A DNA stretch of 64,000 nucleotides from Methanoplanus sp. FWC-SCC4 (GTDB taxonomy: Archaea; Halobacteriota; Methanomicrobia; Methanomicrobiales; Methanomicrobiaceae), in assembly GCF_032878975.1 (NCBI RefSeq), contig NZ_CP043875.1:2162370-2226369 (forward strand). The letters run 5' to 3'. The translations under genes were made by a program, and so were the position numbers. The notes beneath the pieces were generated by a model. The model ran no database searches, was not told where the DNA came from, and saw only the letters and a list, made by a program, of their open reading frames with translations. Positions 1 through 64,000 of this stretch are shown here, piece after piece (position 1 is the stretch's first letter; every line of letters starts with the position of its first letter).

Positions 1-939
1 GCAGTTCTTGCAAAACCTTGAAGCAGGATCAAGTCCGGCACCGCATTTCCCGCATACACCGGGAGGAGAGGAAGGTGGCGGAGCTGAAAAACCATCACAC
101 TCATACCCCGACTGCACAGGAGCTGAATAGTCAGGGGCGGCAGAAGCCGGAGGTGTATAGAGTTCACCCACACTCCCTGTTGCAATAATGTCCTGTATTG
201 CACGAACCCACATCTCACGCTCCCCCCAGCGGTTTTTGTCGTACCACTGTGAAAACGAAAGGACCATCCTTCTCATGCTGCCATTTCCGGCTTCGACCAT
301 TAGCACTATGGCCGGTTCGCCCTGTTCGTTTGATTCGCTCTCGGCACTTCTCACAGCCCCCATCGGGATATCCGAGGGTTTGTTCGGGCGGTTTGGATCT
401 TTTAGTATTAATTTCGCGTTGGTCAGCGATATTGAATATTCCTGTGATTTTACAATCACGTTTTCAGCCGAGATTATTCCCCCGTCATTAGACTTTGAAG
501 GCATCCTTGCGCTTTTACTGCTGTTTACACCTGAACTTTCAGCAAAAGCGGCTGAAGAGGGCTTCGGTGCGGGTCTGGCTGAAATCTGATACTCCGAAAC
601 CACACCCTCTATCTTCTTCTTCAGGTGATCACGCTCTTTATCTCTCAAACCTGAAAAATCCTGGGAGAAAGTGAGAACCATCCTCTTCTGTGTTCCGTCC
701 GGTGCAGCCATCGAGAGCCTGATAGTTGGATCGTCTGCAAAGTTTTTCCCGGCGGAAACAGAGCGTATCACCTCTAAGGGCACTTCAACCGGTGCAGTAG
801 CGACTTTGTTGTTTTCAACAAGAATAAGACGTTTATTTGTTAAAAATAACCGGAACTCAAGGGTTTTTACCTCTATATTCGGGACTTCCGAAATTATACC
901 CTCATCACCGGCTAATTTGAAATTCTGCGTATTGACCAC
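1..939 (-). CDS. Tandem PH/GRAM-like domain protein with C-terminal zinc ribbon (3' end cut off)
   Basis: The reading frame is open from a GTG at 939 to the window edge, so the C-terminus is missing. The translation holds two similar blocks, each starting GIIS and carrying a beta-rich segment of the type LTNKRLILVENN / LTNAKLILKDPN, which resembles bacterial PH-like (DUF304/YokE-type) domains. A proline- and serine-rich linker follows, then a zinc ribbon (CGKCG and CKNC) right at the window edge. No ATG exists near the 5' end. GTG is chosen because a TATA-like box lies about 35 bp upstream, which would give a short leader. The function is unknown; membrane- or ligand-binding adaptor proteins have this layout. 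The frame was derived by reverse-complementing the sequence. Confidence 0.75.
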   Translation of the reverse strand, partial: MVNTQNFKLAGDEGIISEVPNIEVKTLEFRLFLTNKRLILVENNKVATAPVEVPLEVIRSVSAGKNFADDPTIRLSMAAPDGTQKRMVLTFSQDFSGLRDKERDHLKKKIEGVVSEYQISARPAPKPSSAAFAESSGVNSSKSARMPSKSNDGGIISAENVIVKSQEYSISLTNAKLILKDPNRPNKPSDIPMGAVRSAESESNEQGEPAIVLMVEAGNGSMRRMVLSFSQWYDKNRWGEREMWVRAIQDIIATGSVGELYTPPASAAPDYSAPVQSGYECDGFSAPPPSSPPGVCGKCGAGLDPASRFCKNC

Positions 940-970
940 CTGCGAGTAATAAAGAATAATTTTGTATTTG

Positions 971-980
971 TATATACAAA
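971..980 (-). promoter_or_regulatory. TATA-like box
   Basis: On the minus strand this reads TTTGTATATA, a good archaeal TATA element, about 35 bp before the GTG start at 939. Confidence 0.4.
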
Positions 981-1126
981 GCGTTTGTTGTCGAATTAAC
1001 GGGTTTAAAACTGGAAAATCAAACCTTTTTTTCATCCTGACGAAAGATTTTCACCTGTTTTAATGCTCGCCGTAGTTTTCAGGACAAAAACGGATCAACG
1101 TGATATGTGAAAGTCACCAAAAATCC

Positions 1127-1135
1127 AATAAATAC
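1127..1135 (+). promoter_or_regulatory. TATA-like box for the PEGA-repeat gene
   Basis: AATAAATAC lies 32-40 bp before the ATG at 1167. This spacing fits an archaeal promoter with a leader of only a few bases and supports 1167 over the further-upstream ATG at 1107. Confidence 0.4.
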
Positions 1136-1166
1136 ATTCATGAAGTTAAAGAAATATGATAATATC

Positions 1167-2477
1167 ATGAACCAAAATGCAATCCTGTATGTCATTGCTG
1201 CCGCCCTGCTGGTTCTTCTGGCATCTCCGGCAGAAGCAGTCGGCGGCGATATGGCGTGGTACAATATCCACTGCAATGTCAACGATGCAAGCGTCTACTT
1301 TGACGGCGAATACAAAGGTCAGATAACAGGGGGCATACTCTCAGTGGGGGTCTACACAACAGCAACACCCTATCAGAGAGTGAGTGTCCAGAAATCAGGA
1401 TACTATACAGCCCAGACCACACTTCCGGCAGTCCCTGCTGCAGGTGAAGATGTCGATGTTTATGTCACACTCAACCCGATCCCGAGTCCGACGACATCAG
1501 ACACCGGAAACCTCTACATCTCAACATCACCCTCAGGAGCAAGAATTTTTTTAAATAATGTTTACCAGGGTCTCTCACCAATCACCCTCTCGGGATTAAG
1601 GGAAGGATCATACAACATTGAGGCAGAGGCGGAAGGATACGAAACAGGCGAAACCACAGCGACTGTTTACGGGGGATCCACACAGTACGTCCAGTTAAAC
1701 CTGATAACTCCTGGCTCAATATCAGTCACATCAAACCCTTCCGGAGCTTATGTTTCAGTTAATGCCAAGATAGTCGGGCAGACCCCGTACGTAATAACAG
1801 GCCTGTCTTCAGGCGGTCATGAAATTGAGGTCTCCAAAAACGGCTACTATAACTGGAAGAAATCAGTTAACGTGGTCGAGGGAACACAGATTGCACTCCA
1901 TGCGGAACTAAAGCCGATCTCCAACGTGCAGGGTATATATGTCGACTCAAACCCTGCGGGAGCAAAGATTTACCTTGATGGTGTCTACGTCGGTGAAACA
2001 ATGGATCAGCAGTCATTCCCGATTACAAATGTTGTCCCCGGACAGCACCAGATAAAGCTTACACTGGCAGGATTTCCGGATTATATAACATATGTGACAG
2101 TTGTCAGGGACGGAGCCGCCATAACCGTTTCAGCTGAAATGGGAAGCACGCCTGCACCGACAACAGGCTCGATATATATCACCTCAACTCCGTCAGGGGC
2201 GATGGTTTACCTTGATGACATATACTCGGGAGCAATAACCCCTTACACCATTACAGGTGTATCCCCGGGAGAGCACAGCATAATGCTCAGACTTTCAGGA
2301 TACCAGGACTCATTTTCAAAGATTAATGTCAACGCGGGAGAAACCTCCACACTCTCAATGGGACTTGCAAAACCAGGAGGACAGCCCATACAGCCTACAC
2401 AGAGTGCTCCGGGCATTCTTGCAGTAACGGCTCTTTTTTCCGTTTTTGCGGCGATATGCCTCCTTAGAAGAAAATAA
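1167..2477 (+). CDS. PEGA-repeat surface protein with PGF-CTERM-like anchor
   Basis: This is a predicted exported protein of 436 residues from the ATG at 1167. That start puts a hydrophobic signal segment (ILYVIAAALLVLLASPAEA) directly at the N-terminus, whereas the upstream ATG at 1107 would bury it. Four clear PEGA repeats follow, each with a core such as TSTPSGAMVYLDDIYSG and a G(E/Q)H or GSYN turn, preceded by one degenerate repeat. The C-terminus is a short proline/threonine linker, APG, a hydrophobic helix and LLRRK, resembling the tripartite PGF-CTERM sorting signal with PGI in place of PGF. It would sit on the outer face of the membrane. It may be a substrate of the archaeosortases at 20968 and 21886, which is inference. 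Confidence 0.85.
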   Translation: MNQNAILYVIAAALLVLLASPAEAVGGDMAWYNIHCNVNDASVYFDGEYKGQITGGILSVGVYTTATPYQRVSVQKSGYYTAQTTLPAVPAAGEDVDVYVTLNPIPSPTTSDTGNLYISTSPSGARIFLNNVYQGLSPITLSGLREGSYNIEAEAEGYETGETTATVYGGSTQYVQLNLITPGSISVTSNPSGAYVSVNAKIVGQTPYVITGLSSGGHEIEVSKNGYYNWKKSVNVVEGTQIALHAELKPISNVQGIYVDSNPAGAKIYLDGVYVGETMDQQSFPITNVVPGQHQIKLTLAGFPDYITYVTVVRDGAAITVSAEMGSTPAPTTGSIYITSTPSGAMVYLDDIYSGAITPYTITGVSPGEHSIMLRLSGYQDSFSKINVNAGETSTLSMGLAKPGGQPIQPTQSAPGILAVTALFSVFAAICLLRRK

Positions 2478-2563
2478 CCACACCTATTTTTCAAGCCCCG
2501 GAGAGCACACCTCTTACAACTCTCCCGAAATATTATTATCCAGACGGTGTATATTGAGACTCT

Positions 2564-3475
2564 ATGAGGGGAGAGACACCACCGGGAAAATACAGGGAGC
2601 TTACTCCTGAAGAAGAGGAAATCATTGTCCATAAAGGCACGGAACCTCCATTTTACGGTGAATATGTTGATTTTTTTGAAGAGGGGGTATATGCATGCAG
2701 AAGATGCGGAGCAATGCTTTATTCATCGGATGATAAATTTGATTCCAACTGCGGATGGCCTTCTTTTGATGACGAAATAAAAAATGCCGTGAAGAGAGTT
2801 CTGGATCATGACGGTATAAGGACTGAGATATTATGCGCAAACTGCGGGGCCCATCTCGGCCATGTATTTGAGGGAGAACTGCTAACACCAAAGAATACGC
2901 GGCACTGTGTAAATTCAGTTTCTCTTCTTTTTGTTCCAAAAAAGGATATTAATGCAGGTGTTGCATACTTTGCAGGCGGCTGTTTCTGGGGTGTTGAATA
3001 TTATATGTCTGAACTCGAGGGCGTAATTTCAACCGCTGCCGGATACATGGGCGGAAACACAGCCAGTCCAAAATATGATGACGTCTCCTCAGGCACAACA
3101 GGACATGCGGAGACTGTTTTTGTCTTTTATGATCCTGCACGTATAAATTATGAAACTCTGGCAAAACGATTTTTTGAGATACATGATCCAACTCAGGTAA
3201 ACCGTCAGGGTCCTGATGTGGGAGAGCAGTACAGATCAGTCATATTCTACACCGATGAAGAACAGAAAAAAACCGCTGAAAAACTGATCGAAGAGCTTGA
3301 AGGAACAGGCCTTTATATTGCAACGCTGCTTGAGCCTGCAAAAAAATTCTGGAAAGCTGAAGAATATCATCAGGATTATTTCAAAAACCGTGAGATTCAG
3401 CCCTTCTGCAATATCCCCGTTGTCAGATGGAGAGATGAAAATAATGAAAAATTAAAGAGAAAGAGCCTAATCTGA
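2564..3475 (+). CDS. msrBA: Bifunctional peptide methionine sulfoxide reductase MsrB-MsrA
   Basis: A 303-residue fusion that repairs both epimers of oxidised methionine. The MsrB half comes first: zinc-binding pairs C45/C48 and C91/C94, the CGWPSF segment and the catalytic RHCVNS motif (C115). The MsrA half follows a short linker with its GGCFWG motif (C140) and the GYMGG and HDPTQ segments. The MsrB-first order is the reverse of the more common MsrA-MsrB fusion. The gene stands alone between the PEGA protein and a VOC protein, consistent with oxidative-stress defence in an anaerobe. Both active sites look intact. Confidence 0.95.
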   Translation: MRGETPPGKYRELTPEEEEIIVHKGTEPPFYGEYVDFFEEGVYACRRCGAMLYSSDDKFDSNCGWPSFDDEIKNAVKRVLDHDGIRTEILCANCGAHLGHVFEGELLTPKNTRHCVNSVSLLFVPKKDINAGVAYFAGGCFWGVEYYMSELEGVISTAAGYMGGNTASPKYDDVSSGTTGHAETVFVFYDPARINYETLAKRFFEIHDPTQVNRQGPDVGEQYRSVIFYTDEEQKKTAEKLIEELEGTGLYIATLLEPAKKFWKAEEYHQDYFKNREIQPFCNIPVVRWRDENNEKLKRKSLI

Positions 3476-3633
3476 AAAAATTAAGAAATAAATATCAGTC
3501 TCTCAGGCCTTTTAAACCTTTAAAACCCAAATTTTTTGAAGAAATATTGTCACTTTTTCCTTTTTTATTTCATTTTTTATTTTCATTCTGTACGGGAAAC
3601 AGTTAATAATTATTAAAATCATCCCATAAAATA

Positions 3634-4155
3634 ATGACAGAATCTGAGGTTATGAAGAAAAAACCCTTCTCCTTTCATTCAACAGTCCTTTTCGTAAAGG
3701 ATGTCGGGGTTTCTAAAAAATTTTACACAGAAGTGATGGGAGAGGAGATTGAACTCGATCTCGGTTTAAATGTAGGCTTTAAAAGCAGACTTGCAATCTG
3801 GGACGGGAGTTACGGGCGAAAAGTGATATTCGGTGATTCCGATGTTGATTCAAAGACCGGTGATTTTGGCTCAAAACGTATGCTCGAACTCTATTACGAA
3901 ACTGAAGATATGGATCATACCTCTGAAACATTAAAAGCCGCCGGGGTAAGGTTCGTTCATGATGTAAAAGAACAGCCCTGGTGTCAGTTTACAGTAAGAT
4001 TCCTCGACCCTGACGGGCATATGATTGAAGTCGGGGAGAGAATGGATGTCTGTGTGAAAAGGCTCGCCGGTTTGGGGAAAACACCTGAGGAAATTGCTAA
4101 ATCCACGACAATGCCTCCGAAGATTGTAAACTATATATTAACTGCCAAAGAATAA
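3634..4155 (+). CDS. VOC-superfamily (glyoxalase/bleomycin resistance-like) protein
   Basis: This 173-residue protein has one vicinal oxygen chelate unit pair: HSTVLFVKDVGVSKKFYTEV at the start and the typical metal-site end FLDPDGHMIEVGE near residue 130. The C-terminal tail (KTPEEIAKSTTMPPKIVNYI) is short and helical, like a small helix-turn-helix. VOC proteins include glyoxalase I, dioxygenases and drug-binding proteins, and the substrate cannot be told from sequence. A second ATG at 3652 is possible. It has a 158-bp spacer upstream and 172 bp downstream and appears to be its own transcription unit. Confidence 0.8.
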   Translation: MTESEVMKKKPFSFHSTVLFVKDVGVSKKFYTEVMGEEIELDLGLNVGFKSRLAIWDGSYGRKVIFGDSDVDSKTGDFGSKRMLELYYETEDMDHTSETLKAAGVRFVHDVKEQPWCQFTVRFLDPDGHMIEVGERMDVCVKRLAGLGKTPEEIAKSTTMPPKIVNYILTAKE

Positions 4156-4327
4156 GCCCCTAAATACCCAATTTTTAATGCCCCCCGGGATTTGTAATTA
4201 CACCTTCACGGTTCTTTTTTGTTAAATCTCCAATCATTGTTAATCCGGATTTATCATGCACTCAATTTTTTATTGAAAAGGAAGATACATATTTACTAAC
4301 CGGAAAAATAAGGAGTTTTTCTAAAAG

Positions 4328-5767
4328 ATGCCTGAAAACAACAAGCAAAAAGCAGCATTCGGCCTCCTGCTGATGACAATCGCCCTTGCAGCTTTTATGA
4401 GTTCACTCGATGCCACAATCGTTAACATCGCACTTCCTACCATATCAACCGATTTCGGAATCTCCTCGGGAACTGTTGCATGGGTATCACTTGCATATCT
4501 GATAATACTAAGCAGCTTCATGCTGGCTTTTGGAAAAATTGCAGACAATAAAGGCTATAAAAAAATATTTATTGCGGGTTTTGCCGTATTTACACTCGGA
4601 TCGCTACTGTGCGGGATAATGCCTTTCTTATTTGAAAATTTCTGGTATCTGGTTTTTTTCCGTGTAATACAGGCAATAGGCGCCTCAATGCTCTCAGGCC
4701 TTGGTGCAGGGATGGTCGCGGTATATCTTCCGGCTGATCTGAGGGGACGGGGCCTTGCCGTTTCAACTGTCATGGCATCGATAGGACTTGCCGCCGGACC
4801 TTTCCTTGGAGGTATTTTCACCCAGTATGCCGGCTGGCACTGGATATTCCTTGTGAATATCCCGGTCGGAATTCTTGGTATAATAATGGGACTCAGGCAT
4901 CTGCCTCCCGACAAAAAAGCCCCGGGTAAGTTCATATTTGATTATGCAGGCTCAATTCTGGTATTCCTCTGTATAGCATCAGGAATATTTGCACTCAATA
5001 TGGGCGCAGAAAAAGGGTGGGCATCTCCTTTTATTCTTGGATCATTCGTATTTTGTGCAATTTCATTTTTGCTCTTCATCATAAATGAAAAAAGACATGT
5101 AAATCCGCTTTTGGATCTCTCTATATTCAAAAACAGAAACTTTTCATTCGCAAATGCATCCGCGGCAATTATAATGCTTCTTTTTACAGGTGCAACATTC
5201 CTCTTCCCCTTCTATCTGGAGTATGTAAAGGAGTTCCCCCCTGCGGTATCAGGAATAATACTTGTTGTGCCGTCCATTGCAATGATCATAGCCGGCCCTG
5301 TTGCCGGGATAATATCTGACAGAAGCGGTTCGAGAAATATCTGCACTGTTTCATCTGTTATCTGCGGCATTTCGTTTCTGATGTTTTCCATGCTTGACAG
5401 CAGTTCATCCCTTCCCTTTCTGGTTGCAGGCCTCGGAATGATGGGATTCTCGGCAGGACTCTTCATACCGGCTAACAGCAACCTGATATTTTCATACACA
5501 AAGCGTGAGGATTCAGGGATTATCTCAAGCCTTATGATGACTGTAAGGGATACTGGTGCTTCTGTCGGAGTGGCAGTCTTTGAGACAATATTTGCCGCCA
5601 TAATCTATGCGGAAATTGCGGCATATCATATCACATCAACCGCACCGGTGGAGATTAAAAGAGGACTCCTTGTTTCAGGATTTCAGCTTACCTTCCTTTC
5701 TGCCGCAGTCATCTGCATAGTTGCAATAGCCTTCTCGTATTTTGCAAAGGACAGGGAAAAAATCTAA
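4328..5767 (+). CDS. MFS multidrug exporter, DHA2 (14-TM) family
   Basis: This is a 479-residue integral membrane protein. It starts with the DHA2 signature region (AAFMSSLDATIVNIALPTI) in the first helix, followed by a loop with FGKIADNKGYKKIF (MFS motif A). The helix-5-like glycine-rich motif C (GLAAGPFLGGIFTQYAGWHWIF) is typical of drug:H+ antiporters. The length and the number of hydrophobic stretches fit 14 transmembrane segments, as in the EmrB/QacA group. The role is presumably efflux of toxic organic compounds; the substrate is unknown. AT-rich sequence with TATA-like elements precedes it, and it ends in a 43-bp convergent gap with the next gene. Confidence 0.9.
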   Translation: MPENNKQKAAFGLLLMTIALAAFMSSLDATIVNIALPTISTDFGISSGTVAWVSLAYLIILSSFMLAFGKIADNKGYKKIFIAGFAVFTLGSLLCGIMPFLFENFWYLVFFRVIQAIGASMLSGLGAGMVAVYLPADLRGRGLAVSTVMASIGLAAGPFLGGIFTQYAGWHWIFLVNIPVGILGIIMGLRHLPPDKKAPGKFIFDYAGSILVFLCIASGIFALNMGAEKGWASPFILGSFVFCAISFLLFIINEKRHVNPLLDLSIFKNRNFSFANASAAIIMLLFTGATFLFPFYLEYVKEFPPAVSGIILVVPSIAMIIAGPVAGIISDRSGSRNICTVSSVICGISFLMFSMLDSSSSLPFLVAGLGMMGFSAGLFIPANSNLIFSYTKREDSGIISSLMMTVRDTGASVGVAVFETIFAAIIYAEIAAYHITSTAPVEIKRGLLVSGFQLTFLSAAVICIVAIAFSYFAKDREKI

Positions 5768-5810
5768 AAAATAATATTTTAAAAAAGAAGATATGAGAAG
5801 GAAATATCTT

Positions 5811-6584
5811 TTATCCCTTGAAATTGGTAAAATAATTCTGGATATGCCCTTCTTTTTCCTTTCTCTTCCGGTGATTTTTTGAGTAGCTGAGCATATACTC
5901 ACTCGACTGTTTTGCAGGGCAGAAAGGACAGAGTGAATACAAAACATCATCGGCCTTGTCCCTTACAGGACAGAAATATTCGCCGTAATCCTCCTCAACA
6001 CTGCTTCCTCCGGGGAACGGGGTTCCAGCAGGGTGGGCGGGTTTTTCAAGAACAAACATCGTAAAACCTGCAAGAAGGTATTTCAGATAAAGATGGAGAG
6101 GATCTTTTTCACATGCCTTCCCCCTGCATGCCATAAGCACCATCTTCCAGTATTGAGAAGATTTCTTATCGGGTGCTTTTAGGAAATCATTGTATTTTCT
6201 CTCCCTGTGAAGAAGCATAAGCTCATGGTACGTGTCAAATATCTGTTCACCGACTTTTTCAAGGAGCTTTTCTCTGTATCTTTCATCAATATGAACAGTT
6301 TTTTCCCTGAAATTTTCCATCATTTCGTTAAAGCATTTTAGCGGGTATTTCTCAATCTCGTTTCCGATAAGATCAATCATTTCATTTTTGGTTCTTGCCT
6401 GCGATAGAACGGTGCAGAGAATTGTAATGTCATGTATCCTCTCGGAATACCTGGAAAGGATCTCACACTCTTCACCCGTCCCTGCTTCCGCTGTATCCTG
6501 AAGCAGACAAAAAAGCTCCTCTTGACCCCTGCTTTCACTTTCAGCCCTGCCCCTTTTAAAAATTCTTGAAAAAATGTCTATTAT
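5811..6584 (-). CDS. UPF0305/DUF2115-like cysteine-rich protein, start codon unclear
   Basis: The conserved part (from the ATG at 6380, 189 residues) carries CRGKAC, HPAGTPFPGG, YFCPVRDK and CPFCPAKQ, which I associate with the archaeal UPF0305 (DUF2115) family of unknown function. The Cys-rich tail suggests a bound metal or Fe-S cluster. The frame stays open and protein-like for a further 68 codons upstream to 6584 (for example EELFCLLQDTAEAGTGEECE) but contains no ATG, GTG or TTG before an in-frame TGA at 6587-6585. Either translation begins at 6380, or a rare start (ATA/ATT near 6584-6573, or a CTG) is used, or the 5' end is damaged. It is divergent from the feo genes. Confidence 0.65.
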   Translation of the reverse strand: MIDIFSRIFKRGRAESESRGQEELFCLLQDTAEAGTGEECEILSRYSERIHDITILCTVLSQARTKNEMIDLIGNEIEKYPLKCFNEMMENFREKTVHIDERYREKLLEKVGEQIFDTYHELMLLHRERKYNDFLKAPDKKSSQYWKMVLMACRGKACEKDPLHLYLKYLLAGFTMFVLEKPAHPAGTPFPGGSSVEEDYGEYFCPVRDKADDVLYSLCPFCPAKQSSEYMLSYSKNHRKRKEKEGHIQNYFTNFKG

Positions 6585-6618
6585 TCACACGCCCTTTTTA
6601 GTGTTATTAATGATTTGT

Positions 6619-6642
6619 TTAGGTTTTTAGATTTTTTCCTAA
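6619..6642. promoter_or_regulatory. Possible DtxR-type iron operator
   Basis: TTAGG at 6619-6623 and CCTAA at 6638-6642 form an imperfect dyad across an AT-rich centre, just upstream of a DtxR-family gene. TTAGG...CCTAA arms are characteristic of DtxR/IdeR operators, although the 14-bp centre is longer than the usual 9. Autoregulation of the feo operon is inferred. Confidence 0.35.
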
Positions 6643-6687
6643 CAATACCAATATTTTTGTTTTCAAAGATTGAAAATCTGATGATTT

Positions 6688-7335
6688 ATGCAACAGTCTG
6701 AATACGAAGATTACCTTGAAGCTATAATAAACAACTCGTTTGATTCACTTTCAGTGGAATCTGTCAGGAATCTGGCGGCGGCCCTTAATAAAGGGGAGGA
6801 GGAGATAACAGATGATCTCCACTCTCTTGAAGAGATGGGATTCCTGACAATCAAAGCTGACGGAAGTCTTAATTTAACACCCGAAGGAATAAAAACCGGC
6901 AACTGTATCATAAAAAAGCACAGGGTTCTCGAGTGTTTCCTGACAGAAATGCTCGGAGTCGAGCCGGAAACAGCCTCAAAGGAGGCCTGCGAACTTGAAC
7001 ACAGTGCCTCAGAAGATACAATAAAGAGGCTTAAGAATTATCTTAACCGTCCGGGCCCGTGCAGACACAGATTTCACGGAGGTTTTGAGGAGAGGGATTC
7101 ATGCGACATGCATCCGCTCACAGACTTTGCCGAGGAGGATATCGTAAAAGTGCTCTGCACAATGGGGGGTTACAGGAGGACAAACAGGCTGAATGATCTG
7201 GGTGTAATACCTGATGAAAAGATAAAAATCACAAGGAAGCTTGCCAACGGATCGATGGTTGTAATAATTAAAGGCTGTGAGGTTGCACTCAGCCCCGAGA
7301 TTGCAAAGTCGGTCTTTGTCAGTAAAGAGAAATAA
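6688..7335 (+). CDS. DtxR-family metalloregulator fused to a FeoA domain
   Basis: This 215-residue iron-dependent regulator has an N-terminal winged helix (residues about 5-65, YEDYLEAIINN onward). The metal-binding dimerisation region includes EACELEHSASEDT around residues 100-112. A Cys/His-rich linker (PGPCRHRFHGG ... DSCDMHP) follows, and then a C-terminal SH3-like FeoA domain (LNDLGVIPDEKIKITRK). It lies 19 bp before feoB, so FeoA is supplied as part of the regulator. It probably represses the feo operon when iron is plentiful (inferred from family and context). The extra Cys/His linker may add a second metal or redox input. Confidence 0.85.
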   Translation: MQQSEYEDYLEAIINNSFDSLSVESVRNLAAALNKGEEEITDDLHSLEEMGFLTIKADGSLNLTPEGIKTGNCIIKKHRVLECFLTEMLGVEPETASKEACELEHSASEDTIKRLKNYLNRPGPCRHRFHGGFEERDSCDMHPLTDFAEEDIVKVLCTMGGYRRTNRLNDLGVIPDEKIKITRKLANGSMVVIIKGCEVALSPEIAKSVFVSKEK

Positions 7336-7354
7336 TATTCAGGTTTTCGTTTTT

Positions 7355-9208
7355 ATGAAATTCGGATTGATAGGAAACCCAAACGTAGGCAAATCGCTCA
7401 TATTCAACCAGCTGACAGGAATCGGAGTTGAGATATCAAACTTTCCCGGCACTACTATCGGCATGTACTCAGGTAGCGTCTGCTACCAAAACGAAAGATT
7501 TGAGATAGTTGACTTCCCGGGGATTTATTCACTTGACGGAGTCTCTGAGGAGGAGACGGAAGTCCGCCAGTGCCTTATCAAAAAAGAGATTGACACTCTT
7601 ATAATTGTCCTGGATGCAAAGCATCTTGAGAGAAACTTCTATCTTCTCCTCTCAGTATCCGAGTACCGTATTCCCGCAATAGTCGTCATAAACATGATGG
7701 ACGAGGCGGAAAAACAGGGGATCATAATTGACTCTCAAAAACTCTCGGAAATACTCGGGTGCCCTGTAATTGAGACCGCAGCTTCAGAAGGGAAAAACAT
7801 AGAGAAAATTATCCCCGAAGCTATTCAAAATTCAAGCCTTATTTCACACAAAATCCCTTATAACCGAAGCATTGAAGCGGGAGTGCGAAGCCTTGTAAAG
7901 CTCAGCAACTGCGAAAGGAGAGATGCACTGCTTGCACTGCAGGGAATCGGCGATGACCCTGAACTTATTGAAACAGCAGCAACAATCTCTGATGAAATAG
8001 AGGAGCATCACAGGATGTCTGTTCACCAGATACTTGCCGCAAACCTCCACAATGAGGCTGAAAAGCTTGCATCAGAGGTGACAAAAACAGGTAAAAACGA
8101 ATTCTCTTTCGGAATCGACAGACTTTTGACCCGCTCTTTTCCGGGCATCCCCCTGATGCTTTTCATCCTTCTCTCAACACTTCTCTGCGTATTCTTTATT
8201 GGATCGTTTCTTGAGGAGATTATTGTAGAACTTTTTGACAATTTGCTGATAAACCCAATGTTCTCTCTTGGTCTGTCTCCTTTCTGGGAGGAGATCGCGT
8301 TCTCGGTTTTAATCGCACTTCAGGCAGGACTTGGGATTGCGTTTCCGTTCGTCTTCACCTTCTATATTCTGGTATCAATACTTGAGGACTCGGGGTATAT
8401 GACAAGAGCAGCCTTTCTTGCAGACCGTGCCATGCACAGGGTGGGAATGCACGGACAGGCATTAATTCCGATGGTTCTGGGATTCGGATGCAATGTTCCT
8501 GCAATTATGAGCATCAGACAGCTTACAAAAAGAGAGAAAATAATCGCCTCATTTTTAATCACAATGGTGCCCTGCTCGGCACGCACAGTCATAATTGCAG
8601 GGATTGTGGCGGTATTTGTCGGAATACCTGCCGCTTTCTCAGTATATCTGATAATATTTGTTCTAATTATTCTGACAGGACTTGTTCTGACAAGGATTAC
8701 TCCCGGTGATCAGTTCGGGATGATACTTGAGATGTCTCCGTTAAGAAGACCAAAACCAAAGCAGACTCTTTCACGTGCCTGGCTTCACATGAAGGAATTT
8801 TTGTTCATCGCAATGCCTCTTCTTCTGGTAAGCAGCGTAATCCTGGGGGTTCTTCAGTACGCAGGGATTGTTCAGGCATTCCAGGATATGCTTGCACCGG
8901 TTATGGAAAGTGTTCTCGGACTCCCCGATTATGCATCAACATCACTATTGTTTGGAATTCTCAGAAAGGAAATGGCATTTGAGACGCTTGCAATACTTGC
9001 CGGAACAGCGGATTTGGGATCTGTGATGACAGCAGTACAGCTTTACATATTTGCGATTGTCAGTGTCCTCTTTGTTCCGTGTATCTCGACAATTGCAGTT
9101 CTTTACAGGGAGATGGGATTAAAGATTGCGTTTATGGTCTCATTTTACACACTCTCACTTGGATTAATTGCAGGATTTTTGTTAAACATTATGTTCAAGG
9201 CGATCTGA
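7355..9208 (+). CDS. feoB: Ferrous iron transporter FeoB
   Basis: A 617-residue Fe(II) importer. The N-terminal G domain has G1 GNPNVGKS (residues 7-14), G2 in NFPGTT, G3 DFPG and G4 NMMDEA. A helical GDI-like region follows, and then the membrane part with the two gate motifs typical of the family (GFGCNVPAIM, and PCSARTVI in the first half). The in-frame extension upstream to 7277 overlaps the end of the regulator gene and lacks family similarity, so ATG 7355 is chosen because the GTPase domain begins there. Downstream at 9240-9252 there is a small CCGGA/TCCGG hairpin. Confidence 0.95.
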   Translation: MKFGLIGNPNVGKSLIFNQLTGIGVEISNFPGTTIGMYSGSVCYQNERFEIVDFPGIYSLDGVSEEETEVRQCLIKKEIDTLIIVLDAKHLERNFYLLLSVSEYRIPAIVVINMMDEAEKQGIIIDSQKLSEILGCPVIETAASEGKNIEKIIPEAIQNSSLISHKIPYNRSIEAGVRSLVKLSNCERRDALLALQGIGDDPELIETAATISDEIEEHHRMSVHQILAANLHNEAEKLASEVTKTGKNEFSFGIDRLLTRSFPGIPLMLFILLSTLLCVFFIGSFLEEIIVELFDNLLINPMFSLGLSPFWEEIAFSVLIALQAGLGIAFPFVFTFYILVSILEDSGYMTRAAFLADRAMHRVGMHGQALIPMVLGFGCNVPAIMSIRQLTKREKIIASFLITMVPCSARTVIIAGIVAVFVGIPAAFSVYLIIFVLIILTGLVLTRITPGDQFGMILEMSPLRRPKPKQTLSRAWLHMKEFLFIAMPLLLVSSVILGVLQYAGIVQAFQDMLAPVMESVLGLPDYASTSLLFGILRKEMAFETLAILAGTADLGSVMTAVQLYIFAIVSVLFVPCISTIAVLYREMGLKIAFMVSFYTLSLGLIAGFLLNIMFKAI

Positions 9209-9435
9209 TTATACATCCAAATCTTTTCCTTTCTTCCGACCGGAAAATCCGGCTGAAAATGACAGATATCTCCGGATTCTGGCTGTAAATCCCGGAAAGC
9301 TCAGAAAAAATTCTGAAAAGTATGATTAGAAACCCGTAAATTATAACTGAAAATCAGTGTATTTTAATATCACAAAGGGCATAAAAGACTAAACCTGCAA
9401 TATCCAAAATACTGAATTTTAAAAAAGTGTTCCAC

Positions 9436-9897
9436 ATGATACCGGTAAAAACACGAATAATCGCCTGCGGAAATCCGCTTATGGGAAATGACGGCGTAGG
9501 ACTTAAGGTCATGGAGATGCTTCTTTTAAAAAATCCGGCTCTTGATATAATTGACGGCGGGACCGGTGGTCTTGGCCTTATACCGGATATGGAAGGATAT
9601 GACAGGATCATCATTGTCGATGCGATGATAGGAATTGGAAAAAACAAAGGCGATGTATTGGTCTTTACAAAGACACCACCTGTAAATCCCTCACAGTTTT
9701 CCATTCACGATGCCGGAATTTCTGAAGTAATAGAAATCGCCGCGCATCTGATACCCGAAACAGAGATTATAACATTGGGAATCGAAGCAGGGAGCATAAA
9801 AGAATATACTGCCACTCCTGACCCCGAGGTTATCAGAGGTGCAGAAAAAGCATCGGACTGCATTGAAAAGATACTGGCCGGCGAAATATTTTTTTGA
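9436..9897 (+). CDS. Hydrogenase maturation endopeptidase (HycI/FrcD family)
   Basis: This 153-residue protein cleaves the C-terminus of [NiFe]-hydrogenase large subunits after nickel insertion. It has the family opening GNPLMGNDGVG, with the second acidic position kept as a nickel ligand, then IIIVDAM and FSIHDAG, which supply the other Asp and His ligands seen in HybD/HycI. The start at 9436 (MIPVKTR) fits the family better than the ATG nine bases upstream. It precedes the hydrogenase cluster on the same strand. The large subunit at 14004 carries an 18-residue C-terminal extension, which is a plausible substrate for this protease. Confidence 0.85.
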   Translation: MIPVKTRIIACGNPLMGNDGVGLKVMEMLLLKNPALDIIDGGTGGLGLIPDMEGYDRIIIVDAMIGIGKNKGDVLVFTKTPPVNPSQFSIHDAGISEVIEIAAHLIPETEIITLGIEAGSIKEYTATPDPEVIRGAEKASDCIEKILAGEIFF

Positions 9898-9920
9898 AAT
9901 CTGTCAATTTACGACAGATT
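9898..9920. terminator. Stem-loop after the maturation protease gene
   Basis: AATCTGTC and GACAGATT form a perfect 8-bp stem around a 7-base loop, starting at the stop codon of the protease gene. It could be a transcript 3'-end structure or an operator; no long T-run follows directly. Confidence 0.4.
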
Positions 9921-9975
9921 CGTTAATCCCTCCTATAATATTATCAAGGAAACATTTTTGAAAAAAATAAATGAG

Positions 9976-9990
9976 AACATTAATAATGTT
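9976..9990. promoter_or_regulatory. Perfect 7-1-7 dyad before the hydrogenase/MinD cluster
   Basis: AACATTA and TAATGTT flank a single central base. The site lies between TATA-like sequence (9933-9942) and the ATG at 10010, where a regulator would control the cluster. No binding protein can be assigned from sequence. Confidence 0.4.
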
Positions 9991-10009
9991 TCTTACAGTC
10001 ATTTGAAAT

Positions 10010-10639
10010 ATGCAACTGCCCAGAGGCAGATTTGAACGTTTTATTCGCGACGGCAATATCGAAGCGATATTTTCCGAAATAAAGGAAAAACAGTTCTCAG
10101 GTTTGTGCTCAGGCATATTCGGGGATCTTGAAGGAGAACTGATTTTCAGCAAAGGAAGAGTTATCTTAGCTGAAGCTTTGGGTAAATCCGGAGATGAAGC
10201 TCTTTTTTTGATCCTTAAAAATCCAAAAGGGGCAGTTACAGCAGAACAGTCAGGATATACAGAGGCCCAGATAAAGCTTTCAATGGAATTTAATCCGGGA
10301 TTTAAAACCTCTGAAGAGTCAGACAAACCACCGGCCTCTTCTGACTATTCTACAAAAATAAAGCCTGAAATCATTGTACAGAAAGCAGCACCAGAGACAT
10401 ATCAGAGACGCGAAAGCCCGTTAAAACCGAAATTTCCAGAGCCTTTTGAAAGACTGCCGGAGAAATCAGATACAGAAGAAACGGATAATTTAAAAGACGA
10501 TTCTCTTATACTTGCGATGAGTCTGGAAGAAATAAAGTCAATAGAGGATAACTTCCGCTCAAATGCAAAAGAGCTGCTCAGAAAAATCCATCTTGAACAT
10601 CTAATTGAAGAAAAATTACAAGAAGAGGAAAACAAATGA
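10010..10639 (+). CDS. DUF2226-like protein, first gene of the hydrogenase/MinD cluster
   Basis: A 209-residue cytoplasmic protein. The N-terminal 100 residues (LPRGRFERFIRDGNIEAIF, FSGLCSGIFGDLEGELIFSKGRVILAEA) resemble the archaeal DUF2226 family, in which a small beta-rich module with an FSG motif is typical. The middle is charged and proline-rich, probably disordered. The last 40 residues form a helical segment (EEIKSIEDNFRSNAKELLRKIH). Its stop overlaps the next start by 4 bp (ATGA), indicating translational coupling. The function is unknown; the context suggests a scaffold for the roadblock and MinD proteins beside it. Confidence 0.7.
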   Translation: MQLPRGRFERFIRDGNIEAIFSEIKEKQFSGLCSGIFGDLEGELIFSKGRVILAEALGKSGDEALFLILKNPKGAVTAEQSGYTEAQIKLSMEFNPGFKTSEESDKPPASSDYSTKIKPEIIVQKAAPETYQRRESPLKPKFPEPFERLPEKSDTEETDNLKDDSLILAMSLEEIKSIEDNFRSNAKELLRKIHLEHLIEEKLQEEENK

Positions 10640-11190
10640 GCACGATAGATCCGTTCCTGTATTTATACACCATTCTCACACTAATGGCAGTGATTCTTGT
10701 TGCCGTACTGATCACAAACGTCAACACATTCCTGTACACAAAGCGGCTTTTTGAAAAGCTTGAAAAGATGGAGAAAACGGCAATTCCAAATATTCCTGAA
10801 GAAAGGGCAAAAGCACCGGTAGCACCGGTAAAAGAAGACAGATTTTTTAAACTGAAAGAAAAAAACCCAGAAGATATCTATCTTCACGGCACAATAGAAG
10901 AAAATCTGCCGGTTTTATCCGATACTTACAGCCTCTCCTCTTTTACAATGGCAACATCAGACGGGCTGGTCATAAGCTCGACAAAAACGCATCCCGAAGA
11001 AGATGCGGCAAAATACAGTCACCTCTACAATATGAACAGACAGCCGGATGACCCGAAAACAAGGCTTACAGGCGTTTCTTTCAGGGGAGGCACCGTAATA
11101 GGCATAATGAAATCAGATACAGAACTGCCTGAAGGGGTTTTGGAACTGATTAAACGGGATATCAGCTTTATTTTGCGGAAAAATCTATGA
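10636..11190 (+). CDS. Membrane-anchored roadblock-like protein
   Basis: This 184-residue protein has one N-terminal transmembrane helix (residues about 8-32), a short coiled-coil-prone stretch (RLFEKLEKMEK), a proline/alanine linker and a C-terminal alpha/beta domain. The domain sequence SSFTMATSDGLVISST is reminiscent of the beta-strand core of roadblock/LC7 domains. It would be held on the cytoplasmic face of the membrane and could recruit the soluble roadblock proteins encoded at 15406 and 15753. It overlaps the preceding gene and ends 25 bp before the MinD gene. The roadblock assignment is tentative; the membrane anchor is clear. Confidence 0.65.
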   Translation: MSTIDPFLYLYTILTLMAVILVAVLITNVNTFLYTKRLFEKLEKMEKTAIPNIPEERAKAPVAPVKEDRFFKLKEKNPEDIYLHGTIEENLPVLSDTYSLSSFTMATSDGLVISSTKTHPEEDAAKYSHLYNMNRQPDDPKTRLTGVSFRGGTVIGIMKSDTELPEGVLELIKRDISFILRKNL

Positions 11191-11215
11191 TATCCTCATG
11201 ATTGGGATGATTTAA

Positions 11216-12025
11216 ATGACGACAGTATTTACAATTGCTTCCGGGAAGGGAGGAACGGGCAAAACAACAGTAACAGCAAATCTCGGCTCAATGCTTGCCT
11301 ACCACAAAAAGCGGACATACATCATTGATGCCGATATGGGCATGGCAAATCTCGGCCTAATTCTCGGCCTTGACGGTATGCCTGTTACACTGCACGATGT
11401 TCTTGCAGGAGAGGCATCGGTAAAAGAGGCAGCATACCCCGGGCCATTCGGAGTAACTGTTGTTCCAAGCGGACTCTCTCTTGAAGGATTCAAAAATTCA
11501 GATCCCGAACGTCTGAGGGATGTTATGAGCGAACTTATCGGCGAGTGCGATATTTTGATAATCGATGCTCCGGCAGGGATCAACCATGACGGAATTGTCC
11601 CTCTTGCAATTGCCGATGAGGTAATACTGGTTGTAAACCCAGATCTTTCATCAATAGTTGATGCACTCAAGACAAAGATGCTCACAGAATTCATAGGCGG
11701 AAAAGTACGCGGTGCGATAATCAACCGTGTCACCAGTGTTGATGACACAATTACAAAAGACCAGATCGAAAATATGCTCAGTGTTCCGATTATCGGAATG
11801 ATCCCCGAGGATGTAAATGTAAGACGTGCCTCTGCAAACAGAATGCCTGTTGTTGCAAAGTACCCGACATCAGAGGCTTCACGTGCGTTTAGGAGAATCT
11901 CAAGTTCACTTACAGGTGTTCACTACCCTGAAGACGACAAAATGGAGAATAATACAGGTAAAAAAGAGGGTTTCATAGACCGTCTTGCGAGAGCACTTTT
12001 CCCGGGAGGTAAAGATGTCAACTGA
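11216..12025 (+). CDS. MinD/ParA-family P-loop ATPase
   Basis: This 269-residue deviant-Walker-A ATPase has KGGTGKTT at residues 11-18, then the switch segment DADMGMANLGLILGL and DAPAGINHDG (Walker B region). The nucleotide-pocket segment INRVTSVDD comes later. The C-terminus FIDRLARALFPGGKD could form a MinD-like amphipathic membrane-targeting helix. MinD/ParA proteins dimerise with ATP and position partner complexes on membranes or DNA. Here the gene sits inside a hydrogenase cluster and not beside cell-division or chemotaxis genes, so its cargo may be the hydrogenase (inference). The 3' end overlaps the next gene by 11 bp. Confidence 0.9.
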   Translation: MTTVFTIASGKGGTGKTTVTANLGSMLAYHKKRTYIIDADMGMANLGLILGLDGMPVTLHDVLAGEASVKEAAYPGPFGVTVVPSGLSLEGFKNSDPERLRDVMSELIGECDILIIDAPAGINHDGIVPLAIADEVILVVNPDLSSIVDALKTKMLTEFIGGKVRGAIINRVTSVDDTITKDQIENMLSVPIIGMIPEDVNVRRASANRMPVVAKYPTSEASRAFRRISSSLTGVHYPEDDKMENNTGKKEGFIDRLARALFPGGKDVN

Positions 12026-12209
12026 AGAGTTTGCCATTATCGCACTGATTGTTTCGAATGTTTTCTTTCTTTTTATTATCTGGATTATGCATATTCGAAT
12101 TCGTCAGCTTATCGGAGATGTTAATGAACTGGGACAAAGGATGGAATTTTCAGACAATGAAATAGAAGTCCTCGCAGAAGCAGTACGCGGAATAAACATT
12201 ACAAAATAA
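12015..12209 (+). CDS. Small one-helix membrane protein with coiled-coil tail
   Basis: A 64-residue protein with a transmembrane helix at residues about 6-28 (IIALIVSNVFFLFIIWIMHI) followed by a charged helical tail (RQLIGDVNELGQRMEFSDNEIEVLAEAV). The start ATG 12015 is preceded by GGGAGGTAAAG, a strong ribosome-binding site located within the end of the MinD gene. An in-frame ATG at 11985 is less likely. It resembles no family I know. Overlap with minD suggests that the two products act together, perhaps as a membrane receptor for the ATPase. Confidence 0.7.
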   Translation: MSTEEFAIIALIVSNVFFLFIIWIMHIRIRQLIGDVNELGQRMEFSDNEIEVLAEAVRGINITK

Positions 12210-12237
12210 TTTTTCTTCCGAATCAGACTTTCTGCAC

Positions 12238-12249
12238 CTTTAATATATT
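12238..12249 (+). promoter_or_regulatory. Internal TATA box before the ferredoxin gene
   Basis: CTTTAATATATT lies 16-27 bp upstream of the ATG at 12265, predicting a leaderless or near-leaderless transcript. The ferredoxin-V4R-hydrogenase part could thus be transcribed independently of the MinD part. Confidence 0.5.
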
Positions 12250-12264
12250 CAGGATTCCGGAATT

Positions 12265-12510
12265 ATGATTGAAATTACCGTTGATGAAGATGCATGTGTC
12301 GGATGCGGCCTCTGTGTAAAAGACTGCCCGATGAAAGTGTTTGAATTAAAAGAAAACCACAGTTTTCCAAAAAGACCTGAAAACTGCATGGCATGCCTTT
12401 CCTGCCATGAGATCTGTCCTGCACAGGCTCTGGAGCACAAAGGAATTTACGCTGCAAAAAGGCACTATATCGACATACGTGTCTGTGAAATGCTCAACAG
12501 GGTGATTTAA
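12265..12510 (+). CDS. 2[4Fe-4S] ferredoxin-like protein
   Basis: This 81-residue protein has two four-cysteine motifs: CVGCGLCVKDCP at residues about 11-22 and CMACLSCHEICP at about 43-54. They bind two [4Fe-4S] clusters. A C-terminal tail of about 25 residues (YAAKRHYIDIRVCEML) with one further Cys goes beyond a minimal ferredoxin. Lying in the hydrogenase cluster, it is a plausible electron partner of the small subunit encoded at 13090. Its TAA stop is followed immediately by the CTG with which the next frame appears to start. Confidence 0.9.
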   Translation: MIEITVDEDACVGCGLCVKDCPMKVFELKENHSFPKRPENCMACLSCHEICPAQALEHKGIYAAKRHYIDIRVCEMLNRVI

Positions 12511-13074
12511 CTGACTGCAAGCTACGTTGATGAACTCTCGGAAAAGTTCACGACCGACATAAAGTACAGATCAGAGGATATACCCCTGAACTGTATCCCG
12601 CCTGCAAAGGAGATTGAGGAGACTCTTCACGGTGTTATGAAGCTTAACGGGCTTATCATCCGTTCACTCGAAGAGATTGCCGGGCGTGGTGCAAATGCCG
12701 TAACCTTCAGGGCAGGAAAAAAGTTCGGCCACGAGATTGCAAGATATTTTCAGAAAAAAGATGACATTGAAGAGGCACTTCACGAACTCTCCGACCTTCT
12801 CCAGGGGCAGTACAGCTTTGAGGTCTGGAAACCGCAGGGGAGCGGCACATTCATAATCGAGGAGAAGGGCGAGAGGTTCATCTATCTTGTATTTCACGAC
12901 TGCATCGTAAGGCAGACGCTCAGGAGAAACGGCCAGGCACAGGCAGGAGCACTCTGCCAGACATTATGCGGCTACGTGGTCGGTGCAATTGAGGAGATCA
13001 CAGGGATGAGGGTAAAGCTTGAGATCATGCACACAGGCCCGAACTCATGCCTGAAAAAACTGATATTTAAGTGA
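12511..13074 (+). CDS. V4R-like (hydrocarbon-binding fold) protein with probable CTG start
   Basis: The frame is open from CTG at 12511, directly after the ferredoxin stop, and codes for about 187 residues. The first 42 (TASYVDELSEKFTTDIKYRS onward) are protein-like and lie before the first ATG at 12637. GGGTGAT at 12502-12508 gives a well-placed ribosome-binding site for the CTG. The C-terminal part (GALCQTLCGYVVGAIEEITG, then MHTGPNSCLKKLIF) resembles V4R domains, small-ligand-binding modules often linked to regulatory or enzyme-delivery roles. Conserved-looking Cys residues near the end could bind metal. A role in hydrogenase assembly or sensing is a guess from context. Confidence 0.75.
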   Translation: MTASYVDELSEKFTTDIKYRSEDIPLNCIPPAKEIEETLHGVMKLNGLIIRSLEEIAGRGANAVTFRAGKKFGHEIARYFQKKDDIEEALHELSDLLQGQYSFEVWKPQGSGTFIIEEKGERFIYLVFHDCIVRQTLRRNGQAQAGALCQTLCGYVVGAIEEITGMRVKLEIMHTGPNSCLKKLIFK

Positions 13075-13089
13075 GGGAGGGCAGGCCTG

Positions 13090-14007
13090 ATGAAAATTGC
13101 AATTGAAGAGCTTGCAGGATGTTCGGGATGTACAATAGCGGTTCTCGACCTGCATGAGGTTATTCTTGATATTTTAAACGAAGCTGAGATCGTCTATTCT
13201 CCCGTTATAATGGATGTAAAAGAGCCGCCCGACGAAATTGACATCGCCTTTGTAACCGGTGCGGTCCGAAACGAGGAGAACATGGAAAGGCTCAAAAACA
13301 TCAGGAAAAAGGCAAAAACCCTTGTGGCTCTCGGAACCTGTGCCTGTTACGGAGGTATTTCCGGACTTTCGATGCTGAGCAGCAATGAGGAGATATTCAA
13401 CACCGTTTACAGAGGCGTTGATACGGTAAAAGAGGACGGCGTTATTCCAACCGATGTCCCGCCTTTCACGTACAGGGCCTTTGCTGTTGGTGATCTGGTA
13501 AAGATGGACTATTACATCACAGGATGTCCGCCAAAAGAGCAGTACTTAAAACAGATAATTCCCGCCCTATTAAAGGGTGATATAGCCGAACTTTCCAGAA
13601 AATCGGTCTGTTCCGAATGCGACAGGAAGATGGGTTCTGTTGAAGGGTGGCATCTTAAAAGGAGATACGAGGGAAAACCTGACCGTGAGCACTGTCTTCT
13701 GGGTCAGGGTTATCTCTGTCTCGGCCCTGTGACTTTCGGGAGATGCAATGCAGCATGCCCGAAGAACAATATCCCGTGTCACGGGTGCAACGGACCTTCA
13801 CTTGACATATTAAGAGAGCCGTGCCGCGATCTTTACAATATGATGGTCAGAAGAATCTCGGATTTAACGGACAGACCGGAAAAGGAGATTGAAAAGGAAC
13901 TCTACGATGTTTCCCACACCATGTATCCGTTCACCATAGGGAGTCTGATTATGGAGGATAAGGAGAATTCAAAGATTCGTGATCTTGTACAGGAGAGATC
14001 ACGGTGA
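13090..14007 (+). CDS. [NiFe] hydrogenase small subunit, Mvh/F420-non-reducing-like
   Basis: A 305-residue iron-sulfur subunit. The proximal cluster ligands are in GCSGCTIAVLD (residues about 10-20), GTCACYGG and GCPP. The C-terminal half carries CSEC, CLLGQGYLCLGPVTFGRC, CPKNNIPCHGC and a final Cys, the pattern seen in MvhG/FrhG-type subunits for further [4Fe-4S] clusters. There is no export signal, so it is cytoplasmic. GGGAGGG precedes the ATG. It overlaps the large-subunit gene by 4 bp (GTGA). No mvhD or hdrA lies nearby, so it is not a standard Mvh operon; the cluster's ferredoxin may be the electron carrier. Confidence 0.92.
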   Translation: MKIAIEELAGCSGCTIAVLDLHEVILDILNEAEIVYSPVIMDVKEPPDEIDIAFVTGAVRNEENMERLKNIRKKAKTLVALGTCACYGGISGLSMLSSNEEIFNTVYRGVDTVKEDGVIPTDVPPFTYRAFAVGDLVKMDYYITGCPPKEQYLKQIIPALLKGDIAELSRKSVCSECDRKMGSVEGWHLKRRYEGKPDREHCLLGQGYLCLGPVTFGRCNAACPKNNIPCHGCNGPSLDILREPCRDLYNMMVRRISDLTDRPEKEIEKELYDVSHTMYPFTIGSLIMEDKENSKIRDLVQERSR

Positions 14008-15380
14008 AAGAGATTACCATAAACCCGGTCACAAGAATTGAAGGCCATGCAAAAGTCAGAATCAATCTTGATGACAATGACAATGTAGAGTCAGCACATT
14101 TTCAGGTTGTCGAGCTGAGGGGATTTGAGAAGTTTTTAATCGGTTCCGCCGTTGAGGAAGCACCGAGGATTACACCACGCATCTGTGGCATATGCCCGAC
14201 ATCGCACCATATCGCCGCTGCAAAGGCATGTGATCAGATCTTCGGCGCAGAGCCTACAGATACCGGAAAAAAGCTCAGGGAACTTATGATGCTCGGGCAG
14301 TTCATACACTCCCACTCGCTTCACTTCTTCATGCTTGCATCACCTGACTTTTTAATAGGCCACGATGCTCCGGCAGAGGAGAGAAACATTGTGGGTCTTG
14401 TTAAAAAATCTCCGGACCTTGCAAAAAAAGCCATTTCCGCAAGAAAATTCGGGCAGCGCCTGACAGAAGCACTTGGCGGAAAACCGATTCACCCGACAAC
14501 ATGTATACCGGGAGGAATCTCAAACAGCCTCACGGAGCAGAAAAGAGCGGAACTCCTTGAAATGGCAAGGCCAACCCTTGATATTGCAAGGGAGGGCTGG
14601 TCTGTTGCAAGAGGCATAATGAATAATACTGACACTGATTTCGGAGCAGTTGAGACGGCATTCATGGGAATTGAAAAGAACGGGCGTTTTTCAGTTTACG
14701 ACGGGGATGTCAGCATTCTCTCAAAGGAGAATGTTAAAACGGGATCTTTTTCAGGAGTAGAATACCCAGATTACCTCAACGAATACTCTGAAGACTGGTC
14801 ATATCTCAAGTTTACGAGGCTTTATAACGGCGAATATTACCGTGTCGGCCCGCTTGCAAGGCTCAATATTGCAGAAGAGATGGGAACGCCCGAGGCCGAT
14901 TCGGGACTTGATGAATACAGGGAAACATTCGGCCGGTTCACCCAGGCAACTCTTGCATACAATCCTGCAAGGTATCTGGAATTTCTCTCATGCTGCGAGA
15001 GGGCAGTCTCCCTTCTCGCTGATCCTTCAATCTGCGGGACTGATACAAGGACTCCGGCAGAGGGAGTGGTAAACGAAAGAGGTGTCGGCATCATCGAAGC
15101 TCCGCGCGGAACTCTTATTCACGACTATTCTGTTGATGAAAACGGATTTATAACAAAATGCAACCTTATCGTTGCAACATGCCAGAACAATTACGGAATG
15201 GACAGGGGGGTAGAGGATGTCGCAGGAAAAGTCGTTGAAAACGGAAATCTCAGTGAAAGTGCCGCAAACAAGATAGAGATGGTGATAAGGGCGTATGATC
15301 CATGTATATCATGCGCAACCCATGCAATCGGGAAAATGCCGCTCAATATCGAGTTCTGTCGCAACAGAAATATAATCTAA
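14004..15380 (+). CDS. [NiFe] hydrogenase large (catalytic) subunit, Mvh-like
   Basis: A 458-residue catalytic subunit that oxidises or produces H2. Both nickel-binding motifs are intact: RICGICPTSHH (C61, C64) and DPCISCATH (C434, C437). After H440 an 18-residue extension ending in IEFCRNRNII remains, which a maturation protease would remove; such a gene lies at 9436. The start is GTG, inside the stop of the small-subunit gene. Length and motifs resemble MvhA (group 3). The neighbours (MinD, roadblock, V4R) are unusual for any characterised Mvh operon that I know. Confidence 0.92.
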   Translation: MKEITINPVTRIEGHAKVRINLDDNDNVESAHFQVVELRGFEKFLIGSAVEEAPRITPRICGICPTSHHIAAAKACDQIFGAEPTDTGKKLRELMMLGQFIHSHSLHFFMLASPDFLIGHDAPAEERNIVGLVKKSPDLAKKAISARKFGQRLTEALGGKPIHPTTCIPGGISNSLTEQKRAELLEMARPTLDIAREGWSVARGIMNNTDTDFGAVETAFMGIEKNGRFSVYDGDVSILSKENVKTGSFSGVEYPDYLNEYSEDWSYLKFTRLYNGEYYRVGPLARLNIAEEMGTPEADSGLDEYRETFGRFTQATLAYNPARYLEFLSCCERAVSLLADPSICGTDTRTPAEGVVNERGVGIIEAPRGTLIHDYSVDENGFITKCNLIVATCQNNYGMDRGVEDVAGKVVENGNLSESAANKIEMVIRAYDPCISCATHAIGKMPLNIEFCRNRNII

Positions 15381-15405
15381 AAAAAAGAAAGGAGGTTTTA
15401 GGAAC

Positions 15406-15756
15406 ATGTTAAAACAAATTCTGAGTGAATTTCTTCAGCTCGACGGGGTTACGGCCGTTGTTATTGCCGGCCGTGACGGGTTTGTAATCGAGAGTGCCTC
15501 GGTCTCAGGGGATGTGGATATAGAGGCACTCGGAGCAATGGCATCAACCGGGCTTGGAACATCAGAGGCGATGAGCAGGGAGCTTGGAAAGGTTGAGATG
15601 CAGCAGGTAATCGTAGAGCTCGAAGAAGGGCCGATCCTGATCTCACCTCTTTCAGAGGATGAACTCATTGCAATCGTTGCTGACAGAAGCGTAAACGTCG
15701 GCCGTATCAGATATGAACTAAAGAAAAACAGGGAAAGAATTATCGCCGCCTTATGA
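15406..15756 (+). CDS. Roadblock/LC7-domain protein
   Basis: A 116-residue single-domain protein that fits the roadblock/LC7 (MglB-like) family throughout: LDGVTAVVIAGRDGFVIESA at the N-terminus, EALGAMASTGLGTSEAMSRE in the middle helix and the strand pair VIVELEEGPILISPL / LIAIVADRSVNVGRIRYEL. Such proteins form dimers that bind small G proteins or act as scaffolds. AAAGGAGG precedes the ATG. Its stop overlaps the next start by 4 bp. No Ras-like GTPase is present nearby, so the MinD ATPase at 11216 is the only obvious nucleotide-switch partner in the cluster. Confidence 0.9.
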   Translation: MLKQILSEFLQLDGVTAVVIAGRDGFVIESASVSGDVDIEALGAMASTGLGTSEAMSRELGKVEMQQVIVELEEGPILISPLSEDELIAIVADRSVNVGRIRYELKKNRERIIAAL

Positions 15757-16439
15757 TACCCAAACTGCCCGATGGAGAGCCTGTTGCAGCAATGCAGGCA
15801 TCACTTTCTCAGATTTTAACACTCAGTCCGGATTTTTCCGGAATTATACTAACAGACATTGAAAACGTAGAGTCCTTTTTAATTGCGGAAAAGGGCAGAC
15901 CAGTCGCTTCATCCTATTCTGCAGGGGATCTGAAAGTCAAAGGTGATCAGGCATACCAGAAACTCGGCACGAGGGACATTATCGGGTGCAGACTTTTTAG
16001 ATATACCAAGGAACAGATTGATGAGGCAAAAAAGCTCCTGCCTCCTGACTATTTAATTCCCGAAAAACCTGAAGAAAAAAAGAGCAGAAAGACAGACGGG
16101 GAAGGCGCCCTGTCACCCAAAACACTCGAAGGACTCAAAAAACAGCCGGGAGTTAAGGCGGTATCGGTTTTTTATGAGGGTTTTGCCCTGATGTCTGCCG
16201 GAGAGGCTGATTTTGATCAGATTGCCGCAGTCGCAGAGGATCTTGTCCGTGCAGGAAAGCAGATTACTGATGATCTGGTAATGGGCAGACTTTCACAGCT
16301 CATTATCGAAACTCCTGAGGGAAAACTGATCATATCGCCAATAAAAGATCTTTTCATCTGTGTACTTGCAGAAACAAACGCAAACTTAGGGCTTATACGC
16401 CTTGCACTTCAGTCAGTCAGGGAAAAACCCTGGGAATAA
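15753..16439 (+). CDS. Two-domain protein: DUF2226-like N-terminus and roadblock-like C-terminus
   Basis: A 228-residue cytoplasmic protein. The N-terminal part (SPDFSGIILTDIENVESFLI, AEKGRPVASSYSAGDLKVKG) recalls the FSG-type module of the first cluster gene. A charged linker (PEEKKSRKTDGEG) follows. The C-terminal 100 residues (LKKQPGVKAVSVFYEGFALM, then LSQLIIETPEGKLIISPIKD) look like a roadblock/LC7 fold. It overlaps its upstream neighbour by 4 bp and closes the cluster. It ends 38 bp from the convergent nadC gene in an A/T-rich gap that probably terminates both transcripts. Confidence 0.7.
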   Translation: MIPKLPDGEPVAAMQASLSQILTLSPDFSGIILTDIENVESFLIAEKGRPVASSYSAGDLKVKGDQAYQKLGTRDIIGCRLFRYTKEQIDEAKKLLPPDYLIPEKPEEKKSRKTDGEGALSPKTLEGLKKQPGVKAVSVFYEGFALMSAGEADFDQIAAVAEDLVRAGKQITDDLVMGRLSQLIIETPEGKLIISPIKDLFICVLAETNANLGLIRLALQSVREKPWE

Positions 16440-16477
16440 TTTCTCTCGTACATTAAAAAATTTAAAAAAAATATTTT

Positions 16478-17335
16478 TCAGATATTTATTTTGACTTTCT
16501 GAAGGCCGGGTTTCATATCCAGAGACACGTCAAAATTTCTAACAGAGTGGGTTAACGCCCCGAGGCTGATTATATCAATTCCTAATCCGGCATATGAAAG
16601 GATATTCTCTTCAGTTATTCCTCCGGAGACCTCAACTGTTAAGAAATCCCTGACGCCCATACCTTTTAGCTCCTCTAATGCCTCTGATATACTTTCAGGC
16701 GCCATGTTGTCAAACATTATGATATCAGCCCCGGCATCGGCGGCCGTCATGGCATCTTTTACGCTCTCAACCTCAACTTCAATTTTTTTGTATTTTGTAT
16801 ATTCACGTGCCTTTTTTATTGCCTCTTTTAACGGACAGAGCATGAGATGATTGTCTTTTATTAAATACCCGTCTGAGAGGTTATACCGGTGCGGATCGCC
16901 GCCGCCGAGAATTATTGCCTTTTTGTCAAATTCCCTGAGTCCGGGTGCTGTCTTTCTGGTACCGGCAATTTTAACATCAGGATTTTGTTTTGAAACTGCA
17001 AGACTTAATTTCCTGGTTTTTGTTGCAATCCCGCTCATCCTTCCGATGATATTTAATGCCGTTCTCTCGACAGTCAGGATAGCCGCTGCCTTTCCCAAGA
17101 TTTCCATCACCACATCACCCTGTTTTACGGGACTGCCGTCACTTACAGGGATCTTTACAGAGAGACCAAAATACTCAAAGAGAATTTTTGCCTCCTTTAG
17201 TCCCGCAATTATGCCTGTCTCCTTTGCAACTATTACAGCCGAGGCAATCACATCCGGAACTACGGCTTCTGATGTTATGTCCCCTCCGGAGATGTCTTCT
17301 TCGAGGAAACTGAGAAGTTTTTCATGCATTGCCAT
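16478..17335 (-). CDS. nadC: Nicotinate-nucleotide pyrophosphorylase (quinolinate phosphoribosyltransferase)
   Basis: This 285-residue enzyme converts quinolinate and PRPP to nicotinate mononucleotide, the third step of de novo NAD synthesis. Recognisable segments are EEDISGGDITSE at the N-terminus, ERTALNIIGRMSGIAT and the substrate-binding AGTRKTAPGLREFDKKAI, with GGGDPHRYNLSDGYLIKDNH just after. Towards the end are EVEVES and DIIMFDNM of the TIM-barrel core. It is the last gene of a minus-strand operon nadX-nadA-nadC, starting 10 bp after nadA. Confidence 0.96.
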   Translation of the reverse strand: MAMHEKLLSFLEEDISGGDITSEAVVPDVIASAVIVAKETGIIAGLKEAKILFEYFGLSVKIPVSDGSPVKQGDVVMEILGKAAAILTVERTALNIIGRMSGIATKTRKLSLAVSKQNPDVKIAGTRKTAPGLREFDKKAIILGGGDPHRYNLSDGYLIKDNHLMLCPLKEAIKKAREYTKYKKIEVEVESVKDAMTAADAGADIIMFDNMAPESISEALEELKGMGVRDFLTVEVSGGITEENILSYAGLGIDIISLGALTHSVRNFDVSLDMKPGLQKVKINI

Positions 17336-17345
17336 GGCCGAACTT

Positions 17346-18242
17346 TCACCTGCTTAATGCAATCATTTTTTCAATAGCTTTTCCGGCCCTTTTCATAATA
17401 TCTTCAGGCAGGGTTATCTCCGGTTTTTCATCCAGAAGAGCTTTTTTCAGGATTTTTGGAGTTATCAGCTTCATATCTTCACAGACAGCTGTTTCGAAGC
17501 CTTTGAACTCCTTTAGAGGGAACTCGGTTTTGAGACGGTAAACCATGTCCTTTTCTGTTAAAACAATCCATTTGTCCGATTTAAATGCATTTTTTACCAT
17601 TCCGCCGGTTGAAGCAACAAGGTCGCATCTGTCTCTGACAGCCTTCGGGCATTCAGGGTGGCAGACCGTCATGTATCCTTCTCCCCTGAATTTTTCAGCC
17701 ATCTCTTCCGTGAACGCCTGGTGTACCGGACAGTGGCCGCCTTTTGGCAGGGGTATTATCTTCTTATCAGGAATCTGCTCCTGCACCCATGATGCAAGGT
17801 TTGAGTCAGGCCCGAACAGGATTGTATCCGATTCAAGTGAGGCAACAACAGACACCGCATTTGCCGAGGTGCAGGTTATATCTGCCTCTGCCTTTGACTC
17901 GGCGCTTGAATTGACATACAAAACAACCTGTGCACCTGGATATTTTTTCCTGGCGTCAATTACCATTTCAGGGGTCAGGTAATCTGCAAGGGGACATCCG
18001 GCTTCTTTTACCGGGAGAATTACTTTTTTTCCAGGGTTTAGTATTTTAGCGGTTTCTGCCATAAACAAAACACCGCAGAATACAATTATATCCTCCTTTG
18101 CATCTTTTGCACGTATTGCCAGTTCAAGACTGTCTCCGGTATAGTCTGCAAGCCTCTGGATCTCTTCAGGCTGGTAATTGTGCGCAAGGATTACTGCATT
18201 TTTTTCCTTTTTTAATCTGAGAATTTCTTCAGTGAGAGTCAT
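17346..18242 (-). CDS. nadA: Quinolinate synthase A
   Basis: A 298-residue [4Fe-4S] enzyme condensing iminoaspartate with dihydroxyacetone phosphate to quinolinate. The three cluster ligands are visible in EAGCPL, GGHCPVHQ and ETAVCEDM, matching the three conserved cysteines of archaeal NadA. The iminoaspartate/DHAP-site segments AHNYQPEEIQ, GDSLELA and HPECP are present, as is STGGM. The length is the same as the short archaeal forms. It sits between nadX, which supplies iminoaspartate, and nadC. Confidence 0.97.
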   Translation of the reverse strand: MTLTEEILRLKKEKNAVILAHNYQPEEIQRLADYTGDSLELAIRAKDAKEDIIVFCGVLFMAETAKILNPGKKVILPVKEAGCPLADYLTPEMVIDARKKYPGAQVVLYVNSSAESKAEADITCTSANAVSVVASLESDTILFGPDSNLASWVQEQIPDKKIIPLPKGGHCPVHQAFTEEMAEKFRGEGYMTVCHPECPKAVRDRCDLVASTGGMVKNAFKSDKWIVLTEKDMVYRLKTEFPLKEFKGFETAVCEDMKLITPKILKKALLDEKPEITLPEDIMKRAGKAIEKMIALSR

Positions 18243-18257
18243 GATTATCGCTATATT

Positions 18258-19016
18258 TCATGTTCCGATTATTATCGCTTTTTCAAGATTGTTCAGAAGC
18301 GTTATTATTGAGAGGGCTGCGAGGTAACTTGTTGCAGGATTTTCGGGACACGGATTATTTTTAATTTTAAGATAGAAGTCTCCAAATTCCCCTTCCACAA
18401 AAATTTCGTGCATGTTTCTGTCAACTGCCGGGTCAGCCCAGAGTTCGACTTCCACCTCATGCCCTGATGCCAGTTCGAGTGCTACCGCAACATTTATGTT
18501 TTTTGGGTACTGTCTAATGCAATCGTCAGCTCTTCCCGAGAAGAGAAGTACTCTTTCCCCCGTGTTGATTCTAAGAGATCTCGGATTTTTTGTGGTTCTC
18601 AAAAGCAGCTTTGTAATCCCTGATATCTGTCCTATTTTCAGATTATCAAGTCCCATTATGGCACCGCTCGGGATTCTTATCTTTCTCCCCTCTTTCTCGG
18701 CAACTGAAATCAGGTGGTCTCTGAATTCCTTTTCCGCAAGTGCTCCGACTGAGAGTATTACAATGTCCTTTCCGGCTTTTAAGATCTCCTCTGCATGTGC
18801 CGTTACCGCAAAAACAGACGCAGCCTCAACCACTATGTCAATATCCTGCCGGATGAATTCTTCAAAACTGTCGTATGCAGGGGCGCCTGTTATTTCAGAC
18901 AGGTGCTCTGCCCTTTCGCGTACCGCATCGTGAAGTGCAACAATATTTATGCCGGATTTATCTTTTGCTATTACTTCTGCAACGTTACCGCAACCAAGAA
19001 GGCCAACCCTGATCAT
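18258..19016 (-). CDS. nadX: L-aspartate dehydrogenase
   Basis: This 252-residue NAD(P)-dependent enzyme makes iminoaspartate from aspartate, replacing the oxygen-dependent aspartate oxidase NadB, as expected in a strict anaerobe. The N-terminal Rossmann fold has GLLGCGNVAEVI. Conserved segments include VEAASVFAV, SVGALAE, IPSGAIMGLDN and the catalytic-His region ADPAVDRNMHEI. It is the first gene of the nadX-nadA-nadC operon, with 15 bp before nadA. Confidence 0.93.
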   Translation of the reverse strand: MIRVGLLGCGNVAEVIAKDKSGINIVALHDAVRERAEHLSEITGAPAYDSFEEFIRQDIDIVVEAASVFAVTAHAEEILKAGKDIVILSVGALAEKEFRDHLISVAEKEGRKIRIPSGAIMGLDNLKIGQISGITKLLLRTTKNPRSLRINTGERVLLFSGRADDCIRQYPKNINVAVALELASGHEVEVELWADPAVDRNMHEIFVEGEFGDFYLKIKNNPCPENPATSYLAALSIITLLNNLEKAIIIGT

Positions 19017-19101
19017 TGTAATCTAATTAGTGGTAATTAAGGATTAATTGTTTTTGTGGTTTTGGAATTTTTTTGATAATTCTTTGAAATTAAAAAAAAT
19101 A

Positions 19102-19485
19102 TTATATTCCGTTCAGCTTCCCGGCAGCGTACTCAAGCATTTCGATAAGCTCCGACTCCCTTATAGGCTTTACAAGATACCCAAGTGGATCTGTCTTAAG
19201 GGCTCTCTCCCTCATACTCATATCAGAATATGCTGTTATGTAAATGACACGGAGACCATAATCCTCCAAAAGCCTCTCTGCCACTGAAACACCGTCCATA
19301 TCTCCCTTAATATTAATATCCATCAGAACAATGTCCGGTCTTTCTCCGGCAACATTTGAAAATACCTTATCGCCCCTGTCCAGAACTCCGGTGACCCTGC
19401 ATCCAAGCCTGTTTACCCTCTGTTCGATGTCCATTGAAATTATGGCATCGTCTTCAACAATGAGTATCTTAAGACCCTTAATCAC
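19102..19485 (-). CDS. Stand-alone receiver-domain response regulator
   Basis: A 127-residue CheY-like receiver with the acidic pocket at EDD (residues 11-13), the phospho-acceptor D56 in LMDINI, a Thr in YITAYSD and the Lys in YLVKPI. There is no output domain. Its start overlaps the stop of the upstream sensor kinase gene by 4 bp (ATGA), so it is the cognate partner of that kinase, which is currently frameshifted. It probably acts by protein interaction. Confidence 0.9.
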   Translation of the reverse strand: MIKGLKILIVEDDAIISMDIEQRVNRLGCRVTGVLDRGDKVFSNVAGERPDIVLMDINIKGDMDGVSVAERLLEDYGLRVIYITAYSDMSMRERALKTDPLGYLVKPIRESELIEMLEYAAGKLNGI

Positions 19486-20724
19486 TTTCTCACACTCCTT
19501 TCAGATTCTGAATTAAAGTTAATGATGAATTTTGCTCCGCCGTCAGATACAGCCTCAATAGTGCCTGACATCTGTCTCTCTACAAGATTTCTGACCATAC
19601 TGATCCCAAGCGAGTCCGTCTTCTCAAGATCAAAATCTTTTGGAAGGCCGATGCCGTCATCTTCAACAATAAGCTTTATTAAATTCTTAGATGTCTCCTC
19701 AACAGTTATGGAGACACTGCCGCTTCTTCCATCTGCAAAGGAGTGAGAAAAAGCGTTTGACAAAAGCTCATTTAGCAAAAGTCCGAAAGGAATCGCAGTC
19801 TCAATAGGAATAAGGACTTTGCCGGCATGTACCAAAACCGTGATATCATCAGGGACAGACATCGAGGTTCTCAGGTCACCGGCAAGACTCACGATATATT
19901 CATTTGCCGATATGTGCTGCTGATCTTCATGGTGCATATTCTCGTGAACAAGCGAAAGCGCCATAATACGCCTTTGTGCCTCTGACAAAATGTTTTTCAC
20001 CTGTTCATCCGCGACACCGGCGGACTGTATATTAATAAGGCTTGAGATCTGCTGAAGATTGTTCCTGATACGCAGGTGAATCTCATCGATCAGACGCTCT
20101 TTTTCACGAAGGGCCTTTCTGACCTCCGTTACATCCTCAAGAATAATTGTCATCCCCGGACTTCCATCGTCAAATACCGTCGGAATGAGTTTGACCAAAA
20201 AGAAGCACTCACCGCTTTCATCTTCCCATTCTATCTCTTTTGCCTCGCCTTCCCCCCTGAAAAGCTCGTTTATAGCCTTTAATACTGATACATTGGTCAC
20301 TACCGGAAGGGAGGAGTCGGGCAGACGCATGCCTGCAAGTTCCTCGCGTTCGTAACCCGTGAAAGCCAGAAAATTGTCATTTGCCTGCAAGTTCCTCGCG
20401 TTCGTAACCCGTGAAAGCCAGAAAATTGTCATTTGCCTGAACAATCCTCTGATCACCTCCGAGAACGACAATCGCATCCGAAGAGAAGTCAAGCATCGCT
20501 GATATGGGGACACGGTGCGAGAGGAAATACACCTTTGCAACCCCTATGCTCCTCATATCAACATGACCGGAAATCAGCAGCATATTCAGATATTTTGATA
20601 CTGAATTCCTGTTCATATTAAGAAGCCTGGAGATATCAGTGATACTAAGACCTCTTGGTTCGTCCTTTAGAAGTTCCATCACTCTGGACAGCTCTCTTTT
20701 GCTCTCTTCTATCTGTCTTGACAT
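19482..20724 (-). pseudogene. HTH-PAS sensor histidine kinase broken by a 52-bp tandem duplication
   Basis: The 5' part (from ATG 20724) encodes a winged-helix HTH (LSITDISRLLNMNRNSVSKY) and the start of a PAS domain, then stops at 20377-20379 after EELAGK. The remaining PAS, HisKA_2 (EIHLRIRNNLQQI) and HATPase domains (LLNELLSNAF, VEDDGIGLP) continue in another frame to 19482. The junction is an exact 52-bp direct duplication at 20331-20434. Removing one copy restores one 396-residue frame reading VQANDNFLAF into EELAGMRLPD. The cognate receiver gene overlaps its end. The break is either recent or artefactual, because no other damage is seen. Confidence 0.9.
20331..20434. repeat. Exact 52-bp tandem duplication (two copies)
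   Basis: Copy one is 20331-20382 and copy two is 20383-20434; the first five bases of the unit (GCCTG) recur after copy two. The copies are identical. As 52 is not a multiple of 3, the duplication shifts the frame of the kinase gene. Confidence 0.97.
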
Positions 20725-20892
20725 AAATTTCCCTGATTTTGTTAGTCTTTGGGATTCAAACTAATTAATTGTTACTCTTAATGATAGGCAATACTGCACC
20801 GGATGAATGTTCAATCTTACGAACCAGAGTCAATAATCTGTTTTTGCCGTCATAATTATTAAAAACAGTCCAGATGCGGTGTTAATTTAATT

Positions 20893-20913
20893 TGTCAGCC
20901 GCTTTTGCTGACA
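20893..20913. repeat. Perfect 7-bp inverted repeat upstream of archaeosortase gene
   Basis: TGTCAGC and GCTGACA around a 7-base loop, 55 bp before the ATG at 20968. It is a possible operator or 5' hairpin. Confidence 0.4.
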
Positions 20914-20967
20914 CCACAGTAAGTATTTTTGCCGTATAAAATCAGATCAGTAAAGAGATATTTCATT

Positions 20968-21783
20968 ATGGAGGCAATACTAGCAACAGTTTCATTCATA
21001 TGCTTTGTAATTTTTCTGTTGCCGATAAAAACTAGAAATTATTTTGCAATAATTGCATGGTCATGCCTTCTGGCTTCCGTATTTGCAAATTTTCCAAAAT
21101 ACATATATGAAAACAATATAGCGTACCCCGCATTGGCGCTGATTTCAATTCCTCTTCTTTTGATTACGGCAAGAAATATTTTAAAGGAAAATGAAACCGT
21201 TCTTGCTGTCACAAAAGGGACTGCAGTGGCATTCCTGATATTTGCTCCCTTTGCATACGTGGAACAGATTGGAAACCTGCTTATTTTTGCAAACGTCGAA
21301 GTTATAAGTTTCATCCTTGACTCAATAGGATTCACTTACACCATGTCTGCTCCGGATATGTTCCTTCACGACATATTCCAGGTTGAAATAATTCTTGCAT
21401 GCACAGGCATTCAGGCAATTGCAATAATGCTCGGACTGACCTTTGCAATACCTTCGACAACAAGGCAGAAGGCCCTCTCCATTGCAGTGGTAGTGCCGGT
21501 AATAGTTATCATGAATCTTTTCAGGAGCCTGTTTGTAATCATAACCTACACGGAACAGTGGTTTCCGTACTTCCCGGAAATTGCATCAAACGGGAATTAC
21601 GGTTATGAAAGTTTTTTCTGGGCACATAATATAATATCGGAGTTCGGGATATCGCTTATTACAATAATAATCGTCATATATACCTTAATTCTGATTAACC
21701 CGGGAATAAAGGACTTCATGGCAAAAACCCTCTCCTTATACATCGGTGAGCTTAGACAGATGGCTGGTAAAAACAATCCCTGA
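20968..21783 (+). CDS. Archaeosortase/exosortase-family transpeptidase (copy 1)
   Basis: A 271-residue polytopic membrane protein from ATG 20968; the frame extends to a TTG at 20929, which is less likely. It carries the exosortase/archaeosortase catalytic set: Cys in ACTGIQ (C145), Arg in MNLFRSLFV (R186) and His in WAHN (H220), each in or beside hydrophobic helices. These enzymes cleave C-terminal PGF-CTERM-type signals and attach the protein to a lipid. Candidate substrates in this window end at 2477 and 55712. A second copy follows 102 bp downstream. The exact subfamily (ArtA or another) cannot be settled by eye. Confidence 0.88.
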   Translation: MEAILATVSFICFVIFLLPIKTRNYFAIIAWSCLLASVFANFPKYIYENNIAYPALALISIPLLLITARNILKENETVLAVTKGTAVAFLIFAPFAYVEQIGNLLIFANVEVISFILDSIGFTYTMSAPDMFLHDIFQVEIILACTGIQAIAIMLGLTFAIPSTTRQKALSIAVVVPVIVIMNLFRSLFVIITYTEQWFPYFPEIASNGNYGYESFFWAHNIISEFGISLITIIIVIYTLILINPGIKDFMAKTLSLYIGELRQMAGKNNP

Positions 21784-21885
21784 AGAGATCAGTTTCTTCA
21801 CAAATTTTTATAACCGGAATATTTGAGAGGGTGATTTTAAACCACACTCTTTATGAATGGTAAAGTCGCAGTTTAACCAACATTT

Positions 21886-22713
21886 ATGGCTGAAATCCTG
21901 CTGTTGCTCTCGCTCATATTGTTTGCACTCTCTGTTGCTCCAACCGGATTCCGTGGTATTTTTGCCGCTGGAGGCTGGATATTTCTTGCAGTGGTTTTCT
22001 TTTCAATGTCATTTCATTACATATTTGAAAATGAGTTTGTATATCCGGCAGCAGCGGTAATCTCGGTTCCCCTGCTTTTCATAACAGTTAAGGGATGCCT
22101 TAAAAATGACAGAACCGCCCTTAACATAAGTTCTGTTGCCGCAATTGCATTTTTGATATATGCTGCAGTAGCATTATGGGAACCGCTTGCAACCTGGCTT
22201 ATTGAAACACAGGTTGAAAACACCGTCTCTGCGCTGCTTGCAATAGGACATCCGGCATCTGTTTCACAGTGGGATACGATACTTAGCAACGGCTACATAG
22301 TCGTGATAACCCTCTCCTGCACGCCGGTTGTAGGCACCGCAATTATGCTTGGTGTTGCAATGGGCGTTGAAAGCTCCAAATTTCAGAAAATTATTGCATG
22401 TGTCTTTACCATAGCGACTCTTGCGGTACTCAACCTCTCCCGTCTTGTTTTTGTCGTTGTAGCATACTCGGAACAGTGGTTTCCTTACTTCCTTGACATT
22501 GCATCAAACGGATATCCGGGTTTTGAGAGCTTCTACTGGGCGCACAACGTAATCGGGAGAATCATATTCACAATACTTGGAATTGTAATCACAGGAGGGG
22601 GACTTGCGATTGTTGTTCCTGATGTCAGAAAGTTTTACAGTGATATTATTACTTTTTACTACTCAGGTGCAGTTGAAATAAAATCAACCTTTTTTAGAAA
22701 ACTTAAATTATGA
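21886..22713 (+). CDS. Archaeosortase/exosortase-family transpeptidase (copy 2)
   Basis: This 275-residue polytopic membrane protein is paralogous to its upstream neighbour. It has Cys in SCTPVVGT (C145), Arg in LNLSRLVFV (R186) and His in WAHN (H220), the same residue numbers as copy 1. Shared segments include EQWFPYF, DIASNGY and ESF(Y/F)WAHN. The Cys context differs (SCTPV versus ACTGI), suggesting a different sorting-signal specificity. It is a tandem duplicate with divergence, with its own AT-rich upstream sequence. Confidence 0.88.
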   Translation: MAEILLLLSLILFALSVAPTGFRGIFAAGGWIFLAVVFFSMSFHYIFENEFVYPAAAVISVPLLFITVKGCLKNDRTALNISSVAAIAFLIYAAVALWEPLATWLIETQVENTVSALLAIGHPASVSQWDTILSNGYIVVITLSCTPVVGTAIMLGVAMGVESSKFQKIIACVFTIATLAVLNLSRLVFVVVAYSEQWFPYFLDIASNGYPGFESFYWAHNVIGRIIFTILGIVITGGGLAIVVPDVRKFYSDIITFYYSGAVEIKSTFFRKLKL

Positions 22714-22791
22714 TATAAAGTCAAGATTAATTAAAAAATAATTTATTCCAAATATCTTTTCCTAATAATATTACAGGATGAACTGATAGCG

Positions 22792-24987
22792 ATGGATAAA
22801 AATCAGGATAATCATAAAAACCAATTTTCATACAAAAACTATCTTTTTATCGTAATTTTCCTGATTTCTCTAATAATAATCATATCATCTGTTTTTTACG
22901 GCTTTATCTCGGCAAGCGATCTTGTGATCGCCCAGGCAGAGGAAAGTCAGAATGAGTTAACATCCAAAATAAGCGATGACATCGGGATTATCAACAAAGG
23001 ACTTGAGATATACGATACCTCCCTGAACAACAGACTTGAAAGATGCTTTATCCCATTCCTTGAGGAATACGAAAAAAGCGGAAGAGATCCTGCCAAAATG
23101 GATCTTGAATCTGTAAAATCGGCAACGGGAGAGGATGTGACATTATATATAATCAATTCAAGTTATGTGATCGAAGAGTCAACAAATCCGACAAGCATAG
23201 GACTTGACTTCAAAAAATTTGCTGCCTATTATATTGATTATCTTGAAAAGATACGGTTTTCAAATGATTTTTTCGCTGAAAGGGCACTTACTGAAATTGA
23301 AACCGGGATGGTAAAAAAATTTGGATACTTGGGGACTCCGGATAACAGATACATCCTTGAAATCAGCCTTTTTGACGAGGAATTCGACAAACTCAGGAAA
23401 GAACTGAAATATTCAGATCATATCGAAAGAGTGACGGAAAAAAATCCGTATGTCACTGATATTAAAATATATAACAGTATATTCCACGAGGTAGGGAACA
23501 AAAATTTTAAGGCAGATAGCCGGTTTGAAGCTTTTCTCAGTTCAATATTTGAAAAAGAAACATCTGTCGATATAACAGATGAAAAAACCGGAAAATTAAC
23601 CAGATATCTATATATACCCCTTAAAAGTGAAGATTATGGTTCAGACAACAGTCTTGTGGTGAAGCTTGACCTGACCACCGGCCCTATGAGCGAGATGCTC
23701 TCCGACATCTTCCTTCAATATGTCGGAATAGGAATTTTTGCAGTAATGATATGTTTTGGCTCGGCTTTTCTGATATCACAGCATTTTGGAGACGAGGTAA
23801 AAGACATAGTAAAGGACATAGAGAAGATATCAAAAGGGGATCTGGATCATAAAATTAAAAATACACCAAACAGGGAGTTCAAAAATCTTGAAGAAAGCAT
23901 AAACGATATGGTTGCAAATCTGAGGAAAAACATAGATGAGGTAAATGAAAGCCGTAAAATTGTCACAATGGAAAGGGACAGGGCCAGGAAATATTTCGAT
24001 TTTGCATCCGTTATATTCATAGCAGTGACTAAAAAAGGAGATATAATAAAATTTAATCACAGGGCAGAGGAGGCTCTTGGCTATTCAAACTCTGAATCAG
24101 CCGGTTACAACTTTTACGATCTTATTCTGACAGAAAATAACAGGAATTTTGTGAGAGCACTTCTTTTATTTGACATTGATTCGGACAGGGATGAACCCCG
24201 TTATTTCCAGTGCAAAGTAAAGACAAAAACTGGAACAATAAGGGATATAAATTTCAGTTCAGTTATCCTGAGAGATGAAAACTCGGATATATCCGGCTTT
24301 TTGATAACAGGGGAGGACATAACAAATGAACTTAAGTCCAAAAAAGATCTCCAGTCCTCACTTCATGAGAAAAACGCTCTTTTAAAGGAAGTGCATCACA
24401 GGGTAAAAAATAATCTTCAGGTAATAAACAGCCTTTTGGAACTTCAGTCAGGCAATATATCAGATGAATATATCCTAAGCCTCTTTAGAGAGTCCGAATC
24501 AAGGGTCAACTCAATGGCCCTTGTACATGAAATAATGTATGACTCAGGAAACTTCTCAAGGATAAATATCGCGGATTATACACGTTCACTTGTACTTGAG
24601 ACACTGTCAGGCAAGAAAGGTTTTCTCAGGATCAATGTGGATTTCATTCTTGACGATATTTTCTTTGATCTTGATCATGCAGTCCCATATGGTCTTTTGA
24701 TCAACGAAATGACCTCAAACGCAGTAAAACATGCATTTAAAGGTAAATCCGAAGGCAATATTACTGTAAAACTCCGGAAAAAAGATAACGGGAATATAAT
24801 ACTTGAATTCAGAGATAACGGAACAGGAATACCTGATGAAGAGACATTATATGCGTCAAAGGGTATTGGCTTAAGCCTGATAAAAGGACTTACAAGGCAG
24901 CTGAAAGGTGAAATTTCAATCGAAAGAGAATCCGGAACTAAATACACAATCGAGATGGAAAAGCCTGAAGAGCAGATTCGGTTCTAA
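22792..24987 (+). CDS. Membrane sensor histidine kinase (sensor-HAMP-PAS-HisKA_2)
   Basis: A 731-residue kinase with a transmembrane helix at about 17-40, an extracellular region of about 270 residues (probably Cache-like) and a second helix near 310-333. A HAMP segment (IEKISKGDLDHKIKN), a PAS domain (about 400-515, ending TGEDITNE), the HisKA_2 phospho-acceptor region EVHHRVKNNLQVINSLLELQ and a HATPase (NEMTSNAVKHAF, FRDNGTGIP, KGIGLSLIKGL) follow. It senses an extracellular signal and phosphorylates a receiver. No response regulator is adjacent on this strand. It follows the archaeosortases by 78 bp, perhaps in a separate unit. Confidence 0.93.
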   Translation: MDKNQDNHKNQFSYKNYLFIVIFLISLIIIISSVFYGFISASDLVIAQAEESQNELTSKISDDIGIINKGLEIYDTSLNNRLERCFIPFLEEYEKSGRDPAKMDLESVKSATGEDVTLYIINSSYVIEESTNPTSIGLDFKKFAAYYIDYLEKIRFSNDFFAERALTEIETGMVKKFGYLGTPDNRYILEISLFDEEFDKLRKELKYSDHIERVTEKNPYVTDIKIYNSIFHEVGNKNFKADSRFEAFLSSIFEKETSVDITDEKTGKLTRYLYIPLKSEDYGSDNSLVVKLDLTTGPMSEMLSDIFLQYVGIGIFAVMICFGSAFLISQHFGDEVKDIVKDIEKISKGDLDHKIKNTPNREFKNLEESINDMVANLRKNIDEVNESRKIVTMERDRARKYFDFASVIFIAVTKKGDIIKFNHRAEEALGYSNSESAGYNFYDLILTENNRNFVRALLLFDIDSDRDEPRYFQCKVKTKTGTIRDINFSSVILRDENSDISGFLITGEDITNELKSKKDLQSSLHEKNALLKEVHHRVKNNLQVINSLLELQSGNISDEYILSLFRESESRVNSMALVHEIMYDSGNFSRINIADYTRSLVLETLSGKKGFLRINVDFILDDIFFDLDHAVPYGLLINEMTSNAVKHAFKGKSEGNITVKLRKKDNGNIILEFRDNGTGIPDEETLYASKGIGLSLIKGLTRQLKGEISIERESGTKYTIEMEKPEEQIRF

Positions 24988-25063
24988 AAACCTAATTGCA
25001 CCAAATTAATATTTCAGCCTTTTTTGATCACAGAGTATAAATCAATTATTATTGTAAATTATT

Positions 25064-25984
25064 TTAAAAAAGAACTGATATCATAATCCCGCCAAAAATA
25101 AACATTAAGAGTGTAAAGATTACTGATGAAATAATTGCAGCAGCTCTTACCGCCTGAAATATCTCTTTGCCACCATCTGATAACAGTTTTTCAGGGTTTC
25201 CTATTACATAGCAGCCCGGCTTTGAATATTCAATACCTACCCCGCCTGCGATAACCGACATAGGAATTCCGCCGTTAAATCCGGGTCTCTTTTTCCTGTC
25301 ACGTAGCAATGTCTTCCATGCCTGTCTGAATCTTCCTTTGAGTGCAAAATAAAATAAAAGCACAGCCCCTGTAAATCTTGCAGGAATGTAATTCAAAAAG
25401 TCATCCATCCTTGCCGGAAACCAGCCGAGATAAATCCTGTGGTCTTTGTATCCGAGCATTGCATCCATGGTATTCACTGCCCGGAAGAATGCGGCACCAG
25501 GAAGGCCAAAGATTGTAAAGTAAAATAGCGGCGATATTATTGAGTCAACAAGGTTTTCAGCCATTGACTCATATGCGGCTGAAAGCACCTCTTCGTCACT
25601 GAGTCTGTTGGCATCCCTTGATACGAGCATCTGTACTTCATTCCTTCCGCCGCCGTTTGAAACCGCTTTCTCAACAGAACTTACATGCTCTTCCAGGCAG
25701 CGCCAGGCAAAGCAGATTTTCAAAAGAAAAGGTGCTGCAATGATCAGAAAAATCACCGGCAGATAATTCCAGATCAGATAAAACGGAAGGGCAAAAAGAG
25801 ATGCCGTCAGAATGGAAAAAAATACCCCGACAAATCTCTGTGACCATACAGGATAAAGGCCGGGCCTGCCCCAGAGTCCTATAAAGCTGCCAAGAAGGGA
25901 TACCGGGTGGAGCCTGCTTTGCGGATCTCCAAAAGCCCTGTCAATTGCGAGGGAGAACCAGAGAATCAGGGCCGGTAACGCCAT
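25064..25984 (-). CDS. cbiB: Adenosylcobinamide-phosphate synthase CbiB/CobD
   Basis: This 306-residue membrane protein attaches aminopropanol (or its phosphate) to adenosylcobyric acid in cobalamin synthesis. Family segments are the N-terminal DRAFGDPQSRLHPVSLLGSF, SRDANRLSDEEVLSAAYESM, AENLVDSIISPLFYF and RAVNTMDAMLGYK. A further one, LGWFPARMDDFLNYIPAR, is also typical. Several hydrophobic helices are present. Methanogens need corrinoids for the methyltransferase Mtr. It overlaps the upstream membrane-protein gene by 19 bp. Confidence 0.95.
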   Translation of the reverse strand: MALPALILWFSLAIDRAFGDPQSRLHPVSLLGSFIGLWGRPGLYPVWSQRFVGVFFSILTASLFALPFYLIWNYLPVIFLIIAAPFLLKICFAWRCLEEHVSSVEKAVSNGGGRNEVQMLVSRDANRLSDEEVLSAAYESMAENLVDSIISPLFYFTIFGLPGAAFFRAVNTMDAMLGYKDHRIYLGWFPARMDDFLNYIPARFTGAVLLFYFALKGRFRQAWKTLLRDRKKRPGFNGGIPMSVIAGGVGIEYSKPGCYVIGNPEKLLSDGGKEIFQAVRAAAIISSVIFTLLMFIFGGIMISVLF

Positions 25985-26484
25985 GCTATGAGAACTGTTA
26001 TTGTCAGAATAATTACCGATGCAAATCCTGTAACCTTGTCAAGGTACAGATAACTCACAATATATGCAATCCATCCAAGCACTATAAGAATGATAAGGGC
26101 TGCCGGGTAAACAAAGACTTTTTTGTCGATTGATACGGGGATGTCCTCAACAATCTCAGGAATTTCGATCTCCCTTTCTTTTACTATGACATCAAAACTC
26201 TTTTTTACCGCACCATACCCTGTTATAACCTCTACCTGAAATTTTCCGGGCGGGGAGTTGGATAGCACCGGTATTTTAAGGGAGACACTTTCTTCCATGA
26301 ATATGTTTTCATGAAGAAAATGGGTGAAAACACGACCGTTGATAACCGATACCGTAAGATGAAGGGGGGATCCGTTATTGAATATTTTAAGTATTATATC
26401 TTCTCCTACAATGGTTTCAACCGATTTTGGAGCTTCTATTGAGTTAATTCCCCTTTTATTTACATTAATTACACATTCAACCAT
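25966..26484 (-). CDS. Membrane protein with Ig-like extracytoplasmic domain, unknown function
   Basis: This 172-residue protein has an N-terminal region of about 110 residues rich in beta-strand-like alternation (VGEDIILKIFNNGSPLHLTV, PPGKFQVEVITGYGAVKKSF), similar to immunoglobulin-like or CARDB folds. Two transmembrane helices follow close to the C-terminus (VYPAALIILIVLGWIAYIVS and FASVIILTITVLIAW). No signal peptide is evident. Its end overlaps the start of cbiB by 19 bp, so the two are co-transcribed, though a functional link is not evident. Confidence 0.65.
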   Translation of the reverse strand: MVECVINVNKRGINSIEAPKSVETIVGEDIILKIFNNGSPLHLTVSVINGRVFTHFLHENIFMEESVSLKIPVLSNSPPGKFQVEVITGYGAVKKSFDVIVKEREIEIPEIVEDIPVSIDKKVFVYPAALIILIVLGWIAYIVSYLYLDKVTGFASVIILTITVLIAWRYRP

Positions 26485-26528
26485 ATTTTCCCCTTTCTTT
26501 CCCCTGAATCTACGATAAGACGGAATAT

Positions 26529-26729
26529 TTATTCTTCAGAATTTTCCCTTGGCAAAAGATCCGGGATACCGTCAGATATGGGATAGTCAACCCTGCATCT
26601 GCCGCACCGAAGTGTGCCTTCAATAACATCCTCTTCGCCACTTTCAAGTGTCTCTTTCTTAATCACCACAAGGTCAAGATCCCCTTTGCATACGGGACAG
26701 CATAGTATATCATAGGTTGACATCTTCAT
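26529..26729 (-). CDS. Trm112-like zinc-ribbon protein
   Basis: This 66-residue protein has YDILCCPVCKGDL at residues about 6-18 and LRCGRCRVDYPISDGIPDLL near the end, the typical pattern of Trm112/UPF0434 proteins. Archaeal Trm112 activates several methyltransferases acting on tRNA, rRNA and release factor. The start could be the first or the third residue (both ATG). It lies 35 bp after purA and 44 bp before the membrane-protein gene in the same minus-strand series. Confidence 0.85.
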   Translation of the reverse strand: MKMSTYDILCCPVCKGDLDLVVIKKETLESGEEDVIEGTLRCGRCRVDYPISDGIPDLLPRENSEE

Positions 26730-26764
26730 TTTGAAAATTCCTATTTCATTATATAATAATTATA

Positions 26765-27766
26765 TTATCTTATATCAATTATCTGCGTCATCTCAGGACC
26801 TGTTGAGATGAGTTTAATCGGTACGCCGATATCTTCTTCAGCTTTTTTGAGGAATTCGAGTGCTTTTTCAGTAAGCTGGCTGTACTCTGTTGCACCGTAG
26901 CATGCCGGATCAACATGGTCAATGCCGGTAATTGCCCCGATAGTACATCCGTTTATCATTGCGGAGTAGCGCGCCATTTTGCCGTCCCAGACTCCGATTC
27001 TTCTCTCACGGTGGGTTACAGTTCCAAATTCCGCAATTCCAAGTTCATGGGATTCTTCTTTTGACATTTCAGTTCCAAAAGGACCTTCACCAACACGTGT
27101 CGGGTATGCCTTGAAGACTACTATGACATCATCTATCCTTGTTGGTCCGACACCATTGTCAGCTGCAATCTGTGATGCCGAGGTATCCTTGCTTGTAACA
27201 AACGGATAGGTTCCAAAGTAGAGTGAAATTCCAAAACCCTGTGTTCCTTCAAGAATTACGTTCTCGCCACGGTCAATTGCATGATTGATCTCTTCTGCGG
27301 CATCGATAAGATATTTTGAGAGTTCGGGAATGTCCTTTGCCTGCTTTGCCGTTCTGTTGACACGGGCAACATTTGCAGGGCCGCATCCGGTACCGGTTGA
27401 GCCAATCGTCTTTGAGAGATGCTCATTGCCTTTATCCTGGATGATATGCTCTTCTTCAATTATGCTGCATCTTTTGTCAACAAAAATGCGCTCGTCAACG
27501 CCGACTCTCTCTATTTCTGATTTGAGAACATTCGGGTCAACTAAAACGCCACTGCCGATGAAAAGCTTTGCACCCGGATATACAAAACCGGAGGGTATCA
27601 TTCTTACGCCGTATTCTTTTTCCCCAACCTTTACAGTGTGTCCGGCGTTCGGACCCACACCGCCGCGTGATATGATTGATGGTTTATCCTTGTGTGCTAC
27701 GTGAGCGACGATTTTTCCTTTGCCCTCATCGCCAAAAAAGCCACCGACTATAATTGTACAACTCAT
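26765..27766 (-). CDS. purA: Adenylosuccinate synthetase
   Basis: A 333-residue enzyme of AMP synthesis (IMP + Asp + GTP). GFFGDEGKGK (residues about 9-18) is the IMP/GTP-site loop; GGVGPNAGHTV, STGTGCGPANVARV and GTQGFGISLYFGTYPFVTS follow. It is shorter than the about 430 residues of bacterial PurA, in line with the compact archaeal form. It heads a short minus-strand run ending in cbiB. Upstream begins the first of two gene-poor, AT-rich segments with origin-box motifs. Confidence 0.96.
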   Translation of the reverse strand: MSCTIIVGGFFGDEGKGKIVAHVAHKDKPSIISRGGVGPNAGHTVKVGEKEYGVRMIPSGFVYPGAKLFIGSGVLVDPNVLKSEIERVGVDERIFVDKRCSIIEEEHIIQDKGNEHLSKTIGSTGTGCGPANVARVNRTAKQAKDIPELSKYLIDAAEEINHAIDRGENVILEGTQGFGISLYFGTYPFVTSKDTSASQIAADNGVGPTRIDDVIVVFKAYPTRVGEGPFGTEMSKEESHELGIAEFGTVTHRERRIGVWDGKMARYSAMINGCTIGAITGIDHVDPACYGATEYSQLTEKALEFLKKAEEDIGVPIKLISTGPEMTQIIDIR

Positions 27767-27913
27767 TTATGTTTCATTTAAGATGGAGTCATTATACGCA
27801 ATAAAAGTTTCAGATGTTTCCTGAAAAATTTATTTTTTTAATGAAGAATATTGAAAAATTTTTATGCCGGAATGTTGTCTCAACGATTATCCTTATTGAA
27901 AATTTGCAATGAT

Positions 27914-27934
27914 TTTCCAGTGGAAACAAAGGGG
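27914..27934 (+). other. Origin recognition box-like element 1
   Basis: TTTCCAGTGGAAA, a four-base spacer and GGGG followed by T. It matches the archaeal Orc1/Cdc6 ORB architecture (dyad plus G-string). Confidence 0.8.
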
Positions 27935-28332
27935 TTTATTTAATTTTTTTAACCAAACCCGTCCCTTTAGAAGTCAGATATAATATCCACAAAAAAAATT
28001 TTTAGTTCCCCCCATATTACAATTTAATTTGTCCGGATATTTGCAATGAAAATCGGTGTGATTTTTCTAATCAGACCGTATCTGAAACATTATTTACACG
28101 CACTTTTTTTAAACCATGAGTTAATAAAATTATCCGAGCTTATTTTTATTCCGGATTTGGTATACAGACCTAAATCTCCTGAGATCCAGCCACACGATAT
28201 ATTTCAAAAAATTTATATAATATCCTGATCTGAGATACTGCAATATACAATAAGAGGAAAAATATTCTTTTTCGCCATATATTTGGAGGCTTCACAAACA
28301 ATATTTTTAAAAATTAAAGGATATTGTAAGTA

Positions 28333-28353
28333 TTTCCAGTGGAAATAAGGGGG
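28333..28353 (+). other. Origin recognition box-like element 2
   Basis: TTTCCAGTGGAAA, spacer TAAG, GGGG then TCATT. Same orientation as element 1, 419 bp downstream of it. Confidence 0.8.
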
Positions 28354-28557
28354 TCATTGCAATTTTAATTATTTTTAATACCGGAAAACAAAATTTAAGA
28401 ATTTTAATTTTTTATTTTATCTGATTTATTAATATTACAGAAACGGTATACCAAAATTAAAAAATCAGGTTTTAAAAAATTGAGTGAAAATAATTTTTCA
28501 GTCATTTTTTACAGGCACTTGTCTGGTGAAAATGTCAGTATTATATTCATGAAAAAT

Positions 28558-29715
28558 TTAAAGGGTTGAGATGAATTCTTCGATTTTTCCGACAGCAATC
28601 ATCAGATCTTCTCTTGAGACAGCATAACTGCATCTTAAATGGTTCTTTCCTGAAGGGCCAAAAACGCTGCCCGGAACAACTGCCACATGATACTCTTTTA
28701 AGAGGCGTTCTGCAAACTCCTCATCCGATATTCCAAAGCTTTTAACTGAAGGGAAGGCATAAAACGCTCCTTTTGGCATATGGGTTTCAAGTCCGGCACG
28801 GTTTAAACCTTTAACGAAAAGATTCCTTCTGATTTTATATTCCTGAACCATCTCCCTGCACGAATCAGCGCCGTTTCTCAGAGCCTCGATTCCGGCGTAC
28901 TGTGCAGTTGTCGGAGCGGAGAGCATTACATACTGATGAATTTTAAGAATGGATTTGCACATCTCTTCGGGTGCGCAGAGATAACCGATTCTCCATCCTG
29001 TCATTGAATAGGCTTTTGAAAATCCGTTAATTGTTATTGTTCTCTCCCAGAGATCGTCAACAGACGCGGCAGATGTTTTCTCTCCTTCATATGTAAGTTC
29101 GGTGTATATTTCATCACTGACCAAAAGGAGATCATGGTCGACGACAATATCGGATATGGCTTTGTAATCGTCCCTGTTCATTACTCCGCCTGACGGGTTG
29201 TTTGGGAAATTGCATAAAAGGACTTTTGACTTTGGAGTGATCTTCTCCATCAGTGAATCAGGAGTGAGCCTGAACTGATCTTTTTCAAGACACGGAACAC
29301 TTACAGGTATCCCGCCTGCAAGCATGACACCGGCACCGTATGCAATATATGAGGGATCTGCAACAAGTACTTCGTCTCCCGGATCAACGACAGATCTTAT
29401 TGCAATATCAAGCGCCTCTGATGCTCCTGTAGTTACAATTATCTCTTTTTTTGCATCATAAGAGACATCAAAGCTCCGTTTGAGGTAATTTTTAATCTCA
29501 TTTCTAAGGTCGTTTAGTCCGCTGTTTGAGGTATAGGCGGTCTGACCCTGTTCAATTGATCTTATAGCTGCTTCTCTTACATTCCACGGCGTATTATAGT
29601 CTGGTTCACCAACACCCAGTGAAATTATATCCTCCATCTCCTGGGCGATATCAAAAAATTTGCGTATGCCTGACGGGGGTATTTTGCATACACGTTTTGA
29701 TCGAAAATCCCTCAT
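28558..29715 (-). CDS. PLP-dependent class I/II aminotransferase (aspartate aminotransferase-like)
   Basis: A 385-residue fold-type I transaminase. The Schiff-base lysine is K234 in GFSKAYSMTGWRIGYL. LGVGEPDYNTP, NFPNNPSGGV, VSDEIYTELTY and the C-terminal Arg region NHLRCSYA are all present. This group includes aspartate, aromatic and alanine aminotransferases, and the amino acid used cannot be told from sequence. An Lrp-family regulator lies just upstream on the same strand, which may control it in response to amino acids (inference). Confidence 0.92.
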   Translation of the reverse strand: MRDFRSKRVCKIPPSGIRKFFDIAQEMEDIISLGVGEPDYNTPWNVREAAIRSIEQGQTAYTSNSGLNDLRNEIKNYLKRSFDVSYDAKKEIIVTTGASEALDIAIRSVVDPGDEVLVADPSYIAYGAGVMLAGGIPVSVPCLEKDQFRLTPDSLMEKITPKSKVLLCNFPNNPSGGVMNRDDYKAISDIVVDHDLLLVSDEIYTELTYEGEKTSAASVDDLWERTITINGFSKAYSMTGWRIGYLCAPEEMCKSILKIHQYVMLSAPTTAQYAGIEALRNGADSCREMVQEYKIRRNLFVKGLNRAGLETHMPKGAFYAFPSVKSFGISDEEFAERLLKEYHVAVVPGSVFGPSGKNHLRCSYAVSREDLMIAVGKIEEFISTL

Positions 29716-29841
29716 TTAATTTCTCCTTTCCGGATTAAATCTTAATATTTTTATGTTTATCTGCTTTTTTATGGATTTTTTGAAGAAATGCCCGGCACAG
29801 CATCTTATAATGTTTGCCGGAAATATCGACATTCAAAACCT

Positions 29842-30333
29842 CTAAAAACTATAAGGAAGCCTCTCTCCGGTTTTTCTTTCGAAAAATTCAAGACCGTTTT
29901 CCTTGTAAGTCTTCATTATGAGAATGGTCCCGGTTTCCCTGATTTGTTCCATCGGGGCAATCTGCTCAGCGACAAAACGGGTAATTTCATGGATGTTTTT
30001 ACCGTTGACCATGATTTCAAGGTCATATGCACCGCTGATCAGTCTTACGGACCTGACCTGTTTGTGGCGGGAAATTCTTTCAGCTATCTTGTCATAGCCG
30101 TAATCCCTCTCAGGCGAGACCTTGAGCTCGATTATTGCGGCCACAACACCTTCGCCTGCTTTTTCCCAGTCAATACAGGCTATGTATTTTTTTATGATGC
30201 CTTCATTTTCAAGCACGGATATTCGTTCTCTGACTTCCTCTTCTTTCAGATCAACCATGTCTCCAAGCGTGGCGGGCGGTACACGGCAGTCTTCTTCGAG
30301 TAAACTCAGAATCAGTCTGTCCTTTTCATCCAT
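29842..30333 (-). CDS. Lrp/AsnC-family transcriptional regulator
   Basis: This 163-residue regulator has an N-terminal winged helix (DEKDRLILSLLEEDCRVPPA, EVRERISVLENEGIIKKY) and a C-terminal RAM ligand-binding domain (VAAIIELKVSP, VRLISGAYDLEIMVNG). Lrp proteins assemble as dimers to octamers and sense amino acids. It sits between orc1/cdc6 and the aminotransferase on the minus strand. Confidence 0.92.
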   Translation of the reverse strand: MDEKDRLILSLLEEDCRVPPATLGDMVDLKEEEVRERISVLENEGIIKKYIACIDWEKAGEGVVAAIIELKVSPERDYGYDKIAERISRHKQVRSVRLISGAYDLEIMVNGKNIHEITRFVAEQIAPMEQIRETGTILIMKTYKENGLEFFERKTGERLPYSF

Positions 30334-30374
30334 TTTTCATCACTGTGTTTTGGTTTTATTATTTTATGAGTCTT

Positions 30375-31694
30375 TTACCTGAACAATGTTCTAAATCTTG
30401 TGATGTCAATCTGCTTCAGGCGGTTTTCATCAAAGCGCTCATCTTTTGCAAGTGTTCTTTTAATGCCGGCAACTCCTGTTCCAAACCACATCTCCTTTGT
30501 CCTTCCATATCTTCCTCTGGAAACAACACGGGAATTTATAACACCAAGCATGGTGAGTTCTGATATCAGATCTGTAATTCTTCTGTGGGTCAGGATGTCA
30601 AGTTCAAGCGCCTGGGCAACATCGCGGTAAACCTGTGCGACTTCTCCGGTTGTAAAGACCTGCTTGTTTAGTTCGGATAAAATAAGCATTGAATACAATA
30701 CGGCCTTGCTTTGTGTCGGAAGTGAGGAAACACAGACTATGAGACTGTCGGTTTCAATCTTTTGCTGGGCCATTTTCACATGCTTTTCAGAGACTCTTGC
30801 TCCGTCTTCACGTTCTGCGAGTTCCCCGGAAATCCTGAGAAGATCAAGAGCTCTTCTTGCATCACCGTGTTCCTGTGCTGCAAGAGCAGCGCATAAAGGT
30901 ATGACTCCTTCATCGAGAATATTGTCAGCGAAGGCAACATCGGCACGCTGCTGGAGAATGTCACGAAGCTGCGGTGCATTATATGGTGGAAAAACAAGTT
31001 CTTCTTCAGATAATGATGAGAGAACCCTTGGATCAAGGAAATTTGTAAAGCGGAGATCGTTTGATATTCCTATCATGCTGATTTTTGCATTCTTAAGTTC
31101 TGAATTGAATCTTGTCAGATTATAGAGGGTTTCATCACCGCTTTTCTTGACAAGTTTGTCAATCTCGTCAAGTACAATTACATTTACACCGCCTATTGTC
31201 TCGACCATGCTTTTTAATTCGGAATAAACCTGGTCCGTAGGCCATCCGGTCATCGGAATGCTTGATCTCGGTTTGTCACTTGATTTGCTTTCCAAATCCT
31301 CAAGTTCATTTGCAATTTGTGCAAGAACACGATACTGCGTGTCAATTAATTCACAGTTTAAGTGAATTACATTGCATGCCTTCCCCATTTCACGGCACGC
31401 GTTTTCAAGCTCTGCCCCCACATATTTCACAGACGCGGTTTTTCCTGTTCCTGTTTTTCCATATATAAGGATGTTTGAAGGTGTTTCATTTCTGATCGCA
31501 GGTGCGAGTATTGCTGCAATGGAATCTATCTGCGGTCGTCTGTGCGGAAGTATGTGCGGTCTGTAAGAATGCCTTAAAACTTCCCTGTTTTTAAAAATAC
31601 CCCTGTTATTAAGATATTTTGTGAATAAACCTGCTGAGGAACCGCCTCCCCCGGCAGATAAACCGGTATTTTCGTCAATTTTTTCTTCCGACAA
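30375..31694 (-). CDS. cdc6: Orc1/Cdc6 replication initiator
   Basis: A 439-residue AAA+ origin-binding protein. Walker A GKTGTGKT is at residues 79-86 and Walker B VIVLDEIDKL near 175. Sensor 1 lies in IGISNDLRF, sensor 2 in HGDARRALDLLR, and a C-terminal winged helix (SLPTQSKAVLYSMLILSELN onward) reads the origin DNA. Archaeal orc1/cdc6 genes commonly lie beside the origin they serve. Here six ORB-like boxes lie on both sides, and the gene starts at the edge of the 2.4-kb AT-rich stretch. The N-terminal 30 residues are Gly/Ser-rich and probably flexible. Confidence 0.97.
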   Translation of the reverse strand: MSEEKIDENTGLSAGGGGSSAGLFTKYLNNRGIFKNREVLRHSYRPHILPHRRPQIDSIAAILAPAIRNETPSNILIYGKTGTGKTASVKYVGAELENACREMGKACNVIHLNCELIDTQYRVLAQIANELEDLESKSSDKPRSSIPMTGWPTDQVYSELKSMVETIGGVNVIVLDEIDKLVKKSGDETLYNLTRFNSELKNAKISMIGISNDLRFTNFLDPRVLSSLSEEELVFPPYNAPQLRDILQQRADVAFADNILDEGVIPLCAALAAQEHGDARRALDLLRISGELAEREDGARVSEKHVKMAQQKIETDSLIVCVSSLPTQSKAVLYSMLILSELNKQVFTTGEVAQVYRDVAQALELDILTHRRITDLISELTMLGVINSRVVSRGRYGRTKEMWFGTGVAGIKRTLAKDERFDENRLKQIDITRFRTLFR

Positions 31695-31882
31695 TTTTGA
31701 GCCTCCGAAATTATTTCAGAAAGTTTCCTAAACAAAATCATTTTTTTTGTAAGGATTCTCTGAAAATTAAGCAAAAAATTTGAATTTTTAGCTTTGAACA
31801 TAAAAAATCCGGAGTGTCAATACCCCACTTTCAACTCCAGACTTTTTCGTAACTATAGTCTAATGATTTAATTCCTTATTAA

Positions 31883-31903
31883 CCCCTATGTTTCCACTGG
31901 AAA
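31883..31903 (-). other. Origin recognition box-like element 3
   Basis: On the minus strand TTTCCAGTGGAAA, spacer CATA, GGGG, then T. It lies 189 bp upstream of the orc1/cdc6 start. Confidence 0.8.
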
Positions 31904-32070
31904 AATCAAAAAAATATTTTGACCAAGCATAAAGAGAAAATCATTTTTAAACATCTATTTTTGATTTGAATAATTCTGCTTCATTTTTCAAAAAATAAAA
32001 GATTAAATCTCCAAAATTTTCAGAGCCGGATTTTAAAAAATTTCTGCAAAAAATTTTTCACTAAATTTTC

Positions 32071-32224
32071 CTGATTATTTATCTGTTTTTTACCTGATTT
32101 TTTCATCTGATAATTTATTTCTTCTTCATCCGGATTTTCATCTGATTATTTATCTGTTTTTTACCTGATTTTTTCATCTGATAATTTATTTCTTCTTCAT
32201 CCGGATTTTCATCTGATTATTTAT
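32071..32224. repeat. 71-bp tandem repeat inside the origin region
   Basis: Two copies (32071-32141 and 32142-32212) plus about 12 bases of a third. The unit is pyrimidine-rich, with repeated CTGAT and TTCATC words. Confidence 0.92.
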
Positions 32225-33216
32225 TTGGTTTTCTCAGAGAAAGGTGAAAAACAAAATTTAATTTCAGCGGGCATCAGATTTGTTTTTCTGCTGAAATTTT
32301 AACATTATAGTAAAGAATGAAAAAACCTTGAGACCTTGAAAAAATTTTCATGATTTTGAAGATCCAAAAAAAATTTTTGAAATTTATTATTGATCTTATC
32401 AAAATCTTAAACCTCAAAATTAATTTTAACCAAAGTCTGCCACTTCAGTCAAATTCAATTATAATATGAAGGAATTGAATTTGACAGTTCCAGGAATTAT
32501 TTTGGAAATTGTCTTTGGAATTGTTTTGAAAATTGGTTTGGGATTGGATCTGGGAATTTTTAAAAAATATCACAAAAAATCTCTTTTTTTTGAGATTATA
32601 TTTTTGATAACCTGAGATTTAAACAATAAAACTTATATTTTGCCTACAAATATAGCCCGGCTGTCAAAGTCAATAATGACCACTTTGGATATTTTTTAAA
32701 CATAAAATATTTCTAAAGAAAAATTGACAAACATCAAATTAAAAAAAAATTTTTGAAAAATTAAAAAAATGACATTCAAAATTAATTTTCAAAATGAGGT
32801 GCCGCATTCTAAAAATTCCTTAATTTTTTGTTTTTTGGCAGTTTTCATCTGACAATTTCAATCAGATTTTGTAAAATTTGAATTTTTTTTAAAATTTTTT
32901 TAACAAATTTGGATTTTTGCGCAAAAAACATGAGGAAAATATGGTGAAAATTTGCTGAAATTTCTAAATTTTTTTATGATCTTCTTCTATTGAGGATGAT
33001 TTTTATCTTCTACAGGAAGTGAGATTTCGATAATATGCCTTAATTCTTAGATCATGATTCTTGTTTTACACAAAAAATGAACAAGGAAATTTTTTGAAAT
33101 AGAATGAGTAATTGGGAATTAATTTATCATTAAGCTTGATTATGAGATTAAATTCCTGAAAATTTTTATTGAATTTTCCTGAATTTTTTTAATATTTGTT
33201 GAAGAAAACTCCCCCA

Positions 33217-33237
33217 CCCCTTTATTTCCATTGGAAA
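33217..33237 (-). other. Origin recognition box-like element 4
   Basis: On the minus strand TTTCCAATGGAAA, spacer TAAA, GGGG, then T. The central base differs from the other copies, and the two dyad arms stay intact. Confidence 0.78.
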
Positions 33238-33748
33238 TTTTTTTTATCAGGCACGATTTTTTGAAAACTGGAGAATACCTTGGATAATGTAAGTTATTCA
33301 AAAGAGAATAGTCATTTGTAAATTTGTTTTTCTTATTATTTAAAGTACCTTAAATTTAACAAAAAAGTAAGAAATTAAAAAAATGAAAATGAAAAATGAA
33401 AAAAAAGTTAATGAAATGATGAGAAGCAAAAAAATTGAAATTGAAATTACAATGAAATTTGAAAAATGAATTGTAAATTTTGAAGATTAAGTTAAAAATT
33501 TAAGAAATTAATTGAAAATTTTTGGAAATCAGTTAAAAAATTGAAGACTTAATTAAAATTTTCAAGAAAATCAGAAAAAAATTACAAAAAATTACAAAAA
33601 TCCATGTATTTTCATAAGAAAAGAAACTCAAAAGCAGTAAAAATTTTTTTTGTTTTTTCCGCATTTTACGTTTTTTCAAAATTCAAACTAAAATTTTGTA
33701 TTTTTGCGTATTTTCTAACAATTTTTTTGAGCTGAGGTTTTTAAAATT

Positions 33749-33769
33749 CTTCCACTGGAAATTAAGGGG
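33749..33769 (+). other. Origin recognition box-like element 5
   Basis: CTTCCACTGGAAA, spacer TTAA, GGGG, then T. It diverges from element 4, 511 bp away, and is followed by GGGGTCATT as element 2 is by GGGTCATT. Confidence 0.8.
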
Positions 33770-34134
33770 TTGGGGTCATTATATTTTTTTTACCTATTTT
33801 AGACCCAATTCAATCTTTTTTTGATCAATTATTTTTTTTTATCAGGTTTATGACGTTTTTTCCTTTCATCTGTAACCCTAAAATTTTGTCCGGATATTTC
33901 AATTTTTTAAAATTTTTTTATTACCTGTCACAATTTTTTTTGATTTTTACAATTTTTAATGTAACTGTCATAAAAAAATTTTTATTTTTTGCACTTTTCA
34001 ATTTTGACCTTGGGTTTAGAATTCCCCTCACAAAAATTTTAATTTATCACTTTTTAATTTAGATCCGGTTTTAGTATCCCTCTCAAAATTTTTTTGTTCT
34101 GTTTTTTTGTTTTTTGTATTCGGAGTATTATTTC

Positions 34135-34788
34135 TTATTTGTTAACATCCAGGAGAGCCACTCTTTCAATTACAATCTCAGAAAATCTCTCCTCTCCGGT
34201 ACATTTTATTTCAGCATTAGTGATTTCAAAAATTTTCTTTAGTCTTTCTTTTTTTTCTGTTGACATTTCCAAAGGCAAGGAATCGGAAAAAGTGATTATT
34301 TCACAGAGGGAATCTTTTGTTTTATCAAAAATTTCATCATACTCTAAAAATTCTGGAATTTCTTCTTCCAAGATCCCTGATTTTTTTTCGTACCTGCAAA
34401 TGCAGGTGTAAATTTCATTTTCACCTTTCATAAGACCAAAAATTCCTGCCTCGCTGCACTGTCTTGTTCCTCCGGTATAGAGCAAAACCTCCATCTCAAA
34501 TGATTTAGAGATTGGTTTATCCTCAAAAAATGATCTTGAAGCATGTTTTATTGCGGCCTTTACGTGATCCGTTCCTGCAATATTTTCCTCATTCAAACAG
34601 ATTATGTAAACGCCGGAATCATCTGAAATTTTTTTTAGCTTCTTTAAAAATTCAGGAATATCTGATACGAAAGCCTTTCCGGATAATATGTTGCACATCA
34701 AAACTCCGTCCTTTAAATCGGTTTTGAAAAACTGCGCTGAATTTTTTTTCTCCCCATGATCTTTTGTATCCGGTATTTTTTTATCCAT
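34135..34788 (-). CDS. KEOPS complex subunit Cgi121
   Basis: A 217-residue protein whose core (HVKAAIKHASRSFF, then EVLLYTGGTRQCSEAGIFGL) matches Cgi121/TPRKB, the KEOPS subunit that binds tRNA for t6A37 modification. A C-terminal segment (RLKKIFEITNAE, VIERVALLDVNK) also fits the family. The ATG at 34788 is chosen because GGGAGAT precedes it; the frame extends to 34815. It has about 35 extra charged N-terminal residues compared with short homologues. It follows hel308 on the same strand, an association seen in other euryarchaea. Confidence 0.85.
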   Translation of the reverse strand: MDKKIPDTKDHGEKKNSAQFFKTDLKDGVLMCNILSGKAFVSDIPEFLKKLKKISDDSGVYIICLNEENIAGTDHVKAAIKHASRSFFEDKPISKSFEMEVLLYTGGTRQCSEAGIFGLMKGENEIYTCICRYEKKSGILEEEIPEFLEYDEIFDKTKDSLCEIITFSDSLPLEMSTEKKERLKKIFEITNAEIKCTGEERFSEIVIERVALLDVNK

Positions 34789-34891
34789 TTTCTTATCTCC
34801 CTTAATCTCCTGCAATATAAAAATTCAAATTTCAAAAATTATACAGCAGCTTTTTCTTCTGCTTCATATTAATTTTTTAGAGTCTTTTTAC

Positions 34892-37264
34892 TTAAAATTC
34901 AAAAAGGGAAGACTGCCCACCCTTCTTTTTTTCGGCCTCTGAATCCTTTAATTCAGTAGCCTTAATTTTTTTTCGCCCTTTTGGGATATTCTCTTCTTTT
35001 GACTTTACTTTAGATCTGATATTTTTATCCTCACTAAATCCGGATCCGTTTTCTTTTTTGGAATAGTCAGATCCAGGATAATCATGCTCCTCTCTTTTAA
35101 CCTGTTCCAAAACATCCTCTGCAATTTTTTTGCCCAAAATTGCCGACAATTTTGAAAAATCGGCATTTTTTATTTTCTCAGGAGAGCTAAAGCCGTTGTT
35201 GAACAATCTTCTGGCACGTACACGTCCGATATTTCTCAGTTTCACAAGCGGCAGAAGTTCACGTTTTATACCGTGCTTCATACGAAGTTCAACTTCCCTG
35301 ACTCTTACCCTAAGATCAGGTGCCATCATATAGGAAATTCTCGAAGCTGAATATAAAAGCCACTTCATGCTTTCAACAACATTGTAGATATCACCCGGAC
35401 CGACATTGAACCTGGTGCATATTGTCTCATCACCAATTTCATTAATCCAGTTGTCAAGCAGCATTGCGGTTTTTAAAACCGCGAAATCCTCCTCCATTGT
35501 GTCATATGAGAGGCCGACCCAGAGTTCATCCTCATGCTCGTAGAAAAATTTTTCAAGAACGGGCAGATCGTCTTTTTTGACGTACATCGTGTACATGTCA
35601 GGAGTTGTGCACAAAAGCTGCAAAAGACCGATATCCGAGAAAACAGTCTCCTTATTTTCTTTTTCCTCCTCTTTAAAACCTGTTTTGGACGAATCCAGTA
35701 AAATTTTTTCGCCCTCGTTTATGGCGTTCTGCTTCTCTTTTAGTTTTTCCGTAATTATCTCGGCAGTGACCGGATTTATGTAAAGACGTGAAACAAGATT
35801 TCCGTATTCCGTTGCTGAAAGCTGATCACCAAGGCGTGTTATCATCTCGGCAGACTCAAGAAATTCAACTGCATTATCAACAATTTTAGAGAGATATTTG
35901 CTTTTTTTATTCAGGTAGACGTAAAACGTCCTCTCAAGGAAACTGACGAGATCGGCTGATTCCTTTACAAAACCGGTTGAAATAAGAGAGAGTATATGGG
36001 CTGTAATAATTGATTCATCATCAAGACGGGATTTTACGTCCTCTGCCGGTGCATCGATGAACTCTTCGTAAAGACCGTTTGCAGATTCCCTGCCCTTTGC
36101 AATCAGTACTGCCTCTCCGTAAGGATCAAGATGAGGCCTTCCGGCACGGCCTGCCATCTGGCGGTACTCCCTGACAGGGATCGGAACCATGCCAAAACCG
36201 CCTTTAAATCTCATATAATCCCTTATTATGACCCGTCTTGCCGGAAGATTCAGACCTGCAGCGAGAGTCGGGGTAGACGAGATCACCTTAATGTGACCGT
36301 CCCTGAAACCCTGTTCGACAATCTGTCTCTGATCTTTTTTCATCCCTGCATGATGAAAAGAAGCTCCTTTTCCGGTACAGATCGCAAGAATTCTTCCCAT
36401 TTCTGTTTCAGCCGCATCCTCGAGTTTTTTCTGAATTATTTCAAGTTCAGGATCAGAAAAGTCCGATTTTTCCAGCACCTTTGCCATTCTTTTTGCAAAC
36501 CCCTCCGCATTTCTTCTGGAATTTACAAAAACCAGGCACTGGCCTCCCTCTTCTATACAATCAAGACAGAGGTTGGCATCATCGTGTTTTGTAGGGGTTT
36601 TGATCTTTTTTTCCTCAGTATCGGAGTATATTGTATCTGAAAAAAAGACACCTTCCTTTAAATCCACCGGGCGCCATTTGGATGTTACAAGATCAGCCGA
36701 AAGCCACTCTGCAAATTTCTTTGGATTTCCAATTGTTGCAGTCAGGGCTATCACCTGCATATTATCATTGAGGTAACGCAGTTTTGTAATTACCATCTCA
36801 AGAGTGGCACCGCGATCTTCAGAATCGATCAGGTGTGCCTCGTCAAGAACAAGACAGGTTATCATGTTCATCCAGACTGCCCTGTTTCTGAGAAGCGAAT
36901 CGGCTTTTTCACTTGTTGTTATGATTATATCGTTTTTGCCGAGGAAATCGTCCTTTTTATCGAGATCACCGGTTGCAATTCCTACTCTTACACCCTTGTC
37001 TGAAAACTCAGAAAATTTTTCTGCAGCGAGGGCTTTTAACGGAACAACATAGAGGCATTTGCCGCCGTTTTCTATGTGCTTGTGCATTGCCATCTCCGCA
37101 ACAAGTGTCTTTCCGCTTGCAGTCGGGATGGATATCAGGAGATTTTTGTTCTCCAAAAGTCCCATCCTGACGCACTCCTCCTGTGGCGGATAGAGATCCT
37201 CGATTCCTTTTTTTTTGTATGATTCAACAAGTGATTCTGGCAGATGCAGATTTGAAATCTTCAT
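34892..37264 (-). CDS. hel308: Hel308 superfamily 2 DNA helicase
   Basis: A 790-residue 3'-5' helicase that acts at stalled replication forks. Motif I is IPTASGKT (residues 46-53), motif II DEAH in CLVLDEAHLID, motif III ALTATIG. Motif IV-VI segments include LVFVNSRR, STPTLAAGLNLPARRVIIRD and QMAGRAGRP. The winged-helix and ratchet domains follow, with an HhH-like end (LVKLRNIGRVRARRLFNNGF). The last 85 residues are charged and end in QSSLFEF, which resembles a PCNA-interacting (PIP) motif. An ORB-like box lies 12 bp upstream of the start. Confidence 0.96.
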   Translation of the reverse strand: MKISNLHLPESLVESYKKKGIEDLYPPQEECVRMGLLENKNLLISIPTASGKTLVAEMAMHKHIENGGKCLYVVPLKALAAEKFSEFSDKGVRVGIATGDLDKKDDFLGKNDIIITTSEKADSLLRNRAVWMNMITCLVLDEAHLIDSEDRGATLEMVITKLRYLNDNMQVIALTATIGNPKKFAEWLSADLVTSKWRPVDLKEGVFFSDTIYSDTEEKKIKTPTKHDDANLCLDCIEEGGQCLVFVNSRRNAEGFAKRMAKVLEKSDFSDPELEIIQKKLEDAAETEMGRILAICTGKGASFHHAGMKKDQRQIVEQGFRDGHIKVISSTPTLAAGLNLPARRVIIRDYMRFKGGFGMVPIPVREYRQMAGRAGRPHLDPYGEAVLIAKGRESANGLYEEFIDAPAEDVKSRLDDESIITAHILSLISTGFVKESADLVSFLERTFYVYLNKKSKYLSKIVDNAVEFLESAEMITRLGDQLSATEYGNLVSRLYINPVTAEIITEKLKEKQNAINEGEKILLDSSKTGFKEEEKENKETVFSDIGLLQLLCTTPDMYTMYVKKDDLPVLEKFFYEHEDELWVGLSYDTMEEDFAVLKTAMLLDNWINEIGDETICTRFNVGPGDIYNVVESMKWLLYSASRISYMMAPDLRVRVREVELRMKHGIKRELLPLVKLRNIGRVRARRLFNNGFSSPEKIKNADFSKLSAILGKKIAEDVLEQVKREEHDYPGSDYSKKENGSGFSEDKNIRSKVKSKEENIPKGRKKIKATELKDSEAEKKKGGQSSLFEF

Positions 37265-37275
37265 GATTCGGATGA

Positions 37276-37296
37276 CCCCTTCATTTCCACTGGAAA
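37276..37296 (-). other. Origin recognition box-like element 6
   Basis: On the minus strand TTTCCAGTGGAAA, spacer TGAA, GGGG, then TCATC. It lies immediately upstream of hel308 and could affect its transcription as well as replication. Confidence 0.78.
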
Positions 37297-37541
37297 CTGA
37301 TTTATATTTATTAAATTGTAAAAATATGTAATATAAAGCGATCTAATTTTTAATAAAAACCCGGGTTTGATTCTGATTAAGATCATATATTTAACAAAAC
37401 TCTGAAAAGGAATTATTTTGCAAAATACTGGTTCACTAAAAAAAATTCCATCAAAAAAAAGTCTGATATGTATATTTTTGATATATGAAATATTAAAAGA
37501 CATAATTTCAGTTTTTGTTAAAACCCTGAAAAATAAGGTTA

Positions 37542-38084
37542 TTAGTAATAATATTCAAGCATATTAGTTTTTGCTTCTTTCTTCTTTTTATCGAGATATG
37601 AAAAGACACTTTCGTGAGGCAGACCTTCTATGATCATTTCAATAGCCTTTGCGGCATTTTTTACCTGATCTATCTCACCTATGATGGCTACCGTTTTTCC
37701 GTAGACTGAAATTTCCGCACCTGTCATATTTTCGATCTGTTCACGGGATTTGCCTTCCTTTCCGATTATTCTTCCCCTGATTCTCTCCATCTGCTTTGTG
37801 CTGTTGCAGTATGCTGAGAGATCGATTATGTCAAGCATTATGTCTTCGTCTTCTAAAAGGGTATATGCCCTTTCAGGTGAAAATCCCCTGTTTAAAGCCT
37901 TAATTATCTCTCCGGTTTTCATAACATTTATTGCGTCCTCACCCTCAATTGTAATGAGTCCCTCCTCACTTTCGATCGTGAGCTTTGTTTCCGTTTTCTT
38001 TTCGATTTGTCTCTTGGTTTTACCGCCTTTTCCGATAATGACGGCTATTCTGTTTTGATTAACTTTAATTTCCTGAATTGCCAT
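37542..38084 (-). CDS. KH-domain RNA-binding protein (archaeal Dim2/Pno1-like)
   Basis: A 180-residue protein with two KH domains: VIIGKGGKTKRQIEKKTETK near residue 15 and GRIIGKEGKSREQIENMTGA near residue 107, both with the GxxG loop. This is the archaeal Dim2/Pno1 family, which takes part in maturation of the small-subunit rRNA 3' end and partners with RIO kinases; a RIO1 gene lies at 41816. The start at 38084 (MAIQEIKV) has AGGTAGA upstream and is preferred to the upstream Met at 38153. Confidence 0.9.
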   Translation of the reverse strand: MAIQEIKVNQNRIAVIIGKGGKTKRQIEKKTETKLTIESEEGLITIEGEDAINVMKTGEIIKALNRGFSPERAYTLLEDEDIMLDIIDLSAYCNSTKQMERIRGRIIGKEGKSREQIENMTGAEISVYGKTVAIIGEIDQVKNAAKAIEMIIEGLPHESVFSYLDKKKKEAKTNMLEYYY

Positions 38085-38299
38085 ATTGGTATCTACCTGT
38101 GTATTGTGATTAATATTAATCTTTTGAGTGTAAAATATTTGGTGAGGTCTCAATGTTTTTTGGAATTTATCATCCCTTCTCTGCCTTTATAATTGCGTAA
38201 ATTTTTGTGAAGCGGATAATTTTTTCGAAACTCTGAGATATTTTATTATAATGATATCAGGCATTTTTGAGTGGACTGTCTCAAATAAATACTTTTTAA

Positions 38300-38308
38300 T
38301 TATATAAG
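38300..38308 (+). promoter_or_regulatory. TATA box of the lipoprotein gene
   Basis: TTATATAAG lies 17-25 bp before the ATG at 38325, predicting a leaderless transcript. Confidence 0.5.
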
Positions 38309-38324
38309 CAAAAATTCTATCAGA

Positions 38325-39197
38325 ATGAGAAAAGGACTGAATATTCTGTTTATTGCTGTTGTGGCAGCACTTTTTGTCTTTTCTGCAGGCTGTACTTCAG
38401 GTACTAAAAATCCGGCAGGGGCACAAATCAAGTTTGTTGATTCTCTGGATACACCCATGCAGGCGTCCCTGTCCGCACTGCAGGGAGACGTTTTTGCTGA
38501 AATTGAATCCCTTTTTATGAATGCACGGGACTGCGGGGCATATGCAGGAGAGAATTATAGCAATACCGGAACTGATACTGACAAAAATACCTATTTAAAG
38601 TCAGAAATGTCTGCAAAAGTTGCCGGAAATAAAAACATCCTGACTGTTGCATACATAGGAAATGACGGCATTTTAAAAGAGATCGTTCCTGAATCAGAAG
38701 ATATCCTGTCAGGTGACTCACTGACATACCAGGATTCGGTTGTTCTTATGAACAAAGAAAAAGTTCCGATGCTTACAGATCTCTTTGAATTAAAGCAGGG
38801 CGGATATGCGGCAGCCGTTTATTATCCGGTGTTCTCGAAAGACAGCTATCAGGGATTTATCAGTATCACTTTCAGTCCGGAGACTCTTTTGAGTGAATAT
38901 GCCCTTTCCTTAAAGGAAGATACCGGCTTTGAGGTGATGGCTCTCCAGACCGACGGCGTAATATTATATGATCCTGATGAAAAAGAGACAGGAACTCCAA
39001 CTTTTGATAATCCGGCCTATAATGACTTCCCGGATATTGTCAGGGCCGCTGAAAAAATTGTAAAGGAATGGTCGGGAAGCGCTGAATACAGTTATTATTC
39101 GACAGGAACTGATGAAACTGTGAAAAAGAGACTATACTGGACCACGGTTTCTGCCGGGAACAACGAGTGGAGAATAATGGCTGTCATGGATATGTGA
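38325..39197 (+). CDS. Lipoprotein with Cache-like sensor domain
   Basis: This 290-residue exported protein has a signal segment (ILFIAVVAALFVFSAGC) and a lipobox ending at the Cys of SAGC (residue about 23). The mature part resembles the extracellular PAS-like Cache/dCache sensors of methyl-accepting proteins and kinases: helical MNARDCGAYAGENYSNTG, then TVAYIGNDGILKEIVPES and VYYPVFSKDSYQGFISITFS. There is no signalling domain. It could be a ligand-binding partner or a surface protein. The Cache assignment is by eye. Confidence 0.75.
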   Translation: MRKGLNILFIAVVAALFVFSAGCTSGTKNPAGAQIKFVDSLDTPMQASLSALQGDVFAEIESLFMNARDCGAYAGENYSNTGTDTDKNTYLKSEMSAKVAGNKNILTVAYIGNDGILKEIVPESEDILSGDSLTYQDSVVLMNKEKVPMLTDLFELKQGGYAAAVYYPVFSKDSYQGFISITFSPETLLSEYALSLKEDTGFEVMALQTDGVILYDPDEKETGTPTFDNPAYNDFPDIVRAAEKIVKEWSGSAEYSYYSTGTDETVKKRLYWTTVSAGNNEWRIMAVMDM

Positions 39198-39255
39198 AAG
39201 CCTTAAGATTATTGGCCCTTTGATTGTGTGTAATAAAAAGGGCAAAAAAAATTTT

Positions 39256-39660
39256 TTAGAGAAGTTTTTTACCGGCCTCAGGGCCTGGCATGCAGTTGTA
39301 GACATCTGTGACGCTTATAACCAGAAGTCCCTTTGCAGGAAGATTCGGGTTTTTCGCGTGGAAGATCTTCTTTGCCTCATCGTATGCCTCACCGGATGTC
39401 TCAATAACAGCATCGCCTTTGATCTGGCAGCATCCCTTAATTCCCTCTCCGTAGAGGTATAATGCCGCTTTTTTTGTTTCAGCAACATTTGCAGCAGTTT
39501 TCTGCATGAAATTGTCAAGAATCCAGACTGTTTCAGGGTCTTTTAAGTAAACTGTGCCCATCGGAGCAACATTTGGAACCCCGTCCTTTGATGCTGTTGC
39601 AAGAGGTACGACCTTTGCATTTGAAAATGCCTCAACCATTTCTTCGCTTAATTTTACCAT
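39256..39660 (-). CDS. Pyridoxamine 5'-phosphate oxidase-family flavin-binding protein
   Basis: A 134-residue split-barrel protein of the PNPOx-like FMN/F420-binding superfamily: VVPLATASKDGVPNVAPMG at residues about 17-35, WILDNFMQKTAANV and the closing strand LVISVTDVYNCMPGP. Small proteins of this kind bind FMN, F420 or heme and reduce various substrates; the activity here is unknown. It is a single gene convergent with the lipoprotein gene. Confidence 0.85.
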   Translation of the reverse strand: MVKLSEEMVEAFSNAKVVPLATASKDGVPNVAPMGTVYLKDPETVWILDNFMQKTAANVAETKKAALYLYGEGIKGCCQIKGDAVIETSGEAYDEAKKIFHAKNPNLPAKGLLVISVTDVYNCMPGPEAGKKLL

Positions 39661-39763
39661 AACAAATCACTCCTGTGATTATAAATTAATATGACAGTTA
39701 TTAATTTATAGTTAAGCGTCAGTAAAATATACAAAATAATATGCAGTATAGTCCGGTGACCTG

Positions 39764-40549
39764 ATGATGACAGACAGCAATGACAAAATTTTAGAAAACC
39801 GAGCAAAAGATGCCGATATACTGAATGCAATTGACAAATTATCCGGTGATATGGATGAACTCAAAAATGATCTGAGGTTTTACATCAAAAAAACAGAGAC
39901 CGGAATTATACAGGCTGCATATTCAGGTCTTGAAAAAAATGCGATTGATATTCTCTCCGAGAGCTATAAGGAAGAGATAAAAACAGTAATGGAGATAATC
40001 GCGGGCGATTGTCCTATGATCCCGGGATGCTCCGATAAATTTGCCTCAATCCTGAATTCCATGATAAGCGATTACAGAAAAGGGGATCTGAACGGGAAAA
40101 AGGCTGAAGAGTACAGGGAGACCCTTTTAAAAATGAGAGAGTCTGCCCCCTATGCGTCATGCAGTAACTGCTTTGACAAAAATCAGGATATTTTTGACAA
40201 AAGCATTAAAAGATGCGGTTCGTTTAAGGAGCAGTTCTCAGGAAAAAATCAGGACGGACCTGATCTGCCATTACAGGAGATCGATGCGGAGAGTATTGTC
40301 TCATCTTTCCTTGACCCGCTTGCCAACAGGCACAGGTTTAAGGTCATGCAGGAGCTTTACTGCGGCCCGAAATCATTCTCAGAACTGTCTGAGGCAACCG
40401 GACTTAAAGGAGGAAATCTGCTTTTCCACTTGGAAAAACTGTTAAAAGCATCGATGATTCTTCAAAAGCAGGAGAGGGGCGTTTATGTTCTCTCTTTAAA
40501 AGGTGCAGGGGCTTTAAAGGTCTGTGCCGGACCTGATGTACCGCAGTGA
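39764..40549 (+). CDS. Winged-helix (ArsR-like) transcriptional regulator with N-terminal Cys-containing domain
   Basis: This 261-residue protein has a C-terminal ArsR-type winged helix: DPLANRHRFKVMQELYCGPK, SFSELSEATGLKGGNLLFHL and ERGVYVLSLKGAG. The N-terminal 170 residues form a helical domain with several Cys (GDCPMIPGC and YASCSNCFDK), which could bind metal or act as a redox sensor. Both of the first two codons are ATG. It is transcribed away from the flavoprotein gene, with a shared 103-bp intergenic region, and may regulate it (inference). Confidence 0.8.
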   Translation: MMTDSNDKILENRAKDADILNAIDKLSGDMDELKNDLRFYIKKTETGIIQAAYSGLEKNAIDILSESYKEEIKTVMEIIAGDCPMIPGCSDKFASILNSMISDYRKGDLNGKKAEEYRETLLKMRESAPYASCSNCFDKNQDIFDKSIKRCGSFKEQFSGKNQDGPDLPLQEIDAESIVSSFLDPLANRHRFKVMQELYCGPKSFSELSEATGLKGGNLLFHLEKLLKASMILQKQERGVYVLSLKGAGALKVCAGPDVPQ

Positions 40550-40592
40550 ATGATATGGGGATTATTTCGATTAAACTCCGATTGCTGATGGC

Positions 40593-40609
40593 ATCTGTAT
40601 AAAGTCTTT
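40593..40609 (+). repeat. 17-bp word shared with 58498-58514
   Basis: ATCTGTATAAAGTCTTT, followed two bases later by ACATC in both places. It lies in the gap after the ArsR-like gene; origin unknown. Confidence 0.5.
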
Positions 40610-40779
40610 AGACATCGGATTCTTTGAATAAGGAACTGTTGGCGAAACCCTGTAAATAAATTATAATCATCAGAAAACTCAAAAATTAATAATCAGAATC
40701 ACACTTTAAAATCCAAAAAATCCCGGATTTTTCCAAAATTACCATAATTAAATAATCCTAAAAGAGCAGATATAAATTA

Positions 40780-41673
40780 ATGTTTGAAAGTATTGGCAAA
40801 GGCTGGCGTTTGTTTAAGGAAACATTCGCCATTCTCTCAAGGGAAAAGAGCCTTATTCTCTACCCTGTAATCTCCGGAATCATCATTCTGCTGATTCTCG
40901 GCCTGTTGTTCATACCGCTGCTGTTTATATCGGGCACAACCGGCATCAATCCTGAAAATATGGGCATAACAGGATATGTAATCTGGATTCTGGTTCTCTT
41001 TGTAATATTCCTCGTTGTAAGTTTTGTATCATCGTTTTTCAAAGCCGGAATTGTATTCAATGCAACTGAGGTTATAAAGGGAAATGATCCGGCTTTTAAA
41101 GACGGAATCAATGCCGCCTTATCAAAAACCGGTTCATTATTTGTCTGGGCCCTTATTGCAGCGACTGTCGGTATTGTTTTAAGTCTCCTCAGGGAATCAG
41201 ACAACCCTCTTGGACGTATGGTAACTGAAATCCTTGTTGGAATTGCCGGTGCGGTGTGGAATCTTGTCACATTCTTTGTAATCCCTGTGATGATATTCGA
41301 GGACAAGGCTCCCTTCCCTTCAATAAAGGAATCCTGGGAACTTTTTAAGAAGACATGGGGCGAGACCGTCATTGCCGGATTTTCATTTGGAATTGTATTC
41401 ATACCCGCATTTCTTCTAATGGCAGCCTCATTCTTATCTGTAATTGTAGCGCCATTTGAAGTCTTTGCAGGCATGATTGCACTTACAATAATTGTCTTTG
41501 CATTAACCTCAGTCATCGTTTCAGCACTTCAGGGAATCCTTGTAGCCCTTCTTTATCATTACGCAAAGACAGGCGAGATATCATCACTTGTTGAGAGGGA
41601 ATTAATCGAAGGGGCGTTTGTTGAAAAGAAAACCAATAAAAAGACCGGAGAATTCATTCCCGGACAGATCTAA
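40780..41673 (+). CDS. Polytopic membrane protein (DUF6159-like), unknown function
   Basis: This 297-residue protein has about six hydrophobic segments, starting with FESIGKGWRLFKETFAILSR, a helical entry common in a prokaryotic family of glycerophosphoryl-diester-like membrane proteins (DUF6159). Further segments are YVIWILVLFVIFLVVSFVSS, SLFVWALIAATVGIVLSLL and TIIVFALTSVIVSALQGILV. The tail is positively charged. No catalytic motif is visible. It has no operon partner: 230 bp of AT-rich sequence precede it, and it faces the convergent RIO1 gene. Confidence 0.75.
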   Translation: MFESIGKGWRLFKETFAILSREKSLILYPVISGIIILLILGLLFIPLLFISGTTGINPENMGITGYVIWILVLFVIFLVVSFVSSFFKAGIVFNATEVIKGNDPAFKDGINAALSKTGSLFVWALIAATVGIVLSLLRESDNPLGRMVTEILVGIAGAVWNLVTFFVIPVMIFEDKAPFPSIKESWELFKKTWGETVIAGFSFGIVFIPAFLLMAASFLSVIVAPFEVFAGMIALTIIVFALTSVIVSALQGILVALLYHYAKTGEISSLVERELIEGAFVEKKTNKKTGEFIPGQI

Positions 41674-41815
41674 AAATATTTTTTTTACCATATGGACCTA
41701 AATCTTTAATCCAGGGTTTATGAGGCTGATGCGGCAGTTATAGGCGTGTCAATTTTTTAGGCTTAATAAAAGAGAAAAAAATGTCCGGATTTAAACAAAA
41801 TGTTTTAGTCAGGGC

Positions 41816-42604
41816 TCAGGGCATCATCCTGTGTTCGCCGACAATCTCTTTGAATATCTCTTCTTCATCCCTTATATCGCAAAGGCGGCTGAAATATCTG
41901 TTTATATTTTTAATATCGCGAACCAGGAATTTTATTGCCCTTGGATGATCGGGGGTTACTGCCTGACCCATATCGATTATGATGTGTTTCTCTCCGTCAA
42001 AGAGTATGTTAAACTCGGAAAGGTCGGCATGAACGAGGTTTGCATCATTGAAGAGTGTCTTCATATCCCTGATTATTGCAGCATAAATCTCCGCTGCCTC
42101 TTCTTTTGATAATTTTACCTGCCTAAGCTGCGGGTAAGGAACGTCACCTTCACCGCAGAATTCCATTAAAAGTATGTTTCTGTCAAAGTATATTGTCTCA
42201 GGACAGTTTATTCCGGCATCATGTGCACGGGTCAGGTTTGAGTACTCTTTTTTTGTCCAGGCAAAAATGACCTCTTTTTTGGATTTCCTGACAGATGAAA
42301 ATCTTGGATCACCTGCAAGGTAGTCGCCCATTGCCTTGAAGTTTGCAGACTGAATCCTGTATATTTTGATCGCAATTGGTTTTCCGTTTTCATCCTCTCC
42401 GGAAAAAACATTTGCCTCTTTTCCGGTCGATATTGAGCCTCCGATCAGAGATATTCTTTTTTTATGGACAAGTTTGTATAGAGCAAGCAGTGTCTGATCG
42501 TCAAAGACGTTTTCCATCACTTTCAACTGGTCGGCATCCTTGATTCTGACACCTGATTTTTCGATCTCCCGATCAAATTTTTTCTGAATATATTCTCTTG
42601 CCAT
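41816..42604 (-). CDS. rio1: RIO1-family serine protein kinase/ATPase
   Basis: A 262-residue atypical kinase for small ribosomal subunit maturation. The RIO1 nucleotide loop STGKEANVF is at residues 59-67, the catalytic lysine K80 in IAIKIYR, the catalytic loop VHADLSEFNIL and the metal-binding IIDMGQAV. It matches the length of archaeal RIO1. The KH-domain Dim2-like gene at 37542 belongs to the same process, and in many archaea the two are adjacent; here five genes separate them. Confidence 0.95.
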   Translation of the reverse strand: MAREYIQKKFDREIEKSGVRIKDADQLKVMENVFDDQTLLALYKLVHKKRISLIGGSISTGKEANVFSGEDENGKPIAIKIYRIQSANFKAMGDYLAGDPRFSSVRKSKKEVIFAWTKKEYSNLTRAHDAGINCPETIYFDRNILLMEFCGEGDVPYPQLRQVKLSKEEAAEIYAAIIRDMKTLFNDANLVHADLSEFNILFDGEKHIIIDMGQAVTPDHPRAIKFLVRDIKNINRYFSRLCDIRDEEEIFKEIVGEHRMMP

Positions 42605-42657
42605 TATTTGGGAATCCCCCGGAAAAAAATAGTATTTAAATTATTTAATTTTGTAGT

Positions 42658-43608
42658 CTACTGGTTCATATAATCCCTTGCTTCTGCAAGGACTTCAACA
42701 AGACCGTCTGCGGTCATGCCTTTAAGATCTGCCGCATGTATCTCTCCTGCGGCATATGCGGATTCACATTCCTCGTATGAAGAGAATTCACGGTTCCCTC
42801 CAAACTTTTCAGGACGGTTCAGCGGCACGATGTCCATTCTTGGGAATACATGATATTTTAATACCTGGAGGACAGGATTTTCCTCTGTTTCAGGCGGGCA
42901 GAATGCTTTTTTCATCTTCTTCCTTATTGCATCCTCGGAATCAGCCACAGAGATGTAATTTCCTTCGGAGGATGACATCTTTTTACCGTTTAATCCGTTA
43001 ATGATTGGAGTGTGCATGCAGAGCGGTGCCTTTTCACCGATTGTCGGCAGATATTCACGTGCAAGCATGTGAATCTTTCTCTGATCGATTCCGCCAAGCG
43101 CCACATCAACATTGAGCTTTGCAATATCGACCATCTGCATTATCGGGTAAACCATCTGTGATACATGGGGAGCGTCCATGTTTCTTCCGACCTCGTTCAT
43201 GCTTCTTGTTGCACGGTTCAGGGTTATCTGCTGTGCGAGTTTTAAAACATCCAACTGGTAATCAGGGTTTAGCTGGATATCAGTTCCCATTACAAACTCG
43301 ACATTTTTGCCTTTCAATCCAACAGCCTCAAAGCAGCGGCGGTTATATTCGGCAAGCTCCCTTACTTCCTCCATTGTTCCCTTCTGGTTTAAAAAGGCAT
43401 GAAGGTCTGCTAAAAGGACTTTAATTTTAAACCCTGCCTCACGCAAATCCATTAGTTTGTTTATTGTTACGAGATGACCGAGATGTATCTCTCCGGATGG
43501 TTCATATCCGGCGTAAACTGACATTTCCGGCTGGGAAAGCACGGATTTTAATTCATCCTCAGTTACGATCTCGACAGTATTTCTTGTTACAAGCTCGTAT
43601 TTATCCAT
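42658..43608 (-). CDS. tyrS: Tyrosyl-tRNA synthetase
   Basis: A 316-residue class I synthetase of the compact archaeal/eukaryotic type. The HIGH-like motif is HLGH (residues 42-45) in YEPSGEIHLGHL, and the KMSKS-like motif KMSSSEGN lies near residue 210. The tyrosine pocket includes YAGYEP and MVYPIMQMVDIAKLNVD. It starts 53 bp upstream of rio1 on the same strand. Confidence 0.96.
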   Translation of the reverse strand: MDKYELVTRNTVEIVTEDELKSVLSQPEMSVYAGYEPSGEIHLGHLVTINKLMDLREAGFKIKVLLADLHAFLNQKGTMEEVRELAEYNRRCFEAVGLKGKNVEFVMGTDIQLNPDYQLDVLKLAQQITLNRATRSMNEVGRNMDAPHVSQMVYPIMQMVDIAKLNVDVALGGIDQRKIHMLAREYLPTIGEKAPLCMHTPIINGLNGKKMSSSEGNYISVADSEDAIRKKMKKAFCPPETEENPVLQVLKYHVFPRMDIVPLNRPEKFGGNREFSSYEECESAYAAGEIHAADLKGMTADGLVEVLAEARDYMNQ

Positions 43609-43698
43609 TCGTAAATAATAGGATTGGCAGGGGGATTAAGGTATTGGGAATGCAACCGTTTCACCACTTTGAAAAAAGGGGAATATTTAAAAAAATGA

Positions 43699-44622
43699 TT
43701 ATTTTTCAGAGAGAATTTCATCTATTGATTCGGCGTAACGGTAGATCTCCTCCATTTCAACACCGCCGCCAAGACCTGAAATTGCAATGATTGATGAGAC
43801 TGATTCCTTAATTTTGTCTATATTTTCTGAAAGCGAAAAGGAGGGGGATTCACCTTTGGAAATCTTTCCCTCGTCATTCTTTTCATAAAAAACTGTAAGA
43901 ATCTGACTTGTATTTTCAAAGTTGACCCCTTTCATCAGTATTCTTCCCCGTATTTTATCCCCGGTTTTTGAGCTTAAAAATGCTTCATATTCGCCGGTTC
44001 CTGTATTTTCAATATCCTCAATACAGATTGAAAAATCCTTTGTAATCGGAACAATTACTTCACAGGGTTCCGCTTCTGTGATCTCTTCCCTGCTGTAACC
44101 GCAGTATCCGCAGAACAGATTGTTAACCTCTTCAAAATGTGCGGAGTGGCCGGCACTTTTTGTGGATATGATTGAAGCAGCGATAGGAAGACTGTTGAAA
44201 AGAGCATGGTAGTTCTCTTCGCCTTTTTTTCTGGCTTTTTCAGCCATAATCGCCTTGTGCTTGTGTAAAACAGTCTCTATTGTTGTGTAAATTTCTCTTG
44301 GGCGTGCCGGTTTTGTGAGGTAACCGTAAGGATTTGTGAGAATTGCACGGGAAAGCGTGTCGTCTCCGGTGTATGATGTAAGGTATATAACCGGAATATC
44401 ATCTTTAGAAATTCTTCCGGCAACCTCTATACCGTCAATATCGTCTTCGAGGTTTATGTCAATCAGTGCAAGATCCGGCTTTAGCTCTTTTGCCATTTTT
44501 ATGGCATCTCTTCCGTTTGTTGCAAGACCAACAACATCGTAGCCAAAGGAGCCAAGAGATCTTTCAAGACCCATCGCCACGATGACCTCGTCTTCAACAA
44601 TCAAGACTTTTGCATCAGCCAT
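43699..44622 (-). CDS. Response regulator with receiver and PAS domains
   Basis: This 307-residue protein has an N-terminal receiver (phospho-acceptor D55 in LIDINLED, Lys in GYLTKPARP), a coiled linker (HKHKAIMAEKARKKGEENYH) and a PAS domain (ALFNSLPIAASIISTKSAG to SQILTVFYEKND). The last 60 residues are helical and carry no kinase motifs. It resembles REC-PAS proteins common in Methanomicrobiales, with unknown output. No kinase is adjacent. Confidence 0.88.
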   Translation of the reverse strand: MADAKVLIVEDEVIVAMGLERSLGSFGYDVVGLATNGRDAIKMAKELKPDLALIDINLEDDIDGIEVAGRISKDDIPVIYLTSYTGDDTLSRAILTNPYGYLTKPARPREIYTTIETVLHKHKAIMAEKARKKGEENYHALFNSLPIAASIISTKSAGHSAHFEEVNNLFCGYCGYSREEITEAEPCEVIVPITKDFSICIEDIENTGTGEYEAFLSSKTGDKIRGRILMKGVNFENTSQILTVFYEKNDEGKISKGESPSFSLSENIDKIKESVSSIIAISGLGGGVEMEEIYRYAESIDEILSEK

Positions 44623-44935
44623 TATATTTAATCTCCTTAAAATCTAGCAAATCAGGAAGATCGCGGGGATTTATCCTTACAGCTAATGTTATTGGCAGTA
44701 CCATAAACATCTGGTGAAAGACCAGGCATGAGCGATTTAAATTTAAGAATAGATACCCCTCAGATAAATCAAATCATTCCCCCCTTACTAAAAGGTGAAT
44801 ATGATCTCCGATAATATAATCCTTGCTATATTTTTTAAATTCATTATTTTTTTTATTTTTAAAATAGAACTAATTTAAGGAGATTTTCATCAAAATGAAA
44901 GATATTTATAGTCAGTAAGGATCATTAGCTTCATT
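44623..44935. other. Divergent intergenic region
   Basis: 313 bp between a response-regulator gene (minus) and the cupin gene (plus). It has several TATA-like AT runs, including one at 44902, and no gene or RNA that I can recognise. Confidence 0.6.
44902..44910 (+). promoter_or_regulatory. TATA box of the cupin gene
   Basis: ATATTTATA lies 26-34 bp before the ATG at 44936, giving a near-leaderless transcript. Confidence 0.5.
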
Positions 44936-45286
44936 ATGACTCAGGAAAGAGAGAATATGGCTTCCAGGGTGCTTAATCCCGCATCGCTTGTAAATTATCA
45001 GGAAGGATCAGTGGTAAGCAGGATGCTCGTCTTTAAAAAGACAGGAACAATAACAGTTTTTGCCTTTGCGAAGGGAGAGGAGCTTTTTGAGCATACAGCC
45101 CCATATGATGCGATAGTGCAGGTTATTGAAGGGTCGGGAATATTCACGATAAAAGATGAAAAATTCTCATTAAATACAGGTGAAATTCTGATTATGCCTG
45201 CAAATATACCTCATGCGGTATATGCCGAGGAAAATTTCAAGATGATGCTTACAATGATACATGAAAAAGATACGTTAAAAATGTAA
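44936..45286 (+). CDS. Cupin-domain protein
   Basis: A 116-residue single-domain beta-barrel: VVSRMLVFKKTGTITVFAFA, the first cupin motif region with EHTAPYDAIVQVIEGSG and the second with GEILIMPANIPHAVYAEE. The metal-binding His/Glu are partly kept (EH at residue about 53 and PHAV near residue 96). The substrate is unknown; such small cupins bind metals and sugars or act as storage or sensor proteins. The downstream LEA-like gene follows 22 bp later and is probably co-transcribed. Confidence 0.85.
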   Translation: MTQERENMASRVLNPASLVNYQEGSVVSRMLVFKKTGTITVFAFAKGEELFEHTAPYDAIVQVIEGSGIFTIKDEKFSLNTGEILIMPANIPHAVYAEENFKMMLTMIHEKDTLKM

Positions 45287-45308
45287 ATAAAAAACTGACG
45301 GCATTAAT

Positions 45309-45728
45309 ATGAGCTTTGATAAAAAACCAAAAGTAAATGTAAAGAGCGTAATGCTTACAGATGTTTCCTTTCAAAAAACCGGGATTATTGTAACCATTGA
45401 TGTTTTTAATCCTCTTCCGCTTGGTGTTACATTAAAAGACCTCCGGTTTTCCGTAAATCTGCTGGAAAACGATTCTACTGGAGAAATTATTGGGAGAGGA
45501 TTTGAAAAAGATATAAGGATCAATGGAAACGGCGTAACCGAAATAAATGTTCCGGCAAGTCTTGAGAACAGGTCGCTTGTATCTGCCGCACTGGGTTTTA
45601 TATCAGGTGATGTAATCGTAAAAGTCACAGGTGATGTAACTTTTGATTTAAAGCTCTTTTCACCCGTCATCCCCTTTGAAGAGACAAAGACAATAAGTGG
45701 TTTTTCAAAAAGATTTCTAATTGAATAA
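45309..45728 (+). CDS. LEA14/WHy-domain-like protein
   Basis: A 139-residue protein with strand-rich sequence typical of the water-stress-and-hypersensitive-response (WHy) domain of LEA14-type proteins: VMLTDVSFQKTGIIVTIDVF, NPLPLGVTLKDLRFSVNLLE and VPASLENRSLVSAALGFISG. Archaeal homologues are linked to desiccation or stress tolerance. It lies directly after the cupin gene. Confidence 0.75.
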   Translation: MSFDKKPKVNVKSVMLTDVSFQKTGIIVTIDVFNPLPLGVTLKDLRFSVNLLENDSTGEIIGRGFEKDIRINGNGVTEINVPASLENRSLVSAALGFISGDVIVKVTGDVTFDLKLFSPVIPFEETKTISGFSKRFLIE

Positions 45729-45758
45729 AATAATTAAATGGATTTTTTGAGAAATCTG

Positions 45759-47579
45759 TCAAATATTTTTCCTGTTGTCAAAGAAAATTCTCATCCACAT
45801 TTCTGTACACATGATGCGCCAGAAATCACCGGAATATTCGCTTTTTCCTTTTAGAAATCTGTTGTAGTTCTCAAGAACTCTATCGGCATACCAGTATTTT
45901 CTTCTCTTAAATGATTCTGAATTAAAGATCCCGGTTGCAAGATCTGACAATTCATTCGCCATCCATATTTCTTCAGGTGTAACAAAACCCATTTTATCCA
46001 TTCTGCAACGGACTTTTTCAGGAACGATCCCTTTAATTGCTTTTCTTAATACGTATTTTGTAACACCACGCCGTATTTTCTGATCGAGTGGTAAAAGACC
46101 TATATATTCAACGAGACGGTAGTCAAGGAAAGGCACCCTTGATTCAATTGAAAATGCCATAGAATTTCTGTCTTCATAGTGCAGAAGTGCCTGTAAATTA
46201 CTTTTGGTAACCTCTGATTTTAAAACCAGGTCCAGTGTTCCATCATATCTGTTAATGACCGGAATATCTCCTTTTAAAAGTTTCCTTCTTTTTTTCCTTG
46301 CGGAAAGCTGGGTGATGGCAGATATGAAAAATGTTCTATGAAGGCGGAAGGATCCATAAATTTCTGATAAAAAGTGGGGAATGTTTCCTTTTAGGCTCTT
46401 AATATATGCTGTCTGATATCCCAGATATCCTGCAAGCTGCTCATCTGCACCCTGACCGTCAAGAATGACTTTTACATTTTTACCGGCAAGTTTCATCACT
46501 TTATACTGGGCATAAATTGAAAGCGACCCAAATGGTTCATCCTGCATGTATATAATGCGATTAAGATCAGATTCAAGTTCCTCTGCGAGAGGATAAATTT
46601 TGTGTGCTGAAACACCAGTGGAATTAATTACTTCATCGATATATTCGCTTTCATCATATCTTTTGTCTTCAAAACATACTGAAAATGTATTTTGACGATC
46701 ACCGACACTTTTAATCCCTTCTTTTTTTATGATGTTGTTTATCAACGATACAATAGTGGATGAATCAAGACCTCCCGAGAGGCAAGTTCCAACCGGCACA
46801 TCGCTTCTCAGACGAATTTTTACAGAATCAATTATTTTGAAAAGAAGTTCTTCCGAAGCATTTTCATCCGAAAAATCAGGAGAAGATAATTTAAGTGGTG
46901 ATACTTCATACTCCCAGTAAGTGAATGGTTTTTCAGGAATGCCTTTTTTTATGTACATGGATGATGCAGGCCGGAGTTGAAATATTCCTTCAAACATGGT
47001 TTCTTCATCCGTGTCCTGAACAGCATTTCCAAGATAAAGCAAAACTTTCCTGTCATTTGGAATCACTCCTGCTTTTGGATGCTTTAAAAGTGCCTTTATT
47101 TCTGATGCAAAAATAAATTCTCCATCAATTAATGAATAATAAAAAGGCTTTATACCGAAACGGTCACGAGAGCAAAACATCTCGTCATTTTTGTTATCAT
47201 ATAATGCAAAAGCCCACATTCCGTTAAAATGTTTTGTACAATCGCTTCCCCATTCTTCATAAGCATGGATAATTACTTCACTGTCAGTTTTGGAGTGAAA
47301 CTTGTGTCCCAGGTTTATTAGATCTTCTCTCAATTCCATGTAATTATAAATTTCACCATTGAAAACAAGCCAGAGGGTTTCATCTTCATTTGACATGGGC
47401 TGTTTTCCGGATTCTGAGAGGTCTATGATAGAAAGTCTTCTATGAGCAAGGCCGACATTTACTGAAATATAAAACCCTTCACCATCAGGGCCTCTATGTG
47501 AAAGGGCTTTTGCCATATCTTTTAAAATATCACTATTTATTTTGCCTTTTTCTGAATAAATGCCTGCAATTCCACACAT
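45759..47579 (-). CDS. asnB: Asparagine synthase (glutamine-hydrolysing)
   Basis: A 606-residue enzyme. The N-terminal glutaminase domain must start MCG so that the Cys becomes the nucleophile, hence ATG 47579 and not 47591. MCGIAGIYSEKG, SHRGPDGEG, RLSIIDLS and FNGEIYNY are all present. The synthetase domain has the PP-loop SGGLDSSTIVS and a C-terminal part (FLDYRLVEYIGLLP) as in AsnB of archaea, where surface-polysaccharide or nucleotide-sugar aminotransfer roles also exist. It stands alone, so primary asparagine synthesis is the simplest reading. Confidence 0.95.
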   Translation of the reverse strand: MCGIAGIYSEKGKINSDILKDMAKALSHRGPDGEGFYISVNVGLAHRRLSIIDLSESGKQPMSNEDETLWLVFNGEIYNYMELREDLINLGHKFHSKTDSEVIIHAYEEWGSDCTKHFNGMWAFALYDNKNDEMFCSRDRFGIKPFYYSLIDGEFIFASEIKALLKHPKAGVIPNDRKVLLYLGNAVQDTDEETMFEGIFQLRPASSMYIKKGIPEKPFTYWEYEVSPLKLSSPDFSDENASEELLFKIIDSVKIRLRSDVPVGTCLSGGLDSSTIVSLINNIIKKEGIKSVGDRQNTFSVCFEDKRYDESEYIDEVINSTGVSAHKIYPLAEELESDLNRIIYMQDEPFGSLSIYAQYKVMKLAGKNVKVILDGQGADEQLAGYLGYQTAYIKSLKGNIPHFLSEIYGSFRLHRTFFISAITQLSARKKRRKLLKGDIPVINRYDGTLDLVLKSEVTKSNLQALLHYEDRNSMAFSIESRVPFLDYRLVEYIGLLPLDQKIRRGVTKYVLRKAIKGIVPEKVRCRMDKMGFVTPEEIWMANELSDLATGIFNSESFKRRKYWYADRVLENYNRFLKGKSEYSGDFWRIMCTEMWMRIFFDNRKNI

Positions 47580-47640
47580 TGAACAAAACACCTTTTTTCA
47601 ACTGAAATATTCCATAAATTAAATTGATAAAATATTGGAT

Positions 47641-49299
47641 TTAGTACTTTTTCTTCTTCTTATCATCAATATAAACTATTTTTATCAGAGTACCAAGGCC
47701 GATTGAAAATGCTGCCACATAGATCACTACTGTCAGATAGATGAGCCATTGGGCATACTCGATATCTGCTGAGAACATTACAATTGAAGCCCCGATTACA
47801 AGCGATGATGCCACAAGCCCCATTAAAAGTTTGTCTGTCGCTTTATCGATTGTCTCACTGAGCTTCTCCACATCCTTTGCAACAATATCAATCTGAACTT
47901 TCCCCGCAGCCCACTTGTTCATGGTTCTGTTGAATATTCTGGGAAGCTTCATAATGCTGTCAACACTTTCGAGCAGTGTGTGAGAGGTCTTTTTGAAACT
48001 TTTTGGTGAGAAATACCTGGTATGTACAATTTCTCTTAAATATGGCCTTGCTTTGTCGTAAAAATTGAAATTAGGGTTTAGGGTAATTCCGATTCCGAGA
48101 ACCATCATTATCACTTTTAACAGTGACATCAAAGTTCCGGGGATCTGAATGTTGTACTGGTTCATAATCTTCGGGACTGACTCTAATGCATTTCCGGCAT
48201 CAACGCTTGAGATTTCAAATCCTTCGGTGTCAAAAAGGGCATAATAGAGCTGATCCTTAATATCATCCATGTCATCCTCGTCAATTCTGACCCCGAGTTT
48301 TTGAAATGTCTCAATTATCATGTCAACATCGGTATCAACGATTGCCAGGAGAAGTTTGATGAAGGTATCCCGCCTTTCAGGCCGTATTATTGCTATTGCG
48401 CCCAGATCAATAAAAGCGAGCTCTCCATCCGGAGTCACAATAAGATTGCCGGGGTGAGGATCAATGTGGAAGAATCCGTCTTCGAATATCATTTTTAGGT
48501 AAGCCTCAAATCCCAGATCCGCAAAGTCGGCAGGTTCATATCCGAATATTTTAATTCCTTCAATATTGTCGACACGGATACCCTCGATATACTCCATTGT
48601 AAGAAGTCTTGATCCCGAATAATCCCAGAAAATTTTTGGGAACTTAATCTGTGGTTTGTTGATGAAATTGCGTCTGAATATATCGGCATTTTTACCTTCC
48701 GCAACATAATCAAGCTCGCGTTTCATCATATGTGCGAAATCATCAACCATGCCGGAGAGGTTGTAGGCTTTCACCGCAGGATTTACCTTTTCATACCTCT
48801 TCGCCATGTTTTCAATCAAAAGCGTGTCAGTCTCAATTTTTTCGGTTATACCGGGGCGCTGAACCTTTATTGCGACTATTGTTCCGTCTTTTAGTATTGC
48901 TCTGTGTACCTGCCCTATGGATGCCGCTGCAATCGGAGTTTCCTCAAAATATGAAAAAGCGTCCTCTATCCTTCCGCAATACTCTTCAATTACCGGTTTT
49001 ATCTCGTGAAAAGGAACGGGTGCGACATCGTTGTGAAGCTTTTTTAGCTCTTCGATTAGTTCTGGCGGCAGAGTTTCACTTCTTGAGGCAAGCATCTGTC
49101 CGAATTTTACAAACGTGGGTCCGAGCTCTTCTAATGCCAGCCTCATCCTCTCGTATGGTGAACGACTGTCAGGTACGGCTTTTTTGTAAAATACCTTTCT
49201 TCTGGTTGCATTTGGATCAATTTCATCAAGAAATATGCCAAAACCGTACTTGACCATGATGTCTGCGATCTGACCATAGCGTTTGAGGCGGGTAACCAT
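47641..49299 (-). CDS. ABC1/UbiB-family atypical protein kinase
   Basis: A 552-residue ABC1/UbiB/AarF-family kinase-like protein. LGPTFVKFGQMLASRSETLP is the family opening, AAASIGQVHRAIL holds the Ala-rich nucleotide loop, and IDPHPGNLIVTP and FIDLGAIAII supply the catalytic and metal-binding residues. Two transmembrane helices lie near the C-terminus (LVASSLVIGASIVMFS and WLIYLTVVIYVAAFSIGLG). UbiB proteins support isoprenoid-lipid or quinone metabolism, and their role in quinone-free methanogens is unknown. It starts next to a histidine kinase operon. Confidence 0.92.
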   Translation of the reverse strand: MVTRLKRYGQIADIMVKYGFGIFLDEIDPNATRRKVFYKKAVPDSRSPYERMRLALEELGPTFVKFGQMLASRSETLPPELIEELKKLHNDVAPVPFHEIKPVIEEYCGRIEDAFSYFEETPIAAASIGQVHRAILKDGTIVAIKVQRPGITEKIETDTLLIENMAKRYEKVNPAVKAYNLSGMVDDFAHMMKRELDYVAEGKNADIFRRNFINKPQIKFPKIFWDYSGSRLLTMEYIEGIRVDNIEGIKIFGYEPADFADLGFEAYLKMIFEDGFFHIDPHPGNLIVTPDGELAFIDLGAIAIIRPERRDTFIKLLLAIVDTDVDMIIETFQKLGVRIDEDDMDDIKDQLYYALFDTEGFEISSVDAGNALESVPKIMNQYNIQIPGTLMSLLKVIMMVLGIGITLNPNFNFYDKARPYLREIVHTRYFSPKSFKKTSHTLLESVDSIMKLPRIFNRTMNKWAAGKVQIDIVAKDVEKLSETIDKATDKLLMGLVASSLVIGASIVMFSADIEYAQWLIYLTVVIYVAAFSIGLGTLIKIVYIDDKKKKKY

Positions 49300-49475
49300 A
49301 GTGCAAGAAGTTTACTTTGTTATTATAATAAAACCCTTGTTAAAAATATAATGAAGGTCTAGTTTTGTCTGACATTTATTTTTGATTCATCAAAGTCGTG
49401 ATTTTATCAGTTCAATATATTGAAAAGTACGATAAAAAAGAATATTCTGACAGATATTATGAAATATTATAATAT

Positions 49476-52139
49476 TTATTCCGTGATTTTCCATTTATTT
49501 CCCGGGACAGAGATTTCAAACCTTGCACATTTTCCGGGAATTCCTGTTTCTTCAATAGTAATTTTGGTTATTTCAAGAATTTCTTTCGTTAGGAAAAGAC
49601 CCAGACCTGTATTTTTCCCAAAACCCTTTAAAAAAATCTTATTTTTTATATCAAAAGGAATCCCTGCACCATTATCACTGTATATGATTTTAATACTTTC
49701 TTCATCTTTCTTACAGAATATTGATATTTCGGAGACATTTTCTCCATGTCTGACTGAATTGTCTAAAAGGTTAAAAAAAATCTTTTCAAACATCGGGTCT
49801 GCATAAATTAGAATATTCTTAGAAATATCGGATAAATCAAGCTTAATATTACTAAGGTCAACGTGCATTTTTGATTGTTCAACTATGGTTTTGATATCCT
49901 GCCAACGAGGCATTTCAAGTCCGAGATCCTGATAATCCTTTGTGAATGAGATCTGGCTACCAATTACATTGACATGGTTCTCTACATTATTTAAATAATT
50001 CAAAATTTCTTCATTATTTTCGGCTGAATCCCTGCACATTTCAAGATAAGCAAAGGCGGGTGTCAGCTGATTTATAATATCATGCCTTGTAATGCTTGAA
50101 AGAAGATTTAATTTTTTATTTGCAATTTTTAATGCATTTTCATTCTCTTTTATTTCGGTGATATCCTGAATAACACCAACAATACGCGTGGCATTGCCAC
50201 ACGAATTACGCTCTGTTGTTTTTCCCAGAAGATTAAGCCATTTCCATTCCCCGCTGGAAGCACGGACTCTGTAATTGCCTGAATAAAAATCTCCATCTCC
50301 ATTGATATTTGAATTTATCTTCTTTATTCTGTTTTCCTGATCATCAGGGTGCACCAGTGATGACCACCATTCGGCTTCTACTACATCATTACAGAAATAA
50401 CCAAGACTTTTAAGAAGATTATTGTTCCACTTAATCACTTTATCTTCAATATAATATTCCCATACGAAAAGTTCTGCACTCTTTAATGCAATACTGAGTT
50501 TTTCTTTTGATTCCCTGAGTTGTTCTTCTGTGATTATTCTGGAAAGAGAACTGCCAATAATATCATTTGCTGATTCAAGGATTTCTTTTGAAAAATCCGC
50601 TATTTTTGAATTATTATGTGATATAAGGAAAAATGCACCTATAATCTCCGCGTCATCAGTTATCGGCAGATATGCAAATGACCTAAAACCCTCATATTTT
50701 GAAATATCCATCATATTTGGACTTATATCGTCAAAATCTCCGTATATTGGTCTTTTGTGATGAAGTCGCTTCATGCATGAACTCTCAGGTGCAAGATAAT
50801 CTACGGATATTTTATATTCTTCAGTTATTCCGATGGATCTTACCAGTGAGAGTCCGCCCTTGATTTCATTTTTTAGAAATAAAATTCCTGAATCTATTCC
50901 CCGGACTGTTATCAGTGATTCAAAGATAATGTTTAAGGCATCATCAAGACGTGAAGTAATAACAAGTTTTTCTGCAAGATTCTGCTTGAAGATGTTTTTA
51001 TTTTTTGATTTTATATTAGAAGTTATATCCTTTGTGAATTCCACAACCAAACTGTAATTTCCTTTGGAATCCATTATTGGAATTGAAGTTTTTTCCCAGT
51101 AGCTCTCACTCTTTCCGGATAATTGTTCATTAAAAATGGTTTTTTTCATAATTTCGCCGGATTCAAGTGCATTTAATGCATTGCAGTCTTTGCAGGGTTT
51201 TCGTCTCCCCAAAAATGCATCATAGCATGTTCTGCCGATGAGATTCGGATTTAGTTCTTTTGCAGCGTTGTTTGCCCATAAAATTTTGAGATTGCTGTCT
51301 TTTTGAACAATTATCTCGGGCAGAGTGTTAAGTATCGTCTTTAATTTATTTTGACTTTCAAGGAGTTCATTCTGAACTTTTTTTTGTTCAGTTATGTCAA
51401 TTAGATTGCATACAAAATTTTCACTATATTTTATGGCCTCAATAATCAGAAGAATGTCATGAATCCTGCCAAAACGATCATTAAATTTGAATTCGTAAGA
51501 ATCATGATACGATGAAGAAAAAGCATTTCTTTTATCCGATTTTTCAGTCATCAGCTTAAAAGTCTTCTCGTCAACGAAATCCATCCAATTCATCTGGCCG
51601 TCAAGCTCCGCACAGCTGTACCCGGAAAGTTTTTCATAACCTGCATTGGACAGGAGAATGGTGCCTTTTTTGTTGACAATTACAGTTGCGGCTCCAGTTG
51701 AATTAAAAAGTGCCTTGTATTTTAATTCAGAATGAATTAAATTTTTTTCAGCTCTTTTTCTCCGAACCGCCTGGGTTATCTTGTTTGTAAGTTGGGCAAA
51801 CTGGGCCTTTGGCTGACCGCCTTTTTGCACGTAAAAATCAACACCGTAATTTAGTGCATCTATAACAACGTCTTCGCGTCCCCTTCCTGTAAAAATAATA
51901 AAAGGTACATCATTACCTGAAGATCTGACTTTTTTTAAAAATTCAATCCCATCTGTTTCAGGCATTTCATAATCGGATACAATAGCATCATAATTATTTT
52001 CAACAATTTTATTAAGCCCTGCCTTGGCTGAAGATGCGGTGTCTACTGAAAAATTTCCTGATTTTTCCAGATATAGTTTTGTGACCTCTAAAAGTACATC
52101 TTCATCATCAACGTATAAGATGTCATAATTATCCTTCAT
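49476..52139 (-). CDS. Multi-domain REC-PAS-PAS-GAF-PAS histidine kinase
   Basis: An 887-residue cytoplasmic kinase. The receiver (residues about 5-118, phospho-acceptor D56 in IVSDYEMP) is followed by a PAS domain, then a PAS with a Cys pair (RKPCKDCNAL), a GAF-like domain (about 395-545), a third PAS (AELFVWEYYIEDKVIKWNNN) and the kinase core. The kinase has an H-box in SITRHDIINQL and ATPase motifs NLLDNSVRHG, YSDNGAGIP and KNTGLGLFLT. The N-terminal receiver precedes the kinase, as in many Methanomicrobiales hybrids. The promoter (TATA-like ACATATATTG on the minus strand, 52170s) is intact although an IS element begins 69 bp upstream of the start. Confidence 0.93.
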   Translation of the reverse strand: MKDNYDILYVDDEDVLLEVTKLYLEKSGNFSVDTASSAKAGLNKIVENNYDAIVSDYEMPETDGIEFLKKVRSSGNDVPFIIFTGRGREDVVIDALNYGVDFYVQKGGQPKAQFAQLTNKITQAVRRKRAEKNLIHSELKYKALFNSTGAATVIVNKKGTILLSNAGYEKLSGYSCAELDGQMNWMDFVDEKTFKLMTEKSDKRNAFSSSYHDSYEFKFNDRFGRIHDILLIIEAIKYSENFVCNLIDITEQKKVQNELLESQNKLKTILNTLPEIIVQKDSNLKILWANNAAKELNPNLIGRTCYDAFLGRRKPCKDCNALNALESGEIMKKTIFNEQLSGKSESYWEKTSIPIMDSKGNYSLVVEFTKDITSNIKSKNKNIFKQNLAEKLVITSRLDDALNIIFESLITVRGIDSGILFLKNEIKGGLSLVRSIGITEEYKISVDYLAPESSCMKRLHHKRPIYGDFDDISPNMMDISKYEGFRSFAYLPITDDAEIIGAFFLISHNNSKIADFSKEILESANDIIGSSLSRIITEEQLRESKEKLSIALKSAELFVWEYYIEDKVIKWNNNLLKSLGYFCNDVVEAEWWSSLVHPDDQENRIKKINSNINGDGDFYSGNYRVRASSGEWKWLNLLGKTTERNSCGNATRIVGVIQDITEIKENENALKIANKKLNLLSSITRHDIINQLTPAFAYLEMCRDSAENNEEILNYLNNVENHVNVIGSQISFTKDYQDLGLEMPRWQDIKTIVEQSKMHVDLSNIKLDLSDISKNILIYADPMFEKIFFNLLDNSVRHGENVSEISIFCKKDEESIKIIYSDNGAGIPFDIKNKIFLKGFGKNTGLGLFLTKEILEITKITIEETGIPGKCARFEISVPGNKWKITE

Positions 52140-52207
52140 AACCGGTCCGGATGCACATCAATAGTCTTCATCAATTGGTATGCAATATATGTACAAATTA
52201 AATCTCA

Positions 52208-53324
52208 GAGAATTACTATAATCCCAATTTTTACTGAATCAATAAGATCAAAGGTTTGTTCTTCCGATTTATTTTTTCATTTCTTTGAATATTTCTTTCA
52301 ATTTCAGATAGCTATCGCTCTTTGATCAATGTCCATAAATTGTTCTCATTTGATAGAGATTAAAACAAAATGCTGAAAACATATTTTTCACCCGCACTCT
52401 TTTCAAATCGGTTACTTTTACACTGCCTGATCCAAAAACTGATTTAATCACAGCAAATGGTCTTTCCCCTTTGGATCTTTTCCTGCTGATTCTATTATTA
52501 CGAAGTTTGTCTCTGATACCTATTGGATGGTCTCTTGCTCCTCTCAACATTGTGGCATTGTATCCTTTGCATTCAGCTCCCTGATAGCCTCTGTCCCGGT
52601 AAACAACTTCATCAATATCAGATAAATCAATCTGACTGTCGTGTAGAGATGCAGTAGTAGTACAAATCCTTCGAATCAGATCATAATCACTGTCAATAAT
52701 TACGTGCAGCTTATATCCAAAGTAAGATTTCCCTCCTTTCTTTGTCCATGTACCGTCCTTACTTCTTCTGGTCTTTGCTTCTTTTCCTCTTGGAGTATCA
52801 ACTCTTGTATGTCCGGGATCTGAGTGAATAAATGTTGCATCCTGAATCATACCTTTTCTAATTGAAAGACCTTTAAGATCCAGTTGTCGCTGTAATTCAT
52901 TCCAAATTAGAGAATCTTTTCCGGATTTGGATAGTCTTTCACGAAAAAGCCAGATAGTAGAACGATCAGGTATCTTTAAGGGATAACCCAAAAATTGTCT
53001 GAAAGAAATCCTGTCATTAGCCTGTCTTTCAAGTTCAGGATCAGAGAGACCGTGCCATTGCTGAAGGACGAGCATCTTAATCATCAGAACCTCATCCAGA
53101 TTTGGACGGCCTCCAATTTCAGTTTGGTTTGTATATAGTTCTTTGATGATAGGGCGGAATTGTTCCCAGTCAATCATCTTTTCAACTTCACCCAATCGAT
53201 CTCCCAATTCAGCAATATGCTCATATTCACTTTTTATTGCAAAATTAGTGAAATTACTCATGAATTAAAGATCGATCTGGGAAAATAAAGTACTTGTGGT
53301 TGAGGGGGGTTTATAGAAATCCTC
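52208..53324 (-). mobile_element. Complete IS5-family-like insertion sequence
   Basis: 1117-bp element with terminal inverted repeats: GAGAATTACTATAATCCC at the left end (52208-52225) and, read inward from the right end (53324-53307), GAGGATTTCTATAAACCC. They match at 15 of 18 positions. The 4-bp sequence CTCA flanks it directly on both sides (52204-52207 and 53325-53328), a target-site duplication. The single transposase gene is intact, so the element may be active. It sits in the gap between two kinase-type genes. Confidence 0.9.
52326..53261 (-). CDS. IS5-family-like DDE transposase
   Basis: A 311-residue transposase with the catalytic triad D141 (IQDATFI), D223 (YRDRGYQG) and E266 (GERPFAVIKSVFG). 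The N-terminus (WEQFRPIIKELYTNQTEIGG) contains the DNA-binding domain. The length and the ERPFAVI signature match the IS5 family. There is no frameshift and only one gene in the element. Confidence 0.93.
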   Translation of the reverse strand: MSNFTNFAIKSEYEHIAELGDRLGEVEKMIDWEQFRPIIKELYTNQTEIGGRPNLDEVLMIKMLVLQQWHGLSDPELERQANDRISFRQFLGYPLKIPDRSTIWLFRERLSKSGKDSLIWNELQRQLDLKGLSIRKGMIQDATFIHSDPGHTRVDTPRGKEAKTRRSKDGTWTKKGGKSYFGYKLHVIIDSDYDLIRRICTTTASLHDSQIDLSDIDEVVYRDRGYQGAECKGYNATMLRGARDHPIGIRDKLRNNRISRKRSKGERPFAVIKSVFGSGSVKVTDLKRVRVKNMFSAFCFNLYQMRTIYGH

Positions 53325-53467
53325 CTCATATTTTTATAAGACTTGCTGTTTTGGTATATTTTATCGGGCCAGTAATATATGTGAAGATTCCAAAATGATA
53401 TCATTAAAATTAAATATATTGTGTAAGATGTAAAAGTTATAAATAAATATTTTTCTGAAAAATATAT

Positions 53468-55153
53468 TCAGTTCAGCTCTGCTGCCGATGAAACCATTGC
53501 GATTATTCCGCCGTCCTGGTTTTTGAGGTATGTATTGTGCCATACGACTTCTATCTCCTCTCCCTGTTTTGTAAGAACAAAACCCTTTTCGCCGGATTTT
53601 GGAACACAGCCCCCGGATATTGCGGATTCAAATTTCTTTTTCAGATCAAAGCCTCTTTCTTTTGGTACAACTGTTGAAAACCAGTCCGAACCGACAATAT
53701 CCTCCTCATTATAGCCGAGGAATTCACAGCCCTTTTTGTTCAGACTTTTAATTTTTCCATCGCAACCGACAACTGCAATCATTACACCCGCGACATCCAG
53801 ATAGCTCTGTGCCTGATCACGCTGGCTTAGTATTTCGGCTTCAGCAGTCTTCTGTTCGGAAATATCTTCCCCGATAGTCATAATATACTCCAGTTTTCTG
53901 TCACGGCCGAATATCGGGACTTTCCTGAACATTATGATTCTTTCACTGTTATTTGCGGATTTTATTGAGATTTCCGGTAATAATACAGGGCTCCCGGCTG
54001 CTATCGCATCCCTGTCCCCTGAAATAAGATATTCCGTAATTCTGTCCGGGAATAATTCACAGCCCATTTTTCCGACAGAATCATCTCTGGAGATTCCAAA
54101 AAAGTCCTCGGCACTTTTATTGAAAAATATGTATGTACCATGGGTAACTTCCTTGACAAGTACCATTGCAGGTATGTTCTGGACAATGGAGCCCAGAAAT
54201 GATTTCCATTTAAAAAGGGCAGTTACTGCATTTTCCCTCTCTGATATATCACGGCTTACGATTCTGTAACCGGTAAGGTATCCGAGTTCATCAAACCTCG
54301 GGCATATGCTGGATTCGGTTTTTATAGACTTTCCCTCTGAATTTTTAAAAAGACATTCTATTAGCTGGGATTTTTTTGTATCTTTTGCATTTTTGATTGC
54401 AGTTTCAAACTGTGCTGCACAACTGCTTTCAAGGTAATCCATGAGCGGAAATCCTATGATTTCGCCTGTATCAGATCCTAATATATCCCTGGTACGGGGA
54501 CTTGCATAAATGAACCGGCCTTCCTCATCGATATTCCAGATGGCATCGTTTATCTCTTCCACAAGTGCCCTGAAGTTTTGCTCGCTTTCCCTGAGTGCCT
54601 CTTCCGCCTCTCTTTTTTCCGTTATGTCCTCAAGCATTATTGTAACTCCGGGGGTGGAGTCATTGAGGACTGTCGGGATTATTCGGGTTTTATAAAAAAA
54701 TTCCCTGTCTATCTTTACTATTCTGATCTCATCAACTGTTTCCTCACCTTCAAGGGCGGCTTTTAGTCTCTCGTTGATCAGGGGATGATCAAGTCCCACG
54801 AGAGGTGAATTTCTGATCTCCTTTCCAACAATATTTTCATCATTTATATCAAGAAGGGAGCAGAGGGAGTCGTTAACCTGAACGATACGTAAATCGCTGT
54901 CTATTACAACGACCATATCTGAAGAAAAGTTGATCATCGCGGAGACCGGGGCTCTTTGTGATATAAAAAAAACCTTGGCCTTTCCATAGGCTTTCATGTC
55001 GACCTGACCTGATATTCTCAGCATGTCAAGATATCTTGAGACAGTATTCCTGTTAACAGAAACCAGGTTTGCGATGTCTGTTACTGACATTCCGCGGGGG
55101 TTGCCCTTTAGAATATCAAGGATTTTTGAGAGTTCATCAGCGTAGACGTTCAT
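53468..55153 (-). CDS. HTH-PAS multi-sensor regulator lacking a kinase domain
   Basis: A 561-residue protein with an N-terminal winged helix (MSVTDIANLVSVNRNTVSRY) and four PAS domains (about 75-200, 205-325, 330-445 and 455-555), ending directly after the last one (GGIIAMVSSAAELN). It shares the HTH and first PAS, including APVSAMINFSSDMVVVIDSD, with the broken kinase at 19482. That kinase has PVSAMLDFSSDAIVVL at the same point. Unlike the kinase, no HisKA or HATPase region is present here. It may act as a one-component DNA-binding sensor or be a remnant of a former kinase. The stop lies 144 bp from the IS element. Confidence 0.85.
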   Translation of the reverse strand: MNVYADELSKILDILKGNPRGMSVTDIANLVSVNRNTVSRYLDMLRISGQVDMKAYGKAKVFFISQRAPVSAMINFSSDMVVVIDSDLRIVQVNDSLCSLLDINDENIVGKEIRNSPLVGLDHPLINERLKAALEGEETVDEIRIVKIDREFFYKTRIIPTVLNDSTPGVTIMLEDITEKREAEEALRESEQNFRALVEEINDAIWNIDEEGRFIYASPRTRDILGSDTGEIIGFPLMDYLESSCAAQFETAIKNAKDTKKSQLIECLFKNSEGKSIKTESSICPRFDELGYLTGYRIVSRDISERENAVTALFKWKSFLGSIVQNIPAMVLVKEVTHGTYIFFNKSAEDFFGISRDDSVGKMGCELFPDRITEYLISGDRDAIAAGSPVLLPEISIKSANNSERIIMFRKVPIFGRDRKLEYIMTIGEDISEQKTAEAEILSQRDQAQSYLDVAGVMIAVVGCDGKIKSLNKKGCEFLGYNEEDIVGSDWFSTVVPKERGFDLKKKFESAISGGCVPKSGEKGFVLTKQGEEIEVVWHNTYLKNQDGGIIAMVSSAAELN

Positions 55154-55711
55154 TATCTCTTATTTTAGTTTTTTTCAGGCATTACTTATTGCTTTCGTTA
55201 TCCTCAGCGTTATGGATTTTCACAACGCTTTGGTCAATGCCATGCATTGGGGGGAGGTATTATATACTATTATTTACAACCTATTTAACGCAATACCAGT
55301 GGCATTCCAACAGTGCCCTGGAAACCTCTACAAATTGCAAAAAGTGAGATTGCCTTCCGGCCACTCCTGGTAATATGCACAAAAACTCCATAACAAGGCA
55401 AATTATCAATGAATTCTCCTTATTCTCCGGATTAGCTGCAACATAATCCGGGTTTAACAGGAGGAAAACCAGACAAACCACTATACCTCTCAAAAAAGGT
55501 GTGGCCGGAATAAAACTCCTATAAACTCCACCCCCATACTGAAAAACAAAAAACACACGTACCCAAAAATTAATCTTATTCCATTAAAAAAGGAACCAGG
55601 GCTCTTTTAAATTTTCATAGCTCAGAGAAGCTGAAATATTACGAAGATTTAAAAAGCAACACTCCTCCTTTTAATTCAGAATTGTTCTTTTAAAAATACA
55701 AAAAAATAGAA
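55154..55711. other. Gene-poor stretch with no recognised gene
   Basis: 558 bp with several AT-rich promoter-like segments and a segment near 55525-55545 (CTCCTATAAACTCC) resembling the IS end at 53307. No tRNA or family-supported gene was found. A possible 91-codon minus-strand frame is not supported. Confidence 0.5.
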
Positions 55712-56917
55712 TTATTTTCTTCTGACTGCAACAAAAAGACCTGCTGCTGTCATTGCAAAAAGGCCTGAAATAAAACCGAATCCGGGCACATCCTTTGCAT
55801 CGCTTTTTGCGTCCATCTTGATAATTATACTCTGATTTGTATTTTCATCAATTCCGGCAAGAATTATTCCGCTGTCTGATGTTGTCTTAACAGATGTTAT
55901 TTTTGTATTTTCAAAAGGCTTTTCCCAGATTATATTTCCTTTTGAATTCGTTCTTAATACCTTGAATTCATCCCTGTCAGTAACGCTGTTATGGTACAGT
56001 CCAAGAAGGTAATAGCTGTTTTCAGGTCCCTTTGTTATGTAATAGATCATATCAAGACCCGGCATGGGTTTCTCTTCTGTTACCTTTCCTTCACTGTCCA
56101 TGAACATGAGGTAAGCGACTGTTGGCGTTTCATCTTTTTTTATTGAAAGTGAGGCTTCATCAAACTTGATTCTGCCTGCAACAAAACCATCATCATATGA
56201 AGGTGTGATTGTCAGAATAAATCCTGCATCATCACCTTTATACTGGTTTGCCCAGATTTGGTTTCCCTCATTGTCGATTCTGAGAATAAAACCTGTATAC
56301 TCCCCGCCTGCGATTATCGGGCTCACGTAGCCGGCTATAATAAATCCATTATCCTGAACACTCTGCGCAGAAGTAATCCTGAACTGTCCTCCGCTTTCAG
56401 GCCCTCCGAGTGATCTGTTCCATAGTTCAGCCCCGTCTTTTCCGACCATTGTCAGGAATGACTGGTAATAATCACCTCCAAGAAGGACATCCCCGGCTTG
56501 TGTAATCTCAACTGAGGTAACGACTCCGAAAGCCTGATGATATGTCCATTCTACATCTCCTTTCATGTCTGTTTTTATCAGGTTTTCACCATCGGTGAAC
56601 AGGTAAAGGCCGCCTGAGGGTGATGATTCAACAAACCTGACTGTTCCGTTCTCATCTCCTCCGGGGATATTTTTTTTCCATGCAATATCTCCCGTGTCAG
56701 TCATACCTATTAGCAGGCGCCCGTTTGCATCGCTTCCCCCTGCTACAAAACTGCCGTCTGAAAGCTGCCATATTGAAGACAGCTGCCCGTCATCAACTGA
56801 TATTATTTTCATCCATTCAGAATGATTTTCTTCGGAAACCTGCGATTCGGCAGAAGATGCCTGTACGCCAAGTGCAAGAAGTGCAATTAAGAGAAATATT
56901 GTTATTGATTTTCTCAT
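55712..56917 (-). CDS. Secreted beta-propeller-like protein with PGF-CTERM anchor
   Basis: A 401-residue exported protein: an N-terminal signal (ITIFLLIALLALGVQASS), then about seven repeats of WxxxxG-type propeller strands such as GDIAWKKNIPGGD, GDVEWTYH and GAELWNRSLGGPESGG, as in PQQ/Kelch-like propellers. The C-terminus is PGF, a hydrophobic helix (FISGLFAMTAAGLFVAV) and RRK, the canonical PGF-CTERM sorting signal. The archaeosortases at 20968 and 21886 would process it (inferred). The ligand is unknown. Confidence 0.88.
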   Translation of the reverse strand: MRKSITIFLLIALLALGVQASSAESQVSEENHSEWMKIISVDDGQLSSIWQLSDGSFVAGGSDANGRLLIGMTDTGDIAWKKNIPGGDENGTVRFVESSPSGGLYLFTDGENLIKTDMKGDVEWTYHQAFGVVTSVEITQAGDVLLGGDYYQSFLTMVGKDGAELWNRSLGGPESGGQFRITSAQSVQDNGFIIAGYVSPIIAGGEYTGFILRIDNEGNQIWANQYKGDDAGFILTITPSYDDGFVAGRIKFDEASLSIKKDETPTVAYLMFMDSEGKVTEEKPMPGLDMIYYITKGPENSYYLLGLYHNSVTDRDEFKVLRTNSKGNIIWEKPFENTKITSVKTTSDSGIILAGIDENTNQSIIIKMDAKSDAKDVPGFGFISGLFAMTAAGLFVAVRRK

Positions 56918-57198
56918 ACAATAAAATTAGAATCTAATCTGATATATCATATTTCCAGAGTCCTTTTTCCCTTTCTTTTCCCCGGCGGCTTTGGCATTTT
57001 ATCTGATTTTACGGCAAAAGGCGGGCGCGATTAAGAGGCGCACTGTCTTATTTTTCGATTTTCTCTTTTCTAACGAGTCTGATACCCGTGTTGCAGAATA
57101 TAAGGCGATTTTTTGACAGAGTATCATCTTTTCAAAATCCCCTGTTAACGGGATTTGAGATGTAATTATTATCATAGAACAAATCAAACAAGTGAGCA

Positions 57199-58221
57199 AT
57201 GATAAAGGTTGCAGTCAACGGGTATGGCACCATCGGAAAGAGGGTAGCTGATGCAGTCAGTGCCCAGAAAGATATGGAAATAATCGGGGTTTCCAAAACA
57301 AGACCGAGCAGTGAGGCACTAGTCGCAAATAAGAGGGGTTATCCTCTTTATATTGCAGACATTTCAAAAAAGCAGGCATTTGAGGCTGCCGGAATAAAGG
57401 TTGCCGGGAGTGTTGAGGAGATGATCCAAAAGGCTGATGTTGTGGTTGATGCAACACCCGGGGGGGTCGGTGAGAAAAACAAAGCCCTTTATGAAAAATA
57501 CGGCAAAAAAGCGGCATGGGAAGGAGGAGAAAAGCACGAACTGGCAGGCTTTTCCTTCAATTCATCGTGTAATTACAAAGAGGCTGTCGGGAGGCAGTTT
57601 GTCCGTGTGGTTTCATGCAACACCACAGGATTATGCCGTATCATAAACGAGATCAAAAACGAGTTCGGCGTAAACAAAGTACGTGCCACAATGGTAAGGA
57701 GGGGATCGGATCCGGGTGGAATCAAGAAAGGGCCTGTTGATGCGGTAGTCTTAAACCCTGTCACAATTCCGTCACACCACGGGCCGGATGTTCTGACAGT
57801 GATCCCTGATATTGACATAGTAACCACTGCAATGATTGTTCCGACAACATTCATGCACATGCATGTTGTCCAGATGGATCTTAAGAATCCGGCGACAGTT
57901 GAGCGTGTACTTGAACTGATTGAAGCAAATCCGAGGATAGGGCTTGTAAGAGAAGGGCTTGGCATTACAAGCACGGCAGAGATCAAGGAATATGCATCAG
58001 ACCTGGGCAGACCCCGTGCGGATCTCTGGGAATCATGTATATTTGAAGAATCTGTATCAGTGCTGAATGAAACAGAACTTTATTTCTTCCAGGCAATCCA
58101 CCAGGAAGCTGATGTTGTTGTTGAGACAGTGGATGCCATAAGGGCAATGGCAGGTGAGGTTGTTGATCCTGCAGAGTCAATAAAAATGACAAATGAAGCT
58201 CTTGGCTTCACTCCAATCTGA
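57199..58221 (+). CDS. gap: Archaeal type II glyceraldehyde-3-phosphate dehydrogenase
   Basis: A 340-residue phosphorylating GAPDH of the archaeal type. The Rossmann loop is VNGYGTIGKRVADAV and the nucleophile C140 lies in VVSCNTTGLCR. Further typical segments are RRGSDPGGIKKGP and IPSHHGPDVLTVIPD. It serves gluconeogenesis and glycolysis. AAGTGAG just before the ATG is a plausible ribosome-binding site. Confidence 0.97.
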   Translation: MIKVAVNGYGTIGKRVADAVSAQKDMEIIGVSKTRPSSEALVANKRGYPLYIADISKKQAFEAAGIKVAGSVEEMIQKADVVVDATPGGVGEKNKALYEKYGKKAAWEGGEKHELAGFSFNSSCNYKEAVGRQFVRVVSCNTTGLCRIINEIKNEFGVNKVRATMVRRGSDPGGIKKGPVDAVVLNPVTIPSHHGPDVLTVIPDIDIVTTAMIVPTTFMHMHVVQMDLKNPATVERVLELIEANPRIGLVREGLGITSTAEIKEYASDLGRPRADLWESCIFEESVSVLNETELYFFQAIHQEADVVVETVDAIRAMAGEVVDPAESIKMTNEALGFTPI

Positions 58222-58863
58222 ATGCAGCATAATTTTTAAATTTTAATTTTTTTATGCAGACTGTGAAAAAAGCTATTCTTGTGCCTTTGCAGTCATTTTC
58301 AGAATCATTATGAAAAAAACTTCCTCTAAATTTCATTAAAGTGTTTAGGATTAAATCAGATTATCCTTAAAAAAATCTAAAATAAGTGATTATTGGTCTA
58401 TGACACGGTCAGATTTTGATATGCCTATAAACCCCCCATTTGAAAAATTCACCGGACTATATTATCCGGCACAACCACCAACAATAGTTATGACGTTATC
58501 TGTATAAAGTCTTTGCACATCTCATCTGCAATGCAATAATATTTCACAGAGACAGCATGCCCCCTGATTCTTTTTTCTTCATTTTTCAAAATATAAGATA
58601 TATTTCAATTATTTTAGGATTTATGAGAAAATATTGATTATTTTTATTCCGGTCTGTATCAATAAAATGAATCTTTCAACTTAAAATAAACAGTATTTTT
58701 GTTTACGATTTCCAGATGGCGATTAAATATATTTATATATTAGATATTTATTTCCGGTTCAAATAATTAAATAAAGTTTATATCCTCATCTTAACGAAGA
58801 CCATATAATGGCTTTTTGATTACGGGTGGAAAATTTTTAAAAAACCGCTTATAACCTGAAATT
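58222..58863. other. Gene-free stretch with IS-end-like and repeated motifs
   Basis: 642 bp without a gene. CTATAAACCCCCC at 58425-58437 matches 13 bp of the right end of the IS element (53304-53316, opposite strand). A CCGGA...TCCGG small inverted repeat is at 58452-58469, and a 17-bp word at 58498 is shared with 40593. Several TATA-like runs are present. Confidence 0.6.
58498..58514 (+). repeat. 17-bp word shared with 40593-40609
   Basis: ATCTGTATAAAGTCTTT, again followed by ACATC after two bases. The two sites are 18 kb apart, both in intergenic DNA. Confidence 0.5.
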
Positions 58864-59724
58864 TCAGACAAAATCGGAAGTATAGGATGTTTCTTCAACA
58901 TTCCATGATATCAGGGCAGTTGATGTTTTTATTTTTTGGCTATAGAGTCCGTTTTCTTCTTTTTTAAGTGTTTTTTCAAAGTATTCATATGCGTAACTTT
59001 TTTCATCTGCAGTAATCCTTCTGTTCAGGAGTGCTTTTGAGACGGCATCCTCGATGTTTCTGTAGGTATTATGCCATTCATATTGATATATTTTTAAATC
59101 TGCATATATGCCCATATCGTGGAGGACATTCATTATACAGATATAATCCGGGAAGTGAGGCTTTTCGACATTATTTTTGCCCATCTTATCTGCGATATAT
59201 TTTAAAAATTCGTCATCGCGTCTTTTCCCTGCAAACCAGTATATGTACACCATTCGCTTTGATGCCCTGTGCAGTTTATCAAGGGCCCATCTGGCATCGG
59301 CAAAACCCATCGAAAAGGCTGATATAACTACATCATGAGGGTCAAGATCTTTTTTCAGGCAGACATCCTCCCACCTTTTCTGAACGCAGCGGCAGTTCCT
59401 CCTTTTGCTTTCGATCATGTTGTCCCTGAGATACATGAGCATTCTTGCAGAGGGATCTATTGCAGTCACCGCTTTCACTTTTGCAGAGATTGGGACTGCC
59501 AGACGGCCGGTTCCTGCACCCACATCCAGAACGGTGTCATCCGGTTTTAAATCGAGAAAAGAAATGTCTTTCAGGGTATGTGTCAGGTTTTCCCTTACAG
59601 AACTGTCATAATAATCGGCTCGTTTATCCCATGAGGCGCCGGGATCGTCCTCTTCCTTTTTAAATGAGGGACGCCTTTTAACAGCAAGTTTCCAGAATTC
59701 ATTATAATCGATAATCCTCCCCAT
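58864..59724 (-). CDS. Class I SAM-dependent methyltransferase
   Basis: A 286-residue enzyme with motif I VLDVGAGTGRLAVPI near residue 65, motif II-like AIDPSARMLMYLRDN and a following VVISAFSMGFAD. The N-terminal extension (DPGASWDKRADYYDSS) is common in methyltransferases acting on small molecules. The target is unknown. The C-terminal part (KMGKNNVEKPHFPDYICIMN) is not typical of a well-known subfamily that I recognise. Confidence 0.88.
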   Translation of the reverse strand: MGRIIDYNEFWKLAVKRRPSFKKEEDDPGASWDKRADYYDSSVRENLTHTLKDISFLDLKPDDTVLDVGAGTGRLAVPISAKVKAVTAIDPSARMLMYLRDNMIESKRRNCRCVQKRWEDVCLKKDLDPHDVVISAFSMGFADARWALDKLHRASKRMVYIYWFAGKRRDDEFLKYIADKMGKNNVEKPHFPDYICIMNVLHDMGIYADLKIYQYEWHNTYRNIEDAVSKALLNRRITADEKSYAYEYFEKTLKKEENGLYSQKIKTSTALISWNVEETSYTSDFV

Positions 59725-59822
59725 GATAATCTTTTAGTACTCTTTATGATTTGAATCCTGTCCTCTGAAAATATGATCCGCAGGCAGTATTTTACAAAAA
59801 AAAAGACCGTTTTTTCAATAAA

Positions 59823-60584
59823 TCAGATTTTATTTACATCAAATCTCTTTTCAAGCAGTTTTACTGCAATTACCGATGCAAGGGTCTCTGATGAGAATAT
59901 CATAAACATAATTACAAGCTGATATTCAGCTGCCCAGATTGGATTTACTCCTCCTATTATTAGGCCGGCCATGGCTCCTGGAAGAATCACTATTCCGAGA
60001 GTTTTCAGCCTGTCTATTGTAGGAATCAAAGATGCCCTGACACTCTGACGGACGTGTGGCATAAGAGCCTCGCCATTTTCTGCACCAAGGCATAATGCGG
60101 CTTCTATCTGTGCCTTATGGGATGAGAGCTCTGCTGTGTACCGGTTGAGGACAAGTGAGCAGACTATCATTGTTCCGCCTATCGCCATGCTTCCTATTGG
60201 TATAAGATACTCGGGTTTGAGAGGGATTACACCCATTATAATCAGTATCAGGATAATTGATCCGGCACCGGCACCTATGGCCGGCAGGGTGATATGCATC
60301 GGATCTTTTATTTTATCCGCCCTGTCTGCCGAGTTTTTGGCGGCAAAAAGCAGCATGCCAAAAAGGGCTGCAAAGACAAGTGCCAGGCTGCCTGTTTCAA
60401 ATATTGCGGCAATAACAATTACAACCGCCATCAGCTGCACAACCGCCCTTGAAACTGCAATCAGTATCTCTTTTTCGATCTCAAGCCTGACTTTATGTGA
60501 TATTGCGATTACAATAATAATCAGGACGAAAGAGAATATTAGATTCCATATCCCCAAAACAGGGTTGTATGCATCCTCAATCAT
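59823..60584 (-). CDS. fetB: ABC transporter permease, FetB/UPF0014-like
   Basis: A 253-residue membrane protein with about seven hydrophobic segments. Family segments are ISHKVRLEIEKEILIAVSRA, VQLMAVVIVIAAIFETGSLA, IPIGSMAIGGTMIVCSLVLN and LPGAMAGLIIGGVNPIWAAE. Homologues form an ATP-driven iron/metal exporter (FetAB) in bacteria. The gene overlaps the ATPase gene by 4 bp (ATGA), so the two subunits are co-translated. Confidence 0.88.
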   Translation of the reverse strand: MIEDAYNPVLGIWNLIFSFVLIIIVIAISHKVRLEIEKEILIAVSRAVVQLMAVVIVIAAIFETGSLALVFAALFGMLLFAAKNSADRADKIKDPMHITLPAIGAGAGSIILILIIMGVIPLKPEYLIPIGSMAIGGTMIVCSLVLNRYTAELSSHKAQIEAALCLGAENGEALMPHVRQSVRASLIPTIDRLKTLGIVILPGAMAGLIIGGVNPIWAAEYQLVIMFMIFSSETLASVIAVKLLEKRFDVNKI

Positions 60585-61267
60585 AAAATTTCCCGAAGAC
60601 GCCTGTCTTCAATTCTGAAAATTCTTTTTGCCACCCTTTCTGCCTGACTGTTGTCATGAGTTACAAAGATGATTGTAATTCCGGTTTGAGTATTCAGTTT
60701 TATGATAAGGTCTTCCAGGACATATTTTGAGATCTCGTCAAGTGAGGCGGTCGGCTCGTCAAGAAGAAGTATTTTTGGTGAGAGGGCAAGTGCCCTTGCA
60801 ATTGCAACTCTCTGCTGTTCTCCGACTGAAAGCTTCTCCGCATCCATGAAAAGAAATTCGGACGGGAGGCCCACGCTTTTTAAAAGACTGTTAAAATCAG
60901 GTTTTTTGATATTTGCGTTGGCTTTAAAGCTAAACGGGTACTGAAGGTTAAAAAGGACTGTGCCCGGGAACATTGCCGGTATCTGTCCTGTGAGTGTTAT
61001 ATATCTCCTGACGGTTGCAGGATCACAGAGTGAGATATCTTTTCCGCGTAGCTTGATCTTGCCTGAGTAATTTGAATTGAGTCTGTTAAGGCATCTCAAA
61101 ATTGTGCTTTTACCCGAGCCTGAAGGACCTGTAAGGGCAATGCAGTCCCCTTTCTTTACATCAAAGGAAACATTTGAGAGTATTTTTTTTCCTTCGAACG
61201 CAACTGAAAGACTTTCCGCCTTTAACTCGTATATGTCTGAAATTTCAGGAGAATATTGTTCTTCCAT
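60581..61267 (-). CDS. fetA: ABC transporter ATP-binding protein, FetA-like
   Basis: A 228-residue ATPase with Walker A GPSGSGKST (residues about 41-49), signature LSVGEQQRVAIARALAL, Walker B ILLLDEPTASLDE and H-loop FVTHD. It drives the permease encoded immediately downstream. The family is involved in iron homeostasis. The N-terminus starts with an unusual acidic segment (MEEQYSPEISDIYEL). Confidence 0.9.
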   Translation of the reverse strand: MEEQYSPEISDIYELKAESLSVAFEGKKILSNVSFDVKKGDCIALTGPSGSGKSTILRCLNRLNSNYSGKIKLRGKDISLCDPATVRRYITLTGQIPAMFPGTVLFNLQYPFSFKANANIKKPDFNSLLKSVGLPSEFLFMDAEKLSVGEQQRVAIARALALSPKILLLDEPTASLDEISKYVLEDLIIKLNTQTGITIIFVTHDNSQAERVAKRIFRIEDRRLREIL

Positions 61268-61411
61268 AACTTACGACCGCTTTTTTTACGTGCAAATCAG
61301 TTTGCAAACGTGATGAGATATTGCCTTCCCCGTTTTAATTGAATTTTGTTTGAAAATGGGATTTCCATTTCATCAGAGAATGCCTCGGGAAATTATTTTC
61401 ATCCACTTATT

Positions 61412-62335
61412 TTATGAAAATCCCCTGTGAAGACCGTAAGAATGTGCTGTTTTTTTTGCCTCTCTGTATTCATTATCGGTTATTTTCCTAAAAAGGCCTG
61501 TGGATTTTAGGAAATCCGTGTTCCCTGCCGGAGTGTACTGACTCATTATGCTTACGTATGTATCTTTTGAGATCTCCTCTGAAATGAACCGGAATACTTC
61601 GTTTGTTCCGGATAGATTTTCTGGAAGGACAAGATGCCGGATTAATAGTCCTCTCTTTGCAATCCCGTTTTCATCCAGTTCAAGATCACCTGTCTGCCTG
61701 TACATTTCCTTTAACGCGGCCTTCATATGATGCGTATAATTTTGCGCATCCGATAAGAATCTGGAAGTTTTGTCATCTCCGAATTTTATATCCGGCATGT
61801 ATATATCAACTATGCCGTCAAGAAGCCTGATTGTCTCAACATTCTCATATCCCCCTGCATTGTAGACGAGAGGTAAATTAAAGCCTTTTTCTGCGGCTTT
61901 GTTCAGAGCCCCGATAATCTGGGGAACAAAATGGGTAGGGGATACAAGATTTATGTTGTGACAGCCTGCCTTCTGAAGATCAAGCATCATTGAGGAGAGG
62001 TCTGTTTCCTGGTATTCCCTGCCTTCTCCAAGGTGGCTTATCTCATAATTCTGGCAGAAAAGACAGCTAAGGGTACAGCCGGTGAAAAAAATAGTTCCCG
62101 AGCCTCTTGTTCCTGATATCACCTCTTCCTCTCCAAAATGAGAACCAAAAGCTGCTATCTTTGGAAGTTCCCCTCCTTTGCAGTACATCGCTTCACCTGA
62201 AGTTCTGTCAACGCCGCATTTTCTGGGACAGAGACGACAGTTTTCAAGGCAGAGTTTTGCCTTCCATTCCCTCTCTTTAAGAGTTCCGTTTCTGTGAAGT
62301 TCAATGTATGAAGCTTCCCGTTTATTATCTGACAA
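61412..62335 (-). CDS. PflX-like radical SAM iron-sulfur protein
   Basis: A 307-residue protein with the radical SAM cysteine motif CTLSCLFCQN (CX3CX2C, around residue 90), an N-terminal Cys group (CLENCRLCPRKCGVDRTSG ... YC) that may hold a further cluster, and the barrel segments PDIKFGDDKT and HLVLPENLSGT. It belongs to the uncharacterised PflX (COG1313) group. The substrate is unknown. It is separated by 144 bp from the fetA gene and is probably its own unit. Confidence 0.85.
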   Translation of the reverse strand: MSDNKREASYIELHRNGTLKEREWKAKLCLENCRLCPRKCGVDRTSGEAMYCKGGELPKIAAFGSHFGEEEVISGTRGSGTIFFTGCTLSCLFCQNYEISHLGEGREYQETDLSSMMLDLQKAGCHNINLVSPTHFVPQIIGALNKAAEKGFNLPLVYNAGGYENVETIRLLDGIVDIYMPDIKFGDDKTSRFLSDAQNYTHHMKAALKEMYRQTGDLELDENGIAKRGLLIRHLVLPENLSGTNEVFRFISEEISKDTYVSIMSQYTPAGNTDFLKSTGLFRKITDNEYREAKKTAHSYGLHRGFS

Positions 62336-62539
62336 TTAATTACCCCCTGTTTTTTAATTGAGTCCGTGACTCTAAATAAGATTTAAATTTATGAATTGTA
62401 CTGGAAATTCCCCGATCCCCGGTCATAATGTATGTCTTGAAAATTGCCTTTAGAGGATATAAAAGTTAAGTCTCAGGCAGAATAAAGTAGCCTTTCATAA
62501 CCTTTTATGAATCCCTGAAAAAATATAATGTAGGCTTAT

Positions 62540-63745
62540 TTAATGTTTTAAACGCCTTTTTATTTCAAAATAAAATTTTACAAAAGGCACGATTAAAGCT
62601 GTCAGGCGGCCTTCAAACTCTGCGCTGACTTCTTTGAGCTCCTTTGGAATATTGATATGCTGGGGGCAGTTTTTTAAGCACTTTCCACAATTTGTGCAAA
62701 GTGAAGCACCAGCTTTGTCCCCGGCAACACCTGCGAGCCGTCCAAGGTACATGAACTGTGCGGATTTTCTGTCGCCTGAGAGATGGTATGAATTGTAGAT
62801 ATCGAAGCATGACGGAATATCCACACCGGATGGACACGGCATACAGTAGCGGCATCCGGTGCAGGGGACTTTCATAAGCTCCATGTATTTTTTACGCACC
62901 TCTTCCACGAGGAGAATATCTTTATTTGAGAGTATTCCCGGGTATGAACCGGACGCGGTATTCAGGTTTTCTTTTATGTGCTCCTCCTCATTCATGCCTG
63001 ATAAAACGACTGTAACCTCCTGGTGATTCCATATCCATCTGAGAGCACATTCAGCAGGAGTGTCGCCAAAATCCGCCCTCTCCCAGATCTCCTTTATGCC
63101 GGCAGGCACATTCCTGGTAAGAGCCCCTCCCCTGAGAGGCTCCATTATGATTACGCCGAGGTTTTTTTCTGCCGCGTACAAAAGGCCCTGTTTTCCTGCC
63201 TGGTTTTCGATATCCAGAAAATTATACTGAATCTGGCAAAACTCCCAGTCGTAAGAGTCGACAATCTCTCTGAATGTGTCGGGATCGCCATGAAAGGAGA
63301 AACCTGCATACCTGATTCTGCCGTCTCTCTTTGCGGTGTCGAGAAAATCCGTTAGTCCAAGTGCTTTTACCTTTTCCCAGCTGTTTTTGTCAAGATTGTG
63401 GAGGAGGTAGTAGTCAATCGTTTTGGTCTGAAGTTTTATGAGCTGTGCGTTTAAAAAAAAGTCTGCATCATCCCTGTTTTTTACAAGCCATACCGGAAGT
63501 TTGGTTGCAAGCCGGACTTTGTCACGGTAACCGTCTTTTAGGACTTCTCCCAAAAACGATTCACTCTCACCCATATGGTACGGCCAGGCAGTGTCTATGT
63601 AATTTACGCCGTTGTCAATTGCAGATCTGATCTGTTTTTTCGCTCTTTCCCAGTCGATCTTTTTGTTTTTCTCCGGAAGCCGCATACATCCGTATCCTAG
63701 GATGGAGAGTTCATCTCCGGTTTTTGGGATTTTACGATAAAGCAT
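62540..63745 (-). CDS. Aldo/keto reductase with C-terminal 2[4Fe-4S] domain
   Basis: A 401-residue oxidoreductase. The AKR barrel carries GYGCMRLPE, the catalytic set D/Y in NYIDTAWPYHMGESE, K in LATKLPVW and H in YYLLHNLD. The C-terminal 90 residues add CTGCRYCMPCPSGVDIPSCF and CTNCGKCLKNCPQHINIP, two cluster-binding motifs as in ferredoxins. Such fusions are common in anaerobes and suggest electron exchange with ferredoxin. The substrate is unknown. Confidence 0.93.
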   Translation of the reverse strand: MLYRKIPKTGDELSILGYGCMRLPEKNKKIDWERAKKQIRSAIDNGVNYIDTAWPYHMGESESFLGEVLKDGYRDKVRLATKLPVWLVKNRDDADFFLNAQLIKLQTKTIDYYLLHNLDKNSWEKVKALGLTDFLDTAKRDGRIRYAGFSFHGDPDTFREIVDSYDWEFCQIQYNFLDIENQAGKQGLLYAAEKNLGVIIMEPLRGGALTRNVPAGIKEIWERADFGDTPAECALRWIWNHQEVTVVLSGMNEEEHIKENLNTASGSYPGILSNKDILLVEEVRKKYMELMKVPCTGCRYCMPCPSGVDIPSCFDIYNSYHLSGDRKSAQFMYLGRLAGVAGDKAGASLCTNCGKCLKNCPQHINIPKELKEVSAEFEGRLTALIVPFVKFYFEIKRRLKH

Positions 63746-63873
63746 TTTAAAGAGCTAATTGCAACTCAATGTTATAAGAAATCTTTTGACAAATATATTG
63801 GAGACTGCAGATTGTCTAACATATAAACAGCGGGAATTTTTGCGACTGCCCGGGTTTATCCGGAATTACAATA

Positions 63874-64000
63874 ATGAGCGAAACTGAAAATGTAGAGGAT
63901 TATCCGCTCTCGGAAGTCCCTTATGATGCAAGACACGGCTTTTCGTCTATACTGAGTGTTCTTTTAGGTTTCACCTTTTTTTCTGCGACAATGTGGGCAG
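63874..64000 (+). CDS. NCS1/cytosine-permease-like transporter (5' part only)
   Basis: From ATG 63874 the first 42 codons read MSETENVEDYPLSEVPYDAR and then GFSSILSVLLGFTFFSATMW up to the window edge. This is the characteristic N-terminus of nucleobase/cation symporters (CodB/PucI type), with the GFTFFSATMW sequence of the first helix. The rest is outside the window, so subfamily and substrate cannot be set. It is transcribed divergently from the aldo/keto reductase, 128 bp apart. Confidence 0.7.
   Translation, partial: MSETENVEDYPLSEVPYDARHGFSSILSVLLGFTFFSATMWA

Follow-up and report, generated by a model that had tools for sequence, protein, structure and literature searches.

The window analysed here is a stretch of 64,000 nucleotides from the complete 2.31 Mb genome of a methanogen of the family Methanomicrobiaceae. 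It contains a sensor kinase gene on the minus strand (20724 to 19482), whose domains follow the order HTH, PAS, HisKA_2 and HATPase_c. The gene stands between a receiver-only response regulator and a divergent archaeosortase A gene (Table 1). The GTG start of the receiver gene, at 19485, lies inside the kinase stop, and the two genes share a GTGA overlap; the initial annotation had already noticed that they overlap. Histidine kinases with receiver-only regulators are a common archaeal arrangement according to a census of these systems (PMC5847659). The present pair resembles them in that a PAS-HisKA_2-HATPase_c kinase adjoins a REC-only regulator, but differs in that the kinase has a strongly conserved HTH at its N-terminus and is split by a duplication.

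Table 1. Features of the kinase locus, with positions in the window
Feature	Position	Strand	Basis
Receiver-only response regulator, conserved beside the kinase	19102..19485	-	PF00072, E 5.6e-22
Downstream open frame: rest of PAS, HisKA_2, HATPase_c	19482..20432	-	ORFs, domain search
52-bp unit, copy nearer the gene 3' end (second in gene orientation)	20330..20381	-	repeat search, TRF
52-bp unit, copy nearer the gene 5' end (first in gene orientation)	20382..20433	-	repeat search, TRF
6-bp microhomology CAGGCA (TGCCTG on +) bounding the unit	20434..20439; also 20382-20387, 20330-20335	-	58-nt run, sequence
Upstream open frame: HTH_IclR and first part of PAS, 115 aa; TGA stop inside the second copy	20377..20724	-	ORFs, domain search
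Conserved element TATTGCCTATCA; an A+T-rich, TATA-like part of the kinase promoter follows closely downstream	20782..20793	-	orthologue upstream regions
Archaeosortase A, divergent neighbour	20929..21783	+	TIGR04125, 209 bits against a 75-bit cut-off

The duplication and the reading frame of the kinase gene

Repeat search and TRF detected two adjacent copies of a 52-nt unit in the kinase gene, head to tail and 100% identical over 52 nt, which confirmed the duplication described by the initial annotation. Shifted by 52 nt, the sequence matches itself over a run of 58 nt (20330 to 20439), so the register of the repeat is free over 6 nt. The earlier coordinates, 20331-20434, mark the same repeat but in a register one base later than 20330-20433. 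Chance is ruled out for an exact self-match of 58 nt.

The length of the unit is not divisible by 3, and the extra copy shifts the reading frame. No single uninterrupted frame encodes the HTH-PAS-HisKA_2 kinase here, and the break falls at the duplication. The open frames and the domain positions place it inside the PAS domain, where it had been reported. The downstream part belongs to the frame of ORF 19482..20540, which is open as far as the normal stop. The Pfam domains were found in the expected order across both frames, and likewise in the intact orthologue P0004. With one unit subtracted, the 1243 nt span is reduced to 1191 nt (3 × 397), that is 396 codons and a stop, exactly the clean 396-residue frame that had been predicted. 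Alignment of the downstream part continues to its end with no extra stop or frame break, consistent with the earlier remark that no other damage is visible. The locus is therefore a disrupted copy of the family's kinase gene and not an intact member, and its annotation should read frameshifted kinase.

The word "inactivates", used of the duplication in the initial annotation, is slightly too strong. The kinase core is an open frame with possible internal starts, one ATG at 20432 and another at 20330 that is preceded by GAGG at a distance of 11 nt. Translation could therefore still yield a truncated kinase. Bypass of the stop by a +1 frameshift at AAA-TGA-C was also considered and rejected, since the site occurs in no relative and has no supporting conservation.

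Orthologues and the age of the lesion

The family comparison set comprised 28 genomes of nine genera, among which the genome studied was the sole member of its genus. By script, 14 orthologues in five other genera were single open frames, and the search gave two further full-length matches without internal stops (G002 and G023). No exact tandem repeat of at least 15 bp was found in the fetched orthologue loci. Every full-length orthologue has one unit, and as judged from these sequences one unit is the ancestral state. The stop reported in the G001 orthologue is the normal end of its frame. A different frameshift, near residue 171, was seen in G027, a 59%-complete genome (L041/L051), and is probably a sequencing or consensus error. 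The contig search also gave one MAG locus, whose contig is apparently that of G019.

Conservation within the kinase is highest over the first 114 residues, with 73-92% identity versus 37-62% for the rest, and all orthologues keep this part joined to the kinase. This conservation bears on whether the split itself is functional, with both an HTH/half-PAS peptide and an internally started kinase core at work and the kinase uncoupled from its sensor. The intact core and its in-frame ATGs would allow such an arrangement, but it would cut the PAS domain in either product and separate the most conserved part from the kinase to which it is always joined. We regard a functional split as very unlikely.

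The downstream part shares 58.7% amino-acid identity with its counterpart in one related genus (g6), and a second genus (g8) shares 53-58% with g6. Relative-rate counts were balanced with three outgroups (e.g. 28:31 and 25:23); no rate increase was observed, and the rate tests do not point to relaxed constraint. Third-position bias was clear. Synonymous sites are near saturation, and dN/dS was for this reason not read beyond that bias. The identity of the copies bounds the age of the duplication loosely, to about 3% neutral divergence at most (our own estimate by the rule of three over 104 sites). Identical copies, no further damage and a divergence typical of relatives suggest that the lesion is recent relative to the separation of the genera, and finer dating is not possible. 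Together with the balanced rate tests, they support the recent event proposed by the initial annotation.

Origin of the duplication

The CAGGCA hexamer that bounds the unit extends the homology 6 bp beyond the period. At this base composition, a random join would show 6 nt or more of homology with a probability of about 0.0017. The hexamer thus speaks for slippage or template switching between short repeats rather than for a random join, of which an assembly error would be one example. The duplication is probably a recent loss-of-function mutation, private to the lineage or culture, that arose by slippage and could in principle revert. During replication or repair, a strand would have slipped from one CAGGCA hexamer to another at a distance of 52 bp, and the interval between them would then have been copied twice. 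The resulting frameshift would leave two pieces of the kinase, a peptide with the HTH and half of the PAS domain and a kinase core in another frame. The HTH-PAS module would thereby lose control of the kinase, and the receiver partner would probably lose its phosphodonor. The same slippage could remove the second unit again. We infer the loss of function, the slippage and the revertibility alike, and the reversibility claimed earlier is upheld in principle, through the loss of one unit. If function is lost in this way, laboratory work on the strain may involve a signalling mutant.

The mechanism has a precedent. In fission yeast ssp1, reversible microhomology-mediated duplications create premature stops, as stated where the review PMC13207564 cites Dan et al. 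2021; few other papers on revertible short duplications were found. In both cases, as far as that statement goes, a short duplication in a coding gene has a few homologous bases at its boundaries, causes a premature stop and is revertible in principle. The cases differ in that the yeast duplications are described there as reversible, whereas the present one, in another domain of life, is known from a genome that is a single consensus sequence.

The main rival is an assembly or consensus artefact, in which overlapping contig ends were joined unmerged while the chromosome has one unit and an intact gene. The intact orthologues, the lack of relaxed constraint and the perfect frame with one unit would all be expected from it. 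A join error, however, does not predict the microhomology at the boundaries. Assemblers usually collapse short exact repeats rather than expand them, which also stands against an artefact. To assess the background of such duplications, we sampled 464 kb, made up of the window and 20 further stretches (400 kb) of this genome. The kinase duplication was the only exact tandem duplication of at least 15 bp in non-repetitive coding DNA. The others in the sample were a 71-bp unit in a region lacking long genes, a 48-bp unit in sequence rich in repeats and a simple repeat of 22 bp. No excess of such duplications, as a signal of assembly quality, was found in the sampled 400 kb and the window. The artefact, which the initial annotation had rightly listed as possible, is disfavoured by these results, and we consider it unlikely.

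A private, ordinary slippage mutation must also be weighed against a maintained on/off switch, in which the number of units toggles at a high rate and selection preserves the toggling. Two exact copies with short homology could in principle be lost by slippage, and the ssp1 duplications, as cited, are a known case of reversible premature stops. However, the CAGGCA pair was absent from every orthologue examined, and none of them carries a duplication. The second hexamer was found in none, while the first was kept in one orthologue and five of its bases in two others. Microhomology pairs of 6 bp or more, spaced 20-150 bp apart, number about 58 in each kb of the window. The CAGGCA pair is thus not special, and neither is the architecture of the kinase gene. 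A repeat of two 52-bp units is no hypermutable array either, and no repeat-prone architecture is kept in relatives, as would be expected of a phase-variable gene. In M. tuberculosis, VNTRs and a 57-bp duplication at dop exemplify phase variation by tandem-repeat copy number (PMC12817950). The present case is similar in that unit number alters expression or frame, but it has two units only, is not conserved in relatives and is known from one genome. A weaker proposal is that microhomology duplication gives the sensor kinase a reversible, spontaneous off-state, with one-unit and two-unit cells mixed in cultures. We consider this extremely unlikely, and a switch kept by selection even less probable; the on/off role suggested by the initial annotation is not supported. 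The duplication is an ordinary frameshifting mutation. Measurable reversion would make it a simple archaeal case of a microhomology duplication that can revert; failing that, it is a single ordinary mutation.

Neighbouring genes, upstream element and HTH family

Of more lasting interest is the intact family, in which a highly conserved HTH-PAS kinase and its receiver are found beside archaeosortase A. The order of receiver, kinase and divergent archaeosortase A is kept in several genera. In the window, two tandem archaeosortase A paralogues (20929-21783 and 21886-22713) diverge from the kinase. This pair, with a HAMP-PAS-HisKA_2 kinase (22792-24987), also occurs in genus g8 (L022, Methanomicrobiaceae).

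The upstream element, TATTGC(A/C)TATCA, was found upstream of the kinase in most genera examined (L023-L035). At one mismatch it had 38 matches genome-wide versus 12 for the reversed control (about 3-fold), and its second exact genomic copy lies in a stretch without convincing genes. From its conservation and position, the element is a possible operator. Scans for bacterial promoters and terminators gave nothing above shuffles.

The HTH region is common to eight other loci in the genome. These belong to a multi-copy family with a strongly conserved N-terminal HTH and very different open-frame lengths, including 53468-55153 on the minus strand; in this member, which was read, PAS domains are joined to the HTH. 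The conservation of the HTH, the eight loci sharing it and the upstream element make a DNA-binding role of the HTH part of the kinase plausible.

Elsewhere in the window, a Cdc6/Orc1-like gene (30375-31694, identified by eye) adjoins some 2 kb of A+T-rich tandem repeats (approximately 31800-33850) without long genes. Together they are likely to represent a replication origin.
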